Positions 1 to 64,000 of a DNA stretch of 64,000 bases are shown here, in pieces. Made by a program: the position numbers and the translations under genes. The stretch comes from Hydractinia symbiolongicarpus (Eukaryota; Cnidaria; Hydrozoa; Anthoathecata; Hydractiniidae): positions 5,642,001 through 5,706,000 of the forward strand of contig NC_079879.1 in the NCBI RefSeq assembly GCF_029227915.1. Reading direction: 5' to 3'. The notes beneath the pieces were generated by a model. The model ran no database searches and was not told the origin of the DNA. It worked only from the letters and a program-made list of their open reading frames with translations. Each line of letters opens with the position of its first letter. The stretch's first letter is position 1.

Positions 1-3000
1 TACATTTGCTGTCATCATTCGCCAAATGGCTTGGTAAGTTGTCAAGTTGAACTAATGAAAGAACTACAGAAGAGTTTCGAACCAAGTGTATCTACCCACG
101 AGACCAATCTCACACATGACTACTTTTGTCAAATTTGTTCCAAACTGAACATAAGTTCGAATGTGTTTTTCTTTCCTTTACTAATTTCTTTAACAATACA
201 GTCATGTGGCAAATAACCATTTAATACTTTATATTGCTGAAACTCGTTAGAGGTCTTTCAAGATTTTTGTATTCTTTTTTTTTTTCAGGGTCAGAGAAAC
301 GTCAGAAAGGGGAAAGTTTTATTTCAAAAGACCCAGAAGCTTGGATGTTTAGAGGAGGCATTGCAGCAGAAATGGAGGTAGGACATGTGTTGCAATAGCT
401 AGATAATTAACTAATAGCCATTGTTAACATATCTAGTGTGAAATCCTTTTGAAAGCAATGTAATCTTAAGTTATGGTGGTGCTACGTGAAAAGATAATAC
501 TGAAAACAGTAAATTAAGGGCCCTGTGTGTTTATTAAAAATAGCATCTCGATTGTGGCAGTTACTTTCGAGATGAACTTACCAAAGAAATCATTTTCTCA
601 ATTCAATTTTATTAACATTAAAAGTCATATTAATTAACATATCTTTTTTACTACTGAGTCCTGATTTATAACGGCGTGGCGCGTGGCCTTGTGGTTATAG
701 AGTTTGTTTCGTAAATACAAGGTCTGCGGTTTAGTCCACAGCGCGGGCATGTTTCCCATGCCATGTGAGGGAAATTGGGTAGGCAATGCCGATGTATAGT
801 TTTTATATACATTCAGAACACAGGACCCACATTGATAACAGTGTTTCCAACACTGAAGTGGCTATATCCTGTATAAATATTCGGAATACTATTAATAATA
901 AAATGACGTCTCACGAACACAAGAATCGGATAACTTGCTCTCTGTACAGCATTCGCTTTTAAATCACGATGTCTCTGGTTAAAATCAGCGCGTAAGTAAG
1001 AAACTGGGAAATTGCGGTAGGTGTGGTGCAAACAAAAAGAAAATAGATTCCCTCGCTGTTTAGTCGATACCACAATTACTCATTTGCTTATAAATTCAAG
1101 CTAGAATCATTTAGGTTAAAATCTAAATAAAAAAGAAATTAGTATCCGTCCTTGTAAATTCAAATCTCTCTGTGTATGCTGTGGATTTCTTGTTGATAAC
1201 GCGAAACAGCAGTGGGTATATGTGTGGGACAGGAGGCTGGTCTGATTAGTTATTCAAAAGAAATATCCGTACGCGTTCTCAAATCACTAAAAGTTGTTTT
1301 CTTGTTTTAGAGTTTGCTTCCTTCGAAGGAGAATGTGAGTGACAACAGTGGTAAAAATCTAAAAGTGCAAACAATTCGCCCGTATCTTCCACAAGACAAG
1401 GTTATTTATTTATTTATTTATTTATTTTAAATACTATTTCTTTTTTAAACCTCCCTTCTAACTGCATGCGACGGTGTGTTTTCTAAGAAAATCAATTAAT
1501 GGTTTAACATGGTGCAGATGCGACCTAGATAAATCAAAAAATGAACGTGGTAATTTATCTACTCATTTTTGTGTGCATTCTGAAAGAGATGTGTTTTATT
1601 TTTTAGCAATGCCTTTACAAGTTCTGTCGAGAGTTATTGGAAAACCCAGATGAATTTAAAGACTCCCCTGATCTGCCTGGAGATAGGTATGTTTAACAAC
1701 ATGAAATGTCAAAAAGTCATGACGTCTCAAAACTGATCCATAGGTATTTATGTAATTTTTTCTTTCAGTTTGTTGGGTGCTTATTTGGAATTTTCACCCT
1801 CTTATGTGTTTGTGGTGGAGAAGAATGATGATATTTGCGGATTCGTCGCCGCTCATAGCAACGCCAAGATTTTTCACGAACAAATCAAAGAAAAGTTTAT
1901 ACCTTTAGTGAGTTTGACCACGCACTTATGTCATCCTTTATACTGTAGCTACAAATCTGTTGTGTCGTTTTGTTTTTTGGTTACTCAGGTTTAAAACTTT
2001 TCACTCAGATTTTGCGAAGAAAAAAAACGCAAACTTTTAGGGGTTTGCTTTCGCGAAAAAAACTTTCGCGTTTAACTTAAAGAGTGAATTGCGAGTGGGA
2101 TAATCTTTCGCGATGTTCGTTTTTGTACAATTTTTTTCATTACATATTTTGAATTTTTAACAAATAAAACAGAGATTTGTTTACATCAAACATAGATTTT
2201 TTAAAATCAGGTTGCTTGCTTGTTTGTTCGTTTACTTTTTAACATAGTCTTGGAATTTTCGCCTAGGATCCTTAAAATATGCGGATCGTCATTGTTAGTA
2301 TAAGCGAGTATGTTAATATTGCTACAAAATTATTTTTGGTACCGAAAATATGATTAATTTGTTTGAATGTTATACTTTAAGATAAAATGAAGTAGGGTAG
2401 ATCTACTTTAAGTTTACATCCTGTTTTAAGAAGTTTTATGCAACTAGGTTTTTACTGGAATAGTTTGTATGAATGATTTTAATTGTTTTCGCCTTAGATG
2501 CAATCAAAGTATAAACAGCCAGCCAGCACAGCTCATTGTTTAACATCTGCGGAGGAGCTTATTAATAGATTTTATCATCACGAGATGAATGTACCAGACG
2601 AAGTGTTGGATACTTACGCAGCAGTTTTGACGACGAGAATACAAGAATCAACTGAAGTAAAACAAAATATTTACTTCTTTTTATTATGATGTTCGATGTA
2701 TGATTTTGAAGTCGTTGTCAGAGAAAAGTGTATTTTCTTTTTAACACTACATTAAGAAGCAAAATCTTCGGCGGAAAAACTTTCGGACACTATTTTTTTA
2801 TTTTAGCGGAAAAAATTTCGTACAAGTCTTTTGAGCGAATTTTAACCAAATTTCAAAAATAATGATTACGGGCAATGACACAAAAAGAAGGCTAGAAGCA
2901 TTTATAGTGTACATATATTTAATCAAGATCTAAAAAAGAGTCTTCAGGATCCAACTCTAAAGATAGAGCGTCAGAAATGCAGGCTTCGTCGAAACCATTG

Positions 3001-3590
3001 CAAATTATGGCTGTATTATTCCGTAAATGGTAGTGTAATAGCCCAATTAGCGTGGATGGGTTTCAAAATTGACAACTTGAGCGATATATCGATAAAATTA
3101 GACGATAAAATTAAAAAAATAAAATTTCGGACAGAAAAGCATTGGCAGGCACAAATTTCAGACGGAAAAATTTCCGGACAAAAAAAATCCGAAAGTTTTT
3201 CCGTCCATAAATGTTCGTTCCTTTGTCTACGTGTTTAAACATTTCATAAAGAATGATTTGATAGCTATGTTAGACATTTGCACCTATATTACTTTTGGAG
3301 TTCTTCGTTGTTCACAATAAGTACTGAAAAATGCCAATTATTTTATGCCTCAAGACCTACCATACGTGAACAGGTTATCATAGTAAAAAAGAGTTTGTTT
3401 TTCTTTCTAGGTTTCGCTAACAGCCGATCGCTTATTGAAATGCATCTTCTCGCTCCTTAAAACCAACGTATACTGTGAACTAACACCTGCGATGAAAGAA
3501 AGTTATAAAGAATTTTTAAAGCAGGCTGGTTTCTTTGAAATCTTACTAACCACACCGTGTGTTGGAGTATACTATGGTCACACAATCTAA
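1..3590 (+). CDS. OGA: O-GlcNAcase (OGA/NCOAT), C-terminal part, 3' seven exons
   Basis: Removes O-GlcNAc from Ser/Thr of nuclear and cytosolic proteins. Only the end of the helical stalk and the C-terminal acetyltransferase-like (pseudo-HAT) domain lie here; the GH84 catalytic domain is upstream of the window. Exons read from splice sites: 1-33, 289-377, 1311-1400, 1607-1686, 1769-1907, 2498-2656, 3411-3590 (stop taa). The joined frame stays open and follows animal OGA in order: FAKWLG, AWMFRGGIAAEMESLLP, VQTIRPYLPQDK, PDLPGDSLLGAYLEFSPSY, VFVVEKNDDICGF, FIPLMQSKY, LLKTNVYCELTP and FLKQAGFFEI. Every junction keeps phase and has GT..AG borders. AATAAA follows at 3618. Introns hold a SINE, a TTTA microsatellite and a MITE-like repeat. 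Orthology is confident from long collinear similarity recalled from the human protein; exon borders are by eye. Confidence 0.93.
672..845 (+). repeat. degenerate tRNA-derived SINE in OGA intron
   Basis: A tRNA-like head has an A-box-like stretch GTGGCCTTGTGGTTATAGAG at 683-702 and a decayed B-box-like stretch near 728-745. It resembles the better-preserved SINE at 56117, which has GTAGCCTTGTGGTAGAGCG. The borders are approximate. Confidence 0.5.
1402..1428 (+). repeat. (TTTA)n microsatellite
   Basis: About six consecutive TTTA units lie just after the 5' splice site of the OGA intron beginning at 1401. Confidence 0.85.
2770..3206. mobile_element. MITE-like inverted-repeat element in the last OGA intron
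   Basis: The outer ends are inverted copies of one another: GCGGAAAAACTTTCGGA near 2771 and its complement TCCGAAAGTTTTTCCG at 3188-3203. Further GGAAAAATTTC-type copies lie inside. No coding capacity and no clear target-site duplication were seen, so the borders are approximate. Confidence 0.45.
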
Positions 3591-3617
3591 ATAATATGCT
3601 GAAGCAGTCAGCCTTAT

Positions 3618-3623
3618 AATAAA
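3618..3623 (+). terminator. polyadenylation signal AATAAA for OGA
   Basis: The hexamer lies 28 bases after the OGA stop codon. Confidence 0.55.
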
Positions 3624-5120
3624 TATTGTACCATAAAGAATGAGTTTTTGTAAAAGTTTGTATTTCATGTAAGATATAACCCAGGGTTGTCATCAAACCT
3701 GAAAAATAGAAAATAGCCTAACGAAATACTCGCAGACGTTTAAAATGTTTGTTTTTTTCCATGTTGTTTTTTTTTTGTTCTTTTTCTGCCTGAAATCTCA
3801 GCGTATTACTTGGTTCATATATTCGTTATTTCCCAACGTATTATTACTAATAAAAAAAAGTTCATCGCAAGAAAAAAAATTTTGAAAGTAAAATTTGATT
3901 TTCTTAAAAGTATTTTACCAACCAGGTCGTGGCAGATGTATGCCACGAAAATAAAAATATCCTCCATGAAGCCCTGCGCTGCATGTTATACATAGATGAA
4001 TTAAACCTGAAAAAGTATTATTGCATCTAGGTAGAGCCATTATCATTTTTTTTATATCAAAGCTTTGGTGGTTTTTATAATTTCCAAGAAAAGAACAAGC
4101 TAGGTACTTGTACTTCTACGTTCTTTGTCTTTCTTTACTATGCTTTTCTGCGTGCGCATACGAATTACATAATGTTATGACATGTGCGCGCAGTATTTTT
4201 TTGAAACTGTGAGCCCGTGTATTAATCGCTTATAACCTTATATTTTTCTTGTAAAAAGCTTGAACAACAGCAGCTATAGGAATTTTAATTTCGCGGCGTC
4301 TTTAAATGTTTCTCCTTCAATTCTAAAAGTGTTGCGTGGGTCCGGATTTAGCTTGGTTAGTCAGTTTTAGGAGTGGTCATGAAACTAGTTACAGAAGAAT
4401 TAATAACAGCATGTAAAAAACATTTTTACACACGGGACTTAGATAACAAAAAATCCAAATTTAGATATTACGCTCGTCTTCAGCCTTTTTTTTGTTCGTT
4501 TATGTTTAATTTTGCCAGAAACATCATATTTAGCACTGCACCAAAATTTGTTAAAACCAAGGTAATTTTAATTTTTTGGCGATTTTTGATCTGAATGGTA
4601 TGGCAAAAAAATACCTTTTTTTTGTTCATCGTTCTAAATTTAATCACGAAGGAAGCATAACACTATCCACCGTATATCAAAAGGAAACAGTCATCGTGGA
4701 ATGGAGTCATTTGACTGACACAGTCACAAAAGCTATCTTAATATGGCAGGATAAGGTTGTTTCAAAAATGTCTCTTTTATTTCATTCCGTCCCATAAAAG
4801 ATTACGACAGACTTTTCATTTTTTACCATAAATATTGCTTCCTAAGAAAACTACAAAAAGCCGGTTTTATTTTTAAAATATTTGCCCAAACTCGACCCCC
4901 AGCACCCTTTACTTTAACGGAGATTCCGCTAGAGCTATCAGTAAGCGCAACACCGTGAAGAAGCAAATAGTCCCGGAGGCGAGTTATTGTCTTGATATTT
5001 CTCATTAACGCGAAGATAAAATATTCTTAAAATATTATAGCATGTAAATTCTCTCCAAACTCGTTCTTAGCGCTCCTTAGGTTTTTTTCATTGGGCCAAT
5101 GAAAAAAAAAACTTTGACCG
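3624..5120. other. intergenic spacer between OGA and the GPCR
   Basis: Two short open stretches on the plus strand (4373-4594 and 4576-4797, different frames) have no family I recognise, and no splice pair joins them convincingly. Otherwise I see AT-rich unique-looking sequence. Confidence 0.4.
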
Positions 5121-5166
5121 CGAGCAACTTCCGCTTAAAAAGTGCTTTTTAAGCGAAAGTTACTCG
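5121..5166. repeat. tight inverted repeat (hairpin)
   Basis: Arms 5121-5142 and 5145-5166 pair at 20 of 22 positions with a 2-base spacer. The arm begins CGAGCAACTT and includes CGCTTAAAAAG. It is probably a decayed MITE core. It lies downstream of both converging genes. Confidence 0.7.
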
Positions 5167-5400
5167 CTCGCACTTACGTGACAAAAAATAATTGTGGATT
5201 GTTTAATAGTTTGTCCAATAATGTGAATACGTCAACACGTTGAACATGATTATAAATAATAATGAAACAGCAAGATTTTTAAAAACAGTAAGTATTACAA
5301 TGCAATACGAATAATAATTTTATCAATACATTCTTTCCCTCCTACGCTTGTACAGATGCTAAAGCTGCAGCGCTTAGTTTGATATCAAAGCGCCGTTTGC

Positions 5401-5406
5401 TTTATT
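5401..5406 (-). terminator. polyadenylation signal (AATAAA on minus strand)
   Basis: TTTATT on the plus strand lies about 20 bases beyond the stop codon of the minus-strand GPCR gene. Confidence 0.5.
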
Positions 5407-5425
5407 ATATGCCAAATAGCAACAA

Positions 5426-8023
5426 CTATTCGTTTATCGTCGAAGATTCAGGAGATTCAATAAAGGATCGATTGTTGTAAACTCTTGGTGTGCCTACAGT
5501 CTTGTAATCTAAACCTTCTAATGTACTGTCGAATGTCATCGTGTGGCGACGTTCACTCTGCGTACTTTCAGTTTGAAACCAAATGACCCATACCTTGTAT
5601 CCAAACATAACACTTAGAAGAAAGAAGTTCGTGGAGAAAATAAAAATAAATCTCACGAACGTCTTTGTAGTTGCGTCCTGTGCATACTGTGTGAGAAAAA
5701 TAATTAAAACCATGTTTACACTAGATACAAACACAGCATACATGATAAAGCTCCCTTCGTTAAATATATCCGGTAATTTTCGCGCTCGGAAGGCTTGAAA
5801 GCCACATATTAAGGACAACAGTATTAAGTAAATCACTGTGGCTGACAAATGCATGTCAAAGTCACATGTGATTTCTTTGCGTTTATTTGCGAAATCAAAA
5901 ATTTCTTTAACTACGATAGGTCGTTCTTGGTATAAAATAATCTGAATTAAAGAGAATGTTAAAGTTGCACATGCTACTATTCCAAATTCCATTGACGTTG
6001 TAACACGTGCGTGAGTTTTATTAATTCGAAATTTTGCGTTAAATATTCGTAGTAATAACTCCGCTTTGATGAGTATGATGGAGAATGTGATAACAAGTAG
6101 TAAACCATTTAAGTACAATTTTATTGCACATATTGCGTCTGTTATCTCCGCAAAGACAAGCAGAAGTGAGCAAAACAACAGTAACTGCATGACAATCTGG
6201 ATGATGGAGAACCTTGTGTTTCCAGACCGTATGATAACTCTATTTCTGTATTTTAAAAATGTAAACAATACAAAACAACTTGAAATCATGCCGAATACTG
6301 ATAGAGACAGCATAATCACTCCATTATTAGATGCTATTCTGTGGTTATAAAGTTCTAATTTTACGCATTTTTTGCCATTATCAGCCACACTGTTTTTCGG
6401 ACAGGAAGTACAATTTCCATGGCCGTGACCAATTTTTACTAAGCCTTTTTGACATTTTACACAGTCCCAACAACATGGTTTGCTTTTGTCGTACAGCGTA
6501 TAAAATCCCGGTTTGCATGTATCAGAACATTGTGATCTTGGTTTAACATGGGTTGCCCATACCACACGTTGTACATCGATTGTTAATCCTTTCTTCTGCG
6601 TCCATTCTGCTATTGGATGTAAAACAAAACTATTGTCTTTCCGTTGCATATTTTGTATTTTGTACACTGCTGTGGTGATATCTCCATTCTCATCAAAGGT
6701 CACCGTCTCTCCAAGCAATCCGGTAAAGGCTACTGGCTGGACATACTTTTCATTAAACAACTCTCGATTTGATAGAGAAGGTAAAGATGTGCAATTTTCG
6801 AATTCGCATTGATCTTTTATGAATTCTTCTAGCGCCACTATATATGCTACAATGGCGTTACGAGTGTTTCCTATTTTATCTCCTTTAAACTTCGATTTAA
6901 AATCTTTTAAAGTTACGTTTTCTGAATTCGTTGAATTAATTCCATGAATGTTAAAGAATATCTTCAGGTACGGATTTTCATCTGCTTCAGCGTAAGATAA
7001 GTTCCAAAAATAATTTTCAAACCCGTTGTCACTACCAGTGTATGGTGTAATGGCAAAAGCTCCGGTCAGAACATTTGGTTCGATCTCATCGCTCCATATT
7101 TTTCGACCGGTTACTCCTTCAGTCAAAATCCAAGTTTTTTTAAATAATTTTAAATTCGAAGCGTGATCAAAAAGCATTTTACTTGGGGTTGATAATGCAA
7201 ACAAAACAATCACTTCGGCTGCCGTAGAACTATCCAGTAAGGTTTTAACAACCTTTTTAATTTCAACGTCGCTATACGGGACACCAAAGAATATTTGCAC
7301 GCCAACACAGATGTTGTGTTTTTTAAAAAGCTCAAGAAGTTTATCTGTACCGTCTCGTCCGTAAGAATTATCAGAAGCTACGATAGATATATATGTCCAG
7401 TTAAAATGTAAAATTAGATCGATTATGACTTGCACTTGAAAGGTATCACTTGGTATAGTTCTCATGAAGTTAGGATAGTCAATTTTATCGCTAAGAGTTG
7501 GGCTTGTTGAACCATAGCTAATAATCTGCAACTTTTCATTAGACAAAAAGTTGCTAGTTTTTCTCGAAACTGATGATGACGCCGGTCCCACTATACCAAG
7601 ATGGCGGCTTCCGTACGATTCTGATTGGCAGTAGCACGTACCTTCTTTATTTGAACGCATGTCAATTTCTGATGTTGTGTTTTTTTGCCAGAAATAAAAC
7701 GAATCTCCGAGCAGCATATCTGTTATGATTTCAGTGGTAATATCTAGCTGCGCTTCCCCACACGTGTCGTAAAACACATAACCAATTTTATATGAGGAAT
7801 TTTTGTTTGCTAAGTTTAACGTATATTTTATAACTTCAGAGTATTGTAATCCGTTTGAATTATATCTGGAAGGGGCTGTGTTGTACATCGGGAACAAACC
7901 TGTCACGTAATAATCAGACTTCCCACTCCTAATTCTGCTGACGTAGTTACATTTTTCTACTCCTTCAACTTCCACTAATAAAGTTAGCGATAAGAAGCAA
8001 AGTGAGATCACAAATCCAACCAT
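5426..8023 (-). CDS. class C G-protein-coupled receptor, mGluR/CaSR-like, intronless
   Basis: 865 residues in one exon. Order: hydrophobic signal peptide 1-21; venus-flytrap ligand domain about 40-480; cysteine-rich linker 499-553 (QCSDTCKPGFY, CCWDCVKC, CTSCPKNS); seven TM segments about 566-816; short tail. The flytrap keeps the amino-acid-binding frame of metabotropic glutamate receptors: SSSVSR (150-154), ISYGSTSPTLSDK with Thr173, IPSD with Asp193 and SYG with Tyr221. The position equivalent to the acidic LTEG site is Glu302. Cys632 and Cys720 would form the TM3-ECL2 disulfide. FRARKLPDIFNE matches the class C third intracellular loop, but the usual NEAK continuation is NEGS and the TM7 FxPKxY motif is FGYKVW. 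The ligand is inferred to be an amino acid or related small molecule. It acts at the plasma membrane. Confidence 0.93.
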   Translation of the reverse strand: MVGFVISLCFLSLTLLVEVEGVEKCNYVSRIRSGKSDYYVTGLFPMYNTAPSRYNSNGLQYSEVIKYTLNLANKNSSYKIGYVFYDTCGEAQLDITTEIITDMLLGDSFYFWQKNTTSEIDMRSNKEGTCYCQSESYGSRHLGIVGPASSSVSRKTSNFLSNEKLQIISYGSTSPTLSDKIDYPNFMRTIPSDTFQVQVIIDLILHFNWTYISIVASDNSYGRDGTDKLLELFKKHNICVGVQIFFGVPYSDVEIKKVVKTLLDSSTAAEVIVLFALSTPSKMLFDHASNLKLFKKTWILTEGVTGRKIWSDEIEPNVLTGAFAITPYTGSDNGFENYFWNLSYAEADENPYLKIFFNIHGINSTNSENVTLKDFKSKFKGDKIGNTRNAIVAYIVALEEFIKDQCEFENCTSLPSLSNRELFNEKYVQPVAFTGLLGETVTFDENGDITTAVYKIQNMQRKDNSFVLHPIAEWTQKKGLTIDVQRVVWATHVKPRSQCSDTCKPGFYTLYDKSKPCCWDCVKCQKGLVKIGHGHGNCTSCPKNSVADNGKKCVKLELYNHRIASNNGVIMLSLSVFGMISSCFVLFTFLKYRNRVIIRSGNTRFSIIQIVMQLLLFCSLLLVFAEITDAICAIKLYLNGLLLVITFSIILIKAELLLRIFNAKFRINKTHARVTTSMEFGIVACATLTFSLIQIILYQERPIVVKEIFDFANKRKEITCDFDMHLSATVIYLILLSLICGFQAFRARKLPDIFNEGSFIMYAVFVSSVNMVLIIFLTQYAQDATTKTFVRFIFIFSTNFFLLSVMFGYKVWVIWFQTESTQSERRHTMTFDSTLEGLDYKTVGTPRVYNNRSFIESPESSTINE

Positions 8024-8103
8024 TGCATCTCATTTCTGTAACCAAAATAACACTAAAAACAAAATAATTTTTGTTTTTGCACAGTTGTTCTTTCAAAATT
8101 CTT

Positions 8104-8111
8104 TTTATATA
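8104..8111 (-). promoter_or_regulatory. possible TATA box of the GPCR gene
   Basis: The minus strand reads TATATAAA about 80 bases before the start codon at 8023. It is positional evidence only, in AT-rich DNA. Confidence 0.25.
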
Positions 8112-8812
8112 CGACAAAAAAAGTATAAAGTAAATTGGCAGTGATCGTTAACGATTAAATTGTTTTGATCATTAATCCAATTTGATGATTTTAATTAACC
8201 TAGAAAATATTTAGTTTCTGGACGGTGATATGTGTCTTATGAAAATAACTGCAAGGATGGGGGAGAGAGGCTAGTGGTGGCAGTGTCAGAAAGGTCTCAT
8301 AACCGGGAGGGAATTTTGTTTACATTTGTCTCTCTAATTATGAGACACGTGCAAAAAATCTGTCCGCTAATTAAAGGTGTCTGCATTTTAGAAAGTTGAT
8401 ATGTTGAAGCTTATTTTCGATAAATAGAGTACATCTTAAGTTGTTTTGAAGTGTTTAGGGGGTTGCCTGATTGTTCCAGGCAAAAAAAGATAACAAAAAA
8501 ACAGAAAAGGAGTTAAATTGTATTGTTTCTAGATGTTTAGAATAGCAAAAAAATGAATATCCTAATATTGTTTCTTCGTTCATTATTTTTTCACAGAAAC
8601 AATTCAAAGAGCAGATGCATGTTTTTTTCAGGTGCCTGCTTATTAGAAGGAAAAAAATTCTAAATATACAAATATCGCGTATAAAATATGTCCGTTAATT
8701 ACTTGTCTGGTGTAACGAAATGCACACACGAAATACATGCATGTAGTAATACCGTTTGTAGACTAATTATTCTGTTTATATATTACGTACAGGTCTTATA
8801 GGTACGCAATAG
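8112..8812. other. AT-rich spacer
   Basis: No gene, strong repeat or RNA was recognised here. Confidence 0.4.
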
Positions 8813-8962
8813 TCCACAAGGATCCACAATAGAATTGGTAGACGTATCAAGAGAGTAATCCCATCTTGTGTGGTGAATAGAATTCGTAGAGAATATCCTG
8901 CACCCGATGGTATTTACGTGGGTTACAAAGATGAACAAGGAGATCCAGATGCTATTAGCGAG
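8813..8962 (+). pseudogene. P2X7-C-terminal-like Zn-domain fragment
   Basis: One frame reads [36 protein letters not shown] and then KDEQGDP. This is the RVIPSC..IR..FP...G.Y.GY signature of the cytosolic ballast-type domain of P2X7 receptors, which is also common in many stand-alone cnidarian proteins. A TAG at 8810 closes the frame upstream. A neighbouring frame (SYRYAIVH, 8793 onward) looks like the preceding part, suggesting a frameshift. A possible donor follows at 8963. No channel domain is nearby, so this is a fragment or an isolated exon. Confidence 0.5.
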
Positions 8963-9478
8963 GTCAATTTGATCTGGGCTTTTAAAGATTATATATTTAT
9001 GCTTTTTTTACGTTTATTTTTTCATACGCCTATTTTTATTGGATTACAAAATAGTTTCCTCTCGACGAGGTCGTTTCTATGATATAGGTGATAAAAGCAA
9101 ACGTCGTTTTCTCAATAGTCGCCTTTCTTTCAATGTTTTATCACTATCAACAGCTCTAAAGTAAAGAGATGTTATAATGTCGCATGAAAGTGTAGTTTGT
9201 AAAGTTTTTTATAGGACCAGGGGGTAAATTCAAAAATCCGTACTATGTGTGGTTTAGCGTAGTTGCACTTGTCCGCTAGCATGTGCTGCATACTCATTAC
9301 GTCAGTGTAAATTTTTGTTTTTTTTTAATGGCGGCGGTCGAAGCTCTGAGAGACTGAATAAATGGTCATAGCTATACTTAATTATGTGTACAAGTTTTAA
9401 AAAACTATTGCTGGATTGTTTTATAGTAATGTATTTCGAGTTGATATAGGCATATTTATTTTTCTTCTGGAGGTAACC
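8963..9478. other. spacer without recognised features
   Basis: Nothing supported was seen. Confidence 0.35.
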
Positions 9479-9482
9479 TTAA

Positions 9483-10059
9483 AGGCGCTACGAAACGATT
9501 CAATAAGGTCAATCCCCGCAATTTCCGAAGAATGGCGTGTAATAAACGGACCGCTCAAAAGGTCAAGGTGCAAGTAATTATATACACTTTAGAACCATAT
9601 ATTTAGAACCGCCTAGACCACCTGTTTATCAATAGTTATTTCATTTTTTATGCTAAGAAAAAAAATCAGTATTCTTTTTAGCGGTAAAATAAGCCACGGT
9701 CTGCAAAATATATTAAATATCAGTAAATCCAAAGTTTGCTTTGACAGGGACAAGACGAGGAGCTGTGTTTCTATCCATATGCAAAATTCGAAGGATATAG
9801 CTAGCCCAAGCTAGTTTAAGGTTTGAAAGAAGTTTATTAATTAGTAAGTTTGAGTTCAAAGCAAGGTAAGTACTGGCAATCCAATATATGTAGGGAACTT
9901 ATCTATCATTTTAAGTTATATTTGGTTGCTCAATATAATATTTAGGATGATTTAAGTTGTTGTTTTTGTCCTCAGTGATTATAAATTTTTCCATCTCCAT
10001 TAGCTCAACAGTCGTGTAAGTCTCTAAATTTTAAAACTAACAGCCGTTTCGTAGCCCCT
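9483..10059. mobile_element. 577-bp MITE flanked by TTAA
   Basis: The left end AGGCGCTACGAAACG at 9483 mirrors the right end CGTTTCGTAGCCCCT at 10045-10059. TTAA flanks both sides (9479-9482 and 10060-10063), the target of piggyBac- and Kolobok-type transposases. There is no coding capacity. Confidence 0.75.
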
Positions 10060-10063
10060 TTAA

Positions 10064-10639
10064 CGAATAATGATAGCTTAATACAGTTCGTGGTTGAACC
10101 CTAGATGACAGGATATCTCCGTGGGGACTGACCTTTTTTGGAACATTGTACTACAGATAGTAATCCCACCTGTTCTAACTATTATTTTTAATTGTTCGGA
10201 TCTTTTTATATTTGCGTGATTGGTCTTTAATATGTTAAGTACGAGTATAACGCTTCGTTGTATTAAAAAAAATAATTTACAAAAGATGTTCAACCAGCAC
10301 TTTTGTTCATAGTAACGCAGGAATACAACTTTCTAAAGATGATAAATTATTCGTTAAAGTTACTAAATATGGTGACAGAAAAATATTGTAATAATTTAAT
10401 TTACGTTCAAATACACTATGAGTTATTCAATAAATTATTTCTCATCTGTTAAGTTTCATACGTCATAGCTTCATTCATTTTCACTAAATTCATTTGAAAA
10501 TATCATTTAGCCGAGATCACGGTAAACGGGCTGGCCCTGTAAACGGACTAGCTCGGCTTCCTTATAAACAGCTTTTTGTTGAAAGTTTGTCGAAAACCGA
10601 GCAACATTTGATCAAACGATGAATAATGAATGATATTAG
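10064..10639. other. spacer with short palindromic repeat at 10511-10559
   Basis: AGCCGAG near 10511 and CTCGGCT near 10553 bracket an unusually GC-rich 49-base stretch with two GTAAACGG copies. It looks like a mini-repeat. Nothing else was recognised. Confidence 0.35.
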
Positions 10640-10731
10640 ATGAGCTTATTCACGCCGTTTGCACATGGAATGCAACAAGCTAAATTGAACAAATGTCCAA
10701 TCATTCGTTTATTCTTATCCAAACAAATGTC

Positions 10732-10900
10732 GACTGACACGATGCTACCGATATTGCTCTCAGAGCTAATTGACTCTGATAATGAAAAGAATCATAAGGG
10801 CAAAGCACGTGATTGGATTAAGGCATGAGCTAGGTGCGTACCAAAACATAAATAAAGAACTTATGAATTTGCCTTTGATTCAGAACTCTGCTTCGTCTTC
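10732..10900 (+). pseudogene. Harbinger-type transposase N-terminal fragment, frameshifted
   Basis: The first frame reads TMLPILLSELIDSDNEK and KGKARDWIK. A frameshift then continues with RHELGAYQNINKELMNL. Together they match the start of PIF/Harbinger transposases (acidic stretch, then RxWIxxR.ELGAY..I..EL). A second copy of the same stretch lies inverted at 17150-17213. The DDE domain is absent. Confidence 0.55.
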
Positions 10901-11024
10901 ACTGCCCATTTTGTTTCTCAATGCGAAAAAAGTTCCTTTTGCGAAGTCTGTTGTAAATGTTTTGAAATTGAAAGATGAATTTTGTGATGATTCGAATTCG
11001 AAAAGACGTTCGAAACCTTATTAA

Positions 11025-12002
11025 TGAATAATGAAAAAGGTGCACAAACGGATCTTAACAAGTAAAATTGTCTTGGATGAAAGTTTATCCGCAATCAAAC
11101 TTCATCCAACACGTTTTTTTCTTCTTTTTACGTGTTTTGTACTTGCGCAAACTGGTCCAGCATTTTATCCTAAAATTTAGCATGAATATTGGATGAAATA
11201 TTGGATCAGTTCTGTTCACAACATTTACAAAAAATGTCGTACCAATACACTTGGAGTAGTACCACTCAGTCCTAGTCTCAGTATTAGAAATGTCGGCGAC
11301 AAAAATTTTTTTTCATAGATTACAGAAGCCAGGCATTTATACACGTTTTATATGAATATAAGCAAATCTGAGCGGGCAGGTTTGCCTTGACAATTTTGTC
11401 ATTTTGTGTTTTACTGCAGAGGTTTTTCAAGTTTATAGAATATCATTTTACCTTTTGAAGTTAAAACATGCTTAACATATCGAATGACTGTCCTAATGAT
11501 TTCTTGATTTGGTAAAGAAGTAACTCTTATTTTTAAAAGTTTGGTGCAAATTTCCTCTTATTATAAAGATAAATAAATATATAAACATACCTGTCGCAAT
11601 CGATAGCAACTTACTGGACTGCAAAAATTTCTAACTATTTCGTTCCATCTAAGAGGAAACCACTTTAAATTTTGATTTCAATGTAACGAGGGTGGTATAA
11701 AATCTAACAACGATTCACAACTTTTAAAATGCGGTTAAAAAGAAATTAATTTAAATCAATAATATGAATTATATAAACAAACCTATTGGGTTCCTATAGC
11801 TACATACCAAACATGTAATAATTTATCAAGGAGGTTTTTTTTATCAATCCAGTAGTGAATAAACTCTTTTATATATACTATTTCACAACATAAAGAAATA
11901 CAACGAAAATCAGAAAAGGTTACAAAACTTGCCAATTGGAGATACAGTGCCGCTAGTTAGTGATCAAGCGATATACTTTAAATCACGTTATAGCCTGCTA
12001 TC
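11025..12002. other. repeat-derived spacer
   Basis: It contains TTCATCCAACACG-type fragments (11090-11180) shared with the Harbinger-related MITEs at 16.7-18.1 kb. Otherwise nothing was recognised. Confidence 0.4.
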
Positions 12003-12090
12003 ACCACCTCGTTCCCATGGCAATTTTTCGCTTTTTTGATATCCCAGCGAGATTGCCAAAAAGGGAAAAATGGGCCTGGGGACGAGGTTG
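12003..12090. mobile_element. ~88-bp MITE, CCTCGTCCCCAGG family
   Basis: The left end CACCTCGTTCCCATGG and right end CCTGGGGACGAGGTTG form an imperfect terminal inverted repeat. Relatives lie at 22142 (one end only) and 61819-61907. Confidence 0.7.
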
Positions 12091-12405
12091 ACTGCTAGCA
12101 CATAACCACAATATGCTAGCAGGTTTATTTCAATTTCGTGAACCAATCAATCTAGGTCAAGTGTATATTTAATCACTCAGAACATCTAAAAGTGAAAAGA
12201 ATCAGGGAAAAGAAATCTTTTTGATTATCGCCAGGATAATTATGTTACAGATTTTACCTCCCCCGTGTCTCTTTTTGTTTTGTTTTGTTTTGGTTGTTTT
12301 TTTTAATTTAATTAATAATGAAGTGATAACGTACACGCGAATCACAAAGGTATACAATTGAATTAAAAAATTGAATAAACATATACTAAGTTGGATGTTG
12401 CAGTC

Positions 12406-13265
12406 CTATGTTGCTTTTTGTTTGCTGATATCAGCAGCGAGAAAATCTTGAAATGTGAATAATTGTCGCGAAAAAGAAAATTTAAAAATGGCGGAAACAA
12501 AGGATGAAAACAAAAAATGTGCGAACACGGTAGTCTCGATGGCGACGGGTTTCTGCAAAGATTGACAGTTGTATCCAAAAATGTTTCCTTGCTTTTCTGC
12601 CTGGGTTAAATCTAATGATATATCAACTTTGAATAAAACATCAGATATACGATTTTCTGCGATTCGTCTGCTGTGTTTATCTAATTTTGTCAATTTTTCG
12701 TTTACATAAGTTGCACAGTTTAAAATCTTTTGAGCCAGTGGTTCTAAAGGAGAAACTGCTTTGAATGTGAGTGCATCTGCACATTTAGACAACAAGTCTA
12801 GCTTCTTTTTCCGATGGACTTTTTTTAAGTAAGTTTTTTTTAGTCTCCCCCTATTTCTCTGTTGCCTTCTCAGCTAAACATTTTCTTTTTAAAGTGTCTC
12901 TAGCACCGATAACTGGTATAAAAAAAAACAGTTTATCGTAATGGATCCGGTTGCTTTTGCATAACTCGTCCGTACTTTGACCGCCTTTTCTTTAGTCATC
13001 TTCCGTCCTAACCGTTCCTTTAAGCCGTTTATCTTCGTTTTTACGGAAGTATTCTTCGTTTTCAACTCTGTGGCAATCTTTCTGTACCCTATCTCCTTCA
13101 TGTCTTGTCTTAGATAATCAGGATGGTATATGTCCCATAAACAGGGTTTAGATTCTAGCATATCAATCAGCAGGATCAACTCGTCGTCGTTCCATTTTTT
13201 GGTTGCTTTTCTTCTACTTTTGAGTTCATTTTTTCTTTCTTTCTTAAAGCTGCCATTCTGTCCTC
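12406..13265 (-). pseudogene. MADF (Myb/SANT-like) protein, probable Harbinger accessory gene
   Basis: The frame from about 13265 reads KKWNDDELILLIDMLESK, PCLWDIYHPDYLR, IGYRKIATELK and VKTKINGLKERLGR. This is a MADF DNA-binding domain with its Trp/acidic start and tri-helical spacing. A second block at about 12828-12406 (KKKLDLLSKCADALTF, KLDKHSRRIAENRISDVLF) looks like the C-terminal region. No clean splice pair was found between them and the start is uncertain, so it may be decayed. PIF/Harbinger elements encode such a Myb/MADF-like partner that helps the transposase enter the nucleus and bind DNA; the nearby transposase fragments make that the likely origin. Confidence 0.55.
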
Positions 13266-13269
13266 CTCC

Positions 13270-14467
13270 TATGCCGACTGTTCAAGAAATTCTTACTACG
13301 GATTTTTGTTCCAGAAATGTTCCAGAAAAAAACATCCCATTGTCAAAAAAAATTTGTGTTGGATGTATGAAAAAATGTTCGATGAAATATTTAGAGTTCA
13401 AACTTTATCCAACAATATCCAAAACGATTTTTTTTCTTCTTTTTTTATTTTGTAGAAAAACTTAAAGCCTCTCAAATACATCCAACATGCGACATCTTCG
13501 ATGTTGGATGAAATGTTGAATGTATTATTTGCCCCAACCTCTACGTAAGGTTTTTTTCACATGTACGTAAGTCAGTTACGTAACTCACTTAATTTTACTT
13601 GTTTTTTAGTGCTGCTATGTTTTTAACATGGCAGCACTCAACAAATATCTCGTTTTACATACTGTTTCTGTTGCGTTGAGATGAATACGTCACGATCTTC
13701 AAAAAAAGCAAGTGAAGCATATCTTGAAAAAAGATCATGGGTTGGATCTACAAATCTTGATAGAACTCGCAGTGTTGTCTTTGTCTTAACGTTTCTTTCT
13801 GCAACACAAAGCTCTTCCTCGTTATGCAAAGACAATTTTTTTATATCTTGCTTTCGTGTTAATTGAAGTTCTTAAATTGCAGACCTTTAAAAATAGAATC
13901 AGAGCACTCTTTTTCTTCTTTGTCATTTTTTGGCTTATGTGCAGTTTCCTACGAACAAAAGTTTTTGTTCGTAAGAAAATCTACCTAAGCACTTACTAAA
14001 CTCCGTAGAGGTTGATGTACATCCTGATAAAAATGTCACAGTACGTAAATATTTTACGTAACGTAAGAGAATAAATGAACACCAGTCATTCCGTACGTAC
14101 ATGTGAATGCGGCAGTATGAGTAGTATCACAATTAGCCAGAAACCCGTTGCTGAAGCGCCTAGTTAAACCCGCGTTTCGGTCGCCGTATGTATTGTTGTA
14201 TCGATAGTCAATCTGCAGATATAATGCGGATAATACATTCTGGTCAACCTATTATAAAACTAGCAACAATATTGACGATCATCATCTACCTGTAAGCAAA
14301 TTGATCTGTCGAATAATTTTAGATATTCATTTGGAAAGCACTCTATTGTTTTGAATAACTTCAAAGGAGTATAAAGAAGGGAAAAACTTGTATTATAAAT
14401 TTAATATCAAACATTCTGTGCTAATTCGTCGAAATATTCTATCTTAAAATGGATGATAAAACAGATA
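13270..14467. other. spacer rich in nested short inverted repeats
   Basis: TCCAACATT-type repeats occur at 13340-13530. A hairpin lies at 13608-13638 (AGTGCTGC..ATG against CAT.GCAGCACT). ACGAACAAAA/TTTTTGTTCGT forms another at 13951-13973. TACGTAA motifs recur at 13540-13580 and 14040-14070. These look like overlapping MITE remains. No gene was recognised. Confidence 0.45.
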
Positions 14468-14690
14468 CCTTAAGGGAACTTATTTTGGCGGGAACTAATT
14501 TTGGCGGACGAAGGAAATCTAAAAAAAATTTAATTTTGGCGGGAACTAATTTTGGCGGATCAACGAAATTTTTAATTTTGGCGGGAACTTATTTTGGCGG
14601 GTGGCGGTTTTTTTTAATTTTGGCGGGAACTTATTTTGGCGGGTCAGCGGATTTTTTAATTTTGGCGGGAACTAATTTTGGCGAGTGAAG
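14468..14690 (+). repeat. left subterminal repeat array (TTTTGGCGGGAACT)
   Basis: Five units of TTTTGGCGGGAACT followed by A/T-ATTTTGGCGG recur every 45-50 bases. They probably serve as transposase-binding sites. The same core also matches GGCGGGAA, the E2F-type site. Confidence 0.85.
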
Positions 14691-14781
14691 GATTTTTTCA
14701 AATTTCAACGAAAATTTTCTTTGGTAAAGATGTAGAAATAAGCATTACAAAGCAAAGAATTTTAAAACAAATACTAAAAAT

Positions 14782-15283
14782 CTACTCTTCTTCATCGTCT
14801 ATGATAATGTCAAATGCATTCCGACTAAAGTCTATGTCATCCTCGTCACGCGTGTACTCCTCTTTTTTTCTTCCGCACCACCATGAATCGCAACATATTT
14901 TCCGATATCAAATCTTTCTTTTTCTGACCAACGGTTGTATGATTTTTTGCCACTGGATTTAACATTTTCAGTCGCGTCTGTAACAGCTTCGTAGTCTAAC
15001 GAACCAAGGGATGATTCTTGCTGGAAGTCAGTTGGTTGTGGGCCTAAAATGAATAAAACGAACCACTATGTAATTGCGAATTTTGACCAAAAATTAAAAA
15101 TTTTCAAACAAAGAAAGAAACTTCTTCGCAGGTAGGTATAACAAAAAAAAACATCAAAGAGAAATACTTACTTTGTTCCCTAGAACTGTTTGAAGGTGTT
15201 TCGTCTGAAGTTTTTTCCTTTTCAGCGGCCCTTTGTTGAGCTTCTTTCTCTTGTAATTTAGCTAACTTCCTGATGTAAGACAT
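14782..15283 (-). pseudogene. DDE-type transposase gene reduced to N- and C-terminal ends
   Basis: Exon 1 (15283-15172) begins MSYIRKLAKLQEKEAQQRA and ends at a GTAAGT donor. Exon 2 starts at 15043 after TTTTAG and keeps phase: SPQPTDFQQESSLGSLDYEA, then YNRWSEKERFDIGKYVA, an HTH-like start resembling transposases I know from cnidarian and sponge genomes. After HGGAEE the frame breaks in a poly-A run near 14862-14880, and another frame continues RKKEEYTRDEDDIDFSR to an acidic C-terminus, DIIIDDEEE, stop at 14782. The whole catalytic core is missing. The deletion probably joined the two ends of a once larger gene. Family assignment is from memory and moderate. Confidence 0.6.
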
Positions 15284-15385
15284 TTTGAAAGCCGGGAGAT
15301 AAAAAAGGAAACGTAAGTTATCTGTATCCTGTATATTTACTCGAACATAAACATTCCATTCACTTGGCCTATATTTACACTAAAA

Positions 15386-15560
15386 ATCGAACAAAAACAT
15401 TCTTTTTTTCTTGGCTAAGGCCCGTTTAGACTACCCAATCGAACAAAAACATTCTTTTTTTCTTCGCTAAGGCCCGTTTAGACTAACCAATCGAACAAAA
15501 ACATTCTATTTAATTGGGAAAGTTCGGTCTACACTGACAAATAGAACAAAAACGTTCTAT
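15386..15560 (+). promoter_or_regulatory. tandem repeats in the divergent promoter region
   Basis: Four starts of TCGAACAAAAACATTCT-like sequence (near 15387, 15438, 15490, 15541) lie about 52 bases apart, with GGCTAAGGCCCGTTTAGACT between them. The array sits between the two divergent genes of the transposon, so a shared regulatory role is inferred. Confidence 0.6.
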
Positions 15561-15638
15561 TTTCATGCTAGGCAATTAAAAAATCGATCGATTGACATTT
15601 TTGTTTTTCATCAGAGCTAGAAAAGAAAAGACGTCCAT

Positions 15639-16289
15639 ATGGCTTACAACAAGACGTTCGAGTTTACAGCTGCTGTCAGAGGATTCCATTATTATAAAAC
15701 TTATTGGAAACCTGAGGAAAATCAATCACTGGACTGCTTTCATGAGAACAACAATGTTTTCGATAGATTTGCAATCAAAGTTTGTGAATTCGGAAATGAC
15801 AAACCAGTTGGCCATTTACCCAAAGAAATCTCAAGGGTTACAAAATTTCTTCTGGACAGAGGAGCGTCTATGAAATCCACGTTGACAAGTGTACACTATC
15901 GAAGATCACCTCTCGTTCAAGGAGGCTTGGAGATCCCCTGTAAAATAACTGTTACTTTACCAGGGACAGTAAACAATCTTTTGGTTCTTGCAAGATACCA
16001 ACAACTTGTAGAAGCCTTGTATACAGAGCCGAAAGAGGAATTGATTCTTGGTTCGTTCTTACATATTGCAGTTATTTTAGATGTCGTGGTTCCAACCGAA
16101 GAGAGACCAAAGCGTAAAAAAAATACAGCCAAAAGCCAAAGCAAAGAGACGAAAAAGCAAAAAGATATTCGAAACTTTTTTGGAAACACCTCAGCTGCAC
16201 CAGCCCCAAAAAGGCAAAAAGTTAACAACAAACCTAAAAAGTCGTCACCATCGTCAAGCAAGGACTTAGAAATCATAAATATTGATTAA
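15639..16289 (+). CDS. HIRAN-domain protein with PIP box and SIM-like tail, transposon-encoded
   Basis: 216 residues, intact. Residues 7-110 form a HIRAN domain (FTAAVRGFHYYKTYW, HENNNVFDRFAIKV, KPVGHLPKEISRVTKFLLD), the fold that in HLTF/Rad5 binds free 3' ends of single-stranded DNA at stalled forks. There is no helicase or nuclease domain. A basic segment follows (RPKRKK 157-161), then QKDIRNFF at 174-181, an exact match to the PCNA-interaction consensus QxxIxxFF. The protein ends in a Ser-rich stretch and DLEIINID (209-216), which fits a SUMO-interaction motif (hydrophobic I-I-N-I beside acids and serines). It lies head-to-head with the deleted transposase gene inside one TIR element. I infer an accessory DNA-end/replisome protein; the PIP and SIM calls are motif matches only. 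Confidence 0.85.
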   Translation: MAYNKTFEFTAAVRGFHYYKTYWKPEENQSLDCFHENNNVFDRFAIKVCEFGNDKPVGHLPKEISRVTKFLLDRGASMKSTLTSVHYRRSPLVQGGLEIPCKITVTLPGTVNNLLVLARYQQLVEALYTEPKEELILGSFLHIAVILDVVVPTEERPKRKKNTAKSQSKETKKQKDIRNFFGNTSAAPAPKRQKVNNKPKKSSPSSSKDLEIINID

Positions 16290-16394
16290 AAATTATCTTG
16301 TATTAGAGGTTTATTATGACATAATATTTCTAGCGCAAAGGTATATTTCTAAAAGATATAAAAAATTGAAAAAAAGTTGATTTTTGTCGATTTT

Positions 16395-16563
16395 TTAAGG
16401 GGAACTTATTTTGGCGGATCAACGAAATTTTTAATTTTGGCGGGAACTAATTTTGGCGGGTGAGTAAAATATTTAATTTTGGCGGGAACTAATTTTGGCG
16501 GATTTTGCCCCAATCCGCCAAATCCGCCAAAATTAGTTCCCGCCAAAATAAGTTCCCTTAAGG
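16395..16563 (+). repeat. right subterminal repeats and 29-bp terminal hairpin
   Basis: Two more direct TTTTGGCGGGAACT units are followed by an inverted one. Segments 16476-16504 and 16521-16549 are perfect reverse complements over 29 bases with a 16-base loop, so the right end can fold into a strong hairpin. Confidence 0.85.
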
Positions 16564-16761
16564 TATTGATTTCCTGTGAAAACAGATAAAGGAATTATTT
16601 AGTCTCGCTTTGATGATATTCAACTCAGCTGCGCCTTGTCGAATATCACAAGCTCGACTGAATAATTTTCCATATTCGAATCTACCTCATCTAATAGCAG
16701 CTGCAAAATATTTTTTGCTAATTTCGAATGTTGAAAATTCGAATTTTGCATTGAAAGCTAG

Positions 16762-16893
16762 GCGCAAACTGATCCAACATTTCATCCAACATGCCCAATT
16801 TTACATATTGAATGAAATTTGATCACGATCAAACTTTTCATCCAGCATTTATTGCTCATCCAACACGATTTTACTTGTTGGATCCGTTTGCGC
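16762..16893. mobile_element. 132-bp MITE, Harbinger-related
   Basis: The ends GCGCAAACTGATCCAAC and GTTGGATCCGTTTGCGC are inverted with one mismatch. The interior carries TCATCCAAC motifs shared with neighbouring repeats. Confidence 0.65.
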
Positions 16894-17149
16894 ACTCTTT
16901 CATTCAACATTCGAATATGATTACGTAATTATTAGTTTTCGAGCGTCTTTTCAGATTCGCATCATCGCAAATTTATTTTTCACTTTCAAAACATTCACAA
17001 CAGACTTTGAAAAACAAACATTTTTTTGCACGGAAAAACAAAATAGGAAGCGAAGACAAGCAAGCAGAATTCCAAGTCAAAAGCAACGCCGAAACATGTG
17101 TTTGAAACCAAAACTATTTTTGACCATTAGTTCTTTGATTATGCTTTGC

Positions 17150-17213
17150 TTTTTTGATGCTTTTCGTCATCAGAGTCAAATAGCTCTGAGAGCAATATCA
17201 GTAGCATCATGTC
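17150..17213 (-). pseudogene. second Harbinger transposase N-terminal fragment, inverted
   Basis: The minus strand reads MMLLILLSELFDSDDEKHQK, then stops. It is clearly the same sequence as 10738-10800 on the plus strand (TMLPILLSELIDSDNEK). This suggests two copies, or the two halves of an inverted element, flanking the 14.5-16.6 kb transposon. Confidence 0.6.
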
Positions 17214-17630
17214 AAAATCATGTTTAAAATTGAAAATTGAAATCAACTAGGGGAAAGACAAGGAGCTGGGTAAAATGAAGAAAAGGGATATTTTAGGAAT
17301 ATAATTTAAGAACTCAGGATGTTTCCTACTCTGCAGATTTGTTTACAAAATGTTCAATAAAAAACGTTCGATTGTCTTCGAAAATTCGAAAATTACAAAA
17401 CGCACTGAGAAAATTATGAAATGTTGGATGAAATTTAACTTTATCCAACATAAAAGTGTGTTGGATGAGGGAGAAAATGTGGGATAAGTTTAAACGATGT
17501 CCAGCTTTATCCAACCCGATTTTTTTCTTGTTTTTTTATTTTTTAAAAAATATAAGTCAACCCAAATGAATCCAACATTTCATCCAACATGTAAAATGTG
17601 GCACGTTGGATGCATTTGAACCCACCTTAA

Positions 17631-18060
17631 AGGCAGAGGCAAACCAGTCCAGCATTTCATCCAACACGCTTCTCCCATGTTAGGTAAGATTTTAGGTTTG
17701 TGGGGCAAAAAATATTTTTTGTCTTCCTTATTTTTCTTGTAACTGGCCTCTTTTCCTTCTTTTGAACTTTTCTTCGATATAACAACCTTCAACATTCCGT
17801 TAATAAATTCAAATGTTTTCGAACGACGTTTCGAACATTTAAACGTTCGAAATTCACAGAGTTTGTAGATGCTGGACATAACATACCACCAAACCTACCC
17901 AACATGAAAAATGACGTATTCCAAAGACTTTCTTTGATCTTGCCGAAATTGTTAAATAAAATGTTTTGACAGCGATCAAGCTTCATCCAACATCATCCAA
18001 CACAATTTTTTCCTTTTTTTAAAAAAATGCGCAAAAACCAACACTGGTTTGCCTCGGCCT
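17631..18060. mobile_element. 430-bp Harbinger-type MITE with TAA target duplication
   Basis: The left end AGGCAGAGGCAAACCAGT and right end ACTGGTTTGCCTCGGCCT are inverted with one mismatch. TAA is duplicated at 17628-17630 and 18061-18063, the TWA target of PIF/Harbinger elements. The interior minus strand retains KRRSKTFEF, like KRRSKPY at about 11010, so it derives from the local Harbinger family. Confidence 0.82.
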
Positions 18061-18063
18061 TAA

Positions 18064-18490
18064 TGAGCAACTGATATAACATTTGAGAAGCAGTGCAGGC
18101 CAGCGTGAATAGGCCATTTTTAATATTCTGAATCCGGCTAGCTATCTATTATATTTCAACATGTTGACCTAGACCTTGAAGACAAGCCTACAGACATCAG
18201 ATTTATTTATAACATATTATAAAAGTTTAAGTGTAAAAAACACATAAAATACATACATCGGATTGCTCATGACAATAAAACATTATACAGTGACCTTGTT
18301 CCAAGGGCATTTTGCCTTGTTGATAGCGGCGAAGAGATCACTGAAATAAACTACAATAAACCCAACAATCAAACGGTTTACGATAAAAACATTTGCGGAT
18401 TTTTTTGCGATACGATAAAACGGTATCATAATAAATGTTAATTTGTTTGACGATAGAAAAAGGTGATTTGAAATTAATTTTTTTCTGATG
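18064..18490. other. 3' flank of the SGNH gene
   Basis: No gene was seen. TTTATT at 18202-18207 could be the minus-strand polyadenylation signal of the hydrolase gene. Confidence 0.35.
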
Positions 18491-19936
18491 TTATCCCAAC
18501 ATAATTGAAGATAAGAAAAATCCATTCTTGAGTGATCTTATAACTAGATCGTGCTTTCCAGGCTGTACACGTGTGGCTACTGCGGCTACAATGCTTCCAT
18601 AAGCATATTTCTCCGTCTCGATGACACGACTGTATTTACTATCCAAAAAGAATACCGCACCACCAAAGTTGGAATATGAACCAATTAAAATCATCCAATC
18701 TTTCAACGAGCTTTCCACGTGGTTCGGTACGTTTATTTGTAAATGCAACTCTACGTTGGGGTTTTTAGTTCTTAGTCCTTCAGTCTTGTCCTTACGTACC
18801 AAGAAACCGTGAGCGGTAGAAATGACGAAACCATCGTTACGAATTACGCGTAACATTTTTTTACGATTATGAGGCATTTGACCACTACTGGGTAAATTAA
18901 ACGTGAAACAAATTGAGTCTTCAGCAACAAGTTGTGTTTTAATAAAAACTGGTTTCGGTATCGGTTCAACGGTTATTTCAAGTAAATTTAAATCTGTTGA
19001 ATCGGTAAACTTTTCTGACGTTGTAAGAATTATATCATCGATAACACGCAAAAACATTTTACGAAACAAATGAATCAATAGATACCCCATTTGCGCATGG
19101 CCAAGAACACTAGGATGGGATGAGTCTCGAGCGAAAAGCTTTTTAAAACTCAACCTCTCGGTTGCAACGAGTCTTCTACAAACTAGCTGTCTCCAGCTAA
19201 CAGAGGGGAGTTTATAATACATCGATAAATAATTTGCTCCGTCTGATTCCAAGTTATTACACTCCAATTCTTTCTTATAATCCTTTCCGCGAAAAAAATG
19301 AGCGTATATTACACCTGGTTGTTTTTCTAATCGCAAAATACTTCGTGTTAACAATTCTAGAGGTAAAGTTGGTGGAACGTCTCGGTTGTCAAATCGGTGG
19401 TAATCATTGGCAGACAATTCCCATATCACTAAATCTGTTTCATTTCCTTGAACATAATTTTCTAAACAATACGAGTAAAAATCACTTCCAATTGCACCAA
19501 TTGCAATATTTCGCATCAACATCTTTGAACCAGTAATTGGAAACACAACGTCGTTCCAGAATTTTTTCAACGCGTAAAAAAATATTTTATCTTCGTTATT
19601 ATCCTTATATAATGTCGCCCCAGCAGATATCGAACCCCCTAGCACAGCTACTGTTATGTTTTCGCCATTCACAGCACGATAAAATACGTTCTTGATACGA
19701 TTAGCTAACTGGTGCGGGCTATGCACTGAACGGTTAACAGCGGCGTAGTGAATTCCTAACTCAGGTAAGGACCTATAAAGATCTTTATACAACCATTCAT
19801 GCATTGCATTGTTAACCAACTTGTCTTTTAATTTATACAATGTGTTTATAGAAGAACAACCGAAGAATGGCAAGAACAACAAAAGAAGCAGGGGGTATCG
19901 TTCTTCTCCCTTCATAATGGTGCAAACATATTCCAA
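18491..19936 (-). CDS. SGNH/GDSL-family hydrolase, secreted or membrane-anchored
   Basis: 481 residues in one exon. The start may instead be Met8, which puts the hydrophobic segment YPLLLLLFLPFF at the N-terminus as a signal peptide or anchor. SGNH blocks are present: VLGGSISAG with nucleophile Ser102, a Gly in AIGAIGSD near 150, VIWELSANDY with Asn177, and DSSHPS with Asp271 and His274. Such enzymes hydrolyse or transfer ester groups, often acetyl groups on glycans; the substrate cannot be told. The C-terminal ~180 residues (from about VEPIPKPVF) look like a beta-rich domain I cannot name. All catalytic positions are intact. The family has many copies in cnidarians. Confidence 0.85.
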   Translation of the reverse strand: MEYVCTIMKGEERYPLLLLLFLPFFGCSSINTLYKLKDKLVNNAMHEWLYKDLYRSLPELGIHYAAVNRSVHSPHQLANRIKNVFYRAVNGENITVAVLGGSISAGATLYKDNNEDKIFFYALKKFWNDVVFPITGSKMLMRNIAIGAIGSDFYSYCLENYVQGNETDLVIWELSANDYHRFDNRDVPPTLPLELLTRSILRLEKQPGVIYAHFFRGKDYKKELECNNLESDGANYLSMYYKLPSVSWRQLVCRRLVATERLSFKKLFARDSSHPSVLGHAQMGYLLIHLFRKMFLRVIDDIILTTSEKFTDSTDLNLLEITVEPIPKPVFIKTQLVAEDSICFTFNLPSSGQMPHNRKKMLRVIRNDGFVISTAHGFLVRKDKTEGLRTKNPNVELHLQINVPNHVESSLKDWMILIGSYSNFGGAVFFLDSKYSRVIETEKYAYGSIVAAVATRVQPGKHDLVIRSLKNGFFLSSIMLG

Positions 19937-21139
19937 TGAAACACTTCGCTATCGATTTATGTTTATGTAATTTTTCGTAAGCACAAATTTTTTTGCTCCA
20001 ACCCTACAAACAAGATTCGGTATGAAAACTTGTTCGTTAAACAAATTACTAAAAATCTATTTTCACATATCTTCACAGCTTGTTCTACCATCTTTTACGC
20101 TGGGTTAACACCTTGTCTTCATTTCAGAATTAAGATTATGCGGAAGAAATGTCTTTTTCGTCGCCATTGATATGCTTCACAGCATGTGTAATGGGACGTG
20201 AAATGTTTGATAGCAGCTTTTTATGTTGGAAGGTAATCAACCGAGAAATTTAGTTTTATATTTTAAATAAGAAACGCACCTTTAAAGTGAATTCAGATTT
20301 AAAGAAAAATCTGACGCTATTTTTTGAAAAAAAAATACGAAACGAAAGAGAAAAGCTAAATTGATTTTAGAAAGAGAATTTAATATTTTTTTTACACATT
20401 GTTTTTCATAACAAAGTTCGTATTAAGAAATCGGATTTTCTCGAACATCTGTAAAAACATCCCCAAATTCTGAATCCATCTTTTCCCCCTTGTACGCACC
20501 CAAATGATTTTACTCTGAATTTAAAAAAAGAAGTCTAGATCTCTGTCAAATCGGACCAGATACAAACCTGTCCGAAAAGCATTTTTGCACGATGACAGCT
20601 ACTAACATAAATGAAATATGCAACATCGGTGACTTTTTTTACGTTTTTATCAAAATACATGTCAACTACGAGTCCATCCATGTTCACATCTGCTAATAAA
20701 ATGTAAATTGTTTTACTTGACTTGTTATTGTTTCGTCAACTAAACTGATGTTATATGGGAAAACTGCAAAATGTATTTTACTTTAAAAATATTACCACTC
20801 ATCTGTTTAGTCATTTTCATTGAATATATGGTCAAAGTTAGTTTAGGCTACGTTTCGACATCTACAGCTGCCATCGACTGGAAATGATCGAAATTATATT
20901 TGTCAATATTAGTTGAAGAGATAATCAAAGGATTGAAATCAACCAATCAGATTACAGCAGTTAAAGTAATTTACTTTTTTACGGACCCGGATAAAAACAA
21001 TATATTGATTAAAATCTTTGCTTTAGCTAAAAGTTCGCTTAATGTTACGTTCCTATTTCTAAAGGTTTGCTTTATGCTAAGTTTTTCTCGAAGCGTTTTA
21101 TATTCTCTTTCCGAAGTGTGGATAACAATATTTCATTTG
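19937..21139. other. spacer without recognised gene
   Basis: AT-rich; several short open stretches without a recognisable family. Confidence 0.35.
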
Positions 21140-21340
21140 ATAGTGATATGAGTGTTTTTTTCTACACTATTTATGATTTCTTTCACCTTTTGTTGCTGGT
21201 CAACCGAACTCTTGGTCATGATCTTTTTATTATCTCAGTAAATATGATCATTCTTCCAGCTATAGTCCACAATCTCATTATTTGTCTGTTTTTGCAATGC
21301 GTACACGTTGCTTAAACATTCGTATGGTTATTGTCTCTGG
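21140..21340 (-). pseudogene. Penelope-type GIY-YIG endonuclease remnant
   Basis: The minus strand reads YIPET, FKQRVRIAKT, then after a stop NEIVDYSWKNDH, KKIM, and VKEIINSVEKNTHI. These align in order with the better copy at 42509-43030 (YIGET, FKQRVQEH, NEIADHSW, KKIID, IKETINSVERNKHI). It carries stops and frame breaks. Confidence 0.6.
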
Positions 21341-22141
21341 TATATATAACATACACACTGTAGCTCTTGGATCATTTTCTGCATTCTCTCCGTTAACGTT
21401 CCTATCAGTTCTGTTCCTGAGTTCTCTTTCAAGTAAGGCATTGTTTTTGAGCATAACTCTTTCTTTCAGTAAGGTCTGTTCAGTCATGAGTACACTAAAC
21501 TTTCCTTGCAGAACATTTGATAAGAAATTGTAAAGAAATATTCCTGCCTCTCCAAAATTTGCATCCAGAATTGCTGTATATTTTATCAACAGTAACTTAC
21601 TGTAAGGGGACGAATTATCTGCAAAAGAAATTTTTGTGGAACTTTTTTTTGCGGAACTTATTCAAATCCGAAAAAAAAATTCCACATCTGCAAAAATTTA
21701 TTTAGCAAAATGTTCTATTCCTGGTATGTGCAACAATTTCTTCCACAAAATTTTTCATTTTTTTATACTTTGATTTTCTTCAAAAACTCGTCATTTCTTT
21801 ATGCCTTTATTTGTGAAAGCTATGTCAGACAAAATACCGATTTTGCCTGTACCAAAATTACTATGGGAAAATATTGTCATCTGCACAAATATATTCCATA
21901 AAATCCATACAAACTATAAATTTTTTCAAAAACATTTTATGTTTATCACAAGCCCCAATAAAAGTTAAGAAAAGTCACAAAATTCCGGCATTAAATTGCA
22001 TGCGTAACCAAAGTTAAGAACTTGATACCCCTTTCCTCGTGCTAATTGAGATATGCATGCAAATTCCTTATTCTGATTGAGTAGTAATTATTCTCACTGA
22101 ACGAACAAATTCGGCCAACCAATCACATTTAACCTTATTCT

Positions 22142-22190
22142 GCAACCTCGTCCCCAGGGTATTTTGTCTTTTTGACACCGTGGTCGTTAG
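22142..22190. mobile_element. partial CCTCGTCCCCAGG MITE
   Basis: GCAACCTCGTCCCCAGGGT matches the end of the small MITE at 61819, but no inverted partner end was found. Confidence 0.5.
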
Positions 22191-24322
22191 CCGTCAAGTA
22201 AACGCTTCTGGATAATGCACATTGCAAAAATTATTATATCGCAATTTTTCGCATTTTTTGCTGACGTTTGTAAAGTTTTTTGGCAATCAGGCAGTTCCTA
22301 CAGTAGACATGTCACTCTTGTCCTCTTTGCTTCCTACGGATCTGATCTTTTATTTAATAGCAGGAAGCAGGCTAATTTTCGTAACTATGGTGACGGGACA
22401 GCATAAGACGAAGCGACAAGGTGTAATGCTGATATTTAAATTATATAAAAACTTAGAAATTATATTTATGAAATATGCAATTAAAAACCTAAAAAATATA
22501 TATACATGTTTTAACGAGGTTTTATAAAATATTTTATTTTGCAAAAATATTACTAAATCAAAATTATGTAGTATTTTAAACAACAATAGATAGAACTTAG
22601 CAATAGATAGAACTTAAAGAGAGGATGAAAGAAATGGTATGAAATGTCAAATTTAATTGTCGTATTAGACTTGCTATGCCAGTAGCTATGTCTGTTAAAA
22701 TTTGTAAAAAAAATAAATGCAATCACTTGGAAGTGGAAAAAAACATTTCAAAAAATTGTTTTTCTATTTTATGACTTTCCGTTAAAAAGATAAAATGTCA
22801 AAAAGCAAAGAAAACTACACGAAAATATACTTTACGAACGTATGTCAAATGTTTACACATGTTTACACATTTTTTTTTGCAAAAAAATATTACTAAATCA
22901 AATATAATCTATGTACAATTTTAATCTATTTTTGCGCCATTTCAAGCGACAGTCGTAAAAAGTATTTTCATTAGAAGCCATAATAGAGAGCTTACAAAAC
23001 AACAACGGTGACGTCGTGACGCCAAATTATTCTACTGCGCAAGCGCTGGGCTGGGTAAATCTACAACCGTTTTCTTTATGGCGGACTGACTTGAAAAGCT
23101 TTATTCTCACGAGAGAACGTGACTTTTGCGTTGTTGTATATGGGCTTAAAAACTTAATTTATAAAGATATACCAGAATTTTTAAGATGATTTGTACATGT
23201 GTTTTGTTGTATATCAACATATTGTTTGCATATTTATATTTTTGGAAATTATGTAGCTCCGTCTTTCCGACTAAATCCTTATCTACAAATGTTATTTATG
23301 TTATATATTTTGTGATTTTAAAATGTCCCCTGTTTAGTTACCACTTAAGAGGTCGCTGTTGTCGTTGTTAACTCGTAAGCTCCGTAATTTATTTTAGATA
23401 CAACTTATTAAATCTTTGTTTTTTTCATCGCCTTTTTCAATGCTTCAAAATCCTACTTTTAATAACGTTTCAACATAATATGATATGAAAAAAAAAACAG
23501 AAAAAGCTACGTACCTGTCCTTTATCCTGAAACAATACAGTGCTAGTTTATTCGAACTAGATCATACTGCAGCCTTTTCTATACTGCAAATTACATTTTA
23601 AATTTTAATCATGCAAACTCCTAGCGCAAAATTGATCGCAAAAAACTAATTTCTCCAACTTTTGTTTTCAAAATTTTTTAAAAAACAAATTGTACATGAA
23701 AAAAATACACAAAAATTCAGAATAAAACTCGTTTGTCTTAACTTCTTTTTGACCGTGTAAAAGAAGTGTTATTCAAAAAGTTTTTGTTGCACAACTTGTT
23801 GCAATATATGGAATTGGTCTGTCAGATTATACATTGACCGGAGAATGTATAATAAAAGGATTTAAACATTACTAGCCTCAAGTTCAAATCTTTATATAAT
23901 TTACAATGAAAATAAATTCGTACTTTTCTTTACTCGGTTTCGTCATCTGTACAAACGCAAGCTTCAAGAAGAGCTGAAACAAGAAACAAGAAACGATTAA
24001 TTCTTCCATAAAAAAAACACTTCGAAAACTGCATATTTTATTTTTTTTGGCGAATTCCGCACATTGTAATCACGTATGTGGGTTTTAAAAAAATGACGTA
24101 TGAATTTTATATAAAAATTAAAAAAATCACAATCATTCGCTTTATACAGTCGTTGTTTTTGTTTATGCTCTATGAAAAATTTGACGTAGTTATACTTTCT
24201 AGGAGCAAATATCCTATATTCATCACAACCTTTGTGGTAAGTTGTTCTTGACAGGTCAAGCTTTTCACGCGTTTTTCGTAACAAGCTTCCACAATGTTCC
24301 CTTCTTTTTGTATGTAGTACCA
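22191..24322. other. spacer; no supported gene
   Basis: Around 22990-23110 the base composition is briefly GC-richer (GTGACGTCGTGACGCC, GCGCAAGCGCTGGGC), as in a promoter, and a 61-residue hydrophobic open stretch follows at 23186. There is no homology to support a gene. Confidence 0.3.
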
Positions 24323-24480
24323 TCATGGAGAAAACGTGAACAAACGCAAGTGTGCCGAAATCTGTGCATATCTGGTAAACTTTGCACCTCGCATAGTTTC
24401 AAAGGATACCACTTTTGATAGAAATTTGAATAAAATATAAAATGGACGGTTCGTGAGTTGTATCTCCTGTCCTTTTATAC
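24323..24480 (-). CDS. candidate 3' exon of the first beta-helix/TM gene
   Basis: The main exon of the 24960-28655 gene contains a phase-1 donor CCAG/GTATGT at 25163/25162. An acceptor (GGAG/GTATAAAAGG) at 24481 opens a phase-compatible frame, KGQEIQLTNR onward, to a stop at 24323. The DNA here matches the candidate 3' exon of the paralogue at 30972-31051 (GGAGATACAACTCACG against GGAGATACAACACGC), apart from a 2-base length change that alters the reading frame after about 12 codons. Confidence 0.3.
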
Positions 24481-24959
24481 CTCCATGGCTTTATCTGTAG
24501 GTTTACAGATCGTATTCCTAAGGTCCTTTTCTTTTTACAATGCTTTGTTATAATTATTCTAAGGTTCTCATTCAGAAAATTTATTTGCAAGCTTTAGAGC
24601 TTTTGACACTAGAAACTCTTTTGTTTTATTTAAAGTGGCTTAGTCTTTTTGACATTACGTACAAACATTACTTAAACTAAGATATTAAAATCCTGTCTGC
24701 CATTGAAAATTTGGAACCTGCGAGTTTTCAAGAGCTTTTTTTTTGTGTAAATTGACATATACGGACATACTGCAAAGAATCAAAAAAAAAAATAAAAAAA
24801 TATAATGCATAACTTTCAAAAAATGTTAACAAAAACTCTGAAGTGCTAGCTTTCGAAACTGCGCATTTGGAGAAAAACATCATCGCAATATGACTGGTAG
24901 GATGTTATATCAAAATTACAAGTAATAAACAAAAGAAATATTTTTATGCTAGAATAGTT

Positions 24960-27900
24960 CTAAAGGCAATGAAGTAATGCTTCTGATGATAGGAGGCTTT
25001 TAACGGTAATAAGTAAGCTCTCCTCCAGGCTTGACTTAAAATTATTACTGTCACTGCAAGACACAGTAAAATTACAAAGTGAAGGAGCATAACCACGGTG
25101 TCCATTAAGCAAGCTCAGAAAGTGAAAAATAACCGTAAGAAAACGGATATAACGCGACATACCTGGACGTCTATCTTTCGGTACTCTCCTTCTTATCAAT
25201 TTCCATGCAAGAAAAATAAAAAAGAGGACCAAGGGTGGCCACATCAACACTTGCATCACATCATGCAGAATTTCGTCCATTGGATCGAAGGTATAGAGGC
25301 TTCGTTTACCATTGCTAAGTAAAGCTATCGCTGATAAATTCACCAACACAAACATGTCAAAATTATTGATGCGATTTTTTTTGTATGGCTTAAGGACTGA
25401 AAAGATAGCTAACACAAAAATGCAAATAACAGCCAATCGTGTCAGTTGGGCCTGATCTTTGGGAGATAATATGGAAACAGCAAGTAAAATACAACGACAT
25501 ACAAAATAGTAGGACGGAAAAAGCTGACTAATAAACGTATCCTTGAAGCAATAATTAAACAAGTCAAAAATTGGCTTGAAGTGTACGAATTTGCAGGAGA
25601 GTATTAAGTTTGCGAACATCAGTAATAACGGAAATCCAATCACAACAACAACAAGAAATACAATGGCAATTGATCCAATGTAAAGATGCTCATCTTTAAA
25701 AAACCTAACATCGCCATAAATGTACAATCGTGTGGAGTTTTCAGATGTATCTACAACACCTTTATGTAACAAGCTGAATGTAATCCGTGTAATGTCGCTA
25801 TATGCCCAGGTCATCACAAACACGAAGGCACGAAGACACTTTGTTTTATTGAAATAAAAATCTCTTTTGCAGGTTCCGATTAGGGTTATTACACCCAACC
25901 AAACTATCATTATAAACGGTATGATATAATTAAAAGCCATTTTTTGCATGTCGTTGAAGCCGTCCCAAACACATATTGATGAATCCTCTGACACGTGAAG
26001 TCCATCTAAGTTTATTATTCCACTAAAGAAACGCATGACAGGATCATATTTCTGCGTTGGTGTTCTCGTTAAATGGGCAACTTGGTAGAAAAAAAATATA
26101 ACGCTTATATAGTTGTCATAAATGTCAAAATTTGCTAACAACACAAATACAATGATAATGCCAAAAAATATTACCAAGGAGGGTACCAGCCAAATAATAA
26201 ACCACCATTTTGCTCTGCAATCTGCACATCTTTCTGATCCAAAGGTGACAGAGTAGTTTATTCTACATTTTCCACACAGAGTAGAATTTTGATCGCGACC
26301 GTTTTTACATTGGTTATATTTTTGATAAAGACATTCTACTTTATTGATAGAATTATTTGGTGGTTTGCAGTCATCATTACAATAACCCTGGGGACAATAT
26401 AATATTTTCTCCGCATCATGCTGTTGAGCCTCCTGATGAGGTTTCGCCCACATGTTATCAAACAAATATACATTTTCCCCGATACACTGGGAAATACCTC
26501 TCTCCAAATTTTGACTGCAAACACATTCTCTTTTGGAAAAGGAGTATCCAAATGGACAAGATAACAATTGAATATTCTTGATTGTTCGCGCTTGAGCTTT
26601 CCCGGAAGAACTATGAATTGTGACATTAAAAATCTGCCTTCGACTATTAGACAAAACAGTCAATTTGATTTCTTCATTAGTAACAACAAACCGTGTAAAA
26701 TCATTCCTAAGAGACATACCACTGGGTGACAACCTTATATCAACAGTTGCTAATACTGACTTCAGCGTTTCATCAATCACCTTCATTTTTGGTTTAAACA
26801 GTTTTCCAGGCCAAATGTTTTCCCAGTATTGATCGTATAGAATAATGTCTAAGGGGTCAGTAGCAATGGATTGATGCGATGTAAAATTAAAATGTCTCCA
26901 TGCTGTAAAAACAGCGGATGCATTTTTTTCATTATTGCGTAAACAATCTTGCAATGTTGTGGCATGTATTGCATTTCCGTCTTCTTTAGACGCTACGTTG
27001 TCAATAAAAGTTACGTTTCCATTGAATGTATCCGCAGATGTGTTTTTAAATAATAAGAAGCAGTTATAAAGATGTAGGTTTTGTTGGTACTTGAACTTTA
27101 TCTTTGGACCTGACTGCTTCATATAAATTGCACCTCCTTTGTTCGCTGTATTTCCTTGGAATAAAAGTTCCGTTAAATCTGTGAGATAAATTTTAGAATG
27201 CTCATACAAAGCTATAGCACCACCTGTGTCACCATTGTTGCTTACAAATGTAAATTTTCCATCTACAGTTAAGGTACTATAATCCAATACAAGAACTGTT
27301 TTATAATTGCGCAAGGCTTCATTGTTACCACCAACAGCGATCTTGCTTCTATATGAATATAAGACACCAACGGCAGTTTCATTCACAACAGCCTCTCTTG
27401 TTGGATAGTTGTTCTCCTTAAACTTTAAATTTATAAAAGAAGCAGCAGATTGCTCCAAATACATTGCTGCCCCTAACCGCGCTTGATTTACTGAAAAAAT
27501 GCATTCTGTGAAGGTTAAATCGACTGATTGCTTAAAGAAACCATCTGAAGATAAAACACGACCACGGTATTGACTAAACCCACCTCCAACCCTAGCATAA
27601 TTTGCCTGAAAATCAGTTTCCGTTAACTTTACAACATTATTGGAGAACAATTTATTATCATTATCATCAACAATTCTCATTCCTCCTCCAGATAAAGACG
27701 CATTGTTTTTAGCAAATAGGGTGCCTTCTGTAACATTAATTACGTTGTTATTCGAATATTTTCCAAAACTAACATATAAGCCAGCCCCCCATGAAGCCCT
27801 ATTTACTTCAAAAGTACCTGTTCTAATAGTGACAGAATTATTGTTGGCTGATCCCATAAAAAAGATGGACATGCCAGCTCCGCGACCAAAAGGTGTATAG

Positions 27901-28655
27901 TTCTCAGTATCAGCTGAATAGCTCTCTCCCACATTACGAACATAATAGCATTCATGAAAATCAATCATGTTATTTGACGCTTCTGCATGACTGCTAGATG
28001 TATATTCTAAATAAACTCCGCCTCCAGATGTATAACCATCATAAACTTTACCATCCGAAGTAACGAACGGAACAGGAGTGTTTGACTCGAAGTGTGATTT
28101 TTGAAACCTTATAGGTCCTCCGCAGTCGTACATTGTAACTGCATAACCCATACTTCCAATAATGTGTGTTTCAGAAAATAATATATTGTTTGACTGTTTA
28201 AAATGCAAAGCCGTTGATATATAAGGTATGTGATTGGTCCCGTCTGGTGGTGCAGATGTTGATGGAAATTTACCTCCGCATCCAGTAAATATTATATTGG
28301 TAATAGAAATAGAGGAGGAGTTTTCAAATGACAATCCAACAGAAGCATTCTCATGATTGCAGCAACAATTAAAGTTATTCCCAATCAAAATAAAGTTATG
28401 TACATTAAGTAATGGGATAGTTTGATATAAAGTTTGTGATTCAAGCAATTTTATACAAGTGCCATTTAAATTTTTTTCTGATAAAGCTGAAGTTAGATTG
28501 GGGCATATCATATGTCCTTTGTCTTGTTCGCACTGTACTGCACCAGCCTTGCTAGTGACAATGATGACACGAGTTGACGAGTTACATGACATCTTATCCA
28601 AGCAATGACATGTGTGAACGAATAGTATGAACAGCAATAACTTTGTCGCCAGCAT
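24960..28655 (-). CDS. giant beta-helix, Cys-rich, multi-TM surface protein (copy 1)
   Basis: 1231 residues as an open frame. Signal peptide 1-18. Residues about 90-600 carry repeated GG-A/G-hydrophobic turns (GRGAGM, WGAGLYV, SGGGMRI, VGGGF, TGGAIALYE, KGGAIYM), typical of a right-handed beta-helix like polymorphic-membrane-protein repeats. Residues 700-813 are Cys-rich, with GRDQNSTLCGKC and CADC. From 816 come seven to nine TM segments (WWFIIWLVPSLVIFF first, MWPPLVLFFIFL last). Many N-glycosylation sites. Function unknown; similar proteins are, as I recall, widespread in cnidarians and sponges. The last ~66 residues after KDRRPG may be intron read-through, because a GTATGT donor falls there. 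A paralogue lies at 32720-36160 on the same strand. Confidence 0.88.
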   Translation of the reverse strand: MLATKLLLFILFVHTCHCLDKMSCNSSTRVIIVTSKAGAVQCEQDKGHMICPNLTSALSEKNLNGTCIKLLESQTLYQTIPLLNVHNFILIGNNFNCCCNHENASVGLSFENSSSISITNIIFTGCGGKFPSTSAPPDGTNHIPYISTALHFKQSNNILFSETHIIGSMGYAVTMYDCGGPIRFQKSHFESNTPVPFVTSDGKVYDGYTSGGGVYLEYTSSSHAEASNNMIDFHECYYVRNVGESYSADTENYTPFGRGAGMSIFFMGSANNNSVTIRTGTFEVNRASWGAGLYVSFGKYSNNNVINVTEGTLFAKNNASLSGGGMRIVDDNDNKLFSNNVVKLTETDFQANYARVGGGFSQYRGRVLSSDGFFKQSVDLTFTECIFSVNQARLGAAMYLEQSAASFINLKFKENNYPTREAVVNETAVGVLYSYRSKIAVGGNNEALRNYKTVLVLDYSTLTVDGKFTFVSNNGDTGGAIALYEHSKIYLTDLTELLFQGNTANKGGAIYMKQSGPKIKFKYQQNLHLYNCFLLFKNTSADTFNGNVTFIDNVASKEDGNAIHATTLQDCLRNNEKNASAVFTAWRHFNFTSHQSIATDPLDIILYDQYWENIWPGKLFKPKMKVIDETLKSVLATVDIRLSPSGMSLRNDFTRFVVTNEEIKLTVLSNSRRQIFNVTIHSSSGKAQARTIKNIQLLSCPFGYSFSKRECVCSQNLERGISQCIGENVYLFDNMWAKPHQEAQQHDAEKILYCPQGYCNDDCKPPNNSINKVECLYQKYNQCKNGRDQNSTLCGKCRINYSVTFGSERCADCRAKWWFIIWLVPSLVIFFGIIIVFVLLANFDIYDNYISVIFFFYQVAHLTRTPTQKYDPVMRFFSGIINLDGLHVSEDSSICVWDGFNDMQKMAFNYIIPFIMIVWLGVITLIGTCKRDFYFNKTKCLRAFVFVMTWAYSDITRITFSLLHKGVVDTSENSTRLYIYGDVRFFKDEHLYIGSIAIVFLVVVVIGFPLLLMFANLILSCKFVHFKPIFDLFNYCFKDTFISQLFPSYYFVCRCILLAVSILSPKDQAQLTRLAVICIFVLAIFSVLKPYKKNRINNFDMFVLVNLSAIALLSNGKRSLYTFDPMDEILHDVMQVLMWPPLVLFFIFLAWKLIRRRVPKDRRPGMSRYIRFLTVIFHFLSLLNGHRGYAPSLCNFTVSCSDSNNFKSSLEESLLITVKSLLSSEALLHCL

Positions 28656-28742
28656 GATTGAAATATTTACACAGTCCTAAATGACCAAAAAAAATTTTAC
28701 CATGCAGCATGTACCAGAAAGGATAAAACCGCATACTAAACA

Positions 28743-28793
28743 CCTGTCATGTGCAGCAACTCCTTATTTCAAGGAGTTGCTGCACATGACAGG
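28743..28793. repeat. perfect 23-bp hairpin upstream of copy 1
   Basis: Arms 28743-28765 and 28771-28793 are exact reverse complements (starting CCTGTCATGTGCAGC) with a 5-base loop. It begins 88 bases before the start codon, so it may sit in the 5' UTR or promoter. Confidence 0.9.
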
Positions 28794-30971
28794 CAACAAC
28801 ACAAGAGAATAAAATTTGCGAGAAATAACTGTCAAAAAAAAAGAATTTTCACGAGAAATATTTTTCGCAAAGTTTCCTAATTTAAAACGTTTTAAATAAC
28901 TTTTTTATTACAAGCCATAAAAATACCTATATTATGTATAATGCTGTGCAGATTAGAAGAAAGCGTTAAATGTTTTTTTTTTCAAGTAAAGAAATCCAAA
29001 TTTTTGCCAAAGCAATTTTGCTGCTAATTTTTGCGGAAATTAATTTTCACAAAATTAATTCCCGAAGGTACATAATTTCTAACTAATTAAAAAATCTAAA
29101 ACACCTTAAGATGTAAGTGGAAAGTTACATTATTTAAAGTAACCGCTAATGCAGTTGTTTCTCCTAACTGATAATTTCCCATTTAAAGAAACACTCCACT
29201 AAATTTTACGGATGCCGAACAAGTAGTACTTTAAATAAAATAGATTTTTACCAAGATAAGGAAACAATCGGAAAAATAGATGCCAGTCTTTAAACTATAA
29301 ACATAACATACAAATAATAGGAATATAAAAATAAGTAAAATACATATTAGAAATACATCTGTCTATCGGGAAAGCTACCCTTGTGTGACAATACTATTAA
29401 CATAAAATAACAAGATCGTGATTTAAATTTTCACAAATTCGAGAAGCTGTTACACAAGAAGTTATGATGTAATTAACATTGCATCAAATACACTTTTTTT
29501 TAAAAAATTCCTCTGATTTGCAGTGATGTATAAAAACACGTTATTGTTTCACACATGAACAAAAAGCAGATAAAGCTATTTAAATAAATTCAGAACCGAT
29601 CAAACGAATGTAGCTTTCCACATTCACATCAACTGCCTGCTTAGCTTTTATCAAGCATAGTCTTCTTAAATAAGTTTAAGAAAATGCATAGTAAACCAAA
29701 ATAAATTCATTTACCATAAAAATACAATAAAAAATACAATTCTATTTATGGAATCGCATATTAAAGTCACCAAACACTAAACTTCATTAACATCAGCCTG
29801 AATCACACGACCGAATAAAATAATAAGTCTAAATAATAATAATAATAAATTAATCTAAATCTGGTGAATCTGGGTAATTACGGTGAATTCATTACACCTC
29901 TAATATTGAATCTGGAAATGATTAATCTGTGTGACTTCAGCAAACTATTTCTTTATTGAATTTATTAGAAAATTAAGATTAGTTACTCCTTGCAGTGAAT
30001 CTTGTTTCATTACATGGATTCATCAGATGAAAATTAATTAATTGAACACATTAATTAATTAATTCCATGTGAAGGCTGTTGTTGACATTATATGAAATAA
30101 AAATCCCAGTGTCCAAATAAAATTTTGCCACAAATTTACGCAACGGTGTGAGAAATACTTTAATGTTTGCACCTTCATCAATAGCAAACAAACTGCATCT
30201 GATTCGCAAGAAAGTATGAAGTAAAGTATTTAAACTGAACCCCGTATCCTCGATTTAGCGCTTGGGGACAGAGGTATGATTTTTTGAAAACAGGCACTTC
30301 TATAGAATCCAAGGTAATAATGAAAAAATAAAAATAAATAAAAAACGCATTAAAACGGAGCATAAATTTTGTTTATTTCTATATTTTTTTGGTTACCTTA
30401 TTTACCATCCTTCCTGAGACAAAACATACATGAAAAAAAAAATCTTACAAGTCGTTTTGACTAAAGTTCGTAAATACATCTGTTTCTTCAAGTGTTGTTT
30501 CACCATTGCACCGTCAATCAGTAATAAGGACCTTTATAAAAGTCTTTAACATTAAAAAAAATTTTTTGGGATACGGGAAAAAAACAAACAATAAAACAAT
30601 GAAATTTTTTACGCGAGCTTGAAGAGTACAGAAATATTTTTCTTTCTTATTTATATAAATTTTTATTTCTAGTTTTAAAGAAGGAAACGCGTAGCTTTAG
30701 ATGAAATGTTTAAAAATGTAGCGTGTGATCTGTACCTCATAAGATAAGATATATTCGTACAGTTTTTTTTACCTTTACGATAAGTTTTATTTATTCCTGG
30801 AAAAGAATGTCAATAACTCACAGCAAACAATAATAGGACAGACACATAATGGGGATCAAGATTTCCTGAAATTCTGTTAAAAATGCGTCAAAACTAAAAA
30901 GCTAAAAAACGTAAACAAACACACAAGTTCTAAAAAATGTGTGTATAGCCAGTGAAGCATCGGGCATAGTT
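28794..30971. other. intergenic sequence between the tandem paralogues
   Basis: AT-rich, with a short (AAT)n run at 29836-29850. The part at 30905-31040 is similar to 24330-24480 and marks the common 3' end of the duplicated unit. No other gene was recognised. Confidence 0.45.
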
Positions 30972-31051
30972 TTAAATAACACCACTTCCAATAGAAGTTT
31001 GAATAAATTTAAATGATCTCTTTGCGTGTTGTATCTCCTTCTGTTTTGTTT
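30972..31051 (-). CDS. candidate 3' exon of the second beta-helix/TM gene
   Basis: After acceptor CACATAG the minus strand reads in the right phase KTKQKEIQHAKRSFK, then FIQTSIGSGVI and stop. The 32720-36160 frame has a GTAAGT donor at 32727, so splicing would give 1170 residues. The DNA of this block is similar to the one downstream of copy 1, which argues for a retained exon or UTR. Confidence 0.4.
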
Positions 31052-31603
31052 CTATGTGCAGTATTACAATTTTAATAGTTAAATATGTAAATACAAAATA
31101 TTCTAACAAAAATTATTATGTAAAAAAAATAATTTCAAAATTAAAATTCACTATAAAAATAAACATTTAAAACTTCAACATGGTAAATTAAATGCTTATA
31201 ATAAATAAAAACTTTTAAAAATAAATACTAAAACTAACAACTACAAAGTTGAAAATAACCATAACCAATAAAAAGGATATCTAACGTGTTTATATACAAC
31301 GGTTAATATTCATGTCTAACATTCATCACTCACTACCACCATATACATCTCTGACAGCTTTAATTCTATAAAAAACAAACAAAAACAAATTAAACCAGAA
31401 GTAAAAGCGAAAAAACAGAAATTTGAAAATTATGTGAAATGAAGAATAGCCACGGAAAAAGTGCAGTTGAAATGTTGTCAAATATAAACCATGTAATCGA
31501 CAAAAAAAGTGCAAATTGTAATTTTGTTAAAAGTTTATGTTCTACGAACAACTGTGCATATGTGAGATATATTGGTATAGGTGCTCGCATGCCGAGCGAT
31601 AAC

Positions 31604-31860
31604 TCTTCTAGCCACCGACAAAAAAACATGTTGAAATAATGTTGTCAAATGTTGAATTTTTAGTTATTAAAAAAATAAATTCTGGTAGCAATTTTGTCAA
31701 ATGTTTTATTTTCTAGTCACCGAAAAGAAATCCATGTTGAAATGTTGTCAAATGTTCATTTTTTAGTTATCCAAAAATAAATTCTAGATACAACCGTGTC
31801 AAATGTTGTATCTTCTAGCCACCGAAAAATTCCATGTTGAAATGTTGTCAAATAAAAAAC
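31604..31860 (+). repeat. ~104-bp tandem repeat, about 2.4 copies
   Basis: CTTCTAGCCACCGA-like unit starts occur near 31605, 31712 and 31814. Each contains ATGTTGAAATGTTGTCAAATG. It falls inside the inferred last intron of copy 2. Confidence 0.75.
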
Positions 31861-32719
31861 CTTTAAAATTTTTTTTGTTAAATGTTGATCTTTAGTCAAT
31901 AAAATGAGAGAAAATTGTGTCAGCAAGGACTTTTTATCATTTAAATTAGTGTTGGTATAGCATTCAAATGTCAGAATAATAAGCATAAAGTAAAAACCTA
32001 TCTGCCTTCGTCTTAACAAAAGCTTATAAATTAACATGCACACAATTTGGGATCACAGCTCTTACGTGTAAAAGAATCTATTATTCTGGAATGTTATCAG
32101 AAGAATTCTTTTTATCACTATACCTTACCAACATATACGTTTTAGTTTAATGATTTTATTCTGGCCTGATATTTTTTTGCTGCAGTCACTACACATAAAT
32201 GAAAATAAAAACTCACACTATAAAGCTTCATAGCCTTTTCTTTGTTCCATCTCAAACGTCTCTGAAAGTGTTAAAATTTCTATAAAAATAAACATTGATA
32301 GTATCACGAAACAGAAAGCTGTGATTATTAAATGCTGTACTCACAAAAAGACAGGGCTATTTAAAGGTATATCAGTAAATCCAATGCCATAAAAATCTTA
32401 TATTAGAAGAGATTAATTCCTTAAGGTAAAGTCAAGTGTAATTTCCTACGCCTTCCTCATTCATCTATTTGTTTACGTTTTCTTGCAATTCGATTGCCTA
32501 GCGTGAACTTCTTGCGTTTTTGTCAAAACTTTGAACATTGAGTGTATATGCTGCTCGCCTTTGCGTGGCAACTATGAGCAAGGTTGTTAATACGAAACCT
32601 TAAAAATTAACATATTGTAGCCAGACTCCCATCAGTCAAAACTAAAAATGCAATCTACCAATAAAACATATATAATATAAATATATAATTCTAATGCGTG
32701 ATTTTAAAGGAAATATGTA

Positions 32720-35700
32720 CTACTTACTTGACTTTAGACTCGAACACTTAATCTTCCTTTGTACCAAGCAAATTAAAAAACATACCAGCGGTGGCCACAT
32801 TAGGAACTGAATTAAATGATATAACAATTTATCACTTGGATCAAAAACACTTAACTTTCTTCTGCCGTTAGTTAGCACACCAATTGCAGCTAAATTGCAT
32901 AGCACAATCATGTCAAAATAATTCAATCGTTCTTCCTTGTACGGTTGCACTAATGAAAATATCAATAACACGTGAATACATATTACTGCAAGTACTAGTA
33001 ACTGCTTGTGATCAGTATCTGTCATTACGTATACTGCCAACATAACACAACGACAAACAAAATAATACGATGTGAACAACTGACAAACCAAAGTTTCTTT
33101 GAAAGGATAACTGAATGAATCATATATAGGTTTGAACTTAACACAGCAAGATGTCGATAAAAGTAATGATGAAAACATCAGCAATAATGGGAATCCAATG
33201 ACAACAATAACAAGAACAAGTATTGCAAATATTGCAACAGGATAATGATCACCGTTGAAAAATCGAGCTTCGCCATAAATATACAACCGTGTTGTATATT
33301 CATTGTCGAAACTATCTATATCTGCTTTATTTAACAAGTTAAAAGTGACTCTGGTAATATTCCCATAAGATAACATTGTTAAAAATGCTACAGCTCTAAA
33401 ACAGCGCACTCTGTTAAAGTAGAAATCTCTCTTGAAATTCCCAATTGCTACAACTATCACTAAAATCGTTATTCCAACAAAGGGATAGAAATAATTAAAA
33501 AGCATCTTGTACATGTCATTAAACCCATCGAAGAAGCAAATTCCTTTAAAGTTGTATATTTGAATAATATTTAAATTGATAATTCCGGAAATCGCTTTCA
33601 TAACTACATCATATTCTTGTGTTGGTGTTTTTAGCAAGTGAGCTACTTGATAGAAATATAATGTACTGTTTAGATAATTATCAAACAAATCGAAGTTTAG
33701 CCACAGCACAATAAACACAAATCCAGCAACAAAAATGGTTATTCCCAACAGAATAAAAAAAGCAATATACTGTTTGTTTGAGCAGTCTAGACAATTACTG
33801 GAACCAAATGCAACTGATGTTTTGCCTTTACAACGTCCACATAATATTGAATACTGATCACGTCCACTTCTGCACTGGTGACTTTTATTGTAGAGAGCGT
33901 CCATATCATCAAACAGAGTGTCTTTTTTACTACATTTTCTATCACAAAAATCAAATGGACATATTAAAGGTCTTTCAAGTCCAGCAGGACTCACCCAAAT
34001 ATGCCTAAGTACGTAGATACGGTCATGAATACATCCTGTTACCACTCGATCTGTGGATTTATAAGAATAGCAGACACATCTTTTAGTAGAATTTTTGAAG
34101 AAATAACCAAAGGGACATTTGGCAAGCTTAACATTTATTTTTATTGGAGGGGCTGTACCAGTTTGGGTACCAATGTTAATATTAAAATTTGGGATTTGTG
34201 CAATTGCTAAAATAGTTAATTCAATTTTTCCTATTTCCTTTGTAACAACAAACCGTTTGAAATCATTGGCTAATGATATTACACCTTCTGGTTCAATATC
34301 GATATCAACAATGCCGCTTACATAATTGTTTGTTTCATCTATCAGTTGGATTGTCGGTGTTATTTCTTTACCAGGCCAAACATTGTGCCACATTTCTTCA
34401 TTTAAATTCACAACAATTCTAACTGGGTCAGTTGATATAACCTGATCATCGTCAAAATTCATGTTTGGCCAATTTTTAATTCTGTGTATAGTATCATTAC
34501 TTTTTTCACTGGGACAGTAGGATATAGTAGTAGCAAATATGGCATTGCCATTCTCCTTTGCAGTGTTGTTTACAAATCGAACTGCCCCATTCAATTTAGT
34601 AGGTCTTGCAACATTGTTGATGAAGCAGTGATATTCTTGCAAAGAAGCTATTTCAGGTGATAGTAACCAAGGTCCAGATACAAATATGGCACCACCTGTT
34701 TTTGCAGTATTTTCACGATATACAAGTCTTGTTGATTCATAGAGAAATATCCTAGAATGCTGATACATTGCCATTGCTCCTCCATTTTCACCACTATTAG
34801 CAACAAAGGTTAATGTTCCGTTAACAATTAAAAAAGAATAGTCAAGTATAACGCCTGTGTAAAAATTGTTTGATATATTGTTTGTGCCACAAAATATAAT
34901 GTGACTTCTATATGCATACAAAGTACCAAGGGCCTGAAATGCTTTTTGAAAATACCTTCTATGAGTAGTATGGTGTGTCAAACTTACATTACAGAAAGAC
35001 ACCTCAGTACTGTCTATATAGCATGCTGATCCAAGTAGAGCCATATTTCCAGAAAAATTGCACGATACAAAAAATGATTCCGGGTTTTGTAGTACAGTAG
35101 AAGTAAATAATGCTCTATGAAACTGATAAAAAGCTCCTCCAATAATTGCACTGTTTTTAATAAAACTTGTTTTTATAAAACGAATAATGTTAAATTGTAA
35201 ACTTTCTCCCAGACTAACAACACGAACTGCACCACCGGAATAAACAGCATGATTTTTAGTGAAACTACAGTTCTTAATTATAAAGCTATTAAAACAAGAT
35301 GATTTTTCAAATGTTATGTGTAATGCAGCACCATATAATCCTTTGTTAGATAAAAATATTGTATTAAGAATTTTTATTTTATTGTTACTGCTCCCAACTA
35401 AGAAAGTAAATGTAATTCCAGCCCCTTGACCATTGGATGTGTCACCCCCTTCAGCATTCAATGAAAAATTGCATCTTTCAAATTTGATGATACTTGTTAA
35501 ATTTATGATTGTGTCTTTGTGTGATTTTTGCTCAATGTATACGCCTCCACCATGTTTGACACCCTTCTCAACAAAATAATTAATTTTACCACTATGCATT
35601 ACCTTGACTTCAAAGAAATTTAAAAACTTCCCACAATCATACAATGTAATGCCATAACCAAAACTATTAAGAATCTTTACACCAATAAAAGATATCTGAG

Positions 35701-36160
35701 TGGTTCTTTTAAAATGCAAAGCTGTTGATATATAAGGTATTTGATTGGTCTCTTCTGGTGATAAAGATGTTGATGGGAATATTCCTCCGCATCCAGTAAA
35801 TATTATATTGGTAATAGAAATAGAGGAGGAGTTTTCAAATGACAATCCAACAGAAGCATTCTCATGATTGCAGGAACAATTAAAGTTGTTTCCAATTAAA
35901 ACAAAGTTATGTACATTAAGTAATGGGATAGTTTGATTTAAAGTTTGTGATTCAAGTAAGTTTATACAAGTGCCATTTAAATTCTTTTGTAATAAGGCTG
36001 ATGTTAGATTGGGACATGTGATAGTTCTGTTTCCTTGGTTGCACTGTACTGCACCAGCCTCTACATTAATGACACGAGTTGACGAGTTACATGACACTTC
36101 ATCCAAGCAATCATAGATGTTAAAGAATGCTATGAACAGTAACACATTTGCTTCCAACAT
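32720..36160 (-). CDS. giant beta-helix, Cys-rich, multi-TM surface protein (copy 2)
   Basis: 1146 residues, same architecture as copy 1: signal peptide (MLEANVLLFIAFFNIYDCLD), beta-helix with GG-rich turns (GGGVYIE, YGAALHI, SGGAVRV, IGGAFYQ, NGGAMAMYQ, TGGAIFV), Cys-rich linker GRDQYSILCGRCKG and CLDC, then seven to nine TM segments (first near IAFFILLGITIFVAGFVFIV, last MWPPLVCFLICLV). The first ~150 residues are almost the same as copy 1 while the beta-helix differs widely; the TM part is intermediate. The stop at 32720 overlaps a strong GTAAGT donor, in the same phase as the donor in copy 1, so the true C-terminus probably comes from the 30972-31051 exon. Confidence 0.88.
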   Translation of the reverse strand: MLEANVLLFIAFFNIYDCLDEVSCNSSTRVINVEAGAVQCNQGNRTITCPNLTSALLQKNLNGTCINLLESQTLNQTIPLLNVHNFVLIGNNFNCSCNHENASVGLSFENSSSISITNIIFTGCGGIFPSTSLSPEETNQIPYISTALHFKRTTQISFIGVKILNSFGYGITLYDCGKFLNFFEVKVMHSGKINYFVEKGVKHGGGVYIEQKSHKDTIINLTSIIKFERCNFSLNAEGGDTSNGQGAGITFTFLVGSSNNKIKILNTIFLSNKGLYGAALHITFEKSSCFNSFIIKNCSFTKNHAVYSGGAVRVVSLGESLQFNIIRFIKTSFIKNSAIIGGAFYQFHRALFTSTVLQNPESFFVSCNFSGNMALLGSACYIDSTEVSFCNVSLTHHTTHRRYFQKAFQALGTLYAYRSHIIFCGTNNISNNFYTGVILDYSFLIVNGTLTFVANSGENGGAMAMYQHSRIFLYESTRLVYRENTAKTGGAIFVSGPWLLSPEIASLQEYHCFINNVARPTKLNGAVRFVNNTAKENGNAIFATTISYCPSEKSNDTIHRIKNWPNMNFDDDQVISTDPVRIVVNLNEEMWHNVWPGKEITPTIQLIDETNNYVSGIVDIDIEPEGVISLANDFKRFVVTKEIGKIELTILAIAQIPNFNINIGTQTGTAPPIKINVKLAKCPFGYFFKNSTKRCVCYSYKSTDRVVTGCIHDRIYVLRHIWVSPAGLERPLICPFDFCDRKCSKKDTLFDDMDALYNKSHQCRSGRDQYSILCGRCKGKTSVAFGSSNCLDCSNKQYIAFFILLGITIFVAGFVFIVLWLNFDLFDNYLNSTLYFYQVAHLLKTPTQEYDVVMKAISGIINLNIIQIYNFKGICFFDGFNDMYKMLFNYFYPFVGITILVIVVAIGNFKRDFYFNRVRCFRAVAFLTMLSYGNITRVTFNLLNKADIDSFDNEYTTRLYIYGEARFFNGDHYPVAIFAILVLVIVVIGFPLLLMFSSLLLSTSCCVKFKPIYDSFSYPFKETLVCQLFTSYYFVCRCVMLAVYVMTDTDHKQLLVLAVICIHVLLIFSLVQPYKEERLNYFDMIVLCNLAAIGVLTNGRRKLSVFDPSDKLLYHLIQFLMWPPLVCFLICLVQRKIKCSSLKSSK

Positions 36161-37131
36161 GACTTAATTTATTCAGAGAGAGAGGTATACTATTTCTATA
36201 ATGACAAATGCCAAATTGAAACAAAGAAGGACAAAATCATACTTTATTAACTGATAGTTATTTGCAAACAGTTTATACGAGAAATCTCCTGTACTGATGG
36301 CCTTACAGCCTTCACCACTGGCTTACAACTTCACCAGAGAATGGTAACATAACTGGCTACATACAGACTAAAAAATCAACTTACAGTAAATCCAAATCCG
36401 GGTATTACTCTGCCAAAAGAACAACAAGGAATCTTGATGATTTTAAATTCACTGCAAGCAAAATAGCCTCAATTTGTGTGATAGATTTTGACAAATAATA
36501 AACTTCAGAAAACGCTTACAAATATATATATATGGATATACCAATATTTTGTTTTCTCCTTTATTATTACAATAATTATTACAATGAACGTTGAATTGAA
36601 TGTTTTCTTTCTTTATGAACACCTGATTTTCATGACCTTTTCACAATTACAAACTCAAACAAAGAAGCTATCAGTTAATAAATACTATATAAACTGTTTA
36701 TCTATCCCTTTCAAGAAATATTACACTCGGTCAGCTTTTTGACCTTGCAAGCTCGGTCCATATTTTTCACCTTAGGTAATATTGCTAGGTATAGATAGAC
36801 AAAACAGTTTATTTCTATAATAATACGACAGTTCTGTCTATCTGTGACTTTTGCAAAGTGGATAAAATTTCTTTGATAAAGTCTATAAAACATCGCCTAT
36901 AAATTTGTTCTGTAAATTAGCAAACTTTGACGTTAAAGCAATATCGACGTCAAAGGAAAGTATATTAAGATTAAATTTAAGGCTAAATAAATTGGAAACG
37001 AGTGGAAATAACTGACATCACCTCCTGTGTGGGTAACTAGGGACTACCTGGGACCAATTTGGGTAAGTTTCCTAAACCTAGGTCCCCAAATCCAGTTCGG
37101 AATGGATGGGTTGATGACGTCATAAAAAAAA
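36161..37131. other. upstream flank of copy 2; no gene
   Basis: AT-rich, with a short (AT)n run at 36522-36532. CTAGGTATAGATAGACAAAACAG near 36785 partly mirrors CTGTTTATCTATCCC at 36692, a weak inverted repeat. Nothing coding was recognised. Confidence 0.35.
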
Positions 37132-37185
37132 CCTTCAAACCCTAATATCTTTGCAACCGTTTGCAAAGATATTAGGGTTTGAAGG
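37132..37185. repeat. perfect 25-bp hairpin
   Basis: Arms 37132-37156 and 37161-37185 are exact reverse complements (left arm begins CCTTCAAACCCTAATATC) with a 4-base loop CCGT. It is flanked by GATGACGTCAT, itself palindromic. Confidence 0.9.
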
Positions 37186-37314
37186 ATGATGCATAATCCT
37201 ATACATTTTTTTCATCAGCGTTTCAAGATCTATACAATAAAGGTAACGGGTATACAAATCTTTTTGTTGTCTTTTCGCAGGTCTTTGCTGACGTATTGCT
37301 TAAACCCTTATATA

Positions 37315-39051
37315 GTCAGATGATGTAATCATTACGCACATGCAATCATTACGCAGTTACTTAAAGGCCAATTTTCTCCTTATAAAAGTTCTGAAACAAA
37401 GAAAAAAACAATACAATAAATACTACAATTTTAGCCCTATATCATTCTGAAATATAACAAATAATTATTTAACAGAAGCACAAAAAACTACAAATCTCTT
37501 AGAGTGCTTCATATACCACCAATATCAACTTCACTGCGCCATGTTTGAATTTTCAGCTACAGCTTCATGTAAGCATGTGAGTACAATCAGAATACGGCTT
37601 GCTATTGGCTAGTTCGTAAAGCCGTGGGTTTAACACTATGTTTTGGATTATATTTCCCGGGGTAGTGAAAATAGTATGCGTAATGAATTGTGCCGATAAT
37701 GAATGTTACTATTTTAATCATTACGCATGTTTTAAATGATGAAGAAGAGCTAGTTCGAAAGCTTAAAACAAAAAACCTAACTCTTTTTTGGCCGAAACTA
37801 AAACCTAAATTTAGACATCCAATCATAGGGCTTAAAGAGCACATGTTTCTTAGGCGCTTAAAAAACTTTTTCTTTTTCAAGTAGCAGTCAAACAGATTGG
37901 TTATCTCAGCTTCTTCAGCAAAATTTTAAACAAAAAAATGAGACGTGGAGGTAGTCGTAAGGTGCAAAAGAAGGTGGCTAATGCTTGGTCAGAGGAAGAT
38001 GTACAAAATGCCCTTCATGAGCTTGATTCTGTACCAGGTGAAAATGGTTTGCTTCTATTTATTTATACATAACATTGCTACTCTTGCTTAACTTATTGCA
38101 ATTTGATTCTTCTTCTTGTTAGGGTGGATGGATGCTGGTGTTTTTGTGGAATGGTTTAACTATTTTGCCGATACTGTCCCCGAAAAACCTCTTTTGCTTC
38201 TGCTAGATAGCCATCTCACCCACATATTCATTCAAGTGATCTATCGTGCCCTAGAAAAAAATATAGTTATTATCAAATTTCCACCTCACGTAACAGACCT
38301 GATGCAGCCTTTGGATGTGGCATGTTTTGGTGTGCTTAAACGACGCTGGGAGAAAGTGTTACAAGAGAGAGTAAACACATTTGGCCCAAAACAACAGTTA
38401 TCACAATCTGATTTTGTAAATCAACTTTGCTTTATTTGGAAAGATCAACTGGTATAAAGATTAATCTCCTATTGGATGTTTTGACAAAAAACTAAATACA
38501 GTCCTTGCTGATTTGAACATGCGCCTTATTTGTTTATAGGTATTTGGCCAATCAATCGAACGAAATACCCGAAACACCGGTTGGAGTTGTTTCTAAATAC
38601 GAGGAGTGGAAAAATACCGGAAAAGAATTGGACTGGGATCACCTAGCAGAAGAGTGAGTTTATTTCAAACTAAAACCATAAATCAGAGTTTAACATACTA
38701 TGACATTGTAGATTAAATTTGCATTAAAGTTGTATTTTTTGACGTGCGTAACAATTAATATCTACTGCGTAGGCCAGATTTTTATAGATTGCGCACAACA
38801 ATTTTTTTTATTACGCACCTGTGCAACGGATAAAAAAAATGCGTAATGATTGAAGATCTTTCGATTTAATCCTTACGCACTCAAAAACCTGTGATATTGA
38901 CCGTTTAGTTGCTTAAAAGGTTAGGATTTAACATTTTCTGGTGTAAAAAAAAAGGTTGAGTAGTATAAACGCAGCAACTCAGCATTTATCGCGCGCCGAT
39001 GTAAGTTAAAAGGAAAAGTTGCTGAGATGCGTAATGATTACATCGTCTGAT
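37315..39051 (+). mobile_element. pogo/jerky-type transposon, internally deleted
   Basis: The ends TCAGATGATGTAATCATTACG (left) and GTAATGATTACATCGTCTGA (right) are inverted. TA flanks both sides (37313-37314 and 39052-39053). At least eight ATTACGCA-type motifs in both orientations lie inside, likely subterminal binding sites. It holds transposase fragments at 37938-38655. Confidence 0.8.
37938..38655 (+). pseudogene. DDE_1 (jerky/pogo) transposase fragments
   Basis: An N-terminal piece MRRGGSRKVQKKVANAWSEE (37938 onward) resembles the helix-turn-helix start. After a gap, 38116-38457 encodes the C-terminal half of the DDE domain: GWMDAGVFVEWFNYF, PLLLLLDSHLTHI (second catalytic Asp), KFPPHVTDLMQPLDVACFGV. 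After a possible intron, GIWPINRTKYPK (from 38539) and, in another frame, KYEEWKNTGKELDW follow. The first half of the catalytic domain is missing and there is a frameshift. Confidence 0.75.
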
Positions 39052-39591
39052 TAATTTCATTAAGCGCTCATTAGAAACACATTTCATTTTCTTGATCAGC
39101 AGTTAAGCTTTACACAATAGAGGCAACGTGAAAACAAGGTTATTAAAATTTCTTTTGGAGATGTCATCATCTCATCATCATTTTGCGGATGTCATCAAAA
39201 TTTAAGTGATGGTCCTTTTTTTCCGTTGTTCTCCTGCCTAAGTGGATTTTCCCACGGGTTTTATCGACTAGTGTTGTAATAATAGTGCTAAACCAGCATA
39301 GTCTACAGCTAAAATATCCAGTAACCAATAATAATGATAAAATTGTCTCAGACTAGTTACAAGTTCAGTTCTCTGAATAAAAAAAATAGCAGTAGAAAAA
39401 AGCTAGTTTTTAGTTATTTGGCTATAAAGTTATAACTGCATTGTAATGACTTTGCTAATTTGAATAAAGTTATTAAGTGTTCTTAAAATTTATGTTAAAT
39501 TAATGTTATTAAGTGTTTAATTTAACTTCTCTAAAAAAAGTTAAAAAAGATATTGTATAAAGTTAGCTAGTTTGTGTTTTTTACTGTTGTG

Positions 39592-39735
39592 TACTGTATT
39601 TTTCAGTATATAACCAGCGGATAAGTTAATTCTTACGACTTTCACTGTTGGTGCGGGTTATATGATTAGTTCTATACTTTCTGTCATTTATTGTAACATT
39701 TAAAGTTTATACATTTACTGGTGCAAGCAAGTAAC
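39592..39735 (+). mobile_element. partial copy of the TACCGTATTTTCC element end
   Basis: TACTGTATTTTTCAGTATATAA and the following ~130 bases (TTACGACTTTC.CTGTTGGTGCGGGTTAT, TTTCTGTCATTTATTGT) match the left part of the element at 45576. Confidence 0.65.
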
Positions 39736-40083
39736 AGTTTCCTTTTTTTAAACAGAACCTTTGTGTATTGTTTTCTGTTTATTTGTAGTACTAACAATCT
39801 TATATAATAGCGCAGAATAAAAGAAAGCAGACATTGCACAACTCGGACAGGAAATGGTCGAACAATTCAAAATGGCTGCAAAGAAAACGGTCATGCTCTT
39901 GCAGCTGGCTATAAATATCTTAACTATAACTGCGATAGGTATAATATCATTAGGGATAAAGAAGAAATAAATGCTACACTTCTTCTTATATTCTGGGCTT
40001 AAATTTTGATACTGTAAATATAGTAGAGAAAAGAGAGAATTTCTTTACGTTAACTTTATGACTTCACAGCAGAAAGTTCAGAT

Positions 40084-41280
40084 ACAAGTCTCGCTCAAGA
40101 TATTTATACTTTGATATACTACTTTTACTTTGTGGAGATATTGAGCAGTGCCCGAGACCTGGTAATCTCCGATCGAACCCTGACCTAGAAAGAATTACAT
40201 CACTGAAAGGACTGCACTTATTTCGTCATAACGTAAGAGGATTATGGAATAATATAAACATTACAGACCTTTGTTCAAGTTTTAAAAATATTGATGTGCT
40301 GACCCTCAGTGAAACAAACATACAAACATCACCGAACTGGCAGAGCTGTTTAAATTAAATAATTATTCTTTTGTAAGAAGAGATCGAACTAAAGGTATTG
40401 GTGGCGCTGTTGCAGCATACATCCCAATTAATTTTGTTAATCGAGAACACTGGAAAAGAAGAGAAGATCTTAAAAATAATGAAATTGAAGCTCTGTAGCT
40501 GGAAATAATGCCTCCAAAGTCAAAATCATTTTTGATTTGTATTGTTTACTGACCCCAGGATAACTTAACATACTTACATCACAACTTTTGTGAAATATTT
40601 TACGAGACGTTATCAAATGCAAACACACACTGCAATGAGATGATTGTTATGGGAGATTTTAATGTTAATTGAAGAGTGGTAATCATTACGACATAAAAGC
40701 TACGCTACAAGTCTTTGGTCTCAAACAGCTCATAAAAAGCGCTACTCGTATAGACACTAATTGACATAATAGCATCAAATAATCCATTATCTATTAGAGA
40801 ATCAATATTAATACCTACATCATACAGTGATCATGACATGGTTGGCTGCACCCGGAAAATTAATCATATCAAATATAAACACAAAACAATAAAATGCAGG
40901 AACATGAACCCTAAAAAACTCTGTAGTGACTTAGATAAAGGTTATAATTCAACGAGCGCTGACAAAGCATGGAGTATCATGAAAAAGTTTATGCAAATAT
41001 CTATTGATCCAATGATTCCAAATACAACCAAAAAAGTACAAGGGAAGCCAAGCCCTTGGTTAACTGACACCATAAAACGTAAAATGGACAAAAGAGATCA
41101 ACTGTATCGGAAATCAAGGAAAAGTCAATCCAAGAATAATTAATGTGACTTTATTAAAATGCGTAACCATGTGAATAACGTTGTCAGGAAAGCTAAAGCT
41201 GACTGCCATCATAACTTAATGAAAGAAAACGAAAATAATCCAGATAACTTAAAATGGCTCAACATCCGAACCTGAGCAAA
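40084..41280 (+). pseudogene. non-LTR retrotransposon (CR1/Rex-like) 5' part: endonuclease and linker
   Basis: The frame begins LLLLCGDIEQCPRPG (2A-like GDIExxPGP motif, decayed), then GLHLFRHNVRGLWNNINI and IDVLTLSETNI, the start of an AP-type endonuclease, and later MIVMGDFNVN. Several stops interrupt it. 40838-41143 gives the linker (SDHDMVGCTRKINH, KPSPWLTDTIKRKM, RDQLYRKSRKS), then VVRKAKADCHHNLMKEN. The sequence is cut at about 41280 by inserted repeats and resumes at 43085. Confidence 0.75.
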
Positions 41281-41309
41281 TCTGGAATGCTTTTAGTCAA
41301 TTTTTCTCA

Positions 41310-42052
41310 TTGAATTTCCACGCCCAAAGGCGTAGAAAATTCTTTAAAACCGTCGTTTTTTTCTTTCTGAGCTTTTTTTAAGAAAAAATCGACACTGGGT
41401 TTTCACGCTCCTCTGAGAGGAGGATAGTATTGGTATAACTGACTAACTAACTCACCCTGACCCAAATGGTCAATTGCAACGTCACAGATTTAAACTTCCT
41501 ACCCAAGCTCCCTAAGTACTGGGAAGTCATCTAAATGACGTTTCAGGCCAAAATTGGTATTTGTTTTCGACAAAATTTGGCACAGTTAACAAAAAAGTAT
41601 GCTGAACATAATGGTGACATCATAATTTTGATTTTTGTCACCTAAATGTCATTTTAGGCCAAAATTGGTCCAAAAATTAAAACTACTTTATTTTTGACAA
41701 AATGTGGCACAGTTAACCAAAAAAGTATGCAGAACATGATGGTGACATCAAAATTTTGGTTTTTTGTCAACTAAATGCAGTTGAAGACCATAAAGGTTTC
41801 AATCGCAAGACTTTCAACCATGAATGATAGGCTGTATTTTGTGTTAGCAATTTCTTTTAAAATGTGAGTTTATTATGACACGATTCGTTTTGTTTGCGTT
41901 TGTTGTAAGATATGTCATTTGTGTGCTTTATCTTCAAAGCTTTATGCACCAAACCTCTTCGAATGTTTGGCACGATAACACAACGAATTAGCAGGTTTCA
42001 TCAAATATTTTGGTAACAAGTGGAAATTCTTAGAGCCCCCAAGGCTTCTTGT
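41310..42052 (+). repeat. left member of a long inverted-repeat pair
   Basis: It begins TTGAATTTCCACGCCCAAAG with an internal hairpin (GAATTTC.ACGCC/GGCGT..AAATTC) and ends near TTCTTGTTC. The whole is the reverse complement of 47882-48880. It contains about two units of a ~119-bp tandem repeat (AGGCCAAAATTGGTCC, GGCACAGTTAAC, GGTGACATCA). Confidence 0.8.
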
Positions 42053-42334
42053 TCATTATTAAGACGCTAAAATGTTTATCAATGCCGTTACATAACTTTG
42101 CCTGGCAATGTCACTTTAGAATTAAAAGTTGCACGACTAATTGTTTCAAGCTATAACTAGTATCCGTCGAGACTGTAATGAAAATTATGAAATCTTTATA
42201 TAAACGTATACACATATAAACTCCATTAACGTACGTGATAAACTGGTTCCATTATTGAAGATATTATTTCGGTTTGTCTGTTCAGTATTTATATTACTGT
42301 GGAAAGTTTATCATTTCTTGAACATGATAGTTTA

Positions 42335-42375
42335 GTAGGCGACGTTTCGGGAGATCCTTCTCCCATCATCGGGCA
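42335..42375 (-). ncRNA. hammerhead-ribozyme-like motif near Penelope remnant
   Basis: The minus strand reads CCGATGA, then GGGAG-AAGGAT-CTCCC (perfect 5-bp stem), then GAAACGTC. The order CUGAUGA / stem II / GAAA is the hammerhead core, with one change (CCGATGA). It lies downstream of a Penelope-type endonuclease fragment on the same strand; hammerheads are known in the terminal repeats of such elements. Helices I and III were not resolved. Confidence 0.4.
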
Positions 42376-42508
42376 AAGTAAAATGATGTTGCGCATGTAT
42401 TTATATAATTGCAGAGGATCGAAATTCATAAAAATTAACCAATCAGAAACGAGCTGATAATTACAGTTAATTACGGTAATTAACATTTTCGGACCTGGAT
42501 GTAGGTAA

Positions 42509-43030
42509 CTACTTCTTCTGTAGGGCTGGTAACCAAATCTCAGGAAGTTGATACGAGATGCTGTTTATGTGTTTGTTACGTTCTACACTGTTGATGGTTT
42601 CTTTAATCTTCCTGGCCGTTGTTCTGGATTCTCTGTCAATGATTTTCTTCTCATCCCAATTAAACTGATGACTTCTGCTCCAGCTGTGGTCCGCAATTTC
42701 GTTTTTCTTCACATCTCCGTTTCTCACTGCGCGCATATGTTCTTGTACTCGTTGCTTAAACTTTCTTTTTGTTTCGCCTATATACACTGCATCACAATCT
42801 TTACACGGGATTTCGTAAACAACATTGTTTTGCTCTTCCAGGTTTATTTTGTCTTTTGGTTTAGACAAAGTGCTTCTTAGGGTGTCTTTAGAGGTAAGAA
42901 TGCATTTGATGTTGTGTTGCCTTAAAACTCGACGAAGGATCTCGCTGGTACCTGGTACGAAGGGTAGGAATGCTGATGCGATAAATTCCTCTGATGTTTC
43001 CTTGTTGTCTCCGTTGCATCTTCTCTTCAT
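42509..43030 (-). pseudogene. Penelope-like element, C-terminal GIY-YIG endonuclease part
   Basis: 173 open residues. They read VVYEIPCKDCDAVYIGETKR (GIY-YIG core with CxxC), KFKQRVQEHMRAV, NEIADHSWSRSHQFNWDEK, KKIIDRESRTTARKIKETIN and LPEIWLPAL. This is the typical Penelope retroelement tail. The reverse transcriptase part is missing. It sits inside the broken LINE, in opposite orientation. A second remnant of the family lies at 21140-21340. Confidence 0.75.
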
Positions 43031-43084
43031 TTTATTTTTTCTACTTGCGTGATGACTTTATGACTGTATCCATTTGTGATACAG

Positions 43085-43655
43085 TCATGGTTCCATTAGC
43101 TTGGAAAACAGCGAAAATCATACAAAAGTGGACCAAACTGTAATTTTGACAACTATCGACATAATTCTGTAAAACCAGCGATAGCAAAAATCATTGAGAA
43201 AATAGTTCATGGTCAATTGATTAATTATCTTGAAATGAACAACCTTCATCATAATCAATATGGTTTCAGAGCAGGAAGATCCACCAATCTGGCAACCATG
43301 TCTTTCACTGATAGTATAAGACATCATGTAGATAGAGAAATTGTTGGAGCGGTTCACATAGATTTAAGTAAAGCATTCGATATGTTAAGCCATAGCAAAC
43401 TCTTGTCAAAGCTTACTGCTTATGGTATATATGGGAAAGTGATCTTTTATGGTTCACTGACTACTTGTTTAGATATGAACAGTCTGTTGTCTATAATGGT
43501 GTACTTTCAGGAAGGAGCACCTCACTGTTGGTGTACCCCAGGGAACAATTTTAGGTCCGCTGTTGTTTTTGTTGTATTTTAACGATCTTGCTGACAACTT
43601 GAAACATTCTGAAATAATCAAATACGCCGATGATACTGTTTTGTACCATCCATGA
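43085..43655 (+). pseudogene. non-LTR reverse transcriptase fragment
   Basis: It reads NNLHHNQYGFRAGRSTNLAT, GAVHIDLSKAFD (motif A with catalytic Asp), then after a frameshift [20 protein letters not shown] and [12 protein letters not shown] (YADD box). It belongs to the same LINE as 40084-41280; the beginning of the RT is missing where the repeats and the Penelope piece lie. Confidence 0.8.
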
Positions 43656-43689
43656 ACATTTGTTTGACGAGAATGCTATAAAAAGAACT

Positions 43690-43963
43690 GTTGTCTTCTA
43701 GTATGAAAAAGTATAGAAAGTATATATGTGAGAACCTTAATGACTATTTTGTATTAATGAATCACAGCCATAGCACCAGAAATGCGAATACAATGCTATT
43801 CCTGCATATGCCACAGAATATGGCTGTCATGCATTTAAGTTTATGGCAAGTAAAATATATAACACCTTGCCAAAAGACATTTCAAACGATAGTAATACAA
43901 CTAGTTTCAGAAAATTATCTTAGCATTTTAAGTAATTTATTTTTTCCAAACTTTTTTTGACAT
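43690..43963 (+). pseudogene. LINE C-terminal tail
   Basis: It reads LNDYFVLMNHSHSTRNANTM and, one frame on, TEYGCHAFKFMASKIYNTLP then KDISNDSNTTSFRKLS. This is the usual C-terminal block of CR1-type LINE ORF2 (H..TR.., then G..F...A...WN.LP). About 200 residues between YADD and this block are deleted. Confidence 0.65.
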
Positions 43964-45575
43964 GTTCTACTCAGTGTTTAATCCATGGCTGTCTAGGCTT
44001 TCCTTTATTTTCAGTGGTTCTTTTTGATTTTTAACATACATACATTAACTTATTTGTTTTTACAATTTATAACTGTTTTCATATCCTTGTCATTTGCTTT
44101 CACTTTTTATCAGAATTTATTGTGGTTTTAGTTTTTTCTTACCCACTTTAACGACTTCTATGGCATGCATACTTTCTCTTTTTCCCTTCAGTCAGTTAGT
44201 TCATTTTTAGCTTCTTTTTTTAAAGTGTTGATATTTATATATAATCATATATATTTTTATTTCTTATTTTTTCCAAACAAGACCCTAATCGATAGCAGTA
44301 AAAAATGTATTTTTATAATGGAGCTAAACTGCAAGTTTTGCTCATGTTAATTGTGGTGACATAAGTACATTTTTTTAGCATTGTGGTTGATATACATTAG
44401 GTTCACCTTAGTCACTGAGAATGTCATGTAGAGCCTGGCACAGTGGAGGTTTCTACCTATAGACCTGATCTTAAATGTTGCCAGGGATATTAGTCTCACT
44501 TGCTGTAAAAGAACTGGACCCTACCCAGGTCTTGATTATTAATGGTTGCATATAAGAACCCAAAACCCACACTGCACAAGTTCTTCAGATGTACCTGACA
44601 GTTATGAGCAGTTGGGAAGCCAAATCTATCTATCTAGTCATCATCTTTCTATCTACATATTGGATTATATTGCACAAGAGGCATCAGATAAAAAGCTTTG
44701 GATATTTATCTTGAGAACAAAAAGAGCTTTTTAATAAATTTAAAAAGACTTCTTAGGTAACTTTTCAAGCTCTATAATATAAGTCCAACATCATTTTATA
44801 CCTTGGGTTCCCTTTAAGAAACATTTAAGAAACATTACCAGGCTGAATTGTTAAGGAACACAAAAGACACAATTCTCACAAAAATGAGTATCTGCAAACA
44901 AGTCAAAGATCCTGCCATTGTGAAGGGTTCTTAAGTTAAAAAGGCTGTTAAAAAGGAGTTTAGCTTTCAAGATGACTTAATCTAAACAATAAATAGGGTA
45001 ACATTAACAAACATCAATGTTAAATGCAAATTTTGTGTATAAAACTAGACAGGCTTTCCTTGTAATTCTATTTGTATTAGCAAACATCCATGGTTGCAAG
45101 TAGGTTTTCTTCAAAATTAAGGGAATGCATATTAACTTTATCATGCTTTTGCTATGACTTTATAACGTTCACTCGTTTTAAGAATAATAAATACACATTT
45201 TTTTTTGCAATCATCACACAATTTTGTTACAATCATATAAATAAGATCACCAAGTGTTTGGAAATCAGGAAATAAATTTTTAAACACGGTTCTAGATGTA
45301 AGTAAGTGAAGGTATAAATATGGTCAGGCTTTCCATTTACGTGAATCCTATATTGGGAAACATCCATAGTGACAAGGGGGGGTCTTTAAAAGAAAAGGAA
45401 ATGTATATTAAACATTTTATTATGTTGGTATTTCACCTTTGGTGCTTATTTTAACAAAATTGTATGTAAGTATTGATAATAAGTCGTGTGACAAAAAGAT
45501 GGAATGATATGGTTCAGCAATTGTCAATCTCCTGTTTATAATTAGACTGTAAAATTAAACTTGAGAAGAGTTGTA
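43964..45575. other. LINE 3' flank and spacer
   Basis: Possibly LINE 3' UTR up to about 44650, ending near a TCTATCTATCTAG run. Beyond it I see AT-rich sequence without genes. Confidence 0.35.
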
Positions 45576-46942
45576 CCGTATTTTCCGGTATAAAACCTGC
45601 TGGTTATAAGTTAATTTTTACGACTTCCAGCGTTGGTGCGAGGTATAATGTGGTGCAAGTTATGTGATAAGTTTTATATTTTCTGTCATTTATTGTGAAA
45701 TTTAAAGTTTATACATTCAATGAAGAAAATAGTACCAACTGGATAAAATGCATACATTAATATAACTGCATGCGCGATCCTATATCTATGTAATCTTACT
45801 TCAACTACGTGATTTAATTTTTTTCAAACAGTAAAATTTCTTTAACTTTCTATTGCTCTATTGCTCGCCAGTGCTAATATTACGAGCTCTCTCTGAAACA
45901 CAATTCTTGAGATCATTTTTCTTTTGTGTTGAATGTAATTCTAACCTATTTATATCTTTGCAATCAAATTGAGCACATTAAAATGATTTGCTTCTGGTAA
46001 TAGAGCAATATAGCAGGTATCACTTTTAGGTTTAATTGACAGGTATTTCACAACTTAGTGCCCAGGAGTTCATTATCCATTCCTGTTAAAAATATTGAAA
46101 AATGTGAAAATTAAAGTATAGATAATAATTTTCTTTTTCATCTTCGCTACCTTTGAGCAACAGGTGGCCACTGAAAATATCAAAAATAAATATAAAATAC
46201 AATTAATAAGACACATGCAACTATCTCCGCCTCATTGCCACCATTCATTTTATCATGCACACTGTGATTGCTGAGATATAAATAGATAATAAAATTCTAT
46301 AAACATTAGAAAAGAATGTTCCGTACATCGCTGTTACAGACAATAATGTGATAATTATTATGTTGTTTATTTTTATGCGAAAAAAACTTAAATATACATA
46401 AAAAACAGAGATTTTACTTTAGGTTTATAACCTGATAGAATGGTTTTTTTTGTTTTTTTGTTTAATCGCAGGGAACAACAATTATTGGCTGAAACTAATG
46501 TCTACAAATAAAAAGAAAACAGTGTTGTCTGATTTAGTACTGTCGGCATTAGCAGAAGATTGACCTCTCAAATAAATTTTAATTCATTATTATTTCGGCA
46601 ATCGGAGACAAGGAAGTTAAGACTGAGAGAGTGGCTAGTTTAGATACTCGGTTCTCGTGTTTTGGGTTCACAAGTTTAAACGTCCTTCACTTGTCTACAG
46701 CATGAAAAAAACAGAACACACGCACATGCTCATAAAATGATTAGGTTAAGTAAAAATACGCTGAATTTTTTTCTTAACATGATGCGGGTTATGTAAAGGT
46801 GCAGGTAAGTAAAACACATTGACTGAAATTTTATGCGGGTTATATGAAGGTGTGGGCTATCTGATAGCATCTAGTTTATAACTCCCTAAAAAAGCTAAGC
46901 TGCGGGTTATACAATGTGTGGGTTATATACCAGAAAATATGG
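45576..46942. mobile_element. 1.4-kb non-autonomous element, TA-flanked
   Basis: The left end CCGTATTTTCCGGTATAAAA and right end TATATACCAGAAAATATGG are inverted with a few mismatches. TA (45574-45575 and 46943-46944) flanks both. Part of the interior (46600-46720, TCGTGTTTTGGGTTCACAAG) recurs at 53990-54080. No coding region. Confidence 0.7.
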
Positions 46943-47045
46943 TATGGGTGTTAAATTTGGGTGTGTTGGGCCTCCTTCGTCAGCCGTTTAGGCAAGTAAT
47001 GTGTTGATACAAGTCATTGTAGAAACATTGTAGAATACACCAGTA

Positions 47046-47520
47046 ATTAGCATGTGCCTGACGCTCAGGACATGTCGATGCAGCTGACGCTCAGGGCATC
47101 TCTAGTGTAGTCATCATGTGAATAAGAAACATAGGACTGACACTAAGGGCATGATGAAGCCCCTGACGCTCAGGGCATCTTTCATACACCTGACGCTCAG
47201 GGTATGAATAAAAACAGCAGTAATTAGCATGTTAAAGCCTCTGACGCTCAGGACATGTTGAAGCCCCTGACTTTTAGGGCATGTTGAAGCCCCTGACATT
47301 CAGGGCATGTTGAAGCCCCCGACACTCAGGGCATCTATCATAGACCTGACACTCAGGGTATGGAAGAAAACACCATGATTAGTATGTGCCTGACGCTCAG
47401 GACATGTCGATGCATCTGACGCTCAGTGCATCTCATCTGTCTCGTGCACATGACGCTCAGGGCATAAAGACACCTATAATGCATATCCTGACACTCAGGG
47501 TATGCATTATATATTTGTAC
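47046..47520 (+). repeat. cluster of 14 CCTGACGCTCAGGGCAT repeats
   Basis: The core CCTGA-cgc-TCAGG is a 5-bp dyad, and fourteen copies lie 10-45 bases apart, many followed by GCATGTTGAAGCC or GCATCT. A block of about 60 bases near 47045 recurs near 47382, giving a higher-order period of about 335. It is GC-richer than its surroundings. Function unknown. Confidence 0.85.
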
Positions 47521-47881
47521 ATATGACGAAGCACAAAGGAGGCACCTTCATACCTACCCATTCCACCAAAATCTCCATAAATAGTCTACGAATACTGAAC
47601 GTGTTGTATCTACTCATTCCAATAGAAAGACATTGTTTCTATCAATTTGTGTTATTATTCTGGAACCCAAAGAAATTAATGTTATACTGAATAGTTCATC
47701 CTGTAAAAACATTATTTTAAATAAATAACTAAAAAAAACTTTATTTCGTCGTCCAGAATAAACTTAGATGTGTCAAGAAAGACCTCTACAAATCTGCACT
47801 GGTTATAACATTTACCGTCTACAATTGTTCCTACATTGAATGCACAATAAGTCAGGAAGTTTAAATATGATAGCATCAAAT

Positions 47882-48880
47882 GTGAACAAGAAGCCCTGGG
47901 GGCTCTAAGAATTTCCGCTCACTACCAAAATATTTGATGACAACCTGCTAATTTGTTGTGTCATGCCAAATCATGCCAAACATTCGAAGAGGTTTGGTGC
48001 ATGAAGCTCTGAAATAAAGCACACAAGTGACATTATATCTTACAACAAACGCAAACAAAACGAAACGTGTCATAATAAACTCACATTTTAAAAGAAATTG
48101 CTAACAAAAAATACAGCCTATCATTTATGGTTGAAAGTCTTTTGATTGAAACGTTTATGGTCTTAAACGGCATTTAGTTGACAAAACATCAAAATTTTGA
48201 TGTGACCATCATTTTCAGCATACTTATTTATTAACTGTGCCAATTTTTGTCGAAAATAAAGTAGTTTTAATTTTTGGACAACTTTTGGCCTGAAATGACA
48301 TTTAGGTGACAAAAAATCACATTTTTCTATAATCGTCATTTTCAGCATAATTTATTTGTTAACTGTGCCAAATTTGGTCGAAAATGAAGTGGTTTTAATT
48401 TTTGGACCAATTTTGGCCTATAATGGCATTTAGGTGACAAAAATCAAAATTTTGATGTCACCATCATGTTCAGAATACGTTAACTGTGTCAAATTTTGTT
48501 GAAAATAAAGTAGTTTTAATTTTTGGACCAATTTTGGCCTAAAATGACATTTAGGTGACAAAAACCAAAATTATGATGTCACCATTATGTTCAGCATACT
48601 TTTTTTGTTAACTGTGCCAAATTTTGTCAAAAACAAATACCAATATTGGCCTGAAACGTCATTTAGATGACTTCCCAGTACTTTGGGAGCTTGGGTACGA
48701 AGTTTAAATCTGTGACGTTGCAATTGACCATTTAGGACATGGTTAGTTTGTTAGTCAGTTATCTATCCTCCTCTCAGAGGAACGTGAAATCCCAGGGTCG
48801 ATTTTTTCTCAAAAAATGCTCCGAAAGAAAAAAACGACGGTTTTAAAGAATTTCCTACGCCTTCGGGCGCAGAAATTCAA
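47882..48880 (-). repeat. right member of a long inverted-repeat pair
   Basis: Reverse complement of 41310-42052 with more internal units: about four ~119-bp units (GGCCTAAAATGACATTTAGG, GTTAACTGTGCCAAATTTTG) against two on the left. It ends AGAAATTCAA, matching the other member's TTGAATTTC start. Confidence 0.8.
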
Positions 48881-51560
48881 TAAACACAGAAAAAAAGTAA
48901 ACAAAATGTGAAACAGAAGTAAAACTTACTTTTATCTTTCAAAGAATTCTATGTTGTAACTACAATAAAAACCTGTAATGTTTACACAATATTTAATTTA
49001 AAAAAAAAAAATTAGTACAAATGTACGTTTCATATGGGAATAGTTTCTATAAAGACATTGTTTCTACATCCTGCTTTTCATGTTACTTTTTTTGTCGTAA
49101 AATAAAAGTTCCCAGATAATAATCTATATATGATAACTGATTATGATGACAATACCAGAGAATATTGACAGACTTCAAAGTATTGCCCAAGCTTGCGAGG
49201 GCAATGTGTGACAGAGGTCAATATTCAATATTTAGGGTTATTATCGTGCTTTACTTTATTATATTAATTGTGGGCACAATGGGTTCCGAGAGTTAGCTTA
49301 GAACCGCACATGGAAACTCTATTTAAACGAGATGTGAAACTGATCATAAAATCTTGGCATGCATTGGCATTTTCATTTATGTGTTTTTATTTGCAGACTG
49401 AACAATCCTACTTTTGGCACTCAAATGACTCTCACATTAGATATTTGTGGTGTTTGCCTTACAGAAAATTTTTATTTGAAGAACAGCTTATCTAGTATCC
49501 ACAACACAGTAAAGTCCACTAATTTGACCAATTTTTTGTTGTTGCCAGCCTGGGCACAGATACAAAAGCTATGATATGGAAGTAGGGGATTTTTTTAATG
49601 TTGGTTGTTCTTGGATCGGGGTTATTAACATCAAATTTTAAAAGAGTAAATAAAAAACTTTACAGGGACATGAGTGGCAATGAGTGCTGAATTCAAATAT
49701 GAGCAGAAAATTTTGTTAACCTGAATCCAAGATTAGGATGCTATCATTTAACCTAGATGTTAGAGGGACTCTTTTTGACAAATCTATCTAGCTAAAGTGA
49801 CAGAATTATTTACGCAGCTTTATACACTAGGAAAAATATACACGAGTACATCATTTACAGATGACTAAGAAGTAAAAAAAAATAGATATGAACTGCCTGA
49901 CATACCTGTCTTCTTTGTAGCTATTTCATTTGATCTTGTTTGTCCTGTCTGCGAAATCGAAAGTAGACCGTGTGACTGCGGAGAGGACCACACTTTTAAA
50001 ACAATTAGTATATGGGTGCTTTTAAAACTGAATTTATAATTTTTAATTTTGTGAAAAACTTAGTTAATCACAAGTTTGTTCTTTACTTACTTTAGCTACA
50101 TTTCAAAATATCACTAATTTCTTTTATGTGATTAAATTTGCTCTCACATTTTTCATTTTTCAATCACATTGTTAATTTAACCCCCGGGGACTATTTACTG
50201 CTTAAGTGGCCTTACGCTCTATAATAAAAATACACAAAAGTTATTATTTGATTGTTTTAGTTGTTGACCGCGGCTAGTATTTTTTTTTACTCTCAGACGA
50301 AAATTCAAAACAAAAATGGTGTTATTTCCTGAAGTGAAGTATGGCTGACGATACGGACGCTATTTTTCTGTAGCTATAGCTATATGTTTTTAATCTATAT
50401 AGAAGTTTAATATTTATAAATAGCTACGTAACATAGGAGTTACTCTTTTTTTCTCTGCAACTCACACTACCAAATGCCCCTTGGCTATAAAAGTGTCTCA
50501 TTTCTGTAAATAGCACCAAAAGTACAAACCTAAACATAAGGATAAAAGGATAGAGGGTTCGATAACTTTCATGAAATATGCATCTCGCTAGCTATCTTAA
50601 AGGCCATTATGTCATGCAGGCAGGAAAAATTTTTAAATATGCTATCAAAGTATAAATAAACTACAACTCCTAAAGCAGATGTCGGTTACAAGCAGCATAA
50701 TATCCTAAATTCGCACACTACACTTTTGAAATTCCGTCTTTGTTTAGTTCTGAAAAGCAAGTATGTTTAGCCAAATACTAATTCAAAATAATAAAAAATT
50801 GACAAACTTTAATTATTTTTAATTATTGACACTTTAAATATTTATTATTATTATTATTAGGTAACACGCGTTTCTGCACAAAAACTTCCCTCGTTAAATA
50901 TGAAACAACATTGAATCAATGTTTCCATCATTTTTTTTTATTGTAGCTAGGCGACCCTCAAACTGCGCTGCCCTACTCAGTGATATATTTTCCTGCTTCG
51001 CATTTTATACGGCAATACAAGCGAAAACCATGGGAATGACATTGACTGACAAAAATCGAACTTGAAACGGAGCTAAAAATACAGCTGGCGTACATTTTAA
51101 ACAAATAACAAAATATGGCTGCGAAATACTGTATTTTTGTAATTTTTTGGGAATGTGTATTCAAACTTTATCAATGCATAGATATTATAAAGGTGAACTG
51201 ATTAGTATAAAATTTTATGCCAAAATGACACTTGTTTGCTTGTCCCAGACCTCTCATTTTTTTTGCTGATAACACCATATTCTGGGATCTGTATGTCAGT
51301 TTGCAATTAAATTTTGTGAGTAAACATACAGGGCCTATACAAGCTTACCCAGAAGTTTTATTGCAAACCAACTTGCAGGTCCCAAGTCTGTAATAGAACT
51401 GTAAAAGGTCAACTCTAATTTCAGAAACTCTTTTTGTGTAAAACACTAGTTGTACCGAGGGTTGCTGTCACTATTGATTTGGGTCATTATGTGAGACTTA
51501 ATGTTCATTTCTAATGTTCATTTCTTTGTAATATCCTATTTTCTGTTTTTTTTATCCGTG
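48881..51560. other. spacer without recognised gene
   Basis: AT-rich, with scattered short open stretches that have no family signature. A short (TTA)n run lies near 50845. Confidence 0.35.
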
Positions 51561-51564
51561 TTAA

Positions 51565-52255
51565 GGATACTGTAAGGGTATAGACACATATTCAGTATAT
51601 TTATTGTTTCTCAAAAATTATGTTTTTTTTCTTTAAAATTGTTTATTGCATATAAAAGCAAATTAAATTGTCTATAGGATAATATAAATATAAAATATAA
51701 TTTTTTTTCCAGGTAGCCATAAATCCACATCTTTGTTTTTCACTAAAACGTCCGAAACTCCCCTCCGTATTATTTTTTTTCTGCGTCATATTTATCAACT
51801 TTAGCATTACCATAGCGACAATACTTTGTCACATTTTTTCGAAAAAGTGTGTCGTTCATTTTTTATTTAAAAATTAGTGAAAAAATGAATTTTTGCTTGC
51901 TCTTTTGTGTTTTAACCTGTCTTTTTCTTTAAATAATCAAAATGTACATAAAATATGACAAAGTTATTTGCAGCAGGTATTGATGAGTTTTGTTGAGTTT
52001 CTCCATCGTGGAGGGGAGTTTCAGACATTTTAAGTCATGTATACATCGTGAAAAACGAAAATCTAAAATTCCTCGTAAGAGTTATTCGCAACCTGATCTT
52101 TACAACAATAGCCTATTCAAAGATGTGCAGAAGGTGTTAAGCGAACTGCCAACAACTCATTAAATATTTATATTATGTTTTAGAGAATACCAATCTCCAC
52201 ATATTTAAAAAAAAATTTCTTGTAAAAAAATTATTTTTATACCATTACAGTATCC
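51565..52255. mobile_element. 691-bp MITE flanked by TTAA
   Basis: The ends GGATACTGTAAGGGTA and TACCATTACAGTATCC are inverted with one mismatch. TTAA flanks both (51561-51564 and 52256-52259). A second inverted pair lies inside (CCGAAACTCCCCTCC at 51760 and GGAGGGGAGTTTCAG at 52010). There is no coding capacity. Confidence 0.8.
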
Positions 52256-52614
52256 TTAAATGGTCCAGTGGAAGTGTTAATTTAGAACAGCTAAATCTAG
52301 AAAGGCCATTCTTTGTAAGGCACCTAACCTCATTCTATGCAGTGTTTTTAAGTTTCATTGTTAATGCTTGAGCCTTGCCTGCTTGTCGGGACTAACATAT
52401 CCTGTAATTACAGCAGTTTTTTTGCAAATTGTGATCTGGTTCTTCAGTAGTCAGTAATAATGCCACTAAACAATTTATCATTTTATGTTTTTTTTTTTTT
52501 TTCATCATTTATTCAGTTATTGAAATTAATGAGTTCTTTTAAACTCATTTTAGTTACAGCTAATAAAAAATCTTCAAACATGCACAAGCCCTTCTGTGCA
52601 TAACGCAACAAAAT
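52256..52614. other. upstream flank of the UBTD gene
   Basis: No feature was recognised beyond a run of 14 T at 52488-52502. It probably holds the promoter and 5' UTR. Confidence 0.3.
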
Positions 52615-55600
52615 ATGGGAGGTTGTGTCAGTAACTCTAATAATAGTGATGGTTCATCTGGTATGTCATCTTCCAGACAATCAGGAAACTCTGGCCCACA
52701 AACAGGTGTGTATGCATGTTCTTATTAGTGATTTTGGTTTAATTAATTGGATTTGTACACAGAGCATCTTTATAACATCAAGCTTCTCTATAAGGTCAAA
52801 AAAAGTTATCTGTTTTATGGTAGCCTTAAAAACATATGGCTAGTGTGTTTTATTTTTCTTAAAATTGCAATTGCACCCTCATAATATAAACTAAAAAAAA
52901 TAAAGATCACAGTTCCTAACATATAAAAACGTTAAGTGTGTTCCATGTACAACGAAAGAATAACTTAAATTCAAAGAAAATATTTAAATAAAAATAGTAT
53001 TGGTAAATTTATTATAGTAAGATTGACAAACAGGGAATTAAATTTTAGTCTGATGAAATATAAAATAGCAAAAATACGCTGTTATAGTATAAAATCAACA
53101 AAAAAACGTAGAAGCGTGTGGTTACGTAAGTCAGAACAAACTTTCCTTGGCTTGACAAGGAAGTATAAATAGTTTTTTTATAGTTTTGTTATAAATCTCT
53201 ATCTCATCAATCTCTTGTGTACAATAAAAAAAATTGTAGCAATAGGTAAGAAATAGGCACATGTCCCTTATTATTTCAACTGATCGTTCCAGCACAGTGA
53301 AACATTCTTCGACACATCTTCAGCTTTTTTCAGGAAAGGCGTTGGCACATGCCTAAATCATTTCAGGCGTGTGATTAATTGCACACCTAAAAAATAAATA
53401 TTGAGTTTTCAAAATCAACCTAAAAATCCATTTTGTAGAATGCAATGGCAGCCCTCGAAATAATTTTCGGAGATACGTCAGACAAAATGTCTGATAGATT
53501 TCCATCTTGGTCGGTCACTTTCAGATCTCAGAATTATTGAATAGTCCCGATCTTTTTAATCCACAAGCAAGCCTACTCATAGCCAACCTGACCATCCTAG
53601 CTAATTCACTGAATGAAGCAAGTCTGCAAAACTGCACTTACAGGCGGAATAGACATTTTATCTGGGATTTAATTGCAGATAATTTCTTCATTTGACAAAA
53701 CAATTGGAAACCATAGCAGGTCCGAATTTAATGGATTTTTTCTTTATGCCTTTAAAAACGAAACCCACCCATGCGGTATAATTCTTTTTTCTGTATAAAC
53801 TTTGTTAAAATGTAGCTGAACTTTGTGAATGAATTTTGAAGTTTTATTTAAGCCACGTGGATACAGATTTTTTAATTTAAAAACAAAGCATATTTTCCCT
53901 ATTTACTTGTGATGACCTGAAAAATAAACAATAAATATAAAAATGACAGTATAGTCATGCATGCTATTTCGGACATGTAGAAAAGGTAGTAAAGATTGAG
54001 AGAGTTGCTATACCAGTGTATGCTCGATTATCGTGTTTGGGTTCACGATTTAAAACGTCCCCCACTTTTCTGCCGCAAAATGAATGCGCATCAAAAATTA
54101 ACCTTGGACCCCATATCGCACCCGTAACATCCTTTGCATGCACGTTTTACGTTGCACGCGTTACTTGATTTATTCATGCGAATCATCGCACACCTACTCA
54201 TATATTCCAATTTTATCAATTTGCTGAATAACATTGGGAAAATGTAAATTTTGTTGGAATTAGAAAAAATGGGAAATATTTTGGGAAGGTTTTCTTCTAC
54301 TTCTAAAGACTGGCACAATTATAGAGCAAGAATGATACTACGTGTAAAAATTTCTTTTATTATTAGAATATGTTTTTTCTTGTTTTCTTTTGCTTTTATT
54401 TTTATACATTGAGTTTTCAACTATTTTTTTCAACTATTCTTATTTAATATTTTGGCTTATTAAAGAGTGGGCACTTATGCTTCAGTCTCGTGTAATGAAG
54501 TTGTGGATCGCAAGGTAATAAAAAGACGTACATTAAGAAAGCACTTTACGTACACAGTTCTGCAAAAGCAGAACTGTACAGGGGGCTCAATAAATATAGA
54601 ATAATAGAGCCTTCTCAATAGAACCGCTCCTTTCAAAACTAACGGCAGGTCTTACTTGTTGCCTTCTGTGTCGTGAAACAAAAAAATATGTCATGTTGGG
54701 CCTCTTTTGATACAATGTACAATATACAGTACAGTAATGGCCTAACATACCTAATATCAGGCTGATATATCTTTCGATAAACCTACTAAGTGTATTTAAT
54801 TTAGTTACTGCAGTGTACACAGTATATTAAATGAGCACATTTTTTTTTTCACCATCTTTATACGAACCGCTAAAACTAAATTTCAAATGGACCGAACGAG
54901 CGTTAAGAAAAATATTAGGTATGGTACGGTTAAGATATGACTGTGTACATAGTATGGCACACTTTGTTCTAGCAAGAAAATATATTTTGCACATTAATTT
55001 TGTCTCATTCTGTCAGACTTAATTTTCTAGAAGGGAAACATCCAAAATTATTTCAAACTAGTAATTACCACGGGTTAAGTTACAATGGTATATTTCGTTT
55101 ATTTTGCTTCTAACATGTCGTCATTTTACTTAGTTTTTATAAATTACAACTACATGTGTACTACATTTTGAAAGGTGTATGTAAAAAGAAATTTTACTAT
55201 TTTGTTTTTTTTCAAGTATGAAAAGCCAGTATTATTCAAAATATTCTTTAATTGTGCTAATATGCGTTTTAGTAACCGTTGGTAAAAACAAACCACTTTC
55301 AAGTGACAAGCCAAAATGGAAATCGGAAACTCCTCTGACGATGGGACAGTTACGAAGCAAGCGCGATGAATACTGGGAAACACAACCTGCATTTGGTGGA
55401 AGAAGAGAAATTTGGGATGCACTCCGTGCAGCTTGCGAAACAGAAGACAATGGGTTAGCTCAAGCAATTGTGAATGGTGCTAACATTACATTACCTACTG
55501 GTTCGTCTTTTGTTATGCAAATCTTTTTTTAAACACCTTTCTCTTTTGTCGCTCCTCCTAAGTAACGAGATCCTCCCATTATAAATTGAAAATATATACT

Positions 55601-57152
55601 TCCTCCCCCAAATCTCCTAAAATTGTTTATATCTTTTAACGTAGTTATTCTTCGTTATCAAGTTTAAAACATTAACCAGTTTTTTTGCTAGTAATTACTA
55701 TAGTATTATATGTCTCAGCACTTATTATACTTGAGAGGTATGCAACACCCCAATGCTAATCAGCATGGGGAAAAATAATCAACATCTCTCATTTAGGGAG
55801 CAAAGGGTTTGATTATTACTAGCTCTTTATTTCCTCCTAAAATTTTGCAAAAAGTTCGTAAAATATGGAATAACTTTTATACTTTTTCGCGTTTTCTAAA
55901 ATTTAGACGTCAATACCTCCTAAAATTATCCAGATAGTAGTATTCTACTTTCTACCTTCTGAATCCATGCCCACAGAAATAGTTATAAACACCTAAACGC
56001 ATGGTCTGAAAATCTTTTAAATGAAAATATTAGGGCGACTTGTTTGTGTTGAATTTTAGTCACACACTCTTTCAGTTTATCCTTATTTTAGTTTATTTTC
56101 AGCCACTTCTAATTTACCGACTGGTAGCCTTGTGGTAGAGCGTTCGTTTCAAGTGCGGGAGGTCTTGGGTTCAAACCCCGGCCGAGTCATGCCAGAGACT
56201 ATAAAAGTGTGAATCTTTCTTTTCTGCTTAGCACTCAACATAAGAATAGGATTGATATTGTTAAGCGATTGCTGTGCTTTCACGACTTTCGTAGCTCAAA
56301 TGGGAGGTTTAAATGCACTGGGACACCGTTCGCAGGACCCGTTTGGAAAGCAGCACCAATAGTAACTGAAGAGGCTATCCTGGGTAAATAATTTCAATAA
56401 TAATAATAACCTAAATCTCTAATTTAGGTCTCTCAAAAGCTTACAGCGCGTGCCTTTAAAATATAAAAGGAGAAAAAAATGAGGAAACCCACAAATACAT
56501 TTTCAATATATATAAAACATCAAAATAATGCATTTAAAAGAGTTGACTTCAATTAGAGAAAAAAACGATCGTGTTGGTTTAAAATTTGGATTTAAGGGCT
56601 TTATGTCTGGTCGTTACGTTCAATCAAGTTCAAAATAGCATATTGTACATTATTGTATAGCCTCAAAATTAATTTCTAAAACCTACTGACTTTTTAATAA
56701 TTTATTTTACAAGTTTACAAGTTTTTACAAGTCCTGTTATGTTCTTCAATAAATCCATTTTAGGATCTCTGACTGATGCTTATGATGAGTTAGGGAACCA
56801 CTATAACATACCGGTGTATTGTATAAGTTTACCGGCCAATTTAATCCAAACAGATGAGGCGTCGAATACATCCAGTGGATCAAAGGATAATCTTCCCGAA
56901 CAAGCATCCGGGGAGGAAATGGTAATTAAAACCCGGCTATCGACGTCAAATAAGGACGAGAAACTGACTGTTCGAACCGGCGAGACAATAGGTAATATAA
57001 AACGCCGAATCCAAAAAGAACATGGTGTACATCCATCAAAACAAAGATGTTTTTATGCCGGCAAGTTATTGTACGACAAACTAACGATCTCAGACACGAA
57101 GATATCAAAAGGTTACGTCATTCAAATTATAGTTGCTCCTCAAGACGATTAA
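52615..57152 (+). CDS. UBTD: ubiquitin domain-containing protein UBTD1/2 orthologue
   Basis: Three exons, 52615-52705, 55273-55500 and 56764-57152, joined in phase 1 at both GT..AG introns; 235 residues. The N-terminus MGGCVSNS gives Gly2 and Cys4 for myristoylation and palmitoylation, as in vertebrate UBTD proteins (MGNCVG). Exon 2 is the UBTD N-domain: [52 protein letters not shown]. Exon 3 continues [18 protein letters not shown] and then a ubiquitin-like fold with [36 protein letters not shown] and [12 protein letters not shown] proteins bind E2 enzymes of the UBE2D type and act in ubiquitin signalling at membranes. The alignment to the human protein is collinear throughout. Intron 2 holds a SINE. 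AATAAA at 57548 is a plausible end. Confidence 0.95.
54554..54577. repeat. perfect 10-bp hairpin in UBTD intron 1
   Basis: ACAGTTCTGC, AAAA, GCAGAACTGT. It is small and may be chance or a terminator-like fold of an older insertion. Confidence 0.6.
56117..56400 (+). repeat. tRNA-derived SINE in UBTD intron 2
   Basis: The head folds as a tRNA: acceptor-like ends TGACTGG/CCGAGTCA, A box GGTAGCCTTGTGGTAGAGCG, loop TTCAAGT with CAA in the anticodon place, B box GGTTCAAACCCC. A ~200-base body follows, and the tail ends in ATA-type repeats near 56397-56410. The tRNA-unrelated body and ATA tail mark it as a SINE, not a tRNA gene. Confidence 0.75.
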
Positions 57153-58612
57153 TTATTCTGTAACACTGTGCTAACTGCATTTTTGAAAATATACAAGAGA
57201 GGCTACGAAAGCTAACACTCGAATTGCGAACGCCAAGCAGAGATGTACATACGTTACTTTTACAGTTCGCATTTAAAAGTTTTTGCACATAATTTTGCAA
57301 GCCATATTGATTTATGATGGTTTGTCTTCATGTCTGAGCAAGTTAAATGTCAAAAAGATTGTTTCCTTGCAACTACTATGACTTAAGCAGTTTTTTTTAA
57401 AAAATTTAGAATGAGTATACCTTGTTGACGACTTTGCGTGAAGAAATTAAACGAAATTTATTGTATGCAGAACATTTTTTCGTCTTCATACTTGAAACAA
57501 GTAGTACTCCTCTGTCGTTCTGCGTCACAGATAGTTCGTAAATTCGAAATAAAAGAACACAACCATAAAGCATGCCTACACTAGTCTATTAATGGCGTCA
57601 GCCTTTGTTCTTTGTTTTGGATTTAATTTCAATGCTTCTTTTCAAACGAGTATTACAACTTCAGCAAAGGTCTCCTTTTTGCTATCTTAAAACGTGTTAT
57701 CGCTTGTATTTATTACTTGAATTCTTAGTCTGTTGCAACGTTGCTTCTCGGCTCAAAATCATTTTTAATAATAACCTTTTCTCCCCTTTTTTATTACGTA
57801 ACATTGAAAGAGTTTACCTGATTGAAGAAGCATTGGGAATTTGTCTTCAGGTAAAACGTTACTTTCTACATTCTAGTTTCTTTTTGTTTCCTCAATCCTA
57901 TTTACATTGAATCGAAGACATTCGTATCCTTATTATTTTTTGATTTGTGTCATTTTTGTTGTTTGTAGCATTTACTAACGAAATTGCTGCAGAGACTTCA
58001 TAATAAAATGCAGATGATCAACCAGCATTCCAAATGTGATTCCTTTTCCAAACAAATACTAATATTCTTTCCTATCAGCATTTTACATTATTAATATGTT
58101 CTAGATTGGAAATTATTTGAAACAGATGTAATTATTATTTATTTGTTTTTTAAGTTTACTGCTACTACTTTAGAAGGCATTTTTTATAGCTATTATAATT
58201 CATTCTCACAATTTGAAATTAAATATATATATATACGTACTGAATTGATACGTTTGTAAATTACTTTCAAAGTGAACACTGGATTTCAAACATGTATAAT
58301 TTTTTAAGTTTGATTCACTTCCAATAACAAAATGGACTGCAGAATACTGCGCTGAAAAAAAGGATAGTATTATTTTCATACAAAGAAACCGTCCTTCCAC
58401 CTAAGAATTATTTACTAGTGTTAAAATTGATGGGGTCAAACATTTGTCTTCTTCGTTGCTGTTGCTGCTTTCTTTGAAGCCTTTTTTTTTGTGGATGAGG
58501 GTTTTTATTAGGGTGAAAATAAAATAAGGAAAAAGCGGAGGGGACATGAATAAAACGTTTTTGCTAAAATTCGTGCAATTGCTATGCTAAGAGCCCTTAA
58601 AATGTATTGATT
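57153..58612. other. intergenic region between convergent UBTD and PEBP genes
   Basis: The UBTD 3' UTR is probably up to 57570 (AATAAA at 57548-57553). A short open stretch at 57605-57910 has no recognisable family. (AT)n at 58226-58236. Confidence 0.4.
57548..57553 (+). terminator. polyadenylation signal AATAAA for UBTD
   Basis: It is the first clear hexamer after the stop codon at 57152, about 400 bases on. Confidence 0.4.
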
Positions 58613-58618
58613 TTTATT
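58613..58618 (-). terminator. polyadenylation signal for PEBP
   Basis: TTTATT on the plus strand, about 190 bases past the minus-strand stop at 58810. Confidence 0.4.
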
Positions 58619-58809
58619 CATTATAGAATTCCCTTACTTAATTTTAATGTCCGCTTATACACGTAAGATAACACGACAGGCGATCTAAAAATTTCAGCAA
58701 TATTTTACCATTATTGTTAATGGAAACTAATTACACTAAAAAATTTAAAGAGAAATTTAGCGCATAGATCTAACAGAAAATGAGGGGTTGTCTTTGCATA
58801 TTCGAAGGC

Positions 58810-63644
<4,835 letters not shown>

Positions 63645-64000
63645 ATTTTAATTTCGAAGGGTTAACCCCGAGCTCCGATTTGTTCCTTCCTTTGAAGTTT
63701 CTCTGTAAAGTTTGTTTACATGCCACGAGAAGGTCTCTTGATTTTGTTTTAGATCTTGATCAAAGTTTGTTAAAAAAACATAATCGAGCAAAATGACGTA
63801 ACCCACCCAAGATGCAATGCCACATTTGCGATACTAATCTTTTGCGCATGCGTATCTTTACGTCATCTGGGATTTTCACTGCAGTCAAAACAAACACAAA
63901 ACGCGACGAAAGTTTTAAAACTGAATTAAAATTACTTTTGGGTTATTTAGTGCTAGTCAAAAACCATGTGTTAAGGTGAGTGTAGAATTTCAACATTACA
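63645..64000. other. 5' flank of PEBP; possible start of a divergent gene
   Basis: The short region upstream of PEBP contains TTGCGCATGCG near 63840. A strong donor-like AAG/GTGAGT sits at 63975/63976 on the plus strand, so a 5' non-coding exon of a divergently transcribed gene may begin here. No coding sequence supports it inside the window. Confidence 0.25.

Follow-up and report, generated by a model that had tools for sequence, protein, structure and literature searches.

A transposon of Hydractinia symbiolongicarpus whose second protein is built like a sensor of 3′ ends and clamp

The stretch of 64,000 nucleotides analysed here (the window) carries a copy of a two-gene pogo-type DNA transposon (IS630-Tc1-mariner, ITm) whose intact half is a gene for a HIRAN protein. 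This protein has a HIRAN fold, is paired with the transposase and is constrained both in its domain and in a tail with a PIP-like and a SIM-like motif, and the family has been amplified recently. Such a build suggests that the element may use its second protein, made like a sensor of 3′ ends and clamp, to link the timing or the targets of its jumps to DNA replication; that this protein binds PCNA and SUMO and acts at forks or excision sites is what we infer from its anatomy. The transposon belongs to a known superfamily; the literature searched gave no earlier description of its conserved HIRAN partner.

The element and its copies

In the window the element occupies positions 14468-16563 (2096 bp). 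A perfect 44-nt inverted repeat (14465-14508 and 16523-16566) encloses the gene, in agreement with the first-pass annotation, which had placed it inside an element with terminal inverted repeats (TIRs). The outer limits were set at 14468 and 16563 because other copies show that the TA beside the repeat is the target duplication. Repeat search and a TIR census of 25 copies define a 40-nt left TIR, starting with CCTTAAGGGAACTTATTTTGGCGG, at 14468-14507 (+) and the right TIR at 16524-16563 (−). The target duplications lie at 14466-14467, with TA flanking the element at either end in 24 of 25 copies, and, by comparison of the flanks of the copies, at 16564-16565. A subterminal array with a 42-bp period and with TTTTGGCGGGAA in each unit was found by repeat and motif search at 14534-14684 (+), and an array of the same 42-bp units at 16393-16501 (+). 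The word TTTTGGCGGGAA, which we take to be E2F-site-like, occurs eight times in the 64 kb, always within the element (14483-14684 and 16435-16548); GGCGGGAA is expected 0.27 times in the window. Other families have TTTTCGCG-type units within their TIRs instead of TTTTGGCGGGAA. Since the E2F-like arrays are located downstream of the 3′ end of each gene, a role as promoters is not favoured. Another dispersed repeat, TCATCCAACA, is present ten times on both strands (0.19 expected) and clusters around the insertion (11102, 13502 and 16782-18002).

The transposase gene of the window copy is broken and runs from 15283 to 14782 on the minus strand, as derived from a splice model and a match to P0121, a DDE_1 protein of Hydractinia symbiolongicarpus. 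It comprises exon 1 (15283-15172), an intron (15171-15044), the start of exon 2 (from 15043), an internal deletion junction near 14868-14873, located by comparison with a full-length element, and a C-terminal piece, recognised by its match to P0121, with the stop at 14782. The N- and C-terminal pieces match P0121 with an E-value of 1.7e-65 and 100% identity over the aligned part. The window copy is thus a deletion derivative in which roughly the element positions 402-1744 are gone, and the transposase is therefore broken and out of frame. In the full element the two genes stand head to head with 355 bp between them, and the transposase (LOC130640840, Hydractinia symbiolongicarpus), a DDE_1 protein of 570 aa encoded with one intron, differs from P0121 by one residue. 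This partner of the HIRAN gene had been missed in the earlier annotation. The intergenic region of the divergent genes (15284-15638), presumably a two-way promoter, contains, by repeat search, direct repeats of about 52 bp at 15354-15559.

The probable placement as pogo-type rests on PF03184 (DDE_1), which matches P0121 with an E-value of 3.3e-10, together with the TA target duplication and the TIRs; HTH_Tnp_Tc5 reaches an E-value of 0.035, below the cut-off, and the catalytic residues D370 to D406 are read by eye as DD35D. A TTAA target site of the piggyBac or Kolobok kind, to which CCTTAAGG at the ends had pointed, was rejected, as the flanks of the copies agree only as TA (24/25). To our knowledge, pogo-type transposons are usually regarded as single-gene elements. 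The element shares the DDE_1 transposase, the TA target duplication and the TIRs with the pogo superfamily (Tigger, Passer, pogoR) as covered by two surveys (PMC7386202, PMC7325037), but differs from what is described there by a second, head-to-head HIRAN gene.

A TIR census of the whole genome (480.9 Mb, 76 contigs; 3 mismatches allowed) yielded 50 ends, that is, a family of 25 copies, and the backwards control over the same genome found no ends. Perfect 40-nt TIRs are present at 49 of the 50 ends, and TA/TA flanks in 24 copies, the exception (L012) having an altered right end. Eighteen copies are 3477 bp long and one 3468 bp; the remaining six are derivatives shortened by deletion to 2698, 2096 (the window copy), 2034, 1268, 1102 and 195 bp. 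Thirteen of the 18 full copies share one and the same sequence throughout; the five others depart from it by 1, 1, 1, 3 and 9 bases. The family was amplified recently and looks recently active. The transposase is damaged or lost in all six derivatives, and the HIRAN gene is intact in three, 5′-truncated in two and absent in one. Derivatives without an intact HIRAN gene (3/6) have nevertheless moved or arisen, and the gene is therefore not needed in cis. A selective retention of HIRAN in derivatives has no clear support: the impression came from loci fetched via HIRAN, the HIRAN-independent census gives three intact genes among the small number of six, and the transposase is the longer deletion target.

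Elsewhere in the window, two related long open reading frames (ORFs) on the minus strand (24960-28655 and 32720-36160; 1231 and 1146 aa) resemble, by eye, tandem duplicates coding for a large membrane protein whose extracellular part is rich in repeats. An ORF of 865 aa at 5426-8023 (−) looks, again by eye, like a class C receptor (metabotropic glutamate type).

The HIRAN protein and the motifs of its tail

The HIRAN accessory gene is an intact ORF of 216 aa at 15639-16289 (+), as had been claimed, and it was identified by the ORF together with profile and fold matches. The profile search, in which the lack of a significant match had been named by the first-pass annotation as a refutation of its claim, gave a significant hit to Pfam PF08797 (E 7.8e-8; score 32.5 bits, cut-off 24.7). 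Profile and fold agree on the membership. The domain had been sketched as residues 7-110; the assignment stands and its limits have shifted, the curated match covering aa 8-86 (15660-15896, +) and the structural match extending beyond the end of the profile to about aa 138. Y18 and F41 of the element protein align with Y72 and Y93 of the HLTF HIRAN domain (PMC4666394); further pocket residues are presumptive assignments. The protein consists of binding modules and contains no enzymatic domain.

Behind the domain, the tail of the window protein (P0001) has the sequence anatomy of a PIP-like motif followed by a SIM-like C-terminal end, and it is disordered by prediction; the predicted structure is unreliable over the tail, with pLDDT values mostly below 60, and a comparison of the tail peptide with the PDB by sequence found no relative. 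A motif scan confirmed QKDIRNFF at aa 174-181 (16158-16181, +), which has the canonical form Qxx[ILMV]xx[FY][FY], and DLEIINID was found as described at the C-terminus (aa 209-216; 16263-16286, +), where homologs and families were compared.

Among 826 matches 120 homologs were listed, of which 83 have a recognisable tail and 37, lacking a recognisable tail of 30 aa, were left out. DI[RQ].[FYM][FL] occurs in 60 of the 83 tails (mean 0.0, maximum 1 in 200 composition-preserving shuffles), the strict hhxh[DE] stands at the C-terminus of 37, where the shuffles gave 0.2 on average and 2 at most, and 18 carry the canonical Q-form PIP, counts which are not independent because the homologs are related. 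After thinning to less than 70% identity, 35 non-redundant listed homologs were left: DIRx[FYM][FL] is present in 28 and missing in seven, the strict C-terminal hhxh[DE] is found in 18 and the canonical Q form in five. The Q of the PIP box, missing in 30 of the 35, is thus not its conserved part. The “consensus” QxxIxxFF box of the first-pass annotation consequently had to be given up as the defining form, since only 5/35 carry it and what is conserved is DIRx[FYM][FL] (28/35); DIRxFF is the constant part of the motif.

The eight families of the genome give a similar picture. DIR is present in all eight and is followed by xFF in four, xMF in three and xML in one, which means that aromatic positions of the motif are replaced (MF or ML) in four of the eight; the hydrophobic-acidic C-terminal end is kept in seven, and in one the SIM-like end is gone. 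The DIR codons vary among the families (GAT/GAC; ATT/ATC/ATA; CGA/CGG/AGG/AGA), and differences between families amount to 0.50-0.81 at fourfold sites and 0.21-0.41 at second positions. A codon model gave an omega between families of 0.058 for the whole protein, 0.044 for the domain and 0.075 for the tail, values informative in direction only because synonymous sites are saturated. Residues kept despite synonymous codon change, together with the low omega, place the HIRAN domain and the tail motifs under purifying selection. Free variation of PIP and SIM residues, which had been set as a refutation, is accordingly not what was found, and the proposed dN/dS check of HIRAN, PIP and SIM indicates constraint (0.058), with the saturation of sites leaving only its direction to count.

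Pairing with the transposase in diverged families

HIRAN pairs with the transposase across diverged families. Five further families of the same genome (L029-L033) have HIRAN proteins with 44-55% identity, TIRs starting with TACCTTAA or TACTTTAA and TA ends in all five; the divergent transposase is largely kept in three of them, reduced to a short piece in one and not detected at threshold in one. Of the transposase rows, counted at exon level, 63 have an identity of 43% or more; of these, at least 55 have a HIRAN gene within 3.5 kb and at least 54 have it in divergent orientation, both being lower bounds because 150 of 784 HIRAN candidates were scored. The same limit caused the seeming absence of HIRAN from a group of transposases with 35-40% identity (a match near 1 of 15 rows). 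Reading of 10 of the 13 underlying loci gave a diverged HIRAN gene in nine, head to head each time, and the supposed absence was dropped. A further HIRAN type with a 192-aa frame comprises at least 22 rows (genome family search, 150 of 251 candidates scored, 91 matches). In the sole locus of this type that was read (L072/L073, G000:C2:22975000-22980000), TIRs with TA ends enclose the HIRAN gene (E 2.5e-8) and, head to head with it, a Tigger-like transposase; this transposase is frame-broken in the copy read and has a clear Tc5 HTH (E 1.7e-12). The identities of transposase and HIRAN protein co-vary over nine systems (r 0.92, Mantel p 2e-4) and also within seven close ones (r 0.61, p 0.007).

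The HIRAN proteins of L056 (4661-5428), L057, L058 and L061 show, by eye, a Cys-rich, B-box-like stretch N-terminal of the HIRAN domain. The top HIRAN match among the matches listed (G000:C3:13870189-13870413; 80.9 bits, 38.1 for the next) may be a host HLTF-like gene.

These data bear on the idea that a host gene was captured once and is incidental and functionless in the element. The loss of HIRAN from derivatives (2/6 5′-truncated, 1/6 absent) would suit it, but it is at odds with purifying selection, with co-divergence and with the divergent pairing; as this pairing recurs, the idea is largely refuted and we regard it as most improbable. Another reading makes the protein an antagonist of the host, competing with HLTF, ZRANB3 or Srs2-like factors at PCNA and so weakening a defence or repair that limits transposition. 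Binding modules devoid of an enzymatic domain agree with this. However, that head-to-head pairing recurs points to a protein acting directly with the transposase, although an antagonist could be paired too, and on the whole this reading appears quite unlikely.

A scan of window-type transposases (P0121, P0122, L064, L065) found no canonical PIP, only loose matches in the catalytic half. In three families without the PIP-like motif on HIRAN a PIP-like end is located on the transposase instead. In the L054 type, the HIRAN protein lacks DIRxFF and ends DVIEID, and the transposase starts with MAKVRDLRDFYKSS; in the L056 type, HIRAN has neither motif and the N-terminus of the transposase is MALFKYFKK; in the L072 type, HIRAN again has neither and the transposase ends with QSSIKDYFK, a canonical PIP. 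By shuffling, a loose PIP motif at a protein end is expected at 1.4-1.8% per case, to be read with the pattern having been picked after looking. The HIRAN tail of L062 ends NVIVIDD and is likewise without DIRxFF. Window-type transposases (P0121, L064, L065, L033) share a C-terminal [RT][NS]AFD followed by acidic residues, and the P0121 version, NAFDIIIDDEEE, is SIM-like.

It is possible, though we lean towards doubting it, that pogo-type elements of hydrozoans generally carry a two-protein module for reading forks, made up of a HIRAN reader of 3′ ends head to head with the transposase and one clamp-binding PIP motif per element. Selection would then favour an element with both activities, irrespective of which protein bears the motif, as a eukaryotic counterpart of replication-targeted transposition of the TnsE type. 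The putative sites of the motif would be HIRAN (DIRxFF), the transposase N-terminus (DLRDFY, ALFKYF) and the transposase C-terminus (QSSIKDYF). The tail with DIRxFF and hhxhD might instead bind the transposase of its own element or a host protein other than PCNA and SUMO, making the HIRAN protein a transpososome subunit or a repressor. Co-divergence of the two proteins fits a mutual contact, and the PIP lacks a conserved Q. The motif core, however, persists beside transposases that have diverged by half, as would be expected if the partner were a conserved host protein, and PIP-like ends occur on the transposase where HIRAN has none; we think this explanation improbable.

A possible coupling to replication

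The modules of the protein have counterparts among fork factors. The HIRAN domain brings HLTF to primer 3′-OH ends next to PCNA (PMC6265450). Unlike HLTF and Rad5, the element protein has neither helicase nor RING and is a stand-alone protein of 216 aa on a transposon. The ZRANB3 PIP peptide QHDIRSFF was crystallised with PCNA (PMC5481773), and its DIRSFF core is also found in several homologs of the element protein, in which, in contrast, the Q is mostly missing and which are putative binders; Q-less PIPs are reported among known PCNA binders (PMC10127746, PMC6881253). Srs2 uses a PIP-like motif and a C-terminal SIM as a tandem receptor for SUMO-PCNA (PMC10127746), and the element protein resembles it in having a PIP-like motif, a disordered linker and a SIM-like C-terminal end. 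It differs from Srs2 by the lack of a helicase, by DIRxFF in place of a Q-type atypical PIP and by a SUMO binding which is only putative.

A PCNA-binding-type motif in a pogo element also has precedents. The pogo transposase emerged as a PCNA binder from a screen, and a PIP of the pogo type has been reported in the Tigger and Lemi1 transposases, its relevance being called unclear (PMC5371812). The L072 type resembles them in carrying the motif on the transposase; the window family differs, with the motif in the DIRxFF form and on a separate HIRAN protein. The bacterial TnsE binds both recessed 3′ ends and the clamp, by which Tn7 is aimed at forks (PMC5371812), and the likeness is that of a DDE transposon accessory expected to couple 3′-end and sliding-clamp binding. 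It is an analogy: TnsE is a presumably unrelated protein, its clamp is the beta clamp, and target selection is demonstrated for TnsE alone. A literature search for HIRAN in connection with transposons or transposases, and for replication-linked accessory proteins of eukaryotic transposons, found no description among the titles listed, and neither the two pogo surveys (PMC7386202, PMC7325037) nor two Hydractinia genome papers use the word HIRAN in their main text; Repbase and subscription journals lay outside the search, so that the ORF may already be catalogued there without interpretation.

Taken with these parallels, we tentatively propose, as something slightly short of an even prospect, that cut-and-paste transposition by the transposase is combined with a trans-acting HIRAN partner which recruits or licenses it on replicating DNA via contacts to 3′-OH, PCNA and SUMO-PCNA. 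The transposase would cut and paste the element at TA. The HIRAN pocket of its partner would engage 3′-OH ends exposed on primers, on Okazaki fragments or at stalled forks, the DIRxFF motif would contact PCNA at such ends, and the C-terminal hhxhD would add a preference for SUMO-modified PCNA. The partner might thus act TnsE-like, presumably without kinship to TnsE, and copy number would rise by jumps from replicated to unreplicated DNA or because the sister serves as template to fill the donor gap. Weighing against the proposal are the Q missing in most homologs, the aromatic positions replaced in four of the eight families, the seven of 35 homologs without the pattern, the HIRAN proteins of the L056 and L072 types with neither motif, the lack of a PDB relative for the tail peptide by sequence, and the derivatives that moved or arose without an intact HIRAN gene.

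The same HIRAN and PIP-like/SIM-like anatomy would also suit a protein that manages the donor site, binding the 3′-OH ends left by excision and steering their repair through PCNA and SUMO contacts, for example towards sister-templated refilling, by which the donor copy would be regained, or so as to hold back recombination in the manner of Srs2. Recruitment of Srs2 by SUMO-PCNA restrains recombination (PMC10127746), and the many identical copies are consistent with an efficient gain of copies. The evidence here does not set such a manager apart from target selection, and we judge it rather unlikely.

Should replication coupling hold, a eukaryotic cut-and-paste element would have a concrete, testable route to it and so to multiplication. 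As the family looks recently active, 13 of the 18 full copies (3477 bp) having the same sequence, the idea is directly testable. The element protein would also be a natural, stand-alone HIRAN-PIP-SIM protein in which the reading of 3′ ends and modified PCNA by fork factors may be studied.
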